Source of the DNA: Nitriliruptoraceae bacterium
Lineage (GTDB): Bacteria > Actinomycetota > Nitriliruptoria > Nitriliruptorales > Nitriliruptoraceae
Length of the DNA stretch: 48,697 nucleotides
Direction of reading: 5' to 3'
Assembly (NCBI GenBank): GCA_003561535.1
Contig: PWWI01000316.1
Coordinates: 1 to 48,697 of the forward strand
Shown: piece after piece, positions 1 to 48,697 of the stretch
Layout: each line of letters starts with the position of its first letter
How positions within the stretch are numbered: the first letter of the stretch is position 1
Position numbers and translations under genes: made by a program
The notes under the pieces: generated by a model
The model's input: the letters and a program-made list of their open reading frames with translations, nothing else
Told to the model about the DNA's origin: nothing
Database searches by the model: none

Positions 1-458
1 ACCACCTGCGGTGGGACTCGCTGGGTGAGTTCCTGGCACTGACGGCCTCCTTCGACCACCTCGCCGACCGCTTCGACAACGCGCGGTCGCTACTGCTCTG
101 ACGCACGCTCTACACCGCGGTTGGGCGCATCCTGGAGGAGGGCCGCTCGCCGTCCCGGGTGGTGCCGGAGCTCGACAACCGCGGCAGCCACTTCTACCTC
201 ACCCTGTACTGGGCCGAGGCGCTCGCCGAGCAGACCGACGACCCGGAGGCCGCGGAGATCTTCTCGGCCCTGGCCAGGGAACTGGCCGAGCAGGAGACGA
301 CGATCGTCGAGGAGCTGAACTCGGTGCAGGGCCAGCCGGCCGACATCGGCGGGTACTACTGGCCGGACCGCCGCAAGGCCGCCGAGGTGATGCGACCGAG
401 CGCGACCTTCAACGCGGCGCTCGAACGCCTGGTGCAGGCCACCGCCGACCAGGCCTGA
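1..458 (+). pseudogene. icd: Monomeric NADP-dependent isocitrate dehydrogenase, C-terminal part, interrupted by an in-frame TGA
   Basis: Read in frame from base 3, the translation begins [13 protein letters not shown] and, after the stop, continues through LDNRGSHFYLTLYW and GGYYWP to RPSATFNAAL, all hallmark segments of the C-terminus of the monomeric (about 740-residue) IDH that converts isocitrate to 2-oxoglutarate in the TCA cycle. A TGA lies at 99-101, where homologues I recall have a small residue such as Ala. Reading resumes in the same frame with no other damage and ends at the expected TGA at 456-458. This fits a recent nonsense mutation, a sequencing error, or readthrough; a re-start at GTG 159 would give only a fragment. 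The 5' part of the gene lies outside the window. Family call is near certain; functional state is open. Confidence 0.87.
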
Positions 459-478
459 CGCACGGGATCGCCCCGCCA

Positions 479-514
479 CCGACCGGTCGCCCTACCCTGC
501 AGGCGACCGGTCGG
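479..514. terminator. Perfect 13-bp inverted repeat after icd, overlapping a TACCCT box
   Basis: CCGACCGGTCGCC at 479-491 and its exact complement at 502-514 flank a 10-base loop. It starts 20 bases after the icd stop, so a terminator is the simplest reading. The loop holds TACCCT (493-498), the -10-like box seen before other genes here, and each arm contains the palindrome GACCGGTC. It could therefore also act as an operator over the promoter of the next gene, whose start is at 524. Confidence 0.6.
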
Positions 515-523
515 GAGTACACC

Positions 524-976
524 ATGGCGGACAAGGGACCACCGGCCTACGCCTGGGATTGGTTCTCGCGCCAGAAGCTCCTGTGGCGCGAGGCACGCTC
601 CCGGTTGGCCAGCGGCGGCGGACCGCTGGCCGGGCGCTACGCAGCGGTCGAGGACCGGCGCGACGTGCTGCCCCTGCTCCGGGCGGACTACCCCCACGAC
701 CCGGACGTGCGACGCGCCGTGGACGAGACGATCGCCGAGGTGGCCTTCCTCGGTCGGGTGGACGTGAGGTTCGCGGAGCTCGGGGTGCGCAGCGCTCCCC
801 GGGGCATGCGCTGGTGGTGGACCGCGCTGACCGGTGAGCCGCTCGACGGGCCGCAGGCGGCCCGGCAGGCGCCGACCGAGGTACCCGAACAGCTGGTGCT
901 CGGTGACCTGGCCGTGCTCGACCCGGAGCCAGCCCTCGACGACGTCGCCGGTGGCTACGGGGACCGGCGACACTGA
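524..976 (+). CDS. Hypothetical protein, 150 aa
   Basis: I do not recognise a family. The ATG has a good ribosome site (GGGAG at 513-517, six bases upstream). The protein is soluble by composition: an aromatic and basic N-terminus (AWDWFSRQKLLWRE), an acidic middle with DVLPLLRADYPHDPDVRRAVDE, a tryptophan cluster MRWWW near residue 90, and an acidic tail. No signal peptide or membrane segment is visible. It stands between icd and an MpaB-like gene; the hairpin upstream suggests that it has its own promoter. Coding is supported by the ribosome site, the third-position GC pattern and the lack of a better frame. Confidence 0.6.
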   Translation: MADKGPPAYAWDWFSRQKLLWREARSRLASGGGPLAGRYAAVEDRRDVLPLLRADYPHDPDVRRAVDETIAEVAFLGRVDVRFAELGVRSAPRGMRWWWTALTGEPLDGPQAARQAPTEVPEQLVLGDLAVLDPEPALDDVAGGYGDRRH

Positions 977-1017
977 ACCGCGGCGAGCCGGAACGCATCC
1001 GGCCCCGAAGCCCGGGC

Positions 1018-2199
1018 ATGGATGATCACCCCACTCCCAACGGCGCCGCTGCCGGCGGGGCAGCAGGCGCCGCTGCCGGTGCGGCCGCCGGCGACGCCGC
1101 GTCCGAGGACCACCCGTCCGAGCGCGGTCGAACCTCGTCGGGCGCGACCCAGCGGCTCGAGCCCGACGACGTGTGGCGGGCCGGCGGGCCGGCTGCCGAC
1201 CGTGGGACAGCGCTGCGCAACGCCCACGACGGCGCCGGCGAGGTCGGCCTGCCCGTCGCCCGGGCGATGATCCGCAAGGTCCTGACCCGGCTGTTCGGCG
1301 GCCCGCCCTTCGACCCCGACGCCGACCCCGGCGACCCCGGCCTCACCGGCCCCGGCTCGCCCTCCTGGATCGTGATCGGTGAGCCCGCCGCGATCGCCGG
1401 CGGCCTGCGCGGGCTGCTGGTGCAGGTCGCGCACCCGCTGGCGATGGCGGGGGTGCACGACCACTCGGCCTTCCGCGAGGATCCCCTGGGGCGGCTGCAG
1501 CGCACCTCGGCCTACGTGACGACGACGACCTTCGGCTCGACCCGTGAGGCGCTGCAGGTCTCGATGCGGGTGCGGGCGGTGCACCCGAAGGTCCGCGGGA
1601 CGGCCCCTGACGGTCGCGCCTACCGGGCCGACGACCCCCGCCTGCTCACCTGGGTCTCGATCGCGCTCACCTCGTCGTTCCTGGCCGGCCACCGGCTGTG
1701 GGCGCCGCAGCGCCTCTCCCCCGCCGACGAGGACACCTTCGTCGCGCAGCAGTCCCGGATCGGGGCGCTGCTGGACCCCAGGGTGGACCTTCCAGGGCTG
1801 CTGCGGGATGCGGCCGGCCAGCAGGAGCTCCGCGACGGCCGGGGCCACCTGCCGATGATCGAGGACGGGACCCTGCCCACCTCGGTGGCCGACCTCGAGG
1901 CGGTGCTGTCGAGCTTCGACCACGAGCTCGGCATCAACCACCAGGGGCGGGAGGCGCTCGCCTTCCTGCACCGTCCGCCGATCCCGTTGGCAGCCCGGGG
2001 CGGCTACCGGTCACTGCTGACCGGTGCCCTCGGCTCCCTCGGCCCTGAGCTGCAGGACGCCCTGGAACTGCGTTGGCCGGCGGTCGCGAGCCGGGCCGCG
2101 ACCGCCCAGGCCGGGGCGACGCTGCGCACGATGCGGCTGATGGTCGGCACCTCCCCGTCCCTGCGGGCCGCCGAGCAGCGGACCACGTCCGCAGCCTGA
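1018..2199 (+). CDS. MpaB/DUF2236 family oxygenase-like protein, 393 aa
   Basis: Residues from about 115 onward match the DUF2236 family, which includes bacterial Lcp/MpaB-type haem oxygenases: PSWIVIGEPAAI, then VAHPLAMAGVHDHSAF (residues 137-152), LGRLQRT (157-163) and VRAVHPKVRG (186-194). The conserved histidines and the Arg-Thr pair are those usually placed near haem in this family, so a haem protein is likely; the substrate cannot be told from sequence. The first 100 residues are a low-complexity Ala/Gly stretch and a linker without a clear signal peptide, so the true start may be further in. The ribosome site before ATG 1018 is weak. A hairpin follows the stop. It is not obviously co-regulated with the inositol synthase downstream. 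Confidence 0.82.
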   Translation: MDDHPTPNGAAAGGAAGAAAGAAAGDAASEDHPSERGRTSSGATQRLEPDDVWRAGGPAADRGTALRNAHDGAGEVGLPVARAMIRKVLTRLFGGPPFDPDADPGDPGLTGPGSPSWIVIGEPAAIAGGLRGLLVQVAHPLAMAGVHDHSAFREDPLGRLQRTSAYVTTTTFGSTREALQVSMRVRAVHPKVRGTAPDGRAYRADDPRLLTWVSIALTSSFLAGHRLWAPQRLSPADEDTFVAQQSRIGALLDPRVDLPGLLRDAAGQQELRDGRGHLPMIEDGTLPTSVADLEAVLSSFDHELGINHQGREALAFLHRPPIPLAARGGYRSLLTGALGSLGPELQDALELRWPAVASRAATAQAGATLRTMRLMVGTSPSLRAAEQRTTSAA

Positions 2200-2202
2200 G
2201 CT

Positions 2203-2229
2203 CGATCGCCGCCGGTCACACGGCGATCG
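2203..2229 (+). terminator. Hairpin terminator after the DUF2236 gene
   Basis: CGATCGCCG (2203-2211) and CGGCGATCG (2221-2229) form a perfect 9-bp stem with a 9-base loop, starting four bases after the stop codon. No T tract follows, as is usual for high-GC actinobacteria. Confidence 0.55.
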
Positions 2230-2270
2230 CCGGCACAGCTGGGGAGATGCCGGGGCTCGGGGGCTGGGGT

Positions 2271-2276
2271 TAGGGT
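2271..2276 (+). promoter_or_regulatory. Candidate -10 box (TAGGGT) of the inositol-3-phosphate synthase gene
   Basis: A TANNNT hexamer 40 bases before ATG 2317, matching the recurring box seen upstream of other genes in the window. No good -35 element is visible. Confidence 0.35.
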
Positions 2277-2316
2277 CACGGTGGTAGCCCACCACCGGCC
2301 CGATGCGAGGACCCAG

Positions 2317-3672
<1,356 letters not shown>

Positions 3673-3705
3673 AACCCGCGCTGACCTGCGCATCTGGCGT
3701 ACACG

Positions 3706-3756
3706 CCGCGTGTTCCGGCGCACCGCGCGTTCCGGTCCACCGCGCGTTCCGGTCGC
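3706..3756. repeat. Three tandem 17-bp imperfect repeats
   Basis: Units at 3706-3722, 3723-3739 and 3740-3756 share CCGCG(T/C)GTTCCGG. They begin 34 bases after the inositol synthase stop. No gene overlaps them convincingly. Confidence 0.7.
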
Positions 3757-4227
3757 CGGCGTCGGGCTGCGATGCGGCGCGATGCCGGGTCACTTCACCG
3801 GCCACCGTTGGCCGGCATCTTGCCCCGCTGTGACCACCTCGCAGCGCCGGGGCACACAGCCGGCCACCCCTGGCCGGAACGGAACCCCGTCCGTCACCCG
3901 CGACGGTCGCCCGCCGCCGGCCGGTCCCGCCGCCCGGACACCGCCGCGTCCCAGCTCGCCGACGGCACGGTTGTCCACAGCCCACGATCGACCCGGAGCG
4001 GCTCCAACACCGCCGCCTGCTCCACTGCCCCCATGGCACACCCACCCGATATCCCGGCGACGAGGACAGCGCCGGACTCCTGGCCCCAGCCTTCCCGCGA
4101 GGGGGCCGATGGGCCGACGCACCGGCCGCCAGAGGCGGCCGCGACCGACTGCCACGTTCCGCAGGAGCCCGCTGTCGTCGGCCTCGGCTCGACGCAGCCC
4201 CTGCGGAACGGTGACGCCGCCAGCGCG
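3757..4227. other. Intergenic stretch without a convincing gene
   Basis: Long open frames exist on both strands because of the GC content, including an in-frame extension of the next gene back to 3772, but they show no family features and a composition rich in Pro, Arg and Ser. Short palindromic pieces containing GGCC (3801-3816 and 3861-3877) are present. I see no RNA gene. Confidence 0.5.
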
Positions 4228-5151
4228 ATGGTCGATGCCAAGGCAGCCGCGCTCGCCCGCTCCCAGCACGGGCGGAGCACCCGACGCCAGCTGCAGGCGA
4301 TCGGGATCTCGCCACGCACGATCCACCGTCGGGTCACGACCGGCGGGTGGACAGCGCTGCCAGGCGGCGTGATCGACCTCGGTACCCACCAGGCGTCGTG
4401 GGAGCAGGACCTGACCGCGACCCTGCTTGCCGCCGGTGGCGACCGCGGGCAAGCCTGGGCGTCGCACCAGACCGCTGGGCAGCTCCACCAACTGCTCGAC
4501 CTCGACGCTCCGCGTCGGCACCACATCACCGTCCCACGGCACCGACGGCCGAGGGTCCCGACCGGCCTGCTCCACCGGGTGCGGTCCCTCCCCGCCGATG
4601 AGCGCACTCTCGTCGCCGGGTTCCCGGCGACCACGGTGGCCAGGACCCTGCTCGACCTCGCGTCATCGATGACGCCGGCACGGCTCGAGCCGGTCCTGTG
4701 GGATGCATGTCGTCGCACCGATGATCTGACGCTCGGGGTCGCACAGCTCCTCCAGCGGTACCCCGATCGCCACGGCCGACCGACGCTGACCAGCCTCCTC
4801 GCCGACCTGCACCCGCAGGTGGCCGCAGCGGAGTCACCCTTGGAGGTGTACGGGCTGCTCGCCCTGCGGGACCCAATGCTGCCGGACCCGGTCCTGCAGT
4901 ACCGGGTCCGAGATCGACACGGGCGCATCGTCGCGCGGTTGGACGCCGCCTGGCCCGAACACCGGACCGGCCTGGAGTTCGATGGGGCGAGGTACCACGG
5001 GTCGCCCTCCCAGAGGGCGCGGGATGCACGTCGTCGGCAGCAGGTGCGCGAACTCGGATGGGCCCTCGTGGTGGTGAGCGCGAAGGACCTGGCGGGTGCA
5101 CGGTTGCGGGCCGTCAAGGCCGAGCTCCGACGCCACCTCGTCGTCGGCTGA
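4228..5151 (+). CDS. AbiEi-type winged-helix / DUF559 nuclease-fold protein, 307 aa
   Basis: The N-terminus (QHGRSTRRQLQAIGISPRTIHRRVTTGGWTALPGGV, roughly residues 13-49) matches the AbiEi_4 winged-helix domain found in type IV antitoxins and in stand-alone actinobacterial proteins. The C-terminal 110 residues resemble DUF559, a Vsr-like PD-(D/E)XK fold: ESPLEV, then ARLDAAW and GLEFDGARYHGS supply the expected Asp and Glu, and ELGWALVVVSAKDL the last strand. Proteins of this architecture are common, often in several copies, in actinobacteria and their function is unproven. No toxin partner sits beside it, so I do not call a toxin-antitoxin pair. The start is ATG 4228, where homology begins; upstream codons look non-coding. 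Its stop overlaps an 18-bp tandem repeat. Confidence 0.82.
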   Translation: MVDAKAAALARSQHGRSTRRQLQAIGISPRTIHRRVTTGGWTALPGGVIDLGTHQASWEQDLTATLLAAGGDRGQAWASHQTAGQLHQLLDLDAPRRHHITVPRHRRPRVPTGLLHRVRSLPADERTLVAGFPATTVARTLLDLASSMTPARLEPVLWDACRRTDDLTLGVAQLLQRYPDRHGRPTLTSLLADLHPQVAAAESPLEVYGLLALRDPMLPDPVLQYRVRDRHGRIVARLDAAWPEHRTGLEFDGARYHGSPSQRARDARRRQQVRELGWALVVVSAKDLAGARLRAVKAELRRHLVVG

Positions 5152-5203
5152 GGGCGCCGAGCCAGCCGAGGGCGGCGAGCCAGCCGAGGTCGGCGAGCCA
5201 CCC
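5150..5203. repeat. Three tandem 18-bp repeats overlapping a stop codon
   Basis: Units at 5150-5167, 5168-5185 and 5186-5203 read GAGG(G/T)CG(C/G)CGAGCCA(G/C)CC. The first unit shares two bases with the TGA of the DUF559 gene, so unit changes would alter only the trailer. Confidence 0.8.
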
Positions 5204-5641
5204 AGGTCCGGTGCCCTCCCTCCGATCGGACGTGGCGCTCCGGCTGGACCCACGCCTGTTCCGAGCCGGCACCGGTGACGACGCCTCGAGGCAACTCCGG
5301 CGTGCGCCTCCGGCTCCGGGTCCGCTCGCTCCGGGGTGGGATCCCGGCCACCGAGGGCCGCCATCACGCCCCGCAGCCGCTACCTCGGACGCCCGGGGCG
5401 CGGTACCGGTCACTCCTGTCCGGCACCGGTCACCGACGCTCTCGGCCGGTTGGGGCAGGAAGGCCGCAGGGCTCGGCTGGCCAGTAGCGAGCTACCGTGC
5501 TGTCGCCCGTCGATGAACCGTTCGTCGCGCTCGCCGGCCACCGCGACGCCACCTGGAGGGCAGGTGCACGTTGGTTGACCGTGGCCGCCGAGCGACCCAT
5601 CCCACCACCAGCCAGGGACCCCGACCGAGGAACCGCCGGCG
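5204..5641. other. Intergenic stretch with one promoter-like site
   Basis: No convincing gene. ACCGGTCAC occurs twice in direct orientation (about 5404-5438). At 5484-5495 GTAGC-GA-GCTAC is a short palindrome whose right arm overlaps TACCGT (5493-5498), the -10-like box of this genome. A transcript starting there would lead into the permease remnant at 5642. Confidence 0.4.
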
Positions 5642-5875
5642 ATGGCCGACCACCCGGCACCGCGACTGACCAGCGGTGACGCGGCCGTGTTCGGGCTCGG
5701 CGCCATGCTGGGTACCGGCACCTACACCGGAATCGGTCCCACCGTCACGGTCGCGGGAGCCACGGTCGCGGGAGCCGCAGTCGCGAGAGCCACGCTCACG
5801 GGAGCCGTGGTGCTGGAGGCCGGATCGGCGCCCGGCGCGCTCTCGTTGCGGCTGCGGATGAGCCGGAGGCGCTGA
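5642..5875 (+). pseudogene. Truncated start of an APC-family amino-acid permease, 77 aa open frame
   Basis: The first 35 residues (LTSGDAAVFGLGAMLGTGTY, then TGIGPTVTVAGA) look like the N-terminus and first membrane helix of amino acid/polyamine/organocation permeases, which normally exceed 400 residues. After that the frame runs into a 15-bp tandem repeat coding ATVAG-like units and stops at 5873-5875. A ribosome site (GAGGA at 5627-5631) and ATG remain, so a short hydrophobic peptide could still be made. Its stop overlaps the ATG of the next gene (TGATG), and the ribosome site of that gene lies inside its last codons. I read it as a deletion remnant now serving as a leader; a genuine small membrane protein is the alternative. 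Confidence 0.5.
5747..5821. repeat. 15-bp tandem repeat, about 4-5 units
   Basis: Two exact units ACGGTCGCGGGAGCC (5747-5761, 5762-5776) are followed by diverged copies at 5777-5791 and 5792-5806 and a decayed fifth. The array lies inside the permease remnant and keeps its frame. Confidence 0.8.
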
Positions 5876-6819
5876 TGCTCCCCGACCTCGTCGCCGCCCT
5901 GGCCTGCCCCCTCGACGGGGGCGGGCTGCGGCTCGATGGCCGGACCCTGGCTTGCGGTTCGGGCCACCGGTTCGACCTGGCGCGACAGGGGTACGCGACG
6001 CTGACCGCGGCCCCGCTCGCCCACTCCGGCGACACCCCCGAGATGCTCGACCGCCGCAGCCGGGTCCACGAGACAGGGCTGCTGGCAGCGGTCCATGGCG
6101 CCGTGGTCGATGTCATCGCCGACGCCCTACCCGAGGGCATCGTCTGCGACGTGGGCACCGGTGCCGGCACCTACCTGGCGAGCGTGCTGGACGTGCTGCC
6201 GTGCCGGACCGGGGTGGGCGTGGACGTATCGAAGGCCGCGGCCAGGCGCGCGGCCCGCTGCCACCCCCGGGCCGGCGCGGTGGTGGCGGACGTGTGGCGC
6301 GGCCTGCCGCTGCGGGACGCCAGCGTCGCCGTGCTGCTGGACGTGTTCGCGCCGCGGAACCCGGCGGAGTTCGCCCGGGTGGTCACGCCGTCCGGATCGG
6401 TGGTGGTGGTCACGCCGGATCCCGACCACCTCGCCGGTCTGCGGGAACGCGCCGGGATGCTGGACGTGCCCGCCGGCAAGGCCGCGCAGGTGGCCCGTGA
6501 GCTCGCGCCCGGCTTCCGGCCGGTGGACACCCGGCAGGTGCAGCAGGAGGTCGAGGTGACACGGGAGCTGGCCGTCGACCTCGCCACGATGGGCCCGAGT
6601 GGGCACCACCTCGATCCCCTCGTCCTGGCCACGAGCTTCGCGCCACCGACCACGGGGCGCGAAGCCACGGGACGCGAAGCCACGGGGCGCGAAGCCACGG
6701 GGCGCGAAGCTACGGGGCGCACCACGCCCGGCGGCACCCCGACGGGGACCGCCGGCCCCGCACCATCCACGCTCAGCGTCACGATCGCCGCCACCATCAG
6801 CCGCTTCCAGCGCCGGTAG
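5875..6819 (+). CDS. RlmA-like 23S rRNA (guanine-N1) methyltransferase, 314 aa
   Basis: Order of parts: an N-terminal zinc-ribbon-like segment (C11, C27, H31, then FDLARQGYATL), the linker HSGDTPEMLDRRSRVHE typical of RlmA, and a Rossmann SAM-binding domain with CDVGTGAGTYL near residues 91-101 and LLDVFAPRNPAEFARV. Family members methylate N1 of a guanine in 23S rRNA; related actinobacterial enzymes can give macrolide resistance, but that cannot be assumed here. The second zinc ligand is Asp14 instead of Cys. The C-terminus carries an unusual (GREAT)n peptide repeat encoded by a 15-bp minisatellite. GGAGG at 5865-5869 supports ATG 5875, coupled to the upstream remnant by TGATG. Confidence 0.83.
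   Translation: MLPDLVAALACPLDGGGLRLDGRTLACGSGHRFDLARQGYATLTAAPLAHSGDTPEMLDRRSRVHETGLLAAVHGAVVDVIADALPEGIVCDVGTGAGTYLASVLDVLPCRTGVGVDVSKAAARRAARCHPRAGAVVADVWRGLPLRDASVAVLLDVFAPRNPAEFARVVTPSGSVVVVTPDPDHLAGLRERAGMLDVPAGKAAQVARELAPGFRPVDTRQVQQEVEVTRELAVDLATMGPSGHHLDPLVLATSFAPPTTGREATGREATGREATGREATGRTTPGGTPTGTAGPAPSTLSVTIAATISRFQRR
6652..6723. repeat. 15-bp minisatellite encoding (Gly-Arg-Glu-Ala-Thr)n
   Basis: Units ACGGG(G/A)CGCGAAGC(C/T) at 6652, 6667, 6682 and 6697 plus a partial fifth at 6712. An AGCTTCGCGCC at about 6634-6644 is the complement of the unit core, so the array can fold back on it. Being a multiple of three, copy changes keep the rlmA-like frame. Confidence 0.88.
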
Positions 6820-6847
6820 TCCCCGCAGAGAAGCCGGGGCCTCTGGC

Positions 6848-6853
6848 TACCCT
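6848..6853 (+). promoter_or_regulatory. Candidate -10 box (TACCCT)
   Basis: CTACCCT, identical to the box at 493-498, 8898-8903 and 28575-28580. It follows a weak hairpin (CCCCG 6821-6825 with CGGGG 6835-6839) after the rlmA-like gene and lies about 97 bases before the next start. Confidence 0.38.
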
Positions 6854-6872
6854 CGGGATGACCGCGCGGTAA

Positions 6873-6920
6873 CCGCAGCCGCACCCGCAGCCGCACCAGC
6901 AGCTGCAGCCGCAGCCGCAC
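6873..6920. repeat. 12-bp tandem repeat in the leader of the methyltransferase gene
   Basis: CCGCAGCCGCAC occurs exactly at 6873-6884, 6885-6896 and 6909-6920, with a diverged copy between. It lies between a candidate promoter and the GTG start at 6951. Confidence 0.82.
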
Positions 6921-6950
6921 CTGTCCCCGCCGTCAGCGGAGGTCAGCCCG

Positions 6951-8045
6951 GTGAGCACAGCCCCCCACCCCGGATCGGGGACCCCCAGCGACGCCTACGC
7001 CGGTGCCGTGGACCACTACACCTCGCCGTCCCGACGCGACTGGGTCAAGCGCGAGTGGGAGGAGCCCGAGCTGGTTCGGGTGCTCGACGCGGCGGTACGC
7101 GCGAGCGCGAACTCGAGCGTGCGCGCACCAGCGACGACGCTGGACGTGCTCGACGTGGGGTGCGGTACCGGGGTCGCGCTCGAGCTGCTGCGGGCCGCGC
7201 CCAGCCTGCGCTCGCCCGACGCCCCGAGCGTCCGCTACCTCGGTATCGACCTGGACCCCGAACTCCTCGGGGTGGCCGCGGCGCGCTTCGGCGATCCCAA
7301 GACCCGCTTCCTCCAGGCCGACATCACCGATGGCATCCCCGACGCGCCCCACGACCTGTACCTCTCCACGGGCGTGCCCTACTCGCATCTGACCCACGAC
7401 GAGCTCCGCGAGGTCGTCACCGACGTGCTGCGGGCGGCCCGTCGGCACCCGCGGCCGACGGTGCTGCTGATCGACGTCCTGGGTCGCTACTCGATCGAGT
7501 GGACCCTGCGGTGGGGCCAGACGCGGTGGGACTACCGCATGAGCTTCTTCGAGACCGACCAGGAGCACAGCTCCACACCGATGTCCACCTACGGCGGGGC
7601 CGAGCTCGACGCCCTGCTGCGGCAGGCCGCCGAGGTGGCCGGCTGCGAGCTGGACCGCATCGAGCTGGTGGACCGGTCGCTGGTCGTCGGCCGTCACACC
7701 GCCACCGGCGAGTACACCCCGGGGCTGCGCAACTACCGCCAGCTGCTCAACGACCTCGCCGACCCCGACACCCTCGTCGAGGTGGCGGACCTGCGGCTCG
7801 GCGACGTCGAGCTCCCCGACGCGCCAGCTGCCGTGACCCGGTTCTTCGCCGGCTTCGTCGCGCGCTGGGACGCGCGGATCGAGCTCGCCCAAGCCGAAGC
7901 GCGGGGACGGGACGACCGTGAGGTGGCGGCCACGCTGCAGCCCGCACTGGCGGAGGACCTGCAGGCTCTCGAACTCGCAGCCCAGCCGGGGCTCGGGGTC
8001 GGGCACTCGCTGACCGCGACCGTGGTGACGACGCCCGGTGGCTGA
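6951..8045 (+). CDS. Class I SAM-dependent methyltransferase, 364 aa
   Basis: A Rossmann methyltransferase: motif I LDVGCGTGVALELL (about residues 67-80), motif II acidic YLGIDLD (97-102) and FLQADITDG for motif III/IV. An N-terminal segment DHYTSPSRRDWVKREWEEPEL precedes the fold, and a C-terminal alpha region of about 120 residues has no motif I recognise. The substrate is unknown. It starts at GTG 6951 after a 12-bp tandem repeat. Its last eight bases overlap the start of a HAD phosphatase, so the two are translated from one message and may act together on a small metabolite, but that is inference. Confidence 0.85.
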   Translation: MSTAPHPGSGTPSDAYAGAVDHYTSPSRRDWVKREWEEPELVRVLDAAVRASANSSVRAPATTLDVLDVGCGTGVALELLRAAPSLRSPDAPSVRYLGIDLDPELLGVAAARFGDPKTRFLQADITDGIPDAPHDLYLSTGVPYSHLTHDELREVVTDVLRAARRHPRPTVLLIDVLGRYSIEWTLRWGQTRWDYRMSFFETDQEHSSTPMSTYGGAELDALLRQAAEVAGCELDRIELVDRSLVVGRHTATGEYTPGLRNYRQLLNDLADPDTLVEVADLRLGDVELPDAPAAVTRFFAGFVARWDARIELAQAEARGRDDREVAATLQPALAEDLQALELAAQPGLGVGHSLTATVVTTPGG

Positions 8046-8781
8046 GCGCCCATCCTCGCCCCACGGGGCCCCGGCCCCTGCGCGAGGGCCCTCGCCCGTC
8101 CCCGGGCTGGCTGCCGTCCTGTTCGACCTCGACGGGACCCTGATCGACAGCGAGCCGCAGTGGCGCGCCCTCTACCGCGGACTCGCCGACCACCTCGGTG
8201 TCACGCTGGCACCCGGCTGGTGGTCGCAGCTCGTCGGCCGGAGCCTGGGCGAGAGCGTCGAGGTCCTCGCCGGCCGCGGCCCCCTGCCCCGCGAGGAGCG
8301 CGACGAGTTGGTGCGCTGGCTGGTCGACCGTGGCGTCGAACGGCTGCGCTCGGGACGCCTCGACGACCCCGAACAGCCGCCGGTGACCTGGCGACCCGGG
8401 GCGCGCCGCCTCCTCGAGGAGCTGCACGCTGCCGGCGTACCGACCGCGGTGGTGACCGCGACCCCCCGCCGGCTCCTGGACGCGGTGGCCGACCACCTCG
8501 GGCTCACCAGCACCACCAGCGTCGCGGGCGACGAGGTCACACGGTCCAAGCCCGATCCGGAGGGCTACCTCGCGGCCGCATCCTCGCTCGGCGTCGACAT
8601 CGCCGACTGCGTCGCCGTCGAGGACTCCCCCACCGGCGTCACCGCCGCCGAGGCCAGCGGTGCCCGGGTGCTGGCCGTGCCCCATGCCGTCGCCCTGGGC
8701 GAGGAGCGCGAGCGCACGGTGACCACGAGCCTCGCAGAGGTCGGTGTGGAGGACCTGGAGGCGCTCCCGGGACGCGACTGA
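8038..8781 (+). CDS. HAD-superfamily phosphatase (beta-phosphoglucomutase/PGP-like), 247 aa
   Basis: All HAD motifs are present: DLDGTLIDSE (catalytic Asp30 and Asp32), VVTATPRR for the motif II Ser/Thr, RSKPDPEGYL for the motif III Lys, and VEDSPTGV for motif IV. A helical cap of about 70 residues follows motif I, as in subfamily I enzymes that dephosphorylate sugar phosphates or phosphoglycolate. The GTG start (GTG GCT GAG) lies inside the end of the methyltransferase gene. The first 24 residues are a Pro/Ala-rich extension. A 6-bp hairpin follows. The exact substrate cannot be assigned. Confidence 0.88.
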   Translation: MAERPSSPHGAPAPARGPSPVPGLAAVLFDLDGTLIDSEPQWRALYRGLADHLGVTLAPGWWSQLVGRSLGESVEVLAGRGPLPREERDELVRWLVDRGVERLRSGRLDDPEQPPVTWRPGARRLLEELHAAGVPTAVVTATPRRLLDAVADHLGLTSTTSVAGDEVTRSKPDPEGYLAAASSLGVDIADCVAVEDSPTGVTAAEASGARVLAVPHAVALGEERERTVTTSLAEVGVEDLEALPGRD

Positions 8782-8804
8782 CCGCCACCCCGCCCCGCGG
8801 ACGA

Positions 8805-8825
8805 GGGACCCGGGCCGGCGGTCCC
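8805..8825 (+). terminator. Hairpin terminator after the HAD gene
   Basis: GGGACC (8805-8810) pairs with GGTCCC (8820-8825) around a nine-base loop, 24 bases after the stop. Confidence 0.42.
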
Positions 8826-8897
8826 CGCCTCTCCTGCAGGGCCCACCGGAAGACGCGGGGGGGTCGATGGGCCCCGGTTGGCCACCGATCCGACCTC

Positions 8898-8903
8898 TAC
8901 CCT
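8898..8903 (+). promoter_or_regulatory. Candidate -10 box (TACCCT) of the first ferredoxin reductase gene
   Basis: CTACCCT, 46 bases before ATG 8950. A TTGGCC lies 14 bases upstream, which is short for a -35 spacer. Confidence 0.4.
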
Positions 8904-8949
8904 CGGAAGAGCACGCGAGTCGGTCTCCTTGGCCCGCAGGAGCGTGTCC

Positions 8950-9924
8950 ATGTCGGAACACCAGGTAGATGTCGCCATCGTCGGCGCCGGTCCCGCCGGA
9001 CTGTACGCCGCCACCTACTGCGGCTTCCGCGGCCTGAGCATGGTGGGCATGGACTCCCTCACCGAGCCCGGGGGTCAGATCACCGCGCTCTACCCGGAGA
9101 AGGAGATCCACGACGTCGCCGGCTTCCCGGCGGTGACCGGGCGGGAGCTGGTGCGGCAGTGCATGAAGCAGGCCTCTGCCCACGAGCCGACCTTCCTGCT
9201 GGGCCACGTGGCCGAGGGCTTCACCCGCCACGACGACGGGACCTTCACCCTCACCACCGACCAGGATGCGGTCATCGATACCCGGGCCGTCATCATCGCC
9301 GTCGGCCTCGGGCGATTCACGCCGCGCCGGCTGCCCGGCACCGAGGCCTACGAGGGCCGCGGGCTGGACTACCTGGTCCACGACCTCGACACCATGCGGG
9401 ACGAGGACCTGCTGGTGGTCGGCGGCGGCGACTCCGCCGTGGACTGGGCGTTGACCTTCGAGCCGATCGCCCGGTCGGTGACGCTCATCCACCGTCGCGA
9501 CGCGTTCCGGGCCCACGAGGGCCCGCTGGCCCGCCTCATGGAGTCGAGCGTCGAGGTCCTGACGAGCACCGAGGTGGCTGAGGTCCACGGCGAAGACGGC
9601 ATCGAGGCCGTCGAGGTGGTCGACAACCGGACCGACGAGCGCCGGGTCCTCAAGATCACCCGCATCCTCGCAGCGCTGGGGTTCCACGCCAACCTGGGGC
9701 CGGTCGCGGACTGGCCGATCAACCTCGAAGGGCGGCAGCTGCCCGTCAACCGACGGATGGAGACCGACGTGCCCGGCGTGTTCGCCGCGGGCGACATCAC
9801 CATCTACGACGGGAAGCTCAAGCTCGTGTCGGTCAGCTTCGGGGAGGCCGTGGTGGCGGCCAACCACGTCGCGGCCTACCTCGACCCGAGCGTGCGGGCC
9901 TTCCCCGGCTACAGCAACGCCTGA
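8950..9924 (+). CDS. Ferredoxin--NADP+ reductase type 2 (thioredoxin-reductase-like), first copy, 324 aa
   Basis: Flavoprotein of the TrxR-like FNR family: FAD-binding GAGPAGLYAA (residues 13-22), family mark SLTEPGGQITALYPEKEIHDVAGFP, NADPH-binding VVGGGDSAVDWAL, and FAAGDIT for the second FAD contact. The CXXC pair of thioredoxin reductase is absent, which separates it from TrxR. It moves electrons between NADPH and ferredoxin. AGGAG at 8938-8942 with seven-base spacing fixes ATG 8950; longer in-frame starts lack a ribosome site. A paralogue follows directly on the same strand, with well over half of the residues identical by eye, so this is a tandem duplication. Confidence 0.93.
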   Translation: MSEHQVDVAIVGAGPAGLYAATYCGFRGLSMVGMDSLTEPGGQITALYPEKEIHDVAGFPAVTGRELVRQCMKQASAHEPTFLLGHVAEGFTRHDDGTFTLTTDQDAVIDTRAVIIAVGLGRFTPRRLPGTEAYEGRGLDYLVHDLDTMRDEDLLVVGGGDSAVDWALTFEPIARSVTLIHRRDAFRAHEGPLARLMESSVEVLTSTEVAEVHGEDGIEAVEVVDNRTDERRVLKITRILAALGFHANLGPVADWPINLEGRQLPVNRRMETDVPGVFAAGDITIYDGKLKLVSVSFGEAVVAANHVAAYLDPSVRAFPGYSNA

Positions 9925-9945
9925 GCGGTGCCGCCGACAGCGGGT

Positions 9946-9961
9946 CGCCGCAGGGGCGGCG
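9946..9961 (+). terminator. Hairpin between the two reductase genes
   Basis: CGCCGC (9946-9951) and GCGGCG (9956-9961) with a four-base loop. It directly precedes a TAGCCT box, so the second reductase may be transcribed separately. Confidence 0.4.
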
Positions 9962-9962
9962 C

Positions 9963-9968
9963 TAGCCT
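9963..9968 (+). promoter_or_regulatory. Candidate -10 box (TAGCCT) of the second ferredoxin reductase gene
   Basis: TANNNT hexamer 60 bases before GTG 10029, right after the hairpin. Confidence 0.33.
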
Positions 9969-10028
9969 CCCACCGCCGGTCGCCATCTGCCCGTCGGATC
10001 GTCGGGCCGGACCCCGAGGAGAGCGAAC

Positions 10029-11006
10029 GTGACGCAGCTGGACGTCGACCTGAGCATCATCGGTGCGGGCCCCACGGGGCTGTACGCGGCCTACTACGCC
10101 GGGTTCCGAGGCCTGTCGACCGCCGTCATCGACTCGCTGACCGAGCCCGGCGGGCAGGTGACCGCGCTCTACCCGGAGAAGGACATCTTCGACGTCGCCG
10201 GCTTCCCTTCGGTGAAGGGCAAGGAACTGATCGACCGGCTGGGCGAGCAGACCGCCCCCTACGACCCCAACTACCTCCTCGGTCACCGTGCCGACGACCT
10301 GATCCGCCATCAGGACGGGACCTTCACCGTCACCACCAGTCATGGCGACGAGGTGCGCACCAAGTCCGTGGTCATCACCGGGGGCATCGGCCACTTCACG
10401 CCCCGCCCGCTGCCCGACGGCGAGGCCTTCGTCGGCCGGGGCCTGGTGTACTTCGTGCGAGCGCTGGAGTCGATGCGTGACGACGACGTCCTGATCGTCG
10501 GCGGCGGTGACTCCGCCGTGGACTGGGCGCTGAACCTCGAGGGAATCGCCCGCACGATCACCCTGATCCACCGCCGCGACCGCTTCCGCGCCCACGAGGA
10601 CTCCGTCACCAAGCTCCTGGCCTCCAGTGTCGAGGTCCTGACCTACACCGAGGTGTCCACGATCGAGGGCGCCCACGGCATCGAGGCCGTCGAGGTGTTC
10701 GACAACCGGACCGACGAGCGACGGACGCTCAAGGTCAACAAGGTGGTCGCCGCCCTGGGGTTCAAGTCCGATCTCGGTCCGCTGAGGACCTGGGACATCG
10801 TCATCGATGGCCGCAACATCCTCGTCGACACGCGCATGCAGACGACGCTGGACGGGGTCTTCGCCGCCGGTGACATCACCGAGTACGAGGGCAAGGTTCG
10901 GCTGATCTCGGTGGGCTTCGGTGAGGCGGCGACCGCGGTCAACAACGCCGCGGTGTACATCGACCCGACCGCCCGGGTCTTCCCCGGCCACTCCTCCGGC
11001 GGCTGA
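10029..11006 (+). CDS. Ferredoxin--NADP+ reductase type 2, second copy, 325 aa
   Basis: Same family as the preceding gene: GAGPTGLYAA (residues 13-22), SLTEPGGQVTALYPEKDIFDVAGFP, IVGGGDSAVDWAL and FAAGDIT are all kept and there is no CXXC. GTG 10029 is supported by GAGGAG at 10017-10022. Differences from the first copy cluster in the FAD-domain strand after GFRGLS, in the segment after GFPSVKGKEL and at the C-terminus (HSSGG against YSNA), where ferredoxin or flavin stacking contacts lie in this family. The two may serve different ferredoxins. Transcription is convergent with a small gene on the other strand. Confidence 0.93.
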   Translation: MTQLDVDLSIIGAGPTGLYAAYYAGFRGLSTAVIDSLTEPGGQVTALYPEKDIFDVAGFPSVKGKELIDRLGEQTAPYDPNYLLGHRADDLIRHQDGTFTVTTSHGDEVRTKSVVITGGIGHFTPRPLPDGEAFVGRGLVYFVRALESMRDDDVLIVGGGDSAVDWALNLEGIARTITLIHRRDRFRAHEDSVTKLLASSVEVLTYTEVSTIEGAHGIEAVEVFDNRTDERRTLKVNKVVAALGFKSDLGPLRTWDIVIDGRNILVDTRMQTTLDGVFAAGDITEYEGKVRLISVGFGEAATAVNNAAVYIDPTARVFPGHSSGG

Positions 11007-11019
11007 GGCCACGAGCACC

Positions 11020-11068
11020 CCGGCAGATCATCGCCGGATCCCGACGGTCGTCGGCCCCGTCAGCCGAC
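11020..11068. terminator. Weak bidirectional hairpins between convergent genes
   Basis: CCGGC (11020-11024) with GCCGG (11033-11037), and GTCGGC (11050-11055) with GCCGAC (11063-11068). The second overlaps the stop of the minus-strand gene. Confidence 0.32.
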
Positions 11069-11332
11069 CAGTTCGGGAAGGACGCGGCGGACGGCCAGCA
11101 GCGCCTCCGCGGCGGTGGGTGCCGTGAGCAGGAGGCCGCCGCACTCCACGACCGGGGTCACCGACCCGCAGCACACCAGCCGGTCCAGGAAGTCGGCGGC
11201 CGCCCCATCCTCGCGGGCATCCCTGATCTCCACCTCGACGCCCGCGGCGGGATCGGCGAGCGCCATGAGGGACCCGACCACACGCGAGGTGGCGCGGTCG
11301 TCACGGTCGATGGTGACCCGGATGGTGGGCAT
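11060..11332 (-). CDS. Small hypothetical protein, 90 aa
   Basis: Reads MPTIRVTIDRDDRATSRVV at the start, then alternating strands and helices and a CCGSVTPVVECGG segment near residue 60 with three cysteines. The size and beta-alpha pattern recall thioredoxin-like or ferredoxin-like small folds, but no active CXXC is present and I do not recognise the family. ATG at 11332 has GGAG five bases upstream. The longer open frame back to 11680 is rejected because its N-terminal part is Arg/Pro/Ser-rich and antisense to the CPBP gene. Divergent from the CPBP protease gene. Confidence 0.62.
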   Translation of the reverse strand: MPTIRVTIDRDDRATSRVVGSLMALADPAAGVEVEIRDAREDGAAADFLDRLVCCGSVTPVVECGGLLLTAPTAAEALLAVRRVLPELVG

Positions 11333-11498
11333 CGTGGCTCCGGTGGGAAACTCGGTGGACAACGGGTGCAACGCTTCGCACCCACGATCCCTTCCCACGA
11401 TCCTTTCCCCCGGGGGTCGATGACCTGACGGCAACGGTCCCACTCTGGCGTGGCCTCCGACCCTGGCCGGCTGTCGTCCGCCGCACCAACGTGGGTCG

Positions 11499-12392
11499 AT
11501 GCCCCCGCCCCCGCAGCCGCCCACCAGCCCGGCCGACGCCGGAGTCGGCACGCTGCTGCCCGACGTCCGACCCGACCAGGTCGCCGCGCGCGCCGTGGCG
11601 TTCGTCCTGCTCGCCATCCTGCTGTCGTGGCTGCCGCTCGGGCTCCTGCTCGTCACCACCGGGGACCCCGCCGCCGACACCGGGGCGATGGTGTTGTGGC
11701 TGCTGGGAGGGCTCGGACCGGGCCTGGCCGCGGTCCTGCTCAGCTGGCACCACGAGGGGCGTGCAGGCCTGCACCGGATCCGCGCATCCCTGACCCGGTG
11801 GCGGCTCGGTCACCACGGTTGGTTGCTCCTGGTCCCGCTGGTCGTCGGCCTCCTCGGCGTCGCCGTCGCCGTGTGGGTCGGGGAGGCGGCCTGGGAGGTG
11901 GCCGGACCGTCCTACCTGCTGCTGGTCCCGGTCGTGCTGGTGGGAGGGGTGGTGTTCGGGGGGTTGGAGGAGATCGGGTGGCGAGGCCACCTCCAGCCCC
12001 TGCTGCAGGTGCGGCTTTCGGGGCTGGCCGCCGCGCTGGTCGTCGGGGTGGTGTGGTCGGCCTGGCACGCGCCGCTGTTCCTGCTCTCCGGGACGACCCA
12101 GGCCACGAGCTCACCGGTGTGGTTCACCGTCGGCGGGCTCGCCCTGGCGGTGCTGTTCGCCTGGGTGTGGAACATCTCCGGGGGGAACCTGCTCCTGCTG
12201 GTGCTGCTGCACGGGGCCCTGAACGGCTGGTACACCGTCGCCGTCCAGGGACTGGCACCCGAGGCCCTGGGCGCGGGCTTCGAGCTGGTCACCGCCCTGG
12301 CCGCGGCGGGCCTGGCGCTGCTGCTGGTCGCTCGGGTCGGTCGGAACCTCGGCGTCACCACACCCCGGCGAGCCGCTGGGAGCGTGCGCTGA
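11499..12392 (+). CDS. CPBP-family intramembrane glutamic protease, 297 aa
   Basis: A multi-pass membrane protein with the three Abi/CPBP motifs: EEIGWRG near residues 158-164 (catalytic Glu pair and Arg), AWHAPLF near 189-195, and LLHGALNGWY near 235-244. Related to CAAX-type prenyl proteases; bacterial members have been tied to self-immunity and regulation, but no bacteriocin genes are near. About eight hydrophobic segments are visible. The ATG has no clear ribosome site. Its stop overlaps the start of the UbiB-family gene (TGATG), so the two are translationally coupled. Confidence 0.9.
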   Translation: MPPPPQPPTSPADAGVGTLLPDVRPDQVAARAVAFVLLAILLSWLPLGLLLVTTGDPAADTGAMVLWLLGGLGPGLAAVLLSWHHEGRAGLHRIRASLTRWRLGHHGWLLLVPLVVGLLGVAVAVWVGEAAWEVAGPSYLLLVPVVLVGGVVFGGLEEIGWRGHLQPLLQVRLSGLAAALVVGVVWSAWHAPLFLLSGTTQATSSPVWFTVGGLALAVLFAWVWNISGGNLLLLVLLHGALNGWYTVAVQGLAPEALGAGFELVTALAAAGLALLLVARVGRNLGVTTPRRAAGSVR

Positions 12393-14353
12393 TGGGACTG
12401 CTCGCCAACCTCGCACTGCTGCTCGGCTTCGCCTGGCTGGTCCGCGGGCTGCTCTCCGCTCACGAGGTCACCTGGCCCCGCACCTTCCTCGCGGTGTTCA
12501 TCGGCGGCGTGCTGGGGACCGCCATGGCCGTCCTGCTGGTGGTGTCCCCGGCGGAGCTGGTCGGCATCGACGCCGAGGACCTTCCCCGCGCTGAGCTGCT
12601 GCTGATCGCCCTGCCCTTCCAGCTGGTCAGCACGATGGTGGCCGTCGTGGCCTTCGAGCTGATCTCGAGCCGACCGGCCAGGACCGGGTTCCGCCTGCGC
12701 AACCCCTTGCGTGCGCTGGCCCGGCGGTTCCGGATCGTCGGGCGCGGACTGCAGGTGTCGCGGATCGCCTCCCGCCACGGGCTGGCACCTCTGCTGGGCT
12801 TGCGACGAGGTGGCACGGACATCCGCAGCCCCGAGGAGCTGGCCCGACGGGCCCGGGAAGCGCTCGAGGACGCCGGTGGCATGTTCGTCAAGCTGGGACA
12901 GCTGCTGGCCACGCGGCCCGATCTGCTCCCACCGGCGGCGGTCGCCGAGCTCGGCCGACTCCACGCCGGTGTCCGACCGCTGCCACGCGAGGAGGTGGTG
13001 ACGGCCCTGACCCAGGAGCTCGGCGCCACCCCTGAGTCGCTGTTCACCGACCTGTCCTGGACCCCATTGGGGTCCGCCTCGATCGCCCAGGTCCACGCCG
13101 CCCGGCTGCCCGACGGCACCGAGGTGGTCCTGAAGCTGCGGCGACCTGGCCTGGAGGAGGTCGTGGAGCGCGACCTGGCCATCGTCAGCTGGCTGGCGCA
13201 CCTCGCTGAACGCCGCACCGCCTGGGGACGTGCCTACGGCGCCAGCGCGCTGGCTGCGGAGTTCGCGACGGCACTGCGGGGAGAGCTCGACCTGCGCACC
13301 GAGGCCCGCCACGCGTCCGAGGTGGCCGCTGCCCTCGCCGGCGAGCCGCGGATCGTCGTGCCGCAGATCGTCGGCAACCTCAGCACGGAGCGCCTGGTGG
13401 TGATGGAGCGCCTACGGGGTCGCCCGCTGTCGGATCTCACCACCCCGCTGACCGCTGAGGTGGCCGGCGAGCGGGCCGACGTGCTGTGCACGAGCCAGAT
13501 CGACGCGATGCTGGCCGGGGACCGCTTCCACGCCGACCCCCACCCGGGCAACGTGCTCCACCTCGACGACGGACGGATCGGGCTGATCGACCTGGGGGCC
13601 ACGGGCAAGCTCGACGCCTTCGAGCGCGCCTCGATGTTCCAGCTCCTGGTCGCCCTCGGCCTCCAGGAGCCCACCCTGCTGTCGGAGGCGTTGGTCGCCG
13701 TCGGCGCCATCGCCCCCCACCACGACCGGGACCGCCTCGAACGCGAGCTGGCGAGGTTCCTCGCCACCCACCTCGACAGTGGCCTGCCGTCGGCCACGGC
13801 GCTCACCGAGCTGCTGCGGTTGCTCACCGAGCTGGGGGTGCGCCTCCCCGCCCAGGCCAGCACCATGTTCCGCGCCCTGGCCACCCTGGCGGGCACCGTC
13901 GAGCACCTGGTGCCCGGCTATCCGATCGTGGACCGGATCGCCGAGCGCGGCGGCGCGGAACTGAAGGCGCGCGCCACGCCCGAGAGCATCGGCGAGTTCG
14001 TCCAGCAGGAGTGGGCGCAGGTCGGCCCGCTGCTGCGGCGGGCTCCCCGCCACCTCGACCGCATCGCCACCCAGCTTCAGCACGGCGGCCTCACGACCCG
14101 CGTCCGGCTGTTCGGCGATCACGAGGACGTCCGCGTCGTGGAACGGCTGGTCAACCGGGTGGTGCTGACCGCACTGGCGCTGGGCGCTGGACTGCTGTCG
14201 GTGCTGATGCTCGGGACGTCGGCCGGCCCCCTGCTGGCCGGCTCGGACCTCCGGCTGCTCGAAGTGCTCGGCTGGCTCGGTCTCTTCGCCAGTACCGTCC
14301 TGCTGCTGCGGGTGTTGCTGGCGGTCCTGCGCGCCGAGGCCGAGGACCCCTGA
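12392..14353 (+). CDS. UbiB/ABC1/AarF-family atypical kinase with membrane domains, 653 aa
   Basis: Order: three N-terminal membrane helices (about residues 1-100), then the ABC1 kinase-like fold with the family signature FVKLGQLLATRPDLLP (KxGQ, about 167-182), SIAQVHAARL, VVLKLRRPG (nucleotide Lys), FHADPHPGNVL (about 379-389) and GLIDLGATG (metal Asp), and two C-terminal helices (about 585-645). Members are atypical ATPases linked to isoprenoid quinone or membrane-lipid metabolism. The ATG overlaps the stop of the CPBP gene by one base. The open frame extends upstream to 11450 in phase, but that part is antiparallel in quality to the CPBP gene and is not coding. Pairing with a prenyl-protease-like gene hints at a shared role with an isoprenoid or membrane substrate; this is inference. 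Confidence 0.92.
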   Translation: MGLLANLALLLGFAWLVRGLLSAHEVTWPRTFLAVFIGGVLGTAMAVLLVVSPAELVGIDAEDLPRAELLLIALPFQLVSTMVAVVAFELISSRPARTGFRLRNPLRALARRFRIVGRGLQVSRIASRHGLAPLLGLRRGGTDIRSPEELARRAREALEDAGGMFVKLGQLLATRPDLLPPAAVAELGRLHAGVRPLPREEVVTALTQELGATPESLFTDLSWTPLGSASIAQVHAARLPDGTEVVLKLRRPGLEEVVERDLAIVSWLAHLAERRTAWGRAYGASALAAEFATALRGELDLRTEARHASEVAAALAGEPRIVVPQIVGNLSTERLVVMERLRGRPLSDLTTPLTAEVAGERADVLCTSQIDAMLAGDRFHADPHPGNVLHLDDGRIGLIDLGATGKLDAFERASMFQLLVALGLQEPTLLSEALVAVGAIAPHHDRDRLERELARFLATHLDSGLPSATALTELLRLLTELGVRLPAQASTMFRALATLAGTVEHLVPGYPIVDRIAERGGAELKARATPESIGEFVQQEWAQVGPLLRRAPRHLDRIATQLQHGGLTTRVRLFGDHEDVRVVERLVNRVVLTALALGAGLLSVLMLGTSAGPLLAGSDLRLLEVLGWLGLFASTVLLLRVLLAVLRAEAEDP

Positions 14354-14358
14354 CGGGA

Positions 14359-14379
14359 CGCTCGCACCCGATTCGAGCG
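14359..14379. terminator. Short hairpin between convergent genes
   Basis: CGCTCG (14359-14364) with CGAGCG (14374-14379), nine-base loop, six bases after the UbiB-family stop. Confidence 0.38.
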
Positions 14380-14411
14380 CCGTCACCGGGCCCGACCAGC
14401 GCTCGGCCGGG

Positions 14412-14891
14412 TCACGACCCGTCGCGACCGGCGCCGGGCGGGACGGCGAGGTGGTCGTCCCCGGTGCGGGTCAGCAGCAGGCGCACGGCCGCGACCACGG
14501 CGACGACCGAGAGGATCCCGGTGCCCAGGGCCGCCTGCCACCCGAGCCGGCCCGCCAGGGCCACCAGCGGGGTCAGGAACGGCACGACGGCGAGGACGAG
14601 CAGGGCCGTGAGCCCGGCGATGCCGTGGCCGGCCAGCTTGAGGGCCACGACGCAGCCGAGGGCCAGCCCCACCCCGGCACCGAGCAGCACGAGGCTGCCC
14701 ACGACGCCCGAGAAGTCCTCCAAGGGGCCACCTCGGCCCTCGAGGACCGGATCCAGCCAGCGGTGGACCAGCCACATCAGGCCTCCGCCGAGCGCGCAGC
14801 CGCCGACCGCACCGATGCTGCCGGCCAGGATCCCGCGCCGCCGTCCCACCGTCCGATCCCTCCGATAGCCGGGCCGCTCGCTTCCGAGCAT
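14412..14891 (-). CDS. Small multi-pass membrane protein, 159 aa
   Basis: After a basic N-terminus (GYRRDRTVGRRRG) there are about four hydrophobic segments: ILAGSIGAVGGCALGGGLMWL, VVGSLVLLGAGVGLALGCVVAL, IAGLTALLVLAVVPFLTPLVAL and AALGTGILSVVAVVAAVRLLL, in that order between residues 22 and 145. The N-terminus is predicted inside by the positive charges. I do not recognise a family. The start at 14891 is chosen because residues before it in the longer frame are Arg/Pro-rich; the ribosome site is weak. Confidence 0.55.
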   Translation of the reverse strand: MLGSERPGYRRDRTVGRRRGILAGSIGAVGGCALGGGLMWLVHRWLDPVLEGRGGPLEDFSGVVGSLVLLGAGVGLALGCVVALKLAGHGIAGLTALLVLAVVPFLTPLVALAGRLGWQAALGTGILSVVAVVAAVRLLLTRTGDDHLAVPPGAGRDGS

Positions 14892-15250
14892 CGCGGCTGC
14901 CGGACCGAGCGGCCAGAGCCGAGGGTCCTGCGATGCGCTACCGTCCCGGCTACGCGGCGGCGAGGATCCCCGACCCGCCCGGAACACGACGACGTCGACC
15001 GACCGCGCCCGCTCCCGGCGGACCGCACGGCCCGGCGCTCTTCCGGCCCTCACTCGGAACGGGCCGCGGCACCCGCCGCATCCGCTCCTGGCTGCGTGTT
15101 CACCACGCGCCAGCGGTCGCGATGCTCAGCGAGCAGCGACCGATGCGCACGCGCCTGTGGGCCATCCATCGGCGCGCCAGCACCGCCGCCGCGCTCGCGG
15201 CCGGCGACACGACGCGCCCGCCACGACGGCTGGGCGACCGGAGTCCCTGC
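14892..15250. other. Divergent intergenic region and long leader of the helicase gene
   Basis: Holds a TACCGT box at 14939-14944 on the plus strand, about 300 bases before the helicase start. The helicase frame is open back to 14933, but the extra residues are Arg/Pro-rich and not conserved in the family. A long leader would fit the autoregulation known for some cold-induced DEAD-box genes. No other feature seen. Confidence 0.35.
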
Positions 15251-16498
15251 GTGACCACTTCCTTCTCTGATCTCGGCGTCTCGGCCGAGCTGTGCGAGCG
15301 ACTGACCGAGCTCGGGTTCACCGAGCCCTTCCCGATCCAGCGGCTGACGCTGCTCGACGCCCTGGCCGGCCGCGATGTCTGCGGCGAGGCCCCCACCGGC
15401 TCGGGCAAGACCTTGGCCTTCGCGCTGCCCGTGGCCATGTCCGTGGGCCGTGGCACCCCGGGACGCCCCCGTGCGCTGCTGCTGGTGCCGACCCGCGAAC
15501 TGGCGAGCCAGGTCCGCGCGACCCTCGATCCGCTGCTCGCGGTGACCGGCGGCAGGGCCATCTCCCTCTACGGCGGCACCAGCATCACCAAGGACCTGCA
15601 GCGGCTGCGGAGCCGCATCGACGTCGTCGTCGCGACGCCCGGCCGGCTGGAGGACCTGATCCAGCGACGCGCCATCCACCTCGGTGACGTCGACCTGGTC
15701 GTCGTCGATGAGGCCGACCGCATGGCTGACATGGGCTTCCTCCCGGCCGTCAAGCGGCTGCTGGACGCCACCTCCTCCGACCGCCGCACCCTGCTGTTCA
15801 GCGCCACCCTCGACGGGGACATCGACGTGCTGGTGCGCCGGTACCAGCGCGACCCGGCCCGACACCGGTTCGCGGTGCCCGAGGAGGACCGCGGCGACGT
15901 CCGCCACGTCTTCTGGCCCGCCGAGCGCACCGAACGCCGCGCCCTGACCGGTCGCATCCTGTCCCGCACCGGCCCCGCCATCGTCTTCACGCGCACCAAG
16001 CACGGTGCCGACCGGCTCGCCAAGCAGCTACGGCAGGACGGTGTCACGACGGCGGCGATCCACGGCAACCGCAGCCAGCGCCAGCGGGAGGACGCCCTCG
16101 CGCGGTTCTCCGCCGGCAAGGTCCAGGCCCTGATCGCGACCGACGTCGCCGCTCGGGGCATCCACGTCGACGACGTCGACCTGGTGCTCCACTATGACCA
16201 GCCCGCAACGGACAAGGACTACGTCCACCGCTCCGGGCGCACCGGCCGGGCCGGCGCGCTGGGGCTGGTCGTCTCCCTGGTGGGTGGCGAGGAGGCGCGC
16301 GACGTCCACAAGCTCCAGCGCACCCTCGACCTCCCCGCCGGGCTACACGAGCTCGACCTCGACCTCCTCGACGCGGACGTGCTCCCGAGCCCACGCCCGG
16401 CGCCCACCAACGCCCGACCCGCCACGGCCGGCCAGCGACGCGGCGGCGGGCAGGCCGCACGTTCGCGCCAACGGGCCCGTCGCGCACGTCGCCGCTGA
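15251..16498 (+). CDS. DEAD-box ATP-dependent RNA helicase, 415 aa
   Basis: All core motifs occur in order: the Q-motif region FSDLGVSAELCERL...FTEPFPIQ, Walker A APTGSGKT, PTRELA, TPGRLEDL, DEAD in VVDEADRMADMGF, SAT in LLFSATLDG, then in the second RecA domain AIVFTRTK, ATDVAARGIHV and HRSGRTGRAG. The C-terminal tail after about residue 380 is basic and Arg-rich (QRARRARRR at the end), as in RhlE/CsdA-type helicases, and likely binds RNA. GTG 15251 has GGAG at 15240-15243 with seven-base spacing. It likely acts in ribosome assembly or RNA turnover. Convergent with the zinc-ribbon microprotein. Confidence 0.94.
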   Translation: MTTSFSDLGVSAELCERLTELGFTEPFPIQRLTLLDALAGRDVCGEAPTGSGKTLAFALPVAMSVGRGTPGRPRALLLVPTRELASQVRATLDPLLAVTGGRAISLYGGTSITKDLQRLRSRIDVVVATPGRLEDLIQRRAIHLGDVDLVVVDEADRMADMGFLPAVKRLLDATSSDRRTLLFSATLDGDIDVLVRRYQRDPARHRFAVPEEDRGDVRHVFWPAERTERRALTGRILSRTGPAIVFTRTKHGADRLAKQLRQDGVTTAAIHGNRSQRQREDALARFSAGKVQALIATDVAARGIHVDDVDLVLHYDQPATDKDYVHRSGRTGRAGALGLVVSLVGGEEARDVHKLQRTLDLPAGLHELDLDLLDADVLPSPRPAPTNARPATAGQRRGGGQAARSRQRARRARRR

Positions 16499-16509
16499 CG
16501 CTGGGCGTG

Positions 16510-16533
16510 GCACCGGTCCGGCTAGCCCGGTGC
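16510..16533. terminator. Hairpin terminator after the helicase gene
   Basis: GCACCGG (16510-16516) and CCGGTGC (16527-16533) form a 7-bp stem with a ten-base loop, between convergent genes. Confidence 0.52.
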
Positions 16534-16563
16534 TCGTGGGCTCCCCGGCAGGTGCCAGGAGGC

Positions 16564-16659
16564 TCAGCCGCAGCAGTGGTTCTTGAAGCCGCAGTGGGGG
16601 CACTTCCAGCGCGTCCCGATGGGGTCGTAAGGGGTCTCGCAGTGCTCGCAGGGGATCAC
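16564..16659 (-). CDS. Zinc-ribbon microprotein, 31 aa
   Basis: A short frame reading MIPCEHCETPYDPIGTRW, then KCPHCGFKNHCCG. C4-x2-C7 and C20-x2-C23 form a classical four-cysteine zinc knuckle spaced 12 residues apart, with two further cysteines at 29 and 30. Despite its size it is convincing: the GTG start has CGGAG five bases upstream, the reading frame is rich in Cys and Trp that chance would not supply in such order, and similar 'DPIGTRWxCPHC' short proteins are, as far as I recall, present in other actinobacteria. Function unknown. It lies between the helicase (convergent) and a membrane protein gene (divergent). Confidence 0.72.
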   Translation of the reverse strand: MIPCEHCETPYDPIGTRWKCPHCGFKNHCCG

Positions 16660-16693
16660 GGTGGCTCCGAGGGTCCGGCGACGGGTGGCAGGC

Positions 16694-16699
16694 TACGTT
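16694..16699 (+). promoter_or_regulatory. Candidate -10 box (TACGTT)
   Basis: TANNNT box 112 bases before GTG 16812, in the divergent region with the zinc-ribbon gene. Confidence 0.28.
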
Positions 16700-16811
16700 G
16701 CGGCGCACGCTGCCCGTTGGAGGCCGTGCACGCTGCCCGCGCGCCCACCTCCCCGTGGTCAGGCGACCTGCGATGCTCCTCCGTAGCGACGATCCCCCGG
16801 GAGGTGGACAG

Positions 16812-17453
16812 GTGGAGGAACTCATCATCGGGCTGCTGGCCGTGGCGGTCGGCTTGCTGCTGTGCTTCGCGGGTTACGCCGCGCTGCGACTGGTCATCGC
16901 CATCTGGGGGGCGTTCGCCGGGTTCCTGCTCGGTGCGGGCCTCGTGGCCACCTTCACCGGTGAGGGGTTCCTCGGCACGCTGCTCGGTTGGGGGGTGGGC
17001 GCGGTCCTCGCCCTGGCGTTCGGGCTGATCGCCTACCTGTACTACGCCGTGTCGGTCGTGATCGGGATGGCGGCGATCGGTTTCTCGCTTGGTTCCACCG
17101 CCATGCTGGCACTCGGCGTGTCGTGGACCTGGCTGATCGTCCTGGCCGGCGTCGCCGTCGGGGTACTGCTCGCCTTCCTCGCGATCGCCGGGGACCTCCC
17201 GATGCTGCTGCTGGCCATCCTGGGCGCCTTCGCCGGCGCGAGCGCCACGATCGGCGGGCTGCTGCTGTTGCTCGGGATCCTCGACCGAGGCGACCTCGCC
17301 TCGCCGGAGACCACCGCGACCCTGGAGCTGGGCTGGTGGTGGAGCGCCGCCTACCTCGCCCTGGCCGTCGCCGGCCTGGTCGTGCAGCTGCGCTCCGTCG
17401 AGGCCCGGCGCGGCACGCTCCGCGACGGCTGGAGAGGGACCGCCACCGCCTGA
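16812..17453 (+). CDS. DUF4203/TMEM198-like membrane protein, 213 aa
   Basis: Seven closely packed hydrophobic segments rich in Gly and Ala, starting with LIIGLLAVAVGLLLCFAGYA and including RLVIAIWGAFAGFLLGAGL and LLAILGAFAGASATIGGLLLL. The repeated 'G-A-F-A-G' turn pattern is typical of DUF4203 proteins, whose function is unknown. GTG 16812 is chosen over upstream in-frame starts because GGAGG at 16800-16804 sits seven bases before it. The tail RSVEARRGTLRDGWRG is basic and probably cytoplasmic. A branched hairpin follows. Confidence 0.7.
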   Translation: MEELIIGLLAVAVGLLLCFAGYAALRLVIAIWGAFAGFLLGAGLVATFTGEGFLGTLLGWGVGAVLALAFGLIAYLYYAVSVVIGMAAIGFSLGSTAMLALGVSWTWLIVLAGVAVGVLLAFLAIAGDLPMLLLAILGAFAGASATIGGLLLLLGILDRGDLASPETTATLELGWWWSAAYLALAVAGLVVQLRSVEARRGTLRDGWRGTATA

Positions 17454-17466
17454 CTGAGCGAACCAC

Positions 17467-17495
17467 CCCGGTTGGGTGAGCCACCCACCCCCGGG
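17467..17495 (+). terminator. Hairpin terminator after the DUF4203 gene
   Basis: TGGGTG (17473-17478) pairs with CACCCA (17482-17487) around a three-base loop; CCCGG (17467-17471) and CCGGG (17491-17495) extend the stem beyond an internal bulge. Confidence 0.5.
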
Positions 17496-17501
17496 CTGGC
17501 C

Positions 17502-17507
17502 TACCGT
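17502..17507 (+). promoter_or_regulatory. Candidate -10 box (TACCGT)
   Basis: CTACCGT directly after the hairpin, 65 bases before ATG 17573. Confidence 0.35.
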
Positions 17508-17572
17508 CGCGCCGGCCGACAGCACGAAGCCGGACGGCATCGCATCGGCCCCGGTGCGTGAGGAGGGATGGG

Positions 17573-19936
17573 ATGCAGACCCGGGGCGCCCGCTACCTCG
17601 TGTCCGCGCCGGACCAACCCCGTGTACGGCGGGCCGGTGACGTCACCAGCGTCCTCGGTGGCGGGCTGCTCCTCCTCTGGGCGGTGGTGAACCGGGAACG
17701 GCTCGGACCGCTCAACCGCGCGCTGGCGGAGCTGGTGGACGTGCTGCCGAGCTGGAGCTTGGAACCGCTGTCGGTCGTGTACTCCTTCGGCTTCGTCTAC
17801 GGCGTCGTGGTCCTGGTGCTGCTGCTGGCCGGTGGCCGGGCCAATCGGGACGCGCTGCGCGACGTGGTCGTGGCGCTGGTGCTGGCCGCGACGATCGGGG
17901 TCGTGCTCGTGCGGCTCTTCCACGGAGGGTGGCCCTACATCATCCCGGAGCTCGGGATCTCCACTCCCGAACGACAGACGCCGGTGTTCCGCATCGCGGT
18001 CACCACCGCGTTGCTGGTCGCGGCCTCCCCCCACCTGGTCCGACCCTTCCGGCGGGTGGGCTGGGCCATCGTGGCGCTCGCGGTGCTGGCCGGGTCCGGA
18101 CTGGGCTTCGGACTCCCGAGCGATGCGGTCGGGGCGGTCGGGGTCGGGCTGATCGCCGCCGGGGCGACCTTCCTGTTGCTCGGGGCACCGAGCGGCCTGC
18201 CGGATCGCGCCACGATCGCCGACGCGATGGACCGGCTGGGTGTGCCCGTCACCGACCTACGCTTCCCGCCGTCGCGCTCCTGGGGGGTGCGACGGGTCCT
18301 GGCGACGACCACCGCCGGCACGCCCGTGCTGGTGAAGGTCTACGGCCGTGATGCCACCGACCAGCAGCTGCTGGCGAAGCTGTGGCGGACCCTGTGGTAC
18401 CGGGAGGAGCGCCGCACCTTCACCTTCTCCCGGCTGCAGAGCGTCCAGCACGAGGCGCTGGTCACCCTGTGGGCGGCTCGCGCGGGAGTGCCGGTCCCCG
18501 AGGTGCTGACCGCCGGGCGGGCCAGCGACGAGATCGCGCTGCTGGCGGTGACCGCCGGTGGGACGCGGCTCGACCGCCTTCCCCCCGAGCAGCTCAGCGA
18601 CGCGCTCCTCGAGGAGCTGTGGGACCACGTGGCCCGGCTCCACCAGGCCGGTATCGCGCACGGCTGGCTCGATGCGTCGTCGTTCCGGGTGGTCGACGGA
18701 CGGATCGAGCTCCACGACCTCAGCGCCGGGACGATCAGCGCGACCGCAGCGGACCGCGCCCGCGACGTCGTCGAGCTGCTGTTCTCCACCGCCGCGCTGG
18801 TCGGCCCCGACCGGGCCGTCGCGGCCGCTCGGGCCGGGCTCGGCGACGACGCCCTGGTGGCCGCGCTGCCCTACCTCCAGCTCCCGGCCCTCGACGCGGC
18901 GACCCGGGCCCGGGCCGACGATCCCAAGGCGCTGCTGCGCGACCTCATTGGCACCCTCACCGAGACGCTCGGGCACGAGCCGCCCGAGCGGGTGGAGCTG
19001 CGCCGGATCTCGCCCCGCACCCTGGTGTTCGCCGTGCTCGGCATCGTGGCAGCCCTGGCCATCGTGCCCATGATCGGCGGCATCGATCTGGCCTCGGTGG
19101 CGGCCGAGCTCTCTGACGCCACCTGGTCGTGGTTGCTCTTCGCCTGGGTCATCGGCCAGGCGGTGTTCGTCACCGAGGCCACCTCGATGGCCTTCGCCAA
19201 CACCGCCTCGGTGCCCTTCCGGCCCCTCGTCGTGCTCCAGATCGGCGCGAAGTTCATCGGGGTCGCCACCCCGGGGGTCACAGGCACGGTGGCAGCCAAC
19301 GCTGCCTTCCTGTCACGGTTCGGGGTGTCACGGGCAGCCTCGCTCACCCAGGCGACGATGGACAGCGTCGGCGGCATCCTCGTCGAGGTGGTGGTCCTCG
19401 TCCTTGCCTTCACCTTCAGCGACCTCGACCTGGGGGTCGACCTCGGCGGCACGGACCTGGCCGTCGGGCGCCTGGGGATGGTCCTGCTCGCCGTCGTGGC
19501 CACCGCGGTGCTGGTCGTCGCACGGATCCCGAAGCTGAGGGCGCCCGTGGTGGCGATCCTGAACACCATGTGGGAGGCCGCCCGCGGCGTCGTCGCCGAC
19601 CCCGTCCGGGCGCTCGGCATCCTCGGCGGCAACCTCGCCACCCGCGTGGTCCGCGCGCTGGTGCTCTGGTTCGTGCTCGTCGCCCTGGGCCAGCAGCTCG
19701 GGCTGGCGGTGGTGCTGGTCGTGGTCATCGCGACCGGGATACTGCAGGCGGTGGTGCCGGTCCCCGGTGGCATCGGCGTGTCGGAAGCGGTGATGACCGG
19801 CTTCCTGGTCGCCCTCGGGGTCCCGGAAGCGGCCGCCTTCGCCGCCACCGTCGCCTACCGCTTCGTGGTGTTCTACCTACCGATCGCCCAGGGTGCGGTC
19901 GCGATGGTGTGGCTCAGCCGGCACGACTACCTGTGA
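17573..19936 (+). CDS. Membrane protein with kinase-like middle domain and lysylphosphatidylglycerol-synthase-type (flippase-like) C-terminal domain, 787 aa
   Basis: Three parts. Residues about 20-220 hold six hydrophobic segments. Residues about 240-470 resemble an aminoglycoside-phosphotransferase/kinase-like fold: LVKVYGRDATDQQLL (possible nucleotide Lys), a stretch ending in VARLHQAGIAHGWLDASSFRVVDGRIELHDLSAG. The usual catalytic HGD is HGW here, while the metal Asp of HDLSAG remains, so it may be a pseudokinase. Residues about 480-787 are an LPG_synthase_TM/YbhN-like bundle (GAKFIGVATPGVTGTVAANAAFLSRFG, VVPVPGGIGVSEA), a fold related to lipid flippases. AGGAGG at 17561-17566 favours ATG 17573 over GTG 17558. 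Probably handles a polyprenyl or phospholipid substrate; not certain. Convergent with the hydrolase gene. Confidence 0.82.
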   Translation: MQTRGARYLVSAPDQPRVRRAGDVTSVLGGGLLLLWAVVNRERLGPLNRALAELVDVLPSWSLEPLSVVYSFGFVYGVVVLVLLLAGGRANRDALRDVVVALVLAATIGVVLVRLFHGGWPYIIPELGISTPERQTPVFRIAVTTALLVAASPHLVRPFRRVGWAIVALAVLAGSGLGFGLPSDAVGAVGVGLIAAGATFLLLGAPSGLPDRATIADAMDRLGVPVTDLRFPPSRSWGVRRVLATTTAGTPVLVKVYGRDATDQQLLAKLWRTLWYREERRTFTFSRLQSVQHEALVTLWAARAGVPVPEVLTAGRASDEIALLAVTAGGTRLDRLPPEQLSDALLEELWDHVARLHQAGIAHGWLDASSFRVVDGRIELHDLSAGTISATAADRARDVVELLFSTAALVGPDRAVAAARAGLGDDALVAALPYLQLPALDAATRARADDPKALLRDLIGTLTETLGHEPPERVELRRISPRTLVFAVLGIVAALAIVPMIGGIDLASVAAELSDATWSWLLFAWVIGQAVFVTEATSMAFANTASVPFRPLVVLQIGAKFIGVATPGVTGTVAANAAFLSRFGVSRAASLTQATMDSVGGILVEVVVLVLAFTFSDLDLGVDLGGTDLAVGRLGMVLLAVVATAVLVVARIPKLRAPVVAILNTMWEAARGVVADPVRALGILGGNLATRVVRALVLWFVLVALGQQLGLAVVLVVVIATGILQAVVPVPGGIGVSEAVMTGFLVALGVPEAAAFAATVAYRFVVFYLPIAQGAVAMVWLSRHDYL

Positions 19937-19949
19937 CCTCGGGGCGCGT

Positions 19950-20152
19950 CGGGGTGGGGATCCGGCCAGCCGTGGCCGGCTGCTCACCCCGCAGCCACCA
20001 GGGTGGCCACGTCGGGGTGCCACCCCAGCCGCCGCTGACCGACCCGCTACTCCGCCCCCGCCGGGGTGGGGATCCGGCCGGCGGTGGCCGGCTGCTCACC
20101 CCGCAGCCACCAGGGTGGCCACGACGGGGTGCCACCCCAGCCGCCGCTGGCC
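19950..20152. repeat. Two direct 91-bp repeats plus a partial third in a convergent intergenic region
   Basis: 19950-20040 and 20062-20152 match at all but about four positions, offset by 112 bases. Each unit has internal complementary blocks (GGGTGG, CCACCC-like and GGCCGGC pieces) and can fold into hairpins. A shorter, diverged copy continues to about 20205, into the end of the minus-strand hydrolase gene. It may serve as a two-way terminator. Confidence 0.85.
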
Positions 20153-20188
20153 GGTTGCTCACCCCACACGCCGCCGCTGGCCGACTGG

Positions 20189-21457
20189 CTACCCCGCACG
20201 CCGCCTCTCGGCGAGCACGGCGCTCAGCACCGAAGCCACCTCGGCGTCCCGAGGCAGCCGGACGTGGCTCGCGTCGACGGTGGTGACCCGGGCAGGTCCT
20301 GTGCCCTCGATCCGGCGCCATCGGCCCACGCCCGTGGCGGAACTCGAGCGCACCAGCGCGTCGCCGAGCACCGCGTTGAGCGGGTGGCCGGAGTGCGGGT
20401 GGAGCCGACCGACGACGAGGTGGTGGCGCGCCCCCACGAGCCACGGAGCATCGACCGGTCGCCCCGTCAGCAGCCCGTCCACCCGACCCTCCGGCCACGC
20501 GGCTGTCTCGGTGGTCCCGAACCGCAGGTCCTTGATCCCCTGGGACCGCCCGTCCAACAGCGCACCGATCGGGGCGGCGTGCCGGGAGGTCCGGCGCAAC
20601 GTCCAGCTCGTGACGTTGGCGACCTTCTCCAGCCACGACCCCAGGTGGGGGGTGCCGAGGTAGAGGAGATCGCCGAGCCGGTCCAACCACCGCGCCCCCC
20701 GGGCGACCGCCGCCGCGCAGGCCGCGCGCGCCAGCAGCCCGCCCATGGAGTGCCCGACGAGGGTGAGCGAGGCCAACGGGACCGGCCACGACGTGACCAC
20801 CGCCTCCATCGCCGCGTCCAGGTCGCGGCCGTTGCGCTCGATGGTGCGGCCGGTGGCGTAGCGCACGAGCAGCGGGGTCGCCCCGGACGCCTCGACGGCC
20901 GCTGGCAGGCAGACGGCCCGCTCGTCGGTCGGGAACCAGACCTGCTCGGTGTCCACCAGACCGTGGACGAACACCACCAGATGGGGCCCAGCCATCGGCA
21001 CGGCTGCCGCCAGCTCCTCCGGCGCCACCGGCCCCGACCGACCGGGGTAGCGCAGCGACAGCTCCTCCTCGAACGCCGGCGCCACGGACAGCAGCTCCGG
21101 TGACAGCACGCCCTGGGCGATGGCCCGCGCCTTGATGGCGGCGCGGGACGGCGGTGGCGACGCGGTCGGGGTGGCCTCGCCGTCCGCCGTCGCAGCGGCA
21201 CGACCATGCGGGAACTGACAAGCGGCGGCGGCCACCTCTCCCGCGCCTCGCAGTCCCAGTCGGACGGCCCGGTAGGCCCCAGCGGACACGGCGTCGGTGT
21301 AGCGCTGCACGGGCCGACCGAGCGGGCCCAGCCACCGGTAGACGCTGTCGCTGACGGCCCGGTGGACGCCCTCGACCGCGGTGACGACGACCTGGTCGGC
21401 CACCGCCGCCGTCAACCTCGACCATGAGGCGGCAGCGGTTCCGACCCTCTCGGTCAC
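20189..21457 (-). CDS. Alpha/beta-hydrolase, lipase/PGAP1-like, 422 aa
   Basis: The central domain begins LVVFVHGLVDTEQVWFP (oxyanion region), then LTLVGHSMGGLLARAA with the nucleophile elbow GHSMG, and LGDLLYLGTPHLGSWLEK, a segment typical of triacylglycerol lipases and PGAP1-like esterases. A likely catalytic His is in TTVDASHVRLPRD near the C-terminus. The first 150 residues are helical and rich in Ala and Arg (VHRAVSDSVYRWLGPLGRPVQRY) with no signal peptide; similar N-terminal regions occur in cytoplasmic actinobacterial esterases. The GTG at 21457 has AGGAG upstream at good spacing. The C-terminus runs into the repeat region described above. Confidence 0.85.
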   Translation of the reverse strand: MTERVGTAAASWSRLTAAVADQVVVTAVEGVHRAVSDSVYRWLGPLGRPVQRYTDAVSAGAYRAVRLGLRGAGEVAAAACQFPHGRAAATADGEATPTASPPPSRAAIKARAIAQGVLSPELLSVAPAFEEELSLRYPGRSGPVAPEELAAAVPMAGPHLVVFVHGLVDTEQVWFPTDERAVCLPAAVEASGATPLLVRYATGRTIERNGRDLDAAMEAVVTSWPVPLASLTLVGHSMGGLLARAACAAAVARGARWLDRLGDLLYLGTPHLGSWLEKVANVTSWTLRRTSRHAAPIGALLDGRSQGIKDLRFGTTETAAWPEGRVDGLLTGRPVDAPWLVGARHHLVVGRLHPHSGHPLNAVLGDALVRSSSATGVGRWRRIEGTGPARVTTVDASHVRLPRDAEVASVLSAVLAERRRAG

Positions 21458-21513
21458 CTCGGCTCCTCGCTCCCGGCCGTTCGGACGATAGTGCCGAACG
21501 ACCTTCTGCGTCG

Positions 21514-21527
21514 ATGACTAATGTCAT
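21514..21527. promoter_or_regulatory. Short inverted repeat ATGAC-N4-GTCAT
   Basis: Five-base arms around TAAT in the divergent region between the lipase-like gene and the small membrane protein; a possible regulator site for either. Confidence 0.28.
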
Positions 21528-21564
21528 GCGGACACGGGTCGGATGCGCGTCAATGAGCGGTACG

Positions 21565-21593
21565 GTCACCTTTACGGTTCCGCACAAGGTGAC
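21565..21593. promoter_or_regulatory. Inverted repeat GTCACCTT-N13-AAGGTGAC
   Basis: Perfect 8-bp arms separated by 13 bases (centre-to-centre 21 bases, two helical turns), 108 bases before ATG 21701. The spacing fits a dimeric regulator on one DNA face; an RNA hairpin is the other reading. Confidence 0.42.
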
Positions 21594-21700
21594 GCGCCGA
21601 GGCGACGGGCCTCGACGAGAGCTCGCGAGATCGGCTCGACCGCACCCGCATCGACGACGCCACGTCGTCATCCCATCCGCACCACGATCAGGGAGAGACC

Positions 21701-22123
21701 ATGTCCAACCGCACACTCGCATCCGTCGGGTCCATCACGCTCGGCATCCTGCTGATCCTCGGCAGCGTCGGGACCTGGGTGCTGGTCAGCACCACGCTGT
21801 CCGACCAGAACATCACCACACCCGAGGACGCGGTCTGCCTGCCGGACACCGAGGTGAACGGCCCGTTCTCGGCGTACTGCCAGGCAGAGACCATCGACCG
21901 CAACGTCCGCGAGATCACCGGCGGTCTGACCTACGCCGAGCTGCCGCGCGACGACGAGCGGCGAGGGACGGCGCAGAACGCCGCGTTCCTGCAGGCCTCG
22001 CTGTTCACGTCCGTGCTGGCCTTCGGGGTCGCCGCGATGGCCTTCGGCATGGGGGGCATCTTCATCCTCATCGGGCTGGGCATGCGCGACGTCAAGGAGC
22101 AGTTGGCCTCGGACACGCGGTAG
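21701..22123 (+). CDS. Two-helix membrane protein of the family often mislabelled 'aromatic ring-opening dioxygenase LigA', 140 aa
   Basis: Layout: hydrophobic helix at residues 11-33 (ITLGILLILGSVGTWVLV), an outside loop of about 60 residues with ITTPEDAVCLP, VNGPFSAYCQAE and TGGLTYAELPRDD, then a second helix at about 104-130. The loop motifs match a widespread actinobacterial family that databases often call LigA dioxygenase; nothing in it resembles a ring-cleaving enzyme, so I reject that name. Two loop cysteines (in AVCLP and AYCQA) could form a disulfide outside the membrane. The ribosome site AGGGAGA precedes the ATG. A strong hairpin follows. Confidence 0.72.
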   Translation: MSNRTLASVGSITLGILLILGSVGTWVLVSTTLSDQNITTPEDAVCLPDTEVNGPFSAYCQAETIDRNVREITGGLTYAELPRDDERRGTAQNAAFLQASLFTSVLAFGVAAMAFGMGGIFILIGLGMRDVKEQLASDTR

Positions 22124-22147
22124 TCACCGCCGGACGCCGGTGGGCGT

Positions 22148-22202
22148 CACGACCACGCTGCGCGGGCGGCGGGACCGGAGACGGTCCCGCCGCTCGGTCG
22201 TG
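22148..22202. terminator. Strong two-way hairpin terminator with a GAGA tetraloop
   Basis: GCGGCGGGACCG (22166-22177) and CGGTCCCGCCGC (22182-22193) pair perfectly around GAGA; three more pairs extend it to 22163 and 22196 with one G-U. Outer arms CACGACC (22148-22154) and GGTCGTG (22196-22202) add a second stem. It lies between convergent genes. Confidence 0.8.
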
Positions 22203-22251
22203 TGCGGTCACACGTCGCGATCACGCTCGCCTCAGGCGGACCCTCACGCCC

Positions 22252-22755
22252 TCACCTGCCGGGATGGTGCACGCGGTGGGGACCCCACGACCACCGCTGC
22301 ACGATCGGCTGGATCTGCCACGGGTGGGCGACGGCCCGCAGCACCGAGATCGTGGCGACGAGCACCACGCCGGCGGTCCCGGCCGCCGACAGCAGCATCA
22401 CCCCGGACAGGAACGCGGCGACCACTGAGACGGCCCCGAAGCTGACGATCGCGTCGAAGGGCACCTGCCGGCACCGGCGGGTCAGCACGACCGCGCCGAT
22501 CACCCGGCCCATCGACAGCGCGGAGGCCACGGTGACACCGAAGAGCAGGAACAGCCCCGAGGTGGCGGTCACCTCCGTCCAGCCGCCACCCGCCAGCACC
22601 AGCTCGACCAGTAACGCCGCCCCGAGGGTGACCGACACCACCTCGACGACCCCGGCGACCGGGGTGCGGCGCGCCGGGTCCCGCAACCGCCACGCCAGCG
22701 TCAGCAGCGCGAGCGCCGTCACCAGTGGGATCGTCACCTCGAACCGCGTCACCAT
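22252..22755 (-). CDS. Small multi-pass membrane protein, 167 aa
   Basis: About four hydrophobic segments are visible: VTIPLVTALALLTLAWRL, VVEVVSVTLGAALLVELVL, LFLLFGVTVASALSMGRVIGAVVL and VSVVAAFLSGVMLLSAAGTAGVVLVATI, in order through residues 6-140. The last 25 residues are Trp/His/Arg-rich (WQIQPIVQRW, HRVHHPGR). No family recognised. GCGGAGGCGG precedes ATG 22755; GTG 22752 is spaced even better and could be the true start. The longer start at 22815 is less likely. Divergent from dusB. Confidence 0.55.
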   Translation of the reverse strand: MVTRFEVTIPLVTALALLTLAWRLRDPARRTPVAGVVEVVSVTLGAALLVELVLAGGGWTEVTATSGLFLLFGVTVASALSMGRVIGAVVLTRRCRQVPFDAIVSFGAVSVVAAFLSGVMLLSAAGTAGVVLVATISVLRAVAHPWQIQPIVQRWSWGPHRVHHPGR

Positions 22756-22835
22756 CCGCCTCCGCAACTCTCGCCTGCTGCCCGCCGCAACCCAGGATGC
22801 CACCTCGACGTCCACGACGGGCGCCCGATCGGCGG

Positions 22836-22841
22836 TAGCGT
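22836..22841 (+). promoter_or_regulatory. Candidate -10 box (TAGCGT) for a leaderless or near-leaderless dusB mRNA
   Basis: The box ends nine bases before ATG 22851 and there is no ribosome site between (CCTATTGGC). A start 6-8 bases after the -10 box would fall at or next to the initiator ATG. Confidence 0.4.
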
Positions 22842-22850
22842 CCTATTGGC

Positions 22851-24011
22851 ATGCCGACCACCTCCGCGCCGACCCACCGCCCCAGGCTGACCCTGGGACG
22901 TCTCGAGCTGTGGCCGCCGGTGGTGCTCGCTCCCATGGCGGGTGTGACCAACGTCGCCTTCCGATCGCTGTGCCGGCGTCACGGCGGCGGGCTGTACGTC
23001 TCGGAGATGGTGGGAGCCCGAGGTCTGCTCGAGGGTGACGCCCGCTCGCGGCTGAAGGCCGCCTTCGGTCCGGACGAGACGCCGCGCTCGATCCAGCTCT
23101 ACGGGACCGACCCGGCCGACACCGCGGCGGCGGTCCGGCTCCTGGTGGCGCCGGAGGCCGACAGCGCCCGAGCCCCGGTCGACCACATCGACCTCAACTT
23201 CGGGTGTCCCGCGCCCAAGGTGACCCGTCACGGTGGAGGGGCGGCGCTGCCCTGGCACACCGACCTCTACGCCGACATCGTCGCGATGGCGGTGGCCGCC
23301 GCCGGTGAGGTGCCCGTCACCGTCAAGCTGCGGCTGGGCATCGACGACGCGCACCTGACCTACCTGGAGGCCGGTCGCATCGCCGAGGACCTGGGCGTCG
23401 CCGCCGTCGCGCTGCACGCCCGCACCGCCGAGGACCGCTACGGCCCGCCGGCCGCCTGGGAGCACATCGGCCACCTGGTGGACGCGCTCACGGTCCCCGT
23501 GCTCGGCAACGGCGACATCTGGGAGGCCGCCGACGCGCTGCGCATGCAGGCCGAGACCGGCTGCGCCGGCGTGGTCGTCGGCCGTGGGTGCCTGGGGCGC
23601 CCGTGGCTGTTCCGCGATCTGGCCGCTGCCTTCGACGGGCGCCCGATCCCACCTGCGCCCCGGCTCGGGGAGGTCGCCGACCTGCTCGTCGAGCACGCCG
23701 GGCTGCTGGCCGACCACCTCGGCACCACGACCGGGCTCCGGGAGCTGCGCAAGCACACCGGCTGGTACCTCCAGGGCTTCCCGGTCGGCAAGCCACTGCG
23801 GCGCGCGCTCCACCAGGTCAGCACCCTCGACGAGCTCCGGCACCTGCTGTCCGACCTCGACCGCGATCTCGCCTTCGACGAGTCGATCCGGCGGCAACCT
23901 CGGGGCCACACCACCCGGCCCAAGCGGGTGATCCTGCCGATGGGCTGGCTGGCGACCCGTTCCCACGGCACCAGCCGCTCCCCCGACGGCGCGGTGGTCT
24001 CCGGTGGCTGA
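22851..24011 (+). CDS. dusB: tRNA-dihydrouridine synthase, DusB type, 386 aa
   Basis: FMN TIM-barrel enzyme that reduces uridines in tRNA with NADPH. Marks: VVLAPMAGVTNVAFRSLCR at the start of the barrel, QLYGTDP, DLNFGCPAPKVTRHGGGAAL with the catalytic Cys119, VTVKLRLG, ALHARTAEDRYGPPAAWEHI and VLGNGDIWEAADA followed by VVVGRGCLGRPWLF for FMN phosphate binding. The C-terminal RNA-binding helical domain contains LRELRKHTGWYLQGFP. ATG 22851 lacks a ribosome site (see the box upstream). Its last eight bases overlap maf, a pairing that suggests one operon. Confidence 0.95.
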   Translation: MPTTSAPTHRPRLTLGRLELWPPVVLAPMAGVTNVAFRSLCRRHGGGLYVSEMVGARGLLEGDARSRLKAAFGPDETPRSIQLYGTDPADTAAAVRLLVAPEADSARAPVDHIDLNFGCPAPKVTRHGGGAALPWHTDLYADIVAMAVAAAGEVPVTVKLRLGIDDAHLTYLEAGRIAEDLGVAAVALHARTAEDRYGPPAAWEHIGHLVDALTVPVLGNGDIWEAADALRMQAETGCAGVVVGRGCLGRPWLFRDLAAAFDGRPIPPAPRLGEVADLLVEHAGLLADHLGTTTGLRELRKHTGWYLQGFPVGKPLRRALHQVSTLDELRHLLSDLDRDLAFDESIRRQPRGHTTRPKRVILPMGWLATRSHGTSRSPDGAVVSGG

Positions 24012-24594
24012 GCCACGGTTGGTGCTGGCCTCGGGGAGTCCTCGCCGGGCCGACCTGCTGGCCCGGCTCGGACTCGATCCCGAGATCCGGCCGGCCGCGG
24101 TCGACGAGACGCCGCTCGCCGGCGAACCGCCGCTGGAGCTGGTGGTCCGCCTCGCCGACGCGAAGGCCCGGGCCGTGCAGCACCCGACCGCCGACGAGGT
24201 CGTCCTGGCGGCCGACACGATCGTGGTGCTGGACGACCAGGCGCTCGGCAAGCCCCGCGACGACGCCGAGGCCGCAGCGATGCTCCGGCGGCTGTCGGGC
24301 CGGACCCACGAGGTCCTGACGGCGCTGGCGGTCCACCGGGGAGCACGGCACCACCGCACCACGGTGACCACCCAGGTGCGCTTCCGGGCGCTCACCGACA
24401 CCGAGGTGGCCTGGTACCTGGCGACCGGGGAGCCGCGGGACAAGGCCGGCGCCTACGCCCTGCAGGGCGCGGGGGCAGCGCTCGTCGACCACCTCTACGG
24501 GAGTGACACCAACGTGATCGGGTTGCCCCTGGCCGCCACGGTGCAGCTGCTGCGACGCGCCGGGCTGGACGTGCTGACGCCACCGGAGATCTGA
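24004..24594 (+). CDS. maf: Maf-family nucleoside triphosphate pyrophosphatase, 196 aa
   Basis: Housecleaning enzyme that hydrolyses non-canonical or pyrimidine nucleoside triphosphates to monophosphates. Marks are LVLASGSPRRADLL at residues 6-19, the acidic VDETPL, VLAADTIVVLDDQALGKPRD and GEPRDKAGAYALQGAGA with the base-contacting Lys and Gln; length is normal. The GTG start lies in the end of dusB. It ends ten bases from a convergent membrane protein gene. Confidence 0.95.
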   Translation: MAEPRLVLASGSPRRADLLARLGLDPEIRPAAVDETPLAGEPPLELVVRLADAKARAVQHPTADEVVLAADTIVVLDDQALGKPRDDAEAAAMLRRLSGRTHEVLTALAVHRGARHHRTTVTTQVRFRALTDTEVAWYLATGEPRDKAGAYALQGAGAALVDHLYGSDTNVIGLPLAATVQLLRRAGLDVLTPPEI

Positions 24595-24604
24595 GGGCGC
24601 AGGG

Positions 24605-25351
24605 TCAGCCTGCTCGGCCGTAGCCCTCGCCGAGACTGCTGCCTTCGCCTTCGGAGCCGCCATCCCGCTCATCCACCGACCCAGCGTCGGCGTCGTCATG
24701 GGATCGCCGGGACCAGGCGGTACGGGCCCAGGCGACGAAGCGCTCGGCCTGCCGGTTCGCCCACACGTGGACATCGCGGGCCCACTCGTACTCCCGCGCC
24801 AGGATGGCGATGCCGGCGACGGCCGTGAGCGCGCCGGGACCGGGCAGGAAGGGTGAGGCGAAGGCGAGGCTGACCAGCAGCACGAGCCCCCCGACGACGG
24901 TCACCCACACCCGCCGGGCGTGGTCCTTGACACCCCTCGGGACCGGCGGCAGTGGCGAGGTCTTGCTCGGGTCGAAGGTCTCCGGGGCGCCGACGTTCTG
25001 ACGGACCAGCGCCGACAGCACGCGGCCGGCAGCGCGCGAGCGGGCACGGGTGGTCAGCGACAGCTCGGCCATGACCTCCTCGCCGTCACCGTTGAGGCGG
25101 ACCCCGACGGTCTCCGGGGTCGCCCGATCGAGGTCGAAGCGCACCAGCGAGCCGAGCTGGGTGTGGGTGTCCGCCACGCTGGGGCTCGCGATGTGGAGCA
25201 GGCAACGCTGGTCGGTGACCACGAGCACCGCCGGTGCCCGGACCCCGGGCACCTTCGCGTGCGCCCAGGCCAGGAGGGATTCATCGCCGTCGAACTGGGA
25301 GCGCAGGGGACCGAGCACCAGCCCTTCCCGGAAGCGTGCGACAGGTCCCAT
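24605..25351 (-). CDS. PGPGW/TIGR02611-like two-helix membrane protein, 248 aa
   Basis: Residues about 145-185 carry the family core: RRVWVTVVGGLVLLVSLAFA, then SPFLPGPGALTAVAGIAILA and REYEWARDVHVWANRQAE, which matches the actinobacterial putative transmembrane PGPGW proteins. In front lies a soluble domain of about 130 residues (VLVVTDQRCLLHIAS, SLVRFDLDRATPETVGVRL) that resembles a PH-like strand set. The C-terminus is acidic and Ser/Gly-rich. Function unknown. TAAGCT at 25363-25358 on the minus strand ends six bases before the ATG with no ribosome site, so the mRNA may be leaderless. Confidence 0.72.
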   Translation of the reverse strand: MGPVARFREGLVLGPLRSQFDGDESLLAWAHAKVPGVRAPAVLVVTDQRCLLHIASPSVADTHTQLGSLVRFDLDRATPETVGVRLNGDGEEVMAELSLTTRARSRAAGRVLSALVRQNVGAPETFDPSKTSPLPPVPRGVKDHARRVWVTVVGGLVLLVSLAFASPFLPGPGALTAVAGIAILAREYEWARDVHVWANRQAERFVAWARTAWSRRSHDDADAGSVDERDGGSEGEGSSLGEGYGRAG

Positions 25352-25508
25352 GGAGGCAGCTTACGGGCCGGGTCCGACACCTCAGCGTCCAGCGGACGGT
25401 GGCCGCGCTCGCCGGCGTGCTTGAGTCGCACGACCACGACGCCTACTGGGACGACCCACCATCTGCCCGCTAGGTTCCCCCACCGACCGGGTCTGCCCCA
25501 GCCTCGGG

Positions 25509-25553
25509 CCGCACCGCCCGCACCGCCCGCGCAACCCGCACAACCCGCACAAC
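25509..25553. repeat. Five tandem 9-bp repeats in the leader of the NlpC/P60 gene
   Basis: CCGCACCGC twice, CCGCGCAAC, then CCGCACAAC twice, ending directly at the GAGG ribosome site (25554-25557). Preceded by a TAGGTT box at 25471-25476. Confidence 0.75.
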
Positions 25554-25561
25554 GAGGTGAC

Positions 25562-26980
25562 GTGAGCCGCACGCGACGCAGCATCCCCGTCCTCCTGGTG
25601 ATCGCCCTCACGGCGACCCTGCTGGCACCGATGGCCAGCGCGGAGCCGGACACCAGCCGGCTCCAGCAACTGCAGCGGGAGCTCCGGCAGCTGGAGGGGC
25701 AGGCATCCGAGCGTCGCTCGGAGCTCGGCGCGCTGGACGCACAGGAGAGCCGGCTCAGCAACGAGCAGGCCGCGGCCCAGGTCCGCCTGGAGGAGATCGA
25801 GGCTGAGCTGAGCCTCGCCGTCGAGCGCTACAACGAGGCCGTCGTCGCCCTGGAGGCGGTCCAGGCCGCACGGCAGGCCACCCTGGACGAGCTTGCCGAA
25901 CTCGACGCGGAGATCACCGTCCTGAGCGGCACCGTCGCCGATCATGCGCGCCGGCTGCACAAGATGGGTCCGTCGCTGGAGTTCGCGGTCGTCGTCGGAG
26001 CGAGCGATCCCGCCGACATCGGCTTCCGGTCCGCATCGCTGCGCCAGATCATCAGCGCCGATCAGGTCAACCTCCAGCGACTGGGGGCCGCCACCGACCG
26101 TGCGGCAGCCCTGGAAGCGCGGCTGGTCGTGCAGGAGGCCGAGGCCGCTGCGCTGGCCAGTGAGGTCGAGGAGCAGCTGCTGGCGGTCGAGCAGCTGTTC
26201 GAGGACCGGGCCGAGGAGCTCGCTGAGCTCGAGGCGACCCTGGCGGACGTGCGCGAAGAGGTCAGCGAGCAGCAGACACGCCTGGAGGCGGACGAGGAGG
26301 CCGTGGTCACCGCCCGGCAGGCCGTCGCCACCGAGCAGCAACGCGTCGAGGAAGAGCGCCGCCGGTTGGAGGAGGAGCGCCGCCGACAGGCCGAGGCGGA
26401 ACGTCAGGCCGAAGCGGAACGTCAGGCCGAAGCGGAACGTCGGGCAGAGGCGGAACGTCGGGCAGAGCGGCAGCGGCAGCAGGAGGCCGCAGCTACAGCC
26501 GCGAACACGTCCTCGAGCAACTCCTCCAGCAACTCATCCAGCAACTCCTCCAGCAGCTCCTCCAGCAACTCCTCCTCGAGCAACTCCTCCTCCAGCAGCA
26601 GCTCCCCCGCCCCGGCGCCGGCCCCCTCCACCCGCCGGTCAGCGGATGTGGCGGTCTCGACGGCGCTGGCCCAGGTCGGCAAGCCCTACCTGTGGGGCGC
26701 GACCGGACCGAACGCCTTCGACTGCTCGGGGCTGACCTCCTACGCCTGGCGTGCCGCCGGGGTGACGATCCCGCGCACCTCCGGGGCGCAGTTCGCCGGC
26801 CTGCGCAAGGTCACCAGGGCCCAGCTGCAACCCGGTGACCTCGTGTTCTACAACTCGCCGATCAGCCACGTCGCGATGTACGTCGGCGGTGACACGATCG
26901 TCGAGGCGTCACGCAGCGGGATCCCGGTGCGCACCGCGAGCCTGTCGGCACGCAGCCCGGTCGGCTACGCCCGCCCCTGA
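25562..26980 (+). CDS. Secreted NlpC/P60 peptidoglycan endopeptidase with coiled coil (RipA-like), 472 aa
   Basis: A Sec signal (basic TRRS, then VLLVIALTATLLAPMASA, cut near residue 27) leads into about 270 residues of Glu/Gln/Ala/Leu-rich coiled coil, including (QAEAER)n-type repeats at the end. A low-complexity Asn/Ser linker of about 45 residues and a Pro/Ala hinge follow. The last 115 residues are the catalytic domain: DCSGLTSYAW (nucleophile Cys), SHVAMYVG (His) and the polar residue after it. It cleaves peptide stems in the cell wall; the coiled coil probably anchors or autoinhibits it, as for RipA/CwlO-type enzymes. GTG 25562 has GAGG four bases upstream. Confidence 0.93.
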   Translation: MSRTRRSIPVLLVIALTATLLAPMASAEPDTSRLQQLQRELRQLEGQASERRSELGALDAQESRLSNEQAAAQVRLEEIEAELSLAVERYNEAVVALEAVQAARQATLDELAELDAEITVLSGTVADHARRLHKMGPSLEFAVVVGASDPADIGFRSASLRQIISADQVNLQRLGAATDRAAALEARLVVQEAEAAALASEVEEQLLAVEQLFEDRAEELAELEATLADVREEVSEQQTRLEADEEAVVTARQAVATEQQRVEEERRRLEEERRRQAEAERQAEAERQAEAERRAEAERRAERQRQQEAAATAANTSSSNSSSNSSSNSSSSSSSNSSSSNSSSSSSSPAPAPAPSTRRSADVAVSTALAQVGKPYLWGATGPNAFDCSGLTSYAWRAAGVTIPRTSGAQFAGLRKVTRAQLQPGDLVFYNSPISHVAMYVGGDTIVEASRSGIPVRTASLSARSPVGYARP

Positions 26981-27014
26981 TCTGCTGACGCCGGGTCGGT
27001 CCAGCAACGGCCGT

Positions 27015-27020
27015 TACGCT
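27015..27020 (+). promoter_or_regulatory. Candidate -10 box (TACGCT) of metZ
   Basis: GTTACGCT, 35 bases before ATG 27056. Confidence 0.35.
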
Positions 27021-27055
27021 GCCGGCACCGACCACCACCGCCGTCAGGAACCACG

Positions 27056-28261
27056 ATGTCCGACCCGTCCTCCCCGGACGGCGATCCGTCGGCTGACTGG
27101 GCACCCGACACCATCGCGGTGCGCGGCGGGACGGTCCGCAGCCGCTTCGAGGAGACCTCCGAGGCGCTGTTCCTGACCTCCGGGTTCGTGTACGGCTCGG
27201 CGGCGGAGGCCGCCGCCGCCTTCGCCGGCGAGCAGGACCGCTACATGTACAGCCGGCTGCGCAACCCGACGGTGGCGATGCTCGAGGAGCGGCTCCGCCG
27301 GCTGGAGGGTGCGGAGGCCGCCTGGGCGACGGCCAGCGGGATGTCGGCGGTGTTCAACGCCCTCGCGGCCACCCTGCGTTCGGGTGACCGCGTCGTGGCC
27401 GCGCGGGCGCTGTTCGGCTCCTGTTTCCAGGTGCTCGACCAGATCCTGCCGCGCTGGGGGATCCACACCGAACTCGTCGACGGCACCGACCTCGAGGCCT
27501 GGGAGCAGGCGCTGGCGACACCGGCCCGCGCGGTGTTCTTCGAGACCCCCTCCAACCCGATGCAGGAACTGGTCGACATCGCTGCGGTCAGCGAGCTCGC
27601 CCACGCCGCGGGTGCCCGGGTGATCGTCGACAACATCTTCGCCACCCCGGTCCTGCAGCACCCGCTGGCGCTCGGAGCGGACGTGGTCGTCTACTCCACG
27701 ACCAAGCACCTCGACGGCCACGGCCGCACCCTCGGAGGGGCGATCCTCGGTCCGGCGACCTTCATGGAGGACGAACTCCAACCGCTGATGCAGCACACCG
27801 GCCCGACCATGAGCCCCTTCAACGCCTGGGTGGTGCTCAAGAGCCTCGAGACGCTGCGGCTCAGGGTCGAGCACCAGACCGCCACCGCGTACGAGCTGGC
27901 GAGGTGGCTGGAGACCCACCCCAGGGTGGACGGCGTGCGCTACCCGCTCCTGGCCTCCCACCCCCAGCACGAGCTGGCGCGGCAGCAGATGGCCGGGGGC
28001 GGCTCCATCGTGACCTTCTGGGTCCCGGGCGGCACCGAGCGGGCCTTCGCGGTCCTCGACGCGCTCGAGATCATCGACATCTCCAACAACCTCGGGGACG
28101 CGAAGTCGCTGGCGACCCACCCGGCGACCACCACCCACCACCGGATCGGACCGGAGGTGCGGGCTCAGATGGGGGTCGGCGACGGGGTGATCAGGATCTC
28201 GGTCGGGCTCGAGGACCCGACCGACCTGCAGGGCGACCTTGACCGGGCCCTGTCGGGGTGA
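27056..28261 (+). CDS. metZ: O-succinylhomoserine sulfhydrylase (Cys/Met metabolism PLP enzyme), 401 aa
   Basis: PLP-dependent trans-sulfuration family enzyme. Marks: YSRLRNPTVAMLEERLRRLEGAE, ATASGMSAVFNAL (cofactor phosphate), FFETPSNPMQELVD, VIVDNIFATPVLQHPL and the Schiff-base lysine K217 in YSTTKHLDGHGRTLGG; the HLDGHGR run after Lys favours the MetZ (O-succinylhomoserine sulfhydrylase) branch over cystathionine gamma-synthase. C-terminal VGDGVIRISVGLEDPTDL is also typical. It makes homocysteine from sulfide for methionine synthesis. AGGA precedes the ATG at fair spacing. It appears monocistronic. Confidence 0.9.
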   Translation: MSDPSSPDGDPSADWAPDTIAVRGGTVRSRFEETSEALFLTSGFVYGSAAEAAAAFAGEQDRYMYSRLRNPTVAMLEERLRRLEGAEAAWATASGMSAVFNALAATLRSGDRVVAARALFGSCFQVLDQILPRWGIHTELVDGTDLEAWEQALATPARAVFFETPSNPMQELVDIAAVSELAHAAGARVIVDNIFATPVLQHPLALGADVVVYSTTKHLDGHGRTLGGAILGPATFMEDELQPLMQHTGPTMSPFNAWVVLKSLETLRLRVEHQTATAYELARWLETHPRVDGVRYPLLASHPQHELARQQMAGGGSIVTFWVPGGTERAFAVLDALEIIDISNNLGDAKSLATHPATTTHHRIGPEVRAQMGVGDGVIRISVGLEDPTDLQGDLDRALSG

Positions 28262-28343
28262 GGGCGGCTGCAGACCGGCTCGGATGGTTGACGCGACGGG
28301 CTCGGTGACGGACGATGCCGCATCCCGAACGAGCGAGGGTGCG

Positions 28344-28532
28344 ATGCGCCTCAAGACCCCCCGTCGCCACGACCGCGAGCAGCAGGTCGAGTACGGACCC
28401 GACGGTTACGACCGTCACGGGTTCAACCGCGCGGGACTGCACCGCGACACCCAGGATCGTTACGGACCCGACGGGCGCGACCAGGACGGCGAGCCACGAG
28501 CCTCCCGGCTGCCGCTCCTGCGCTGGCACTGA
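28344..28532 (+). CDS. Small hydrophilic protein with YGPDG repeats, 62 aa
   Basis: Highly charged and Asp/Arg/Gly-rich. Two related units, QVEYGPDGYDRHGFNRAG and QDRYGPDGRDQDG, lie at about residues 14-31 and 37-49. Such Tyr-Gly-Pro-Asp-Gly runs recall short tandem repeats of unknown role in bacterial proteins. GAGGG sits five bases before ATG 28344. No membrane segment or signal. It lies between metZ and the beta-propeller gene on the same strand. Confidence 0.5.
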   Translation: MRLKTPRRHDREQQVEYGPDGYDRHGFNRAGLHRDTQDRYGPDGRDQDGEPRASRLPLLRWH

Positions 28533-28574
28533 GGGCCGAAGGCCGGGATGCCCCTGCTCGGATGGGCGGCCCTC

Positions 28575-28580
28575 TACCCT
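28575..28580 (+). promoter_or_regulatory. Candidate -10 box (TACCCT) of the beta-propeller gene
   Basis: CTCTACCCT, 56 bases before ATG 28637; the same eight bases (CTCTACCC) precede the first ferredoxin reductase gene. Confidence 0.4.
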
Positions 28581-28636
28581 CCCGTGGCCGGTAACCGGGC
28601 CGCCGTGGCCCGGTCCCACCCGACGGGGGTCCATCG

Positions 28637-29944
28637 ATGCGGCTCAGCTCCCGCTCGCTCACGCTCTCGCTGCTGCTGACCGCTCTCGCGGTCGCGGTCG
28701 TGGCGGGCGCCATCGCGCTGGTCGGCGGTGGGTCGACGGCGCCGGTCATCGCGGCCGGACCGTCCGAAGCCGACGCGGCCGACGCCGTCGGGGGTGACGA
28801 GCCCCGGCCCGAGCCCCCACCCGAGCCTGCCGACGAGCCCGACCCGGAACCGGCCCCGGACCCCGATGACGAGGAGGACGACGGCCTCGAGGCCGAGGAG
28901 GAGGCGTCGGAACCTGCCGAACCCGTGCTGCCCCCGGGCCCCCCGAGCGACGAGCGCACGTTGTCGGTGGCCAGCCAGATCGGGGGCGACATCTCGCCGA
29001 AGTCGGTGGTGGCCTCACCCGGCGGGTTGTTCCTGGCCCAGAACATGATGTACCGGCACACCATCACCGTCTACGACCGTGACCAGGAGCTGCTCGCCAC
29101 GATCGCCGACACGGTCAACCCGGCGTCGTTCGGCCTGCCAGGTCCCGATGCGGACGTCCGCGGGGCCCCCGTCGAGGCCGCCTTCACCCCCGACGGCCGC
29201 TACGCCTACGTGTCCAACTACGCGATGTACGGCCCCGGCTACGACCGCCCCGGGACCGACACCTGCAGCCCTGCCGACGGCTACGACGACAGCACCCTGT
29301 ACCGCGTCGACCTCGACGCGCTCGCGATCGACCAGGTCATCCCCGTCGGCTCGGTGCCCAAGTACGTGGCCGTCCCCCCCGACGGCTCCACGGTGCTGGT
29401 GACCAACTGGTGCAGCTACGACCTCAGCCTCGTGGACGTGGCCACGGGCACCGAGGTGGAGCGCCTCGACCTCGGCCGCTACCCCCGGGGCATCGCGATC
29501 ACGCCGGACGCTGCCACCGCCTACCTCGCGCTGATGGGCACCTTCGACGTGCTCGTCCTCGACCTCGAGGACCGGTCGCTCGACCGCTTGTCCGGGATCG
29601 GTCGCTCGCCCCGCCACCTCGTGCTCTCCCCCGACGGCGACACGCTCTACGCCACGCTCAACGGCGAGGGGGTGGTCGCCCGCATCGACCTCGCCACCGA
29701 GGAGGTCATCAAGATCACCACGGGCGAGGCGCCGCGCAGCATGGACATCGCCGCCGACGGGCGCTCGCTGTACGTCGTGAACTACTTCTCCGACACCGTC
29801 AGCAAGGTGCGCACCTCGGACATGACCGTGCTGCAGACGATCGACGTCGCCAACAAGCCGATCGGGATCACCTACGACCGCGGGACCGGCCAGGTGTGGG
29901 TGGCGAGCTACTCCGGGGTGCTCACGGTGCTCGACGACCGCTGA
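28637..29944 (+). CDS. Membrane-anchored YVTN/YncE-like beta-propeller protein, 435 aa
   Basis: An N-terminal anchor or signal (residues 8-30, LTLSLLLTALAVAVVAGAIAL) is followed by an acidic Pro/Glu/Asp-rich linker to about residue 105. The rest forms repeating blades with YVTN-type cores: DGRYAYVSNYA, PDGSTVLVTNWCSYDLSLVDV, PDAATAYLALMGTFDVLVLDL, PDGDTLYATLNGEGVVARIDL, ADGRSLYVVNYFSDTVSKV and GQVWVASYSGVLTVLDD, about seven in all. Such proteins sit outside the membrane and often bind partners; no enzyme motif is seen. Its last 23 bases overlap the convergent GTPase gene. Confidence 0.85.
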   Translation: MRLSSRSLTLSLLLTALAVAVVAGAIALVGGGSTAPVIAAGPSEADAADAVGGDEPRPEPPPEPADEPDPEPAPDPDDEEDDGLEAEEEASEPAEPVLPPGPPSDERTLSVASQIGGDISPKSVVASPGGLFLAQNMMYRHTITVYDRDQELLATIADTVNPASFGLPGPDADVRGAPVEAAFTPDGRYAYVSNYAMYGPGYDRPGTDTCSPADGYDDSTLYRVDLDALAIDQVIPVGSVPKYVAVPPDGSTVLVTNWCSYDLSLVDVATGTEVERLDLGRYPRGIAITPDAATAYLALMGTFDVLVLDLEDRSLDRLSGIGRSPRHLVLSPDGDTLYATLNGEGVVARIDLATEEVIKITTGEAPRSMDIAADGRSLYVVNYFSDTVSKVRTSDMTVLQTIDVANKPIGITYDRGTGQVWVASYSGVLTVLDDR

Positions 29945-31553
29945 CCAGCGTCGCGAGCGCCGCCCTGAGCGCCGAGGTGGCGGCCACCTCGGTGTCGTAG
30001 GGGGCGACGAGGTGGTCGGTGACGACCTGCGTGAGCCGTTCCCGCAACCGCCGGGTGGTCCGGGACCGGACCCTGCGACCGGCGACACGCAGCAGCGCAC
30101 GGGTCACCAGCCCCAGCAGCACCCGCACGGCGAGACCGGCCAACAGCAGCGCCGCTGGCCAGCTGAGCTGGTCGGTGAGCTGGGGCGGGGTCGGCTCCGG
30201 GAGCCCCAGCCAGGCGATGGCGCGCAGCAGCACGAGCCAGGCGAACCCGACCACGGCGGTGGCCTCGGCCAGCCCCCGCGCTGCCGCCATCGCCGACCAC
30301 CAGCGTCGCCGCTCGGCCGTGATCTCGTCGGCCACGCTGCCCACCGCTGCGACCACCTGCGGCGCCGCCTGCCCAGCGGCCTGCTCGACGGCGCGGTCCA
30401 GGCCCGCGTAGCTGTGCCCCACCGTCGAGGCGAGGTCCACCTCGTCGGCCAGCCGGCGTGCGAGGGTCTCGTGGGTGCGCGCCGTCGCCTGGCGGTCCGA
30501 GGTGTCGGCGGCGCCGGCCCCGAACCCGAGCCCCCGGCCGAACCTGGCCGCGAGCTTCACCGGCGCCAGGACCATCCGCGCCAAAGGTGACCGAGTGGCC
30601 TGGCGAGCGGCGGCGCGCTGCTCGAGCTCGGCGGCGGCAACGACCCGGTGGCCGTCGGCCGCGTCGATCGCCGCCTCGACCAGCGGCGGCACCGCGACGG
30701 GTGTGACCGGCAGGGTGGGTGTCCGCGTCAGGACGTCCTCAGCGACCACCGCGGCGTCGGCCGCCAGGCGGGCCACGACGGCCTGATGCTCGCGCGCGAG
30801 GTCGGCGAGGTGGTCGGCGAGCGCCGGGATGCCCTCGCCGGTGGCCGCGGAGGTGAGGTGGACCACAGCGGCGCCCAGCCCGTCGGCCTCCAGACGCCCC
30901 GCGAGGTCCTCCCGCAGCCGGCCGACGTCGTCCGCCTCGAGCTCATCGCAGCGGTTGAGGACCACCGTGACCACCTCGGCGTGGGCGCGCAGGCTGGCCA
31001 GCGCGCCCTCGTGGAGGTCGGCCCGGGCGTACTTCACCGGGTCCACGACGACCGCCAGCACGTCGACCCGGGCAGCCAGCCGCTGGCTCGTGGTGCGGTG
31101 CAGTTCGGCGACGGAGTCGTGGTCGGGGAGGTCGACCAGGACCAGCCCGTCTGGCAGGGCACCCGGGACCTCCCGCCGGTCGTCGATGGCGAGCCAGTCC
31201 AGCAGCCGACGCGTCGGTGCATCGAGGCTCGAGGTGATGGCCACCGGGTGGTCAGTGGTCGGACGGCGGACCCCCTCGACCACGACCTCGGCGCCGGCCA
31301 GCCGGTTCGCCAGCGCGGACTTGCCGACCCCGGTACCACCGGCCAACGCGGCGACCGTGATGCCGTCACCGAGCTCCAACCGTTCGCGCACGTGGTCGCG
31401 GAGCTCGCGGAGCCGATCGACGTCCTCGTCGGGGCAACGGCCCGCCGCCAGCTCGACGGCGGTGTCCAGCGCAGCGTGCCATGGCGCCGCCGGCGCGATG
31501 TGGTCGACGCCCTCGCCAGGGAGGGCCGGCGCGGCGCGATCGGAGGCGCTCAC
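29922..31553 (-). CDS. Dynamin-like/YfjP-type GTPase, downstream partner, 543 aa
   Basis: G1 is GGTGVGKSALANR (Lys78), G3 is DLPDHDS near residue 138 and G4 is NRCDEL near 200, a small change from NKxD. The region after the G domain is helical, and about residues 420-490 hold two hydrophobic segments (ATAVVGFAWLVLLRAIAWLG and AALLLAGLAVRVLLGLV). This G-domain-plus-late-membrane layout matches bacterial dynamin-like proteins. Its ATG overlaps the stop of the next GTPase gene (ATGA, four bases), so both are translated together. In Streptomyces a two-gene DynA/DynB pair stabilises FtsZ rings during sporulation; similarity of layout suggests, but does not prove, the same group. Confidence 0.82.
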   Translation of the reverse strand: MSASDRAAPALPGEGVDHIAPAAPWHAALDTAVELAAGRCPDEDVDRLRELRDHVRERLELGDGITVAALAGGTGVGKSALANRLAGAEVVVEGVRRPTTDHPVAITSSLDAPTRRLLDWLAIDDRREVPGALPDGLVLVDLPDHDSVAELHRTTSQRLAARVDVLAVVVDPVKYARADLHEGALASLRAHAEVVTVVLNRCDELEADDVGRLREDLAGRLEADGLGAAVVHLTSAATGEGIPALADHLADLAREHQAVVARLAADAAVVAEDVLTRTPTLPVTPVAVPPLVEAAIDAADGHRVVAAAELEQRAAARQATRSPLARMVLAPVKLAARFGRGLGFGAGAADTSDRQATARTHETLARRLADEVDLASTVGHSYAGLDRAVEQAAGQAAPQVVAAVGSVADEITAERRRWWSAMAAARGLAEATAVVGFAWLVLLRAIAWLGLPEPTPPQLTDQLSWPAALLLAGLAVRVLLGLVTRALLRVAGRRVRSRTTRRLRERLTQVVTDHLVAPYDTEVAATSALRAALATLVSGRRAP

Positions 31554-33244
31554 CCGCCACCCCGGCGGTGCTCGTCCAGGGCCGCCACCACCTGCCGGGG
31601 CGGCCGGGCGGCGCCGATCGCGTCGTCGAAGGGACGGCGCTCGGCGGCGGTCGCCCCGGCGACGCGACGCTGCAGGTCGGCGCGCATCTCCTCAAGGAGC
31701 CGGTTGACGTTGTGCTCCCCGAGCAGCTTGGTCAGCAGCCACTGGCTGGCCGCGGCCGCGCCGGCCGCGATGCCCACCTCGCCCGCGGTCAGACCGCCGG
31801 AGACGGTGAACAGCACCAGGATCGCCGAGGTGGCCACGGAGTTGATCGCGAGCGTCGCCCGCTGGGCCCGGGCCTTGCGGGGTGCCCCGACCTCCTCGAT
31901 CAGGGCGGTGGTGGCGGCCTGCCAAGCATCGATCATGCTGCGCAGGGACCGTTGGCGGTCGCTGGCGGCCTCCCGAAGGCGGGGGTGGCGCTCCAGCAGG
32001 TGCACCCCCGCCCGGTCGGCCTCCAGATCGCGGCGGGTCGCGACCGTGGCCCGCTCCAGCAGGCGGTCGATGATCCGGACGAGCTCGTCACCGACCTCGG
32101 CCTGGACCTGCTCGGCCCGGCCGCTGGCGGCGAGCCCCAGACGGTCGCGCACGAGCCCTCCCAGCTGGGTCGCGGTGGTCTGCACCTTCAGCAGCAGCTC
32201 GTTGCCACCGACCAGCCGCCGCCAGCTGTCCAGCACCTCGGCCCTCAGCGACAGTCCGGCCTCAAGCTCGGCCTCGAGCCCCGGGGCCACCTCGGCGAAC
32301 CGGGCCTCCACCAGCCGGTCGAGGCGATCGGCGTGCTCGAGCTCCTCGCGGACCGCCCGGTCGATCGTCGCCAGCTCCGAGGGCACCGCCGCGGCCAGAC
32401 CGGCCAGGGCCCGGCGACGGATCTCGCGGCGCTGCTCGATTGGTGCGAGCGAGGCGAGCCAGTCGCTCAGGGGCGCGACGGTGGAGGCAGGCAGCTGGTC
32501 GTCGACCACCTCGGTGTGCTCGATGCCGAACAGGCGATCCAGGTGGACGCCCTGGTCCTCGATCAGCCGGGCGGCGTCGGCGAGCAGCTCGTCGCGCTGC
32601 CCCGTGGGGAGCTGGGTGACGGCTACTGCGAGCAGCGCCTGCCGGCGCTCGGCGCGGCGCAGGTAGCTCATACCGACCTCGTCGGCGTAGGTCCGCGCGG
32701 TGGCGAGCCACACCCACACGTCGGCGGCGTCGAGGGCCTGGTCGGCCAGCCACCGGTTCGCGTGCTCCACCGAGTCGATGTCGGGGGTGTCGAGCACCGC
32801 GACACCGGCGGGCAGGGCAGCGCTGCTGGCCAGCAGCAAGGTCCGCTCCCCCACCGCCTGCGCCGCCTTGGCGGCCTCCACCCGCACCAGCCCCTCGAGG
32901 ACCCGTGCCGAGGCGAACCACCCGTGGTCGTCCGGGTGGCAGACCACGGTCGGCAGCCGGGTCGTCGGCCGGACCACGCCGGCCGGCGCGACCGGCTGGG
33001 CCGCGAGGGGGTTCACGGTCGTGGACTTGCCCGCACCGGACCCGCCGCCGACCACGACCAGCAACGGGGCGTCGGGCTCGGCTGCCCGGGTACCCACGCC
33101 GCGCAGCAGTCGCGCCACCCGGTCCCGTTCCCGGGCGAGCTCCGGACCGGCCGAACCGGACAGCACGAAGCCGAGCCGGTCGAGGGCGTCGGCCAGCGCG
33201 GACAACGACCGGGAGCGGTCGTCGGTCCGGTCCTGCGCGGTCAT
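31550..33244 (-). CDS. Dynamin-like GTPase, first gene of the pair, 564 aa
   Basis: G1 is GGGSGAGKSTTVN (Lys73), followed by RPTTRLPTVV for the G2 region and VLDTPDIDS for G3; the usual NKxD is replaced by VTQLPTGQ. The helical part is long (about residues 210-560) and includes a hydrophobic stretch NSVATSAILVLFTVSGGLTAGEVG near 480-505. It is thus a membrane-associated, dynamin-type partner of the gene downstream. ATG 33244 is chosen over the in-frame start at 33397 because the extra residues look untranslated. Divergent from an alpha/beta hydrolase gene, sharing a 204-base region with several GC-rich hairpins. Confidence 0.82.
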   Translation of the reverse strand: MTAQDRTDDRSRSLSALADALDRLGFVLSGSAGPELARERDRVARLLRGVGTRAAEPDAPLLVVVGGGSGAGKSTTVNPLAAQPVAPAGVVRPTTRLPTVVCHPDDHGWFASARVLEGLVRVEAAKAAQAVGERTLLLASSAALPAGVAVLDTPDIDSVEHANRWLADQALDAADVWVWLATARTYADEVGMSYLRRAERRQALLAVAVTQLPTGQRDELLADAARLIEDQGVHLDRLFGIEHTEVVDDQLPASTVAPLSDWLASLAPIEQRREIRRRALAGLAAAVPSELATIDRAVREELEHADRLDRLVEARFAEVAPGLEAELEAGLSLRAEVLDSWRRLVGGNELLLKVQTTATQLGGLVRDRLGLAASGRAEQVQAEVGDELVRIIDRLLERATVATRRDLEADRAGVHLLERHPRLREAASDRQRSLRSMIDAWQAATTALIEEVGAPRKARAQRATLAINSVATSAILVLFTVSGGLTAGEVGIAAGAAAASQWLLTKLLGEHNVNRLLEEMRADLQRRVAGATAAERRPFDDAIGAARPPRQVVAALDEHRRGGG

Positions 33245-33448
33245 CGGCGTGCCTGCGTCGAGGTGGACGGGGAGGGGAGCATGGCGCCCACGGACAGCCA
33301 AGCAGCCCAGCTGGCGTGGTGCTGCCCCGGGGACCGGCCCCGGAGGACCTCCGTCGCTACCGAGCTGGCCGGAGCGCCGGCGCGCCCGAGCCGGCATGCT
33401 GCGACGTGTCGGGTCCCCGGACCACCGACGACGTCGGAGCCCACCCTG

Positions 33449-34570
33449 ATGACCTCAGCCCGCATGCTCAGGGTCATCGCGGCCGTGGTGCTCGCGGGCC
33501 TGGTGGTGGGTGCGGCTGGCCCGGTCACCCTCAGGCTCGTGGCGCTGGCCAGCGTCGCCGACGGGCTCGGGTTCGACCCACCCCGGCCCATGGCCCCCGA
33601 GGTGGTCCGCGAGCCGGGGGTGCTGGGTGGGGTCGAGGTGGACCGCTACCGGCCGGTGGCCGCCGAGCGCCGCGGACGGCTCCCTGACAACGTGACCATC
33701 TCGACACCACGAGCGCTCTCGCGGCCCGCGGTCGTGCTGCTGCCCGGCGCGACCCCGCCGGGCCGGGACGATCGCCGCGTGGTCGCGATCGCCACGGCCA
33801 TCGCTCGGGCCGACCGGGTGGTGCTCGTCCCGGAGCTCGAGGTCTACGACGAGCAGCTGCTGCCCGCCGACATCGAACGGATCACCGACGTGGCCATCGC
33901 CGCCGCGGCCGAGCAGCCGGGGGTGGTGCTCGCCGGGCTGTCCTTCGGCGGCAGCCTGGGCATGATCGCCGCCGCCGACCCCAGGCTCGACGACCGGGTG
34001 CGCCTGGTCGCCACCTTCGGTGCCTACGCCGACCTCGCCGGCGTCGTCCAGGCGGTCACCACGGGGATCTCGCTGGTCGATGGGGACCGCATCAGCTGGG
34101 ACCCTGACCCCCGGGCGGGCGACGTGGTCCGCGAGCAACTCCTCGGCCTCCTCGACCCCGAGGACCGCGCGCAGGTCACCGAGGCCCTCGACGACGACCT
34201 CGCCGTCACCGAGCTGCGTCCCGAGCTCCGCGCGGTCCACGACCTGCTGACCGACCCCGACCCGGCCCGCACCTTCGACCACCTCACCGCAGCGCCGGTG
34301 CGGGTGCAACAGCGGATCGCCGAGGTGTCCCCGGTCCGTGCCGCACCGCGGCTCGCCGCCCCGCTGGTCAACCTCCACGCGGTCGACGACCCCGTGATCC
34401 CGATCGGGGAGCAACGACGGTTCGAGGCCAGCTACCCGCAGACCCGCACCATGGAGCTGACCACCTTCGACCACGTCGGGCTCACCGACCAGGAACACGG
34501 ATGGTGGGTGACGGTGCAGGATCTGTGGCAGACCGCCCGGTTCGTGCACGCGATCCTCGACGCTCGGTGA
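33449..34570 (+). CDS. Membrane-anchored alpha/beta-hydrolase, 373 aa
   Basis: A hydrophobic N-terminus (residues 7-30, LRVIAAVVLAGLVVGAAGPVTL) works as a signal or anchor. Then VVLLPGATPPGRDD gives the oxyanion turn, VLAGLSFGGSLGMIAA the nucleophile elbow (GLSFG, Ser near residue 164), HAVDDPVIP a likely acid and FDHVGLTD the His. The fold is that of serine esterases or dienelactone-hydrolase-like enzymes; substrate unknown. GGAG lies before ATG 33449 with nine-base spacing. A perfect 11-bp hairpin follows the gene. Confidence 0.82.
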   Translation: MTSARMLRVIAAVVLAGLVVGAAGPVTLRLVALASVADGLGFDPPRPMAPEVVREPGVLGGVEVDRYRPVAAERRGRLPDNVTISTPRALSRPAVVLLPGATPPGRDDRRVVAIATAIARADRVVLVPELEVYDEQLLPADIERITDVAIAAAAEQPGVVLAGLSFGGSLGMIAAADPRLDDRVRLVATFGAYADLAGVVQAVTTGISLVDGDRISWDPDPRAGDVVREQLLGLLDPEDRAQVTEALDDDLAVTELRPELRAVHDLLTDPDPARTFDHLTAAPVRVQQRIAEVSPVRAAPRLAAPLVNLHAVDDPVIPIGEQRRFEASYPQTRTMELTTFDHVGLTDQEHGWWVTVQDLWQTARFVHAILDAR

Positions 34571-34652
34571 CCGAGCTCGCCTCGCGACCCGCACCGGTCG
34601 GGGTGGCCTCGAGCCCAGGGAGGCCCCGCACTCCCGACGGCCGGCGCGGAGA

Positions 34653-34683
34653 GGGCCCGGCGGCAGCTGCACCCGCCGGGCCC
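34653..34683. terminator. Two-way hairpin terminator, perfect 11-bp stem
   Basis: GGGCCCGGCGG (34653-34663) pairs with CCGCCGGGCCC (34673-34683) around a nine-base loop, between convergent genes. Confidence 0.75.
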
Positions 34684-34718
34684 GGGGACGGCGCGTGACA
34701 CCGCGCCGCAGCGGTGGA

Positions 34719-35810
34719 TCAGATGGGGACCGGCACGAAGCCGGCGGACGGGAACACCCCGACCATGTTGAGCACCGCGATCAGCAGGGTGGTCGCCACG
34801 ATGCTGGTCGCCGGCGGGTCCCAGTGCGTGTCACCGTGCATGAAGAAGATCCGCTGGGCCGCTTCACCGAGGAGCCCGCCGAGCAGCCCGAACAGGGCAC
34901 CGATCAGGACCCCCTCGAGCAGGACGATCTCGGCCTGGACCGCCGCGATCTCCGGCGCGACCCCGAACCCTCCGTAGGCCGCGACCGCCGTGGCCGCTGG
35001 CAGCGTCACGTGGTGGGTCACCGGAACCGCGACCTGCGGGGCTCGCATGTCGTCGAACCAGGAGAGGTTCAGGAAGACCAGGGTCGCCGCACTGAAGCCG
35101 AAGGCGAGGAACATGCTGCCGGTCCAGTAGAAGGTCAGGCCGGCCAGGGCACCGAAGGCGGCGCTGATGATCGCCACGTTGCACCACTTGTAGAACCACG
35201 GCAGCCACGGCTCGACGTCGAGGCGCTCCTCGGGGGCACCGTTGGCCCCGTCGGTCGCGTGGGTGTCGCCCCGCTCGAAGGGCGAGATGTCGAAGATGCC
35301 CTTCCCACGGACCTCACCGATGATGGGGAAGCGGAACACGATGCGGTGCACGAGCGCGGAGAGGACCACCGCCACAGCGATCGGGTCCCAGGGCAGGGAG
35401 AGCAGGTCGGACACGTAGAAGATGCCCCAGCCGAGGACACCGAACAGCCCGCCGACGACGAGCACGTCGGTGTACTTGCCCGCGCAGGCGACGATGATGT
35501 TCTTGCCCGGGTGGGCGCCCCAGTTGCCGCCGAAGCCGGGCCCGAAGTAGCCCTTCTTGGCCGCGTAGGCCGCCGCCGCGGCACCCGCGGCGAAGGTGAT
35601 GTGTGGCCCGAAGAACGCGCCGAAAGCGAGGTCGAAGGTGTAGCCCCCGAGCTCCATCCCGGCGATGTTGATCCCCGCGACCCTCAGGGCTTCGCCACCG
35701 ATCAGGACGAAGCCCATGAACACGAACGCAGGAAGAGCCCCGAGCGCCGCTCCCAGCACCCCGCCCGCGAAGGACGTGATGATCATCGTCAGTATCTCGG
35801 TCGCCTCCAT
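34719..35810 (-). CDS. Unrecognised multi-pass membrane protein, 363 aa
   Basis: At least seven hydrophobic segments in two halves. The first half holds GGVLGAALGALPAFVFMGFVLIGG, FDLAFGAFFGPHITFAAGAAAAAYAA and a Gly-rich loop YFGPGFGGNWGAHPGKNIIVA with ACAGKYTDVLVVGGLFGVLGW; then a charged loop around residue 180 (ERGDTHATDGANGAPEERLD) and a second set. Short loops with polar residues (GPHITF, HPGKN, GKYTD) between membrane segments look like re-entrant or pore-type elements, so a channel or transporter is possible. No family is recognised with confidence. AGGGA six bases before ATG 35810 supports the start. Confidence 0.7.
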   Translation of the reverse strand: MEATEILTMIITSFAGGVLGAALGALPAFVFMGFVLIGGEALRVAGINIAGMELGGYTFDLAFGAFFGPHITFAAGAAAAAYAAKKGYFGPGFGGNWGAHPGKNIIVACAGKYTDVLVVGGLFGVLGWGIFYVSDLLSLPWDPIAVAVVLSALVHRIVFRFPIIGEVRGKGIFDISPFERGDTHATDGANGAPEERLDVEPWLPWFYKWCNVAIISAAFGALAGLTFYWTGSMFLAFGFSAATLVFLNLSWFDDMRAPQVAVPVTHHVTLPAATAVAAYGGFGVAPEIAAVQAEIVLLEGVLIGALFGLLGGLLGEAAQRIFFMHGDTHWDPPATSIVATTLLIAVLNMVGVFPSAGFVPVPI

Positions 35811-36116
35811 CGTGCATCCCTCCACTGTCCGTCTCGATGACCGCCGGCGCAGCAACGATCGAAGGTGGACAGCGTTGGTCGCCGGAGGCCCGGGACCCAT
35901 GCGAGCGGGTCCCGCTGGTACCTGCGGTCTCCTCGAGGCCTCCTCTCACGGGCCCTGCTGGGTGCGGGTCGGGTCCGCAACCGCCCGGTCGGCGGCGCGG
36001 GGTTCTACTCCCTCTGTAGTGGACCGGGGCCGGCGAGAGAAGAGGCGATGGTCCTCGATCGGGCCCCAGGTCCGAAGGACCACCGGCCAGTGTCCAGGTG
36101 AGCAGCCACCTCGGGG
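35811..36116. other. Intergenic stretch between two minus-strand genes
   Basis: No gene seen. A small GGTCC-GAA-GGACC hairpin at 36069-36081 could end the amidase transcript. The rest should hold the promoter of the membrane protein gene. Confidence 0.35.
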
Positions 36117-37562
36117 TCAGGCGCGGCCGGTTCCACCGACGTCCTGGATGCGGGGGAAGGGTCGCGCCTGCTCGAGCTCGAAGGCGAGCTCCAGCAGGGG
36201 GCGCTCGTCCCCCCAGGTGGCCGACAGCATCGTGGAGGTCGGCAGCCCCCCAGCGTCGAGCGGCCCGGGGACGGCGATCGCCGGGAACCCGGCGACGTTG
36301 TGCAACGGCGTGATGGCGACCTGGCGGACCAGCCGCACGATCAGCTCCTCGTACCCGACCTGCGGGCTGAGGTAGCCGAGCGACGGCGTCCGCTGTGCCA
36401 CCACGGGGGACAGGACGACCTCGTGGTCACCGAACATGGCCGCGCACCGGCGTCCGGCGCGCTGCAGGCGTGCCAGCGCCGCGGGCATCTCCAGCAGCCG
36501 GCGCCGGGCATGCACCCGCAATCCGACCGACAGCGCGTCCATCCGCGACGGGTCGAACGCGCGGTCCAACGTCCTGCCGGTCACGGAGATGAGGAGCGAC
36601 AGCAGCCCCCAGTAGTGGAGGAAGTCCACCGCGAACCGTTCGTCCACCGGCATCGCGACGGGCTCGACCCGGTGGCCGGCCGACTCGAGCAGCGCCGCCG
36701 TGTCCTGCAGCGCCCGCCGGTTCGTGAGGTCGAGCTCGGCGGGCCCGACCGTCTCCTCCAACAGTCCGATGCGCAGGCGCCGCGACGAGGCACCGACGAC
36801 GCGTCCGATCGGAGGTAGCGCCGGGTTCCGCCAGCGTCGCTCCACGGCGTGGACGAACGCGGCCGTGTCCCGCACCGATCGGCTGACCACCCCCTCGGAG
36901 ATGAGGTTGATCGGCATCCTCTGAGCCTGCAGGCCGTCCAGGTGCCGACCTCGCGTGGGCTTCAGCCCCACCAGCCCCGCGGCCGCCGCGGGGATCCGGA
37001 TCGAGCCACCGCCGTCGTTGGCGTGGGCCAACGGCACGACGCCGGCGGCAACCAAGGCCGCCGACCCGCCCGAGGAGCCACCGACCGAGCGGTCCGGATC
37101 CCACGGGTTGCGAGCCGGGGGCGCACCGGCGAACTCCGTCGAGGCGTTGAGACCGAACTCCGGCATCCTGCTCTTGCCCAGCGCGGCCATCCCCGTGGCC
37201 AGGAACTGCCGGGCGTAGCGGCCATCGGCCGGAGCCGGCCCGGCGACGAACGCGGCTGTGCCGAAGGTGGTCGGCATCCCGGCCACGTCGGTGTTGTCCT
37301 TGACGTAGGTGGGGACGGCGTCGAGCTCCGAGTGCCGGTTCGGGACCCGGCGCGGCCGCGGCGCCTGGTGCGCGACGGCCCCGAGCGGCTCAGCGACCGC
37401 TCCGGCCCGACCCTGGGCCGCAGCAACGAGCTCATCCGCATGGACGGCCCCGCTCGCCACGAGCCGGCCGAGCGCGACCCCGTCGAGCTCGCCGAGCACG
37501 TCGTCGAAGAAGGCGTGGAGCCGCGTACCGGGCGGCGAGGGAGAGGCTGAGGCATCAGCCAT
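36117..37562 (-). CDS. Amidase signature family enzyme, 481 aa
   Basis: Ser-cisSer-Lys hydrolase: the Lys is K88 in PTYVKDNTDVAGMPTTFG, the Gly/Ser core is VGGSSGGSAALVAAG (residues 160-174) and the nucleophile Ser187 lies in NDGGGSIRIPAAAAGLVGLKPTRGR. Family members hydrolyse amides such as nicotinamide, indoleacetamide or the Gln of the GatCAB complex; no gatB or gatC lies near, so this is a stand-alone amidase. The C-terminal half contains SPVVAQRTPSLGYL and TPLHNVAGFPAIAVPGP, typical of the family. GGAGGGA is four bases before ATG 37562. Divergent from the BASS transporter gene. Confidence 0.92.
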   Translation of the reverse strand: MADASASPSPPGTRLHAFFDDVLGELDGVALGRLVASGAVHADELVAAAQGRAGAVAEPLGAVAHQAPRPRRVPNRHSELDAVPTYVKDNTDVAGMPTTFGTAAFVAGPAPADGRYARQFLATGMAALGKSRMPEFGLNASTEFAGAPPARNPWDPDRSVGGSSGGSAALVAAGVVPLAHANDGGGSIRIPAAAAGLVGLKPTRGRHLDGLQAQRMPINLISEGVVSRSVRDTAAFVHAVERRWRNPALPPIGRVVGASSRRLRIGLLEETVGPAELDLTNRRALQDTAALLESAGHRVEPVAMPVDERFAVDFLHYWGLLSLLISVTGRTLDRAFDPSRMDALSVGLRVHARRRLLEMPAALARLQRAGRRCAAMFGDHEVVLSPVVAQRTPSLGYLSPQVGYEELIVRLVRQVAITPLHNVAGFPAIAVPGPLDAGGLPTSTMLSATWGDERPLLELAFELEQARPFPRIQDVGGTGRA

Positions 37563-37770
37563 GCGTCCCTCCCGCTGTCGCCCGGACGTGCAACCGGTCA
37601 CGGTAGTGGGCGGCACGCCCCGACGACGACCCCCGGGCATGACCCGGGACGCACGCAGCCGGCCGCGCCACACCCCTGACCGGGGGGACGATCCGCGGCC
37701 GCCCAGCGCTGTCCAGCTCGATCCCCACGAGGTGGCGGGGTCGACGCGTGGCCATCTCCCCCGGTTGGGG

Positions 37771-37790
37771 TGGTGTCCCCGTGGACACCA
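37771..37790. promoter_or_regulatory. Operator-like palindrome TGGTGTCC-N4-GGACACCA
   Basis: A perfect 8-bp inverted repeat with a four-base centre, 45 bases before the BASS transporter start and in the region shared with the divergent amidase. The symmetry fits a dimeric repressor site; a hairpin in the leader is the alternative. A second palindrome CCCGGG-N5-CCCGGG lies at 37632-37648. Confidence 0.5.
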
Positions 37791-37835
37791 GACGCTCAAG
37801 TCTCCACGACCCGACATCGAGGTTGTGAGGTTCGC

Positions 37836-38720
37836 ATGGAGTTCGTGACGGCCGCCTTCAACATCGTCCTCGTGATCTTCATCACGTCGACGATGCTCAC
37901 CGCGGGCCTCGGGACGCGGATCGCTGATCTGACCAGCGTGCTGCGCCGCGGCTCGCTGCTCCTGCTCGTCCTGGCCGCCAACCTCGTCGTGGTCCCGCTG
38001 CTGGGTTGGGGGGTCGCGGCCGTGTTCGGCCTGAGCACCGCTGCGACCATCGCGCTGCTGCTGGTCGCCTCGTCGCCCGGGGCCCCCTTCGGCGCCAAGC
38101 TCGCGATGATCCAACGAGGCGACGTGCTCACCGGCTCGACGCTGCAGGTCCTGCTCGCTGCGGTGGGTTCGGTGACCTTCCCGCTGACCGCCAACGTGCT
38201 CTTCGGTTGGGCCGGACTCGGCGGAGATCTGAGCCTGCCCGTCGCCGATCTGGTCCGCAGCGTCGCGATCCTGCAGCTGGTGCCCTTCGCGATCGGGCTG
38301 TCGCTGCGCCACTGGACGGAGGCGATCGCCGCGAGCTGGGAGCCCGTCGCCCAGAAGGTGTCGTCGCTGTCCTTCGCGGCGGTCCTGGTGCTCGGGGCCG
38401 GGAGCTCGTGGGAGCAGATCGTCTCCCTCCTCGGCAGCCGGACGCTCCTGGCCGCAGCGGTGTTCACGGTGCTGTCCGCGATCGCCGGCGGGGTGCTCGC
38501 CACGGGTCCTCGCATCCGTCGCACCACCCTGGCCGGCATCGCGCCGTTGCGCAACGCCGGCCCCGCCTTCGCCGCCGTGGCCATCGCCTTCGACAGCGAC
38601 CCAGAGATCCTGGCCGCTCTCAGCGGCATCCTGCTGGTCGGGCTCCTCGTTGCCATCCCTGCGGCAGCCCGGCTGGCCGCCATGCGACCGGAGGCGGCTC
38701 CCGAGGGCGCAGTCGCCTGA
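37836..38720 (+). CDS. BASS-family (bile acid:sodium symporter-like) transporter, 294 aa
   Basis: About nine to ten hydrophobic helices and no soluble domain. Family-like features are ITSTMLTAGLGTRIADL at the first helices, ANLVVVPLLGWGVAAVFGL, LLLVASSPGAPFGAKLAMIQRGDV in the middle crossover region, and LRNAGPAFAAVAIAFDS late. Relatives carry organic acids, pantoate or bile acids with sodium; the cargo here is unknown. ATG 37836 has GAGG five bases upstream. Divergent from the amidase, which could supply or use the same carboxylate, but this is a guess. Confidence 0.8.
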   Translation: MEFVTAAFNIVLVIFITSTMLTAGLGTRIADLTSVLRRGSLLLLVLAANLVVVPLLGWGVAAVFGLSTAATIALLLVASSPGAPFGAKLAMIQRGDVLTGSTLQVLLAAVGSVTFPLTANVLFGWAGLGGDLSLPVADLVRSVAILQLVPFAIGLSLRHWTEAIAASWEPVAQKVSSLSFAAVLVLGAGSSWEQIVSLLGSRTLLAAAVFTVLSAIAGGVLATGPRIRRTTLAGIAPLRNAGPAFAAVAIAFDSDPEILAALSGILLVGLLVAIPAAARLAAMRPEAAPEGAVA

Positions 38721-38731
38721 GGTGGACGGGG

Positions 38732-40408
38732 TCAGCGCTGGCGTTCGTACGCCGCGGCGGCGGCGCGGTTGGTCGCGAAGATCCGGTCCGCCCCGACCGC
38801 TTCCGCCAGTCCGTACCTCGCCAGCAGGTCGGCGATCGGCCCGCGGACACGGCTGAAGGCCATGACCACGCCGCGGTCGGCTGCCGCAGCCATGCCGTCG
38901 GTGAGCGCCGCTGCCGCCGTCGGATCGATGTCGCTGACCGCCTCGAGGTCGATGACCAGCCAGCGGGTTCCCGGTTCGGCCGCCGCGGCGGTCAGGGTCG
39001 TGCGCACGTCCTCTGCGTTGGCGAAGAACAGGGGACCTTCGGGTCGCAGGATCCGGAGCCCGGTCCCCTCAACGGGCTCGTCGGCGGCCGTGTACCGGCC
39101 CTCGGGCCCGTCCGGGGGCACCCCGAGCGTCGACCAGGGCATGGCCGCGGCACGCCGTACGACGTCGATCGAGGAGGCCAGGGCCGCGACCACCAGTCCG
39201 GTCAGCGGACCGAGCAGCAGCACGGCGATCGCGCACCCGAGCGCGATCGCGAGGTCCCCGCGGCGCACCCGTGCGAGGTGCCGGAAGGTCGGCACGTCGA
39301 TGATCTTGACCACCGCGTTGGCCACCAGGCCGCCCAGCGCCGCCAGGGGGATGGCGGCGATGAGCCCGGAGAGGAACACCGCGGCGATCCCCGCCAGCAC
39401 GGCAGCGACCAGCGACGGCACCTGCGTCCGTGCTCCCGCAGCGGCCATCGCGGCGGTCCGCGACGCGCTGGCACCCATCGGCATCCCAGCGAACACCGCG
39501 GCCGCGACGTTGCTCAGGCCGTAGGCGAACACCTCGGCGTTGGGGTCGATCTCCTCACCGTGCTTGCGGCCCTCGCTCTGGGAGAGGACGGCGCCTTCCG
39601 CGATCGTCAACGCCGCGATGGCGAGCGAGACCGGCAGCAACAGCAACCACGCGTCCAGTGGCATGACCGGGAAGGAGGGGGCGGGAAGGCCGGCGGGGAC
39701 GGGTCCGAGGACGGCGACACCCTCGGGACGCAGCCAGGCGACGGCGCCACCGACGACGAGCAGAGCGATCAGCGACCCGGGCGTGCGAGGTGCGACCCGC
39801 CGCAGCGCTCGGACGATGACGATCGTGCCGACGCCGACCGCGACGCTCGCCATCGACGCCTCCGGCAGCGCCGCGATGAGTCCGATCACCTCGCGGACCC
39901 AGCCGTCGGCCTCGACGTCGACGGCGAGGATCCTGCGCACCTGCGAGGTGAGGATCTCGACCCCGAGCCCGGCGATGAACCCGACCAGCACGGCGTGGGA
40001 GAGGAAGCGGACCAGACCGCCGAGCCGCAGGAGCCAGGCCAACAGCAGGAGCAGGCCCGTCAGCAGCGCCGCACCCAGGGCGGCGACGGTCGGCTCGACA
40101 CCCATCGCGACGACGGGCACGAGTGCCGCTGCCAGCAGGGCAGCGATCGTCGCGTCAGGGCTGAACACGAGCCGCCGCGATCCGGTGGTCAGTGCGAACA
40201 CGAGCAGCGGCACGATGGAGGCGTAGATCCCGGTGGTCGGCGGCAGGCCGATCACGCTCGCGTAGCCGATGTTGATCGGCAGGGACAACGCGACCAGGGT
40301 CACGCCCGCCAAGACCTCGTTGACCGAGCGGCCCGCGGAGTCGAGCAACAGCGCGCCACCGACGGGCGGTATCGCTGGGAGCCGACGCGGACCTTCCTTT
40401 GCCGTCAC
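38732..40408 (-). CDS. SulP-family anion transporter with C-terminal STAS domain, 558 aa
   Basis: Residues about 25-410 form the membrane domain with the SulP marks NEVLAGVTLVALSLPINIGYASVIGLPPTTGIYASIVP, LVFSPDATIAALLAA, FVSHAV-like LVRFLSHAVLVGFIAGLGVEI and AGMPMGASASRTAA. The last 120 residues are a STAS domain (GTRWLVIDLEAVSDIDPTAAAALTDGMAAA, with the Asp-Ile-Asp loop). SulP proteins carry sulfate, bicarbonate or dicarboxylates. The GTG at 40408 is a best guess: no clear ribosome site, and in-frame ATG 40480 is an alternative. It ends eleven bases from the convergent BASS gene. Confidence 0.92.
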   Translation of the reverse strand: MTAKEGPRRLPAIPPVGGALLLDSAGRSVNEVLAGVTLVALSLPINIGYASVIGLPPTTGIYASIVPLLVFALTTGSRRLVFSPDATIAALLAAALVPVVAMGVEPTVAALGAALLTGLLLLLAWLLRLGGLVRFLSHAVLVGFIAGLGVEILTSQVRRILAVDVEADGWVREVIGLIAALPEASMASVAVGVGTIVIVRALRRVAPRTPGSLIALLVVGGAVAWLRPEGVAVLGPVPAGLPAPSFPVMPLDAWLLLLPVSLAIAALTIAEGAVLSQSEGRKHGEEIDPNAEVFAYGLSNVAAAVFAGMPMGASASRTAAMAAAGARTQVPSLVAAVLAGIAAVFLSGLIAAIPLAALGGLVANAVVKIIDVPTFRHLARVRRGDLAIALGCAIAVLLLGPLTGLVVAALASSIDVVRRAAAMPWSTLGVPPDGPEGRYTAADEPVEGTGLRILRPEGPLFFANAEDVRTTLTAAAAEPGTRWLVIDLEAVSDIDPTAAAALTDGMAAAADRGVVMAFSRVRGPIADLLARYGLAEAVGADRIFATNRAAAAAYERQR

Positions 40409-40579
40409 GCGTCGTCGCCCATGGCCACACCCTCGTCGTCGTAGCTGTGCACAACCGCCGACGGGCTCGGTCCGCCGCATGAACAGCGAAGGCATGTTGC
40501 TCGCCACGGCAGCGGGCCGCACCACCTCGTCGGGGTGATGCCGCCCGGCCCACGGACGTCGCGGTCCTGCACGTTCGCG

Positions 40580-40585
40580 TAGACT
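40580..40585 (+). promoter_or_regulatory. Candidate -10 box (TAGACT) of the LAL regulator gene
   Basis: GCGTAGACT, 84 bases before ATG 40670, in the divergent region with the SulP gene. The palindrome CGCAT-CC-ATGCG at 40593-40604 follows it. Confidence 0.33.
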
Positions 40586-40669
40586 AAGTGGACGCATCCA
40601 TGCGCTTGGGAGCCGGGCAGCGACAGCGGCGATGTTCGCCACGGCCCTCACGTCCCAACTGGTGGTGCG

Positions 40670-43351
40670 ATGGGAGTCGCTCGCGCGGCCGAGCGTTCCA
40701 GGCTCAGGAGTGGGGCGTTGGCGGTCGGGATCGAGGAGACGCCGGCAGGTCTCGCCGTGGACCCGCGCTTCCACCCGCCGGCGGCGTCTGCGCTCGACCT
40801 CACCCGCGACCGTCTGCTCGAGGTCCTGCGTCACGACGCGGCGCCGGTGACGTTGGTGTGTGCTCCGGCCGGCTTCGGGAAGACCTCGCTGCTGTCGGGC
40901 TGGGCAGGCCAATCACCTGAGGGTGCGATCGCCTGGCTGAGCCTGGACCGGCATGACAACGATCCGGGACGTCTGTGGTCCGGGCTCCTCGGGGCGCTGC
41001 GTGCCACCGGACGGTTCCCTCCTGGGTCGCGCCTGCACGAACTGCTCGCACCCGCCGATGAGGTCGAGTCCGGCTTCGTCGACGAGCTGCTGCGAGAGGT
41101 CGTGTCGGTGGGCGAGCCGCTGTGGCTGGTGCTCGACGACGTCGAGGTCGTGCGGCACCCGAAGGCGCTCGCCTCGCTCGAGCTCCTGCTGCAACGCTCG
41201 CCCTCGAACCTGCACCTGGTGCTGTCGGGGCGAGCCGAGCCACCGATCGGCCTCCCCCGGCTTCGGGTCCGTGGCGCTCTGAAGGAGATCCGTTCCCAGG
41301 ATCTCGCCTTCACCCTGGAGGAGACGTCACAGCTCGTGCGACGGCGTGAGGTCGGGCTCTCGGACACCAATCTCGAGGTGCTGTACACCCGCACCGAGGG
41401 GTGGGCAGCGGGGTTGCAGATCGCCTGCCTGGCGGTCAGCGGTGGTGAGGAGCCCGGAGCGTTCGTCGAGCGGTTCGACGGTGACGACCACCAGGTCGCG
41501 GACTACCTGCTCACCGAGGTCATGGCTGCCCTGCCTGCTGCGACGCGCAGGTTCATGCTCCGGACCAGTATCTGTGCGGATCTCAGCGTCGGGCTCGCTG
41601 AGCGGCTGAGCGACCGTATGGATGCGGCGCGGTTGCTGAACGGGCTCGAGCAGGGCAACGCGTTCATCCGGCGGGTGGGTCGTGGTCGTGCGACCTACCG
41701 CTACCACGACCTGCTGCGCACGTTCCTGCTCGCGGAGCTACGTCGTGAACAGCCACGGGCCGAACGCGAACTGCAGCACACCGCGGCACGGTGGTACCAG
41801 CAGCAGGGCGACCACCTGCACGCGATGGAGCACCTCGCCATGGCGGGCGACACCGAGCAGGTGGTCCAGTTTGCGCGCTCAGAGGGGCTCGCCGCGATCC
41901 TCAGCGGCCGGTCCCGCCGACTCCACCTGATCCTGGCCGAGCTGCCAGAACCCGATCGGAGCGACCCGGTCGTGGCCCTGCTGCTGGCCGCCGCTGCGCT
42001 CGAGCTCGGGAACACGCCGGAGGCGGACCGCTGGCTCGTCACCCTCGACCTGGATGCCATCGCGGGTGCCTCCGATCCCGGCGTGGCCGTGCTCGCCGCC
42101 GCGGTCGCCACCGCCCGCGCCAGGTTCGACCTCGACGTCCACGCCGCACTCATGCGTCTGGAGGCCACCCCGGCCGGGACCACCGGCGACCCCGACCTCG
42201 ACCTCTACGCCCTCCACCAGCGAGGCGTCGCACGGCTGTTCATCGGTTCCTACGCGGGTTCGGTGTCCGATCTGGAGCGAGCGACCATGCTGGCGCGTGC
42301 CGGCGGACGGGATGCGATGCTGATCGCCGCGCTGTCGTTCCTCGCCGGCACACATGCGAGCAGGGGCGACCTCGCCGCCACGCAGCACCACGCCGCCGAG
42401 GCGGTGACCCTGGCCGAGCGTCGCGGCTGGGGGCGCTCCCAGTCGATCGTGCACGCCTACATGCTGCTCGGCTGGATGGCCTCGCTCCGCGGTGACACCG
42501 AGACCGCACAGAGCGCAGGCGCCCGAGCCGTCGCGTTGCTCGCGGAGCACAACGAGCCCGACGTCGAACTCGCCACACGGAGCCTCGAGCTCTACCTGTT
42601 CGCTGGCCGCGACGACGCCTTCGACCTGCTCCAAAACTACCTGCGGCTCTACGAACGGCTCGCGGACGCGGACGTGTCCCCCGCCCTCCTCGGGTACGCC
42701 GCTCCCGTCGCCCTGCAGGTCTGCCTCGACCTCGGCGAGCGGCAGGCAGCCCGAAGGATCGCCGAGGTGGTGATCCACCGAGCGCCGGCCCCGGGTGAGC
42801 CGGCACTGCTGCGGGCCATGCTGCAGCTCGATGGCGGCCAGCCGGCAGCGGCCCGACGCGAACTCACCCCGGTCCTCGACGGCACGGCAACCTGCCATCT
42901 CATCACGACCAAGGTCCGGGCGTGGCTGCTCGCTGCGACCATCGAGCGGGATGCCGGCAACCTCACGCTGGCGCAGGAACGGCTGCAGACGGCGCTGCTG
43001 CTGGCCGAACCGGTGGAGTTGCTCCAGCCCTTCACCGAGTCCCGGCGGTTCGCCGAACTGCTGATCGGTGGCAAGGGCCGCTTCGGCCGGACCGAGGCCT
43101 TCGTCGACCGCATCCTCGACCGGCTCCCCTCCTCGACCGCTGACGAGCGCGACGCCCTCGTCCGGCTCACACCCGCCGAACTGGAGCTCCTGCGCGAGCT
43201 CCCCTCCCTGCTGACGCTACGAGAGGTCGCCGAGGCCCGCTCCGTCTCGATCAACACCGTCAAGACGCACCTCCGCGCGATCTACCGCAAGCTCGGCGTG
43301 GAAGGGCGCCGCAGCGCCGTCGAGGCGGCCAGGATCCGCGGACTGCTCTAG
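40670..43351 (+). CDS. LAL/MalT-type LuxR-family transcriptional regulator with N-terminal ATPase, 893 aa
   Basis: Large ATP-binding LuxR regulator. Walker A is APAGFGKTSLL (Lys71), Walker B LWLVLDDVEVV near residue 155, and the STAND-type sensor segments follow (LVLSGRAEPPIGLPRLRVRGAL, LTEVMAALPAATRRFMLRTSI). Residues about 350-800 are a helical, TPR-like region. The last 65 residues are the LuxR HTH: LTPAELELLRELPSLLTLREVAEARSVSINTVKTHLRAIYRKLGV. The ligand is unknown. TTG 40718 with AGGAG at 40706-40710 is an alternative start. Its TAG overlaps the stop of the convergent ATPase gene. Confidence 0.92.
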   Translation: MGVARAAERSRLRSGALAVGIEETPAGLAVDPRFHPPAASALDLTRDRLLEVLRHDAAPVTLVCAPAGFGKTSLLSGWAGQSPEGAIAWLSLDRHDNDPGRLWSGLLGALRATGRFPPGSRLHELLAPADEVESGFVDELLREVVSVGEPLWLVLDDVEVVRHPKALASLELLLQRSPSNLHLVLSGRAEPPIGLPRLRVRGALKEIRSQDLAFTLEETSQLVRRREVGLSDTNLEVLYTRTEGWAAGLQIACLAVSGGEEPGAFVERFDGDDHQVADYLLTEVMAALPAATRRFMLRTSICADLSVGLAERLSDRMDAARLLNGLEQGNAFIRRVGRGRATYRYHDLLRTFLLAELRREQPRAERELQHTAARWYQQQGDHLHAMEHLAMAGDTEQVVQFARSEGLAAILSGRSRRLHLILAELPEPDRSDPVVALLLAAAALELGNTPEADRWLVTLDLDAIAGASDPGVAVLAAAVATARARFDLDVHAALMRLEATPAGTTGDPDLDLYALHQRGVARLFIGSYAGSVSDLERATMLARAGGRDAMLIAALSFLAGTHASRGDLAATQHHAAEAVTLAERRGWGRSQSIVHAYMLLGWMASLRGDTETAQSAGARAVALLAEHNEPDVELATRSLELYLFAGRDDAFDLLQNYLRLYERLADADVSPALLGYAAPVALQVCLDLGERQAARRIAEVVIHRAPAPGEPALLRAMLQLDGGQPAAARRELTPVLDGTATCHLITTKVRAWLLAATIERDAGNLTLAQERLQTALLLAEPVELLQPFTESRRFAELLIGGKGRFGRTEAFVDRILDRLPSSTADERDALVRLTPAELELLRELPSLLTLREVAEARSVSINTVKTHLRAIYRKLGVEGRRSAVEAARIRGLL

Positions 43352-44511
43352 CGTTCGCCGACGATCGCCCAGTCCGTCGGGACATCGGCGCCGCCCTCCG
43401 GGGTCAGTCGCGCACCGGTCCGGGCCAGCTGCGGGTCGGGTGACACCTTGCCGGCGAGCAGGCTCTCACCGAGCCCGAACGTCCCGGCGAGCTCGATCAG
43501 TTCCGGCGGCACGAACCCGAACATCGATGCCAGCGCCGCGCGGTCCCCGGCCGAGTTGACCCGCATCAGCAGCAGGTTGTCGCACTGGGAGAGGACGTTC
43601 TCCGGCAGCTTGTCCGGCCGCTGGGACGCGAGCAGCAGGTGGATCCCGTACTTGCGTCCCTCGCCGGCGATGCGGGTGAAGCGGTCGACTGCCAGCCGCT
43701 CCAGCGGGTCGGCCGGATCGGCCGGACACACGTCGTGGGCTTCGTCGACCACCAGCAGCAGCGGTCGCCGACGCTTGCGGCTCGCCCACAGCTGCTCCAG
43801 CACCGCCATCGCGACCGCGATGCGCTCCCGGCGCTCCTCGAACCCCGAGGTGTCCGCGACCAGAGCTCGCGGTTCGTCCCGCGCCCACACCTCAGCGATC
43901 GTCGAGCCCGACGGCTTCGCCCACGCCGCCATCCGATCCACACCCAGGTTCTCGACCCGCATCTTGATCAGGCCGAGCACCTCATCGCCGCTGTGGCGGA
44001 ACAGCTCGATGGCGGCGTCCATGGACTCGACGCCCTCAGCCGGCGCGCTACGCAACGCGTGGAGCAACGCGTTGTACTCCGCACGATCGGCGATCGGGTC
44101 CAGCTGCAGCAGGGCGGCGGCAGCCGTGGCCCCGAGCTCCCGGAACCGGATGCGCAGCGGCGCCACCGCGTCCCGCGGCTCTGCTCCCAGTACCCGCACG
44201 TCGCCCGCCGCCTCGGCGTAGGCCGCAGCCACCGCCTGGTCGACACCTGCCCGGGTCCGCCCGAGATGCACGTGGTCGCCGTTCGGGTCGAGCACCAGCA
44301 GCGGCAGCCGGGTCCTGAGCACCAGCTCCTCGAGGAGCCGACCGAGGCTGTAGGTCTTCCCCGACCCCGACTGCCCGCACATGAACGTGTGCCGGTTGAA
44401 GCCCTTCGCCTCCAACCGAGCCACGACCTCGGGTGCGTCACGCAGCGTCCCCAGCTCCAGGGTGGCTGCCCGCCGAGCCAACCGTTCCGCGACCAGCTGG
44501 TCGGGTGCCAC
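43348..44511 (-). CDS. HerA/DUF87-like ATP-binding protein, 387 aa
   Basis: P-loop ATPase of the HerA-FtsK group. Walker A is CGQSGSGKTYSLGRLLEEL (Lys52), then PLLVLDPNGDHVHLG, Walker B LLLVVDEAHDVCPAD near residue 255, and IAGEGRKYGIHLLLASQRPDKLPENVLSQCDNLLLMR, which is the HerA sensor/arginine-finger region. Short N-terminal barrel and no membrane part. Such proteins can be DNA translocases; no NurA partner is near. GTG 44511 has GGAG eight bases upstream; ATG 44604 in frame is an alternative. The stop shares three bases with the end of the convergent LAL gene (CTAG at 43348-43351). Confidence 0.82.
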   Translation of the reverse strand: MAPDQLVAERLARRAATLELGTLRDAPEVVARLEAKGFNRHTFMCGQSGSGKTYSLGRLLEELVLRTRLPLLVLDPNGDHVHLGRTRAGVDQAVAAAYAEAAGDVRVLGAEPRDAVAPLRIRFRELGATAAAALLQLDPIADRAEYNALLHALRSAPAEGVESMDAAIELFRHSGDEVLGLIKMRVENLGVDRMAAWAKPSGSTIAEVWARDEPRALVADTSGFEERRERIAVAMAVLEQLWASRKRRRPLLLVVDEAHDVCPADPADPLERLAVDRFTRIAGEGRKYGIHLLLASQRPDKLPENVLSQCDNLLLMRVNSAGDRAALASMFGFVPPELIELAGTFGLGESLLAGKVSPDPQLARTGARLTPEGGADVPTDWAIVGER

Positions 44512-44704
44512 CGAGCGGGCTCCGGTAGCTGAACGTCGTGCCGTCGATCGACCACGCGGAACCCACGACGTTCGAGCCACCCATGACCGCTCCCGTGCTG
44601 GCATCTTCCCGGTTCGACCCATGGCATCCTGCCACAGACCTGACCAGCACGAGTCACACCGCGGCACCCCGAAGGAGTGATGTCACGCACGATCGCGCCC
44701 GACG

Positions 44705-45304
44705 TCACCGGCCCGGGTGCGCCATCATGTCGATCACGACCACCACGCTGAGCAGCAGCGCAGCGTCCTCGCCGGCAGCGATCTCGACCCCGTAGGTATC
44801 ACGGACCCGGAACCAGCGCCGTGACACGCTCGCCACGGTCGTGCCGCCCCGGCGGATGCGGTACTCGTGGTCCAGGATGTTCCCGGTGGCCTGCAGGTCG
44901 TCACCGCCGGGGACATCGATGGTCCAGCGGTCCCGGAGGGGGGTCAGCAGGGCGTTGTGGACCCGTGCAGCGACGCTCCCGTCGGGACGTTGGACGCTCA
45001 TGGATTCGCGGACGCGCAGGACCTTCTCCTGGATCCGATAGAGCTCGGTCCCGGCGGGATCGAGGAAAAGCAGCGTCGAGCGCACCCGCAGCGCCTTGCC
45101 GTCCACGAGGTAGGCGAGGTTGCCGTCCTGGTCCGTGATGCGGAAGTCGTCACCGATCGAGACCATACGTTGCCGCAGCTGGTAGCGCCTCGAGCCGGCA
45201 GCGTCGGATGTGCCTGCGGCCCTCGTTGTTGCGGCGGAACGCGCCACCGCGCCGGCGGCGACGACACCCCCCGCTCGTGCCATGTTCGGTCGTCGTCTTG
45301 TCAA
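44705..45304 (-). CDS. LURP-one-related (tubby-like fold) protein, 199 aa
   Basis: After an Ala-rich N-terminus, residues from about 40 give RYQLRQRMVSIGDDFRITDQDGNLAYLVDGKALRVRSTLLFLD and YRIQEKVLRVRESMSV, the pattern of DUF567/LURP-one proteins, a closed barrel around a hydrophobic central helix (here AALLLSVVVVIDMM at the C-terminus). Function in bacteria is unclear; relatives of the fold include phospholipid scramblase. TTG 45304 is preferred over ATG 45283 because AGGAGG lies eight bases before it and the ATG has none. Confidence 0.8.
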   Translation of the reverse strand: MTRRRPNMARAGGVVAAGAVARSAATTRAAGTSDAAGSRRYQLRQRMVSIGDDFRITDQDGNLAYLVDGKALRVRSTLLFLDPAGTELYRIQEKVLRVRESMSVQRPDGSVAARVHNALLTPLRDRWTIDVPGGDDLQATGNILDHEYRIRRGGTTVASVSRRWFRVRDTYGVEIAAGEDAALLLSVVVVIDMMAHPGR

Positions 45305-45459
45305 CGGTCCATCCTCCTGTGGGTCTTCCGGTTCGCGATGGTCCCCGCCGGTCGGCGAGGGTCGCTCCTGCAGGCCGTGCGCAGCCAGGCCAGGACCCGC
45401 TTGCCCGACACCACTCCGTCGTCGGGGTGGGGACGGCCCGGCGGGCTCTGCCCGTACTG

Positions 45460-47349
45460 CTACGGGGTGACGATGTTGAACCAGAACGGGAACTCGTCGA
45501 GCAGGCCGAACACGCTGAGCAGGCTCGTCGGGTCCCCGGTGATGTCAGCGTCGTCGCCGCTGGTCAACGCGGTAGCGGGATCGTCGGCGGCGAGGAGGCC
45601 GTTCAACCAGGCACGGGTGGCGGTGATGGTCGCATCAGCGGCCACCTCCTCGTCGCCAGCGGCGGGCCGGTTGTGCAGCACCCCGTTCGACAACTCGAGC
45701 AGGTGCCGCTCCTCGACGTCGGTCAGGACGAGCAGGGTGGAGCCGGCGAGCTCGGCCGCGTCGCGGTGCTTGAGGCGGATCGCGAGGTAGTCGAGGATCA
45801 GGCTGGTGGGCATCGCGGCGATGACGTCGGGTGAGGTGGTGCTGGGGGGGGGCAGCACCATGACCCCGTCCCGCAGTTCCTTCGCGCCGGTGAGGTAGAA
45901 GTTGCGCCAAGGGCCCGATTCGGCCTGGTAGCCCAGCTGGGTCAGGGCGTCGGCGAGCAGCTCCCGGGCGGCGGTGTTGTCGGGCTCGGCGAACACCACG
46001 TGCCTGACGACCTCGGCGACCCAGCGGTCGTCGCCAGCCTCGTGATCGTCCCGGGCACGTTCCAGGATCGCCTCGGCACCGCCCATGTAGGCGACGTAGC
46101 GCTTGGCGGCCTCGACCGGTGGGTGGGGGTGGAGGGTGGCGGGGTTGCCGTCGAAGAAGCCGAGGTAGCGCTGGTAGATCGCCTTGACGTTGTGGTTGAC
46201 CGACCCGTAGTAGCCACGTGACGACCACGTGCGGGCCAGCGCCGGCGGCAGCTCGAGCTGCTCGGCGATCTCCAGCATGGTCTCGCCATGGTTGGCGAGC
46301 CGCAGGGTCTCGTCGTGCAGGTAGCGGTAGGTGTCACGCTGGATGCGCAGCAGCTCGAGCGAGGCGTCATGGCCCCAGGTCGGCCAGTGGTGCGAGGCGA
46401 ACACCAGCTCGGTGTCGGCACCGAACCGGGCGATCATCGTGTCGATCGCCTTCGACCAGCCGAGCGCATCGCGGACCTGCGCGCCGCGCAGCGTGTACAG
46501 GTTGTGCTGGACGTGGGTGACGACCTCCGCGGTCCACAGCGCCTTCCAGGCCGGCAACAGGAACACGAACTCAGCCGGCGCCTCGGTGTCGGGCGTGTAC
46601 AGGGTCTGCAGCTCGACCCCGTCGAGCACGATCGAGGTGTCGTCATGCCCGATCAGGTCGGTCGGCTCGAGCAGCCCGAACGTGCCCGTGGAGGTGGTCT
46701 TGCCCAGCCCCGCACCGACCTGCCCGGTCGCCGACGGCGGCAGCAGGTTGCCGTACATGTACGAGGCGCGGCGCGACATCGTGTTGCCGGCCATCACGTT
46801 CTCGCTCACCGCCTCGAAGGTGAACCCCTCCGGCGCGACGATGCGGACCCGACCGGCCGCGACGTCCTCTGGTGAGCAGACCCCCCGCACCCCACCGAAG
46901 TGGTCACCGTGGCTGTGGCTGTACACCACCGCGGTCACCGGGCGCCGCTCGACGTGGGAGTTCACCAGCTCCAACGCGGCCGCAGCCACCTCGGCGGAGA
47001 TCAGCGGGTCGAGCACGATCCAACCGGTCTCACCCCGCACGAAACTGATGTTGGACAGGTCCAGGCTGCGCACCTGGTAGATCCCGTCCACCACCTCGAA
47101 CAGCCCCCCGACGCCGCTCAGCAGCTCCTGGCGCCACAAGCTCGGGTTCACCGTCGCCGGCGCATCACCGGCGACGAAATCGAACTTCCGCGCATCCCAC
47201 ACCGGACGACCGTCCTCCGTGGTGACCGTGTCGGGCAGTGGGGCGAGGAACCCACGCTCGACGAGGTCGAAGTCGCCGGTGTCATCGAACGGCAGCGTGG
47301 TTCGCACCGCGGCGTTGGCTGCGGTCGTTGCGTGAGTGGGCTCGTTCAC
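45460..47349 (-). CDS. Alkyl/aryl sulfatase of the SdsA1 type (metallo-beta-lactamase fold), 629 aa
   Basis: Hydrolyses primary alkyl sulfates such as dodecyl sulfate. The metal-binding VVYSHSHGDHFGGVRG has H145, H147, D149 and H150; TPDTEAPAEFVFLLP and FASHHWPTWG supply further Glu and His ligands. A dimerisation region and a C-terminal SCP2-like domain (about residues 500-629, STTSPDVIAAMPTSLILDYLAIRLKH) complete the usual SdsA1 layout, and the length is normal. There is no signal peptide, unlike the secreted SdsA1, so a cytoplasmic or membrane-attached form is likely. GTG 47349 has GGAGG upstream. A CATACT box lies at 47463-47458 on the minus strand. Confidence 0.93.
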   Translation of the reverse strand: MNEPTHATTAANAAVRTTLPFDDTGDFDLVERGFLAPLPDTVTTEDGRPVWDARKFDFVAGDAPATVNPSLWRQELLSGVGGLFEVVDGIYQVRSLDLSNISFVRGETGWIVLDPLISAEVAAAALELVNSHVERRPVTAVVYSHSHGDHFGGVRGVCSPEDVAAGRVRIVAPEGFTFEAVSENVMAGNTMSRRASYMYGNLLPPSATGQVGAGLGKTTSTGTFGLLEPTDLIGHDDTSIVLDGVELQTLYTPDTEAPAEFVFLLPAWKALWTAEVVTHVQHNLYTLRGAQVRDALGWSKAIDTMIARFGADTELVFASHHWPTWGHDASLELLRIQRDTYRYLHDETLRLANHGETMLEIAEQLELPPALARTWSSRGYYGSVNHNVKAIYQRYLGFFDGNPATLHPHPPVEAAKRYVAYMGGAEAILERARDDHEAGDDRWVAEVVRHVVFAEPDNTAARELLADALTQLGYQAESGPWRNFYLTGAKELRDGVMVLPPPSTTSPDVIAAMPTSLILDYLAIRLKHRDAAELAGSTLLVLTDVEERHLLELSNGVLHNRPAAGDEEVAADATITATRAWLNGLLAADDPATALTSGDDADITGDPTSLLSVFGLLDEFPFWFNIVTP

Positions 47350-47545
47350 AGCTGGGTACCTCCAGGTTGCATGTTGGCGCCGCGGTCGCGAGCGGTCGCG
47401 AGGGGGCCGACGACCCGCTCTGGGGCCGTTGACCAGTCATCCGCGCCAGGGCGGTGAAGTATGGCGTCACCCGGCCGCTGGCTCGTCACCCCGAGCGGGT
47501 GAGCACGCCATCGGAGGTCACAACGACCTGGCGGGGCCGGTGCGG

Positions 47546-47641
47546 GCCAGGACACGAGCCGGGCAGGGCGGCCGCGGGTGGGAGGGTGACCTCGACCGCG
47601 TGCGGGACGACGCACCTGCCCATCCCACGCGACGGTCCTGA
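47546..47641 (+). pseudogene. Possible VapB antitoxin C-terminal remnant
   Basis: The frame reading GGRGWEGDLDRVRDD near 47567-47611 resembles the 'GWEGDLDxMR' tail of some VapB antitoxins and stops at 47639-47641, two codons into the VapC remnant. No N-terminal DNA-binding part is present upstream. Confidence 0.4.
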
Positions 47642-47721
47642 TCGACACCTCTGCCTGGATCGAGGACCTCCGCGGCACGGGCCGCCCGTGCAACAACTGG
47701 ATCCGCAGACTCACCGCCTAG
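47626..47721 (+). pseudogene. VapC PIN-domain toxin, N-terminal remnant
   Basis: The frame reads VLIDTSAWIEDLRGTG and stops at TAG 47719-47721 after about 30 residues. VLIDTSAWIE with the first catalytic Asp and the following Glu is the classic VapC start; a full toxin has about 130 residues. No start codon is left at the usual place. With the VapB-like tail just before, this is a decayed VapBC module. Confidence 0.65.
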
Positions 47722-47851
47722 GTTCGTCGGGCACTCCACGAGCACTCGATGAGCGTCGGGCTGCTGGGCCGTCTCGAGCCGCGACAGCTGGTCGCATCCG
47801 GGCCAGCCTGTCCGCGCACCGCCCGTCCCCCACATGCCGCCGCTCGCTCGT

Positions 47852-47857
47852 TACTCT
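47852..47857 (+). promoter_or_regulatory. Candidate -10 box (TACTCT)
   Basis: GTTACTCT, 112 bases before the glycosyltransferase start. Confidence 0.3.
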
Positions 47858-47969
47858 GGGTCAGCGGCAATCTTTCGATCTCCGGTGGGGGTGGGACAGG
47901 AGCTGTACCCGTTGTTCGAGCGGGGTCACGGTCGAGCGACCCCGCTCGCCGTCAACGAACGGGTGCGCC

Positions 47970-48697
47970 ATGAGATCGATGCGATCGAGGACGACTGGGT
48001 TGAACGGCGTGTCCATACCGCCGTCGGTGGGATGGGTCAGCACCTACCCGCCAACGACGTGTGGTCTCGCGACCTACACGGCATCGCTGCTGGGCGCGCT
48101 CGAGCGCCAACGAGCGGTCGCTGCCCGGTCCACGGTCGTCAGCTTGGTCGACGAACCGTCGGCATCCACCGCTGCGGGCGTCGAGGTCCACGAGCACCTG
48201 CGTGGGGACGCCGCGGCGCTCGCGCGGACGGTCGCGGTCCTCGACCAGCACGATGTCGTGTCCATGCAACACGAGTCCGGGATCTATGCCGGCGACGACG
48301 GGGCCGAGGCGACGGACCTGATCGACGCCGTCGCCGCGCCCACACTCGTGACGTACCACACCGTGCTCCGGGAGCCCAGCGCACGGCAGCGACGGATCGT
48401 CACGCACCTCGCGGCTCGTAGCGCACGGTCGATCGTGATGAGCGTCGCCGCGGCACAGCGGCTGGTCACCCACTACGGCGTGAGGAACGACCAGATCGAG
48501 GTGCTGCCCCACGGCTTCGATCCACGGCTGTCGCCGCCGCCAGAGGGTGTACGTCCCCCCGACCCGTCGACCCGCAAACTGGCGCTCACCTGGGGCCTGA
48601 TCGGCCCCGGCAAGGGACTCGAGGTCGCGATCGAGGCCTTCGCTGCCCTCACCGATCTCGACCCACTCCCCCGCTACCGCATCACCGGCGCCACCCA
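47970..48697 (+). CDS. GT4-type glycosyltransferase, N-terminal part (runs off the window)
   Basis: The frame is open to the end of the window. It reads VGWVSTYPPTTCGLATYTASLLGAL, where GLATYTA is the donor-proximal glycine loop, then VSMQHESGIYAGDDG, VTYHTVL, ARSARSIVMSVAAAQRL, IEVLPHGFDPRL and LTWGLIGPGKGLEVAIEAF, the order of segments in a well-defined group of bacterial GT-B glycosyltransferases. Two in-frame ATGs (47970, 47979) and GTG 48009 are possible starts; none has a clear ribosome site. The C-terminal GT domain lies outside, so specificity cannot be judged. Confidence 0.85.
   Translation, partial: MRSMRSRTTGLNGVSIPPSVGWVSTYPPTTCGLATYTASLLGALERQRAVAARSTVVSLVDEPSASTAAGVEVHEHLRGDAAALARTVAVLDQHDVVSMQHESGIYAGDDGAEATDLIDAVAAPTLVTYHTVLREPSARQRRIVTHLAARSARSIVMSVAAAQRLVTHYGVRNDQIEVLPHGFDPRLSPPPEGVRPPDPSTRKLALTWGLIGPGKGLEVAIEAFAALTDLDPLPRYRITGAT

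Follow-up and report, generated by a model that had tools for sequence, protein, structure and literature searches.

Two reverse-strand genes predicted to encode dynamin-like GTPases in a Nitriliruptoraceae bacterium raise the question of whether they correspond to DynA and DynB of Streptomyces and, if so, what such a pair would do in this lineage. Published studies describe Streptomyces DynA and DynB as stabilising Z-rings during sporulation (PMC8748795) and DynB as membrane anchored, interacting with DynA and co-localising with FtsZ (PMC5827413, PMC8748795). They also report that DynB binds SepX, SsgB, and SepF2, and that DynB is found with SepX in unicellular actinobacteria too (PMC8748795). 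We refer to the whole stretch of DNA that was analysed (48,697 nucleotides) as the window, to the two genes in their order of transcription as A and B, and to the genome that contains the window as the own genome.

Layout and distribution of the gene pair

The two genes and their junction have the following coordinates in the window:

31550..33244, minus strand: gene A, probable DynA-type dynamin-like GTPase, 564 aa, ATG start (based on open frame, Dynamin_N, Streptomyces identity, and tree)
29922..31553, minus strand: gene B, probable DynB-type dynamin-like GTPase with two hydrophobic segments, 543 aa, GTG start (based on open frame, Streptomyces identity, tree, and fold)
31550..31553, minus strand: GTGA overlap, combining the GTG start of B with the TGA stop of A (based on the sequence)

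The frame of gene A begins with the ATG at 33244 and ends with a stop codon at 31550-31552; that of gene B begins at 31553 and ends with a stop codon at 29922-29924. An earlier note on this DNA had placed two overlapping minus-strand frames here, which is what we found, and had described the overlap as ATGA, which has to be corrected: the junction reads GTGA and B starts with GTG. The tetranucleotide ATGA is present at the start of gene A itself (33244-33241). Among 18 A/B junctions from the window's class, own genome included, 14 have a start codon at position -4 (12 GTG, 1 TTG, and 1 ATG), and the remaining four have an overlap of 8 or 13 bases. Across all 99 junctions examined (the 18 from the window's class and the rest from Streptomycetaceae), a -4 start was identified in 27. 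A scan for promoter and terminator consensus sequences between 29800 and 33700 returned none; shuffled sequences returned next to none as well, and the scan is therefore uninformative. According to PMC6104087, most bacterial dynamin-like genes are arranged in paired operons, so that the layout by itself is ordinary; the Campylobacter proteins Cj-DLP1 and Cj-DLP2 (5owv), for example, are likewise an operon pair of different dynamin-like proteins.

We searched for both proteins in 61 genomes, comprising the own genome and 60 relatives. At E ≤ 0.001, A was matched in 34 genomes and B in 39. At E ≤ 1e-20, a cut-off chosen after the lists had been seen, 33 genomes (own included) had both proteins, 28 had neither, and no genome had one alone. 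Weak matches that fell away at this cut-off were those to A in G022 and to B in G011, G012, G013, G022, G024, and G032; the six B matches among them are probably Der-type GTPases. In all 33 genomes with both proteins, the best A and best B were adjacent on one contig and strand, with A first. Such side-by-side placement in 33 of 61 genomes goes beyond chance. Contig ends truncate a few of these copies. The best identity to a protein from another genome was 89% for A, and 55% over the full length for B.

The pair looks accessory, as 14 of the 33 genomes that are ≥90% complete had no A match. In a separate draw of 118 genomes from the phylum (own genome included, the rest filtered to high completeness), B was identified in 27 at E ≤ 1e-12, eight of which belong to the window's class. 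Viral contigs queried with a B protein of the Streptomyces type yielded no relative. Since DynB has already been published beyond Streptomyces, including in unicellular actinobacteria (PMC8748795), its occurrence here is not surprising.

Relationship to the Streptomyces pair

We scanned named genomes and obtained at least 531 relatives, from which the best 80 loci were kept; these 80 are from Streptomyces, except for one from Kitasatospora and one in a record named "Actinobacteria bacterium." The B protein of one same-phylum genome is 82-95% identical to the B proteins of the 80 loci kept, which identifies the phylum as Actinomycetota. When five Streptomycetaceae genomes were searched with the A profile at E ≤ 1e-5, each yielded exactly two places, namely an A gene (E values from 3.5e-84 to 9.8e-81) and the adjacent B gene. 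Against 19 Streptomyces proteins each, window A aligned with 33-34% identity and window B with 32-35% identity. In the reverse direction, Streptomyces hygroscopicus A identified window A as its best match in the own genome (E = 2.2e-44) and S. hygroscopicus B identified window B (E = 1.1e-32); in both cases the next match was the partner gene.

For phylogenetic analysis, we used 59 G domains: 26 A, 28 B (one gene twice), and five outgroup rows consisting of Era, HflX, and three other dynamin-like proteins. The tree took 54 of the 57 named family rows, as three did not pass, and the B alignment was built from 16 of 20 B loci (counting that of the window). The A proteins formed one group (support 99/99) and the B proteins another (97/88 against every other row; 99/99 without counting the five outgroup rows), each with its Streptomycetaceae copies inside. 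A group joining A and B had support of 95/87, and the outgroup branches were long. In Streptomyces sp. Act143, the Dynamin_N matches were A and a 343-aa Era-sized frame only, and Streptomyces sp. GQFP has a further dynamin-like pair besides A/B.

Together, the tree, the reciprocal searches, and the shared gene order support orthology of A and B to the A/B-type pair of Streptomycetaceae. That pair is very probably DynA/DynB, being the sole such pair that the A profile found in the five genomes. With the Streptomycetaceae pair as reference, this phylogenetic check bears out the likeness to DynA/DynB proposed in the earlier note, and we consider it likely that the window encodes a membrane-GTPase pair orthologous to Streptomyces DynA (A) and DynB (B). 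As in Streptomyces (dynAB, with DynB being vnz_12105 in S. venezuelae, PMC8748795), the genes form an adjacent same-strand pair with A before B, and B has two predicted membrane segments; in the tree, window and Streptomyces proteins share a single group for A and a single group for B. However, the long N-terminal extension of Streptomyces B is not present in window B, and no ssb gene was found downstream of the pair in the window.

G domains, membrane segments, and predicted fold

Based on Pfam analysis, gene A scored 31.8 bits for Dynamin_N, above the cut-off of 27, and gene B fell narrowly under the same cut-off with 26.5 bits. B scored above the cut-offs for RsgA_GTPase (31.6; cut-off 30) and MMR_HSR1 (27.6; cut-off 21.9), with weak scores for Era/Der models that were far under their cut-offs. 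No NCBIfam model reached its cut-off for A or B, and a PDB sequence search with the profiles returned weak matches, mostly restricted to the G domain.

Motifs were counted in 100 stretches for A, of which 77 come from the 80-locus Streptomyces set, and in 134 for B, of which 80 do; each stretch reached the profile start, scored >150 bits, and was ≥200 residues long, partial copies being left out. Some B genes were counted twice, being covered by two loci, and the 134 include a small number of Streptomyces copies from outside the 80-locus set. The features of the two proteins are as follows:

33020..33049, minus strand: A G1 P-loop GGGSGAGKST, residues 66-75 (lysine in 100/100 A stretches)
32771..32791, minus strand: A G3 DTPDIDS, residues 152-158, with Asp replacing the Gly of DxxG (Asp in 100/100 A)
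32606..32617, minus strand: A G4 position TQLP, residues 210-213, without Asp (fourth-position Asp in 1/100 A)
31739..31858, minus strand: A hydrophobic hairpin with conserved GGLTAGE, approximately residues 463-502 (hydropathy, motif counts)
31311..31340, minus strand: B G1 P-loop GGTGVGKSAL, residues 72-81 (lysine in 134/134 B stretches)
31113..31133, minus strand: B G3 DLPDHDS, residues 141-147, with Asp for Gly and then His (Asp in 134/134 B)
30945..30956, minus strand: B G4 NRCD, residues 200-203 (Asn and Asp in 134/134 B)
30102..30272, minus strand: B two predicted membrane segments, residues 428-451 and 466-484 (hydropathy; model helices 385-448 and 464-538)

A G1 P-loop is thus found in both proteins, and with Dynamin_N passed by A this agrees with the earlier description of two different G domains. 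The late hydrophobic segments that had been described for both proteins were also recovered by Kyte-Doolittle analysis, at residues 463-492 in A and at 428-451 and 466-484 in B. Two transmembrane segments are a published feature of DynB (PMC8748795), which B shares as judged by hydropathy, with helices in its model. At the same threshold, no hydrophobic segment was detected in Era or HflX; none was detected in the three other dynamin-like proteins either, and hydropathy alone is therefore not diagnostic. The hairpin of window A separates it from the Streptomyces set: the motif [GA]G[LI]T[AGT][AG]E is present in all 23 A stretches outside this set (own counted) and in 0 of the 77 inside it, although a different hydrophobic segment occurs toward the C-terminus in 69 of these 77. 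This fits the published picture of DynB as the membrane anchor and as an interaction partner of DynA (PMC5827413, PMC8748795).

The predicted structure of B has a G domain followed by long helices (mean pLDDT 67, pTM 0.50); the model of A had a mean pLDDT of 44, too poor for structure search, and was not used. In Foldseek, Cj-DLP1, IniA, EHD2, and mitofusin 1 ranked top for the B model, albeit with low TM-scores (0.20-0.33 by query length among the rows listed) and with many plain G domains behind them. Cj-DLP1 (5owv), the best match, shares only ~12% identity with B. The second match, mycobacterial IniA (6j72/6j73), is likewise an actinobacterial dynamin-like GTPase, but it shares 16% identity and aligns over its whole length only with a very high rmsd; both proteins lie outside the tree sampling. 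The best structural alignment of B was to mitofusin 1/Fzo1, with VIA-align Z scores of 18.7-19.8 over 264-286 residues (plain G domains were listed with 154-184 residues); these are proteins of eukaryotic mitochondrial fusion, and the identity is 13-15%. With moderate confidence, the model points to a dynamin/mitofusin-like fold for B.

These data bear on the reading that B is a soluble ribosome-assembly GTPase of the Era/Der/HflX kind and A an unrelated neighbor, as the RsgA_GTPase and MMR_HSR1 scores might suggest. Against this, Era and HflX of the own genome branch apart from the A+B group and its 95/87 support, in a tree without Der; two hydrophobic segments occur in B and none in those two proteins; dynamin-like proteins are the best matches of the B model; and a comparison of the A and B profiles gave a match confined to the G domain, with a probability of 99.5 over 215 columns. 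We regard this reading as highly improbable and reject a soluble ribosome GTPase for B on the grounds of tree, hydropathy, and fold. Clustering with Era/EngB-like soluble GTPases together with a lack of membrane segments, which would have counted against the earlier note, was not observed.

The nucleotide-binding motifs differ between the two proteins. In both, G3 follows the pattern DxPDxDS with small variation; the corresponding letters in the other dynamin-like protein of the own genome are DTPG. Directly after the G3 Asp, 125 of 134 B stretches have His, and all 100 A stretches have Ile or Val. A His after this Asp recalls EF-Tu, and a hydrophobic residue there recalls other dynamins. At G4, A reads VTQLP, whereas B reads NRCD, and the G4 Asp is absent from 99 of 100 A stretches; the lack of a normal NKxD in the first gene, already pointed out in the earlier note, thus extends across the A stretches. 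The first G4 position in A varies by lineage (Thr in 19, Asn in 3, and Asp in 78 of 100). The motif inequality between A and B is family-wide in the stretches compared, which makes an unequal partnership of the two proteins plausible, and A seems built for abnormal nucleotide binding. In a limited literature search, no paper title concerned this asymmetry, and we make no claim that it is unpublished.

How far the asymmetry extends to activity is where two readings diverge. In one, A and B are both active, equal GTPases, and A simply recognises guanine in a different way with its altered G4; this reading rivals the activity asymmetry and leaves the orthology untouched. The first G4 residue of eukaryotic dynamin itself is Thr, one A stretch (L024) has the Asp and reads TRVD, and the P-loop lysine of A is invariant. 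The guanine-reading Asp is nevertheless missing from 99 of 100 A stretches, with T, N, or D at the first position depending on lineage, and we consider equal GTPases rather unlikely. In the other, which we put forward tentatively and at somewhat less than even chances, the whole DynA/DynB family would be a built-in unequal GTPase pair in which A is a pseudo-GTPase or a non-guanine sensor gating B, and Streptomyces would further have lost the membrane hairpin of A itself. Under the unequal-pair reading, both proteins would have swapped the gamma-phosphate-sensing G3 glycine for Asp, with B retaining the G4 motif that reads guanine and usually having His at the catalytic position, and with the G4 Asp lost from A.

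Proposed function outside sporulation

The earlier note had connected the pair with sporulation septation. We identified the SsgA/SsgB family in both Streptomyces genomes searched and in genome G111; it was found in none of six genomes of the window's class, including the own genome (81% complete), nor was it found in G166, which has the A/B pair. With this family not found in any of the six class members tested, as a further difference from Streptomyces, and the pair itself missing from many relatives, the sporulation part of the proposal is not supported for the window. SepF is present in the own genome.

A comparison of 16 neighborhoods, that of the window among them, showed no genes other than A and B shared by every one. 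In four of them (two Streptomyces, G111, and G166), though not in the window, B is followed by a frame belonging to a single cluster; two of these four frames were translated, and the one scanned with Pfam is SSB. In the window, Pfam analysis of four neighboring genes identified a beta-propeller protein, a PLP enzyme, and an NlpC/P60 wall hydrolase, with no match for the fourth gene; no known Z-ring gene was among the four.

One reading is that A and B form a general membrane-repair or tethering machine under envelope stress, comparable to Cj-DLP1/2 and IniA and with no special tie to division. The patchy presence (14 of the 33 genomes that are ≥90% complete lack an A match), the ranking of Cj-DLP1 and IniA as best Foldseek matches of B, and the SsgA-family result in the six class members are in line with it, as is the Campylobacter pair, which tethers membranes and whose knockout had no obvious division defect (PMC6104087). 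However, A and B group with the Streptomyces pair and not with the three other dynamin-like proteins (in a tree without Cj-DLP and IniA), and no recognisable stress gene is among the four scanned neighbors. We judge this reading possible, though on balance unlikely, and it is the main rival to the one we favor: a septal or general membrane-bracing role without sporulation, which is favored in view of the published role of the Streptomyces proteins, the SsgA-family result in the six class members, the presence of SepF in the own genome, and the neighboring genes. For a division role as such, the balance tips slightly in favor.

Under this favored role, A and B would probably be translated at a matched ratio from their overlapping genes. 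For B, the prediction is a stalk of helices whose tip enters the membrane as a hairpin of two helices; with its complete G4 base-recognition motif, B would do most of the nucleotide cycling. Contact of A with B is predicted to involve the G domains, the stalks, or both, and in the window's lineage A is also predicted to touch the membrane by its own glycine-rich hydrophobic hairpin. Lacking the G4 Asp, A would be a loose or promiscuous nucleotide binder with a structural or regulatory role in the pair. We infer a heterodimer of unequal activities acting at the membrane, and such a complex would curve, tether, or brace it. The most likely site would be the division septum beside the Z-ring, as in Streptomyces, minus the sporulation program.

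The fixed motif asymmetry leads to a simple prediction, namely that nucleotide turnover resides in B. More broadly, these results extend DynA/DynB-type pairs to a class of actinobacteria that is distant from Streptomyces, where the SsgA-family partner is apparently missing, suggesting that the sporulation role in Streptomyces is a specialisation of an older membrane function.

The A/B junction and the 5' end of A

In the Streptomyces set (the best 80 of at least 531 loci from named genomes, nearly all Streptomyces), the listed junctions place about 330-1060 bases between the stop of A, the DynA-type gene, and the conserved part of B, its DynB-type partner; therefore, B in this set carries a long, variable N-terminal extension, whereas in the 18 loci of the window's class the conserved part begins 16-80 bases after the A stop. 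The earlier note gave the A/B overlap as ATGA; it is GTGA (31550-31553), and the ATGA reported may be the one at 33241-33244, which joins the start of A to the end of the frame listed below.

33241-33591, minus strand: 116-aa frame, ending at the ATGA on the start of A

Other dynamin-like genes and an SsgA-family gene

A 683-aa frame (locus L001, contig C54, minus strand) encodes a second dynamin-like protein in the genome holding the window, and its DTPG motif is normal. One relative, G047, seems to hold further, diverged copies of the A/B pair. G111, which belongs to a different family from the Streptomyces-like genomes, has both the pair and an SsgA-family gene.

G047, contig C1, about 1815875-1818780: candidate extra A/B copy
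G047, contig C4, 12792-14794: candidate extra A/B copy
G111, contig C1, 1205458-1205745: SsgA-family gene

Genes beyond B

Frames of one cluster follow B in four genomes (two Streptomyces, G111 and G166); a Pfam scan of one of them identified a single-strand DNA-binding protein. No frame of this cluster was found after the window's B, the end of which overlaps the end of a convergent beta-propeller gene by 23 bases (29922-29944).

L083, 9603-10313: frame after B
L197, 7074-7781: frame after B
Window, 28637-29944, plus strand: beta-propeller gene, Lactonase/YNCE-like by Pfam
Window, 27056-28261: Cys/Met-metabolism PLP enzyme gene
Window, 24920-26980: NlpC/P60 hydrolase gene

Across 22752-28405, frames over the latter two genes match frames close to the pair at L187 and L199, from two genomes of the window's genus, so synteny extends further within the genus.
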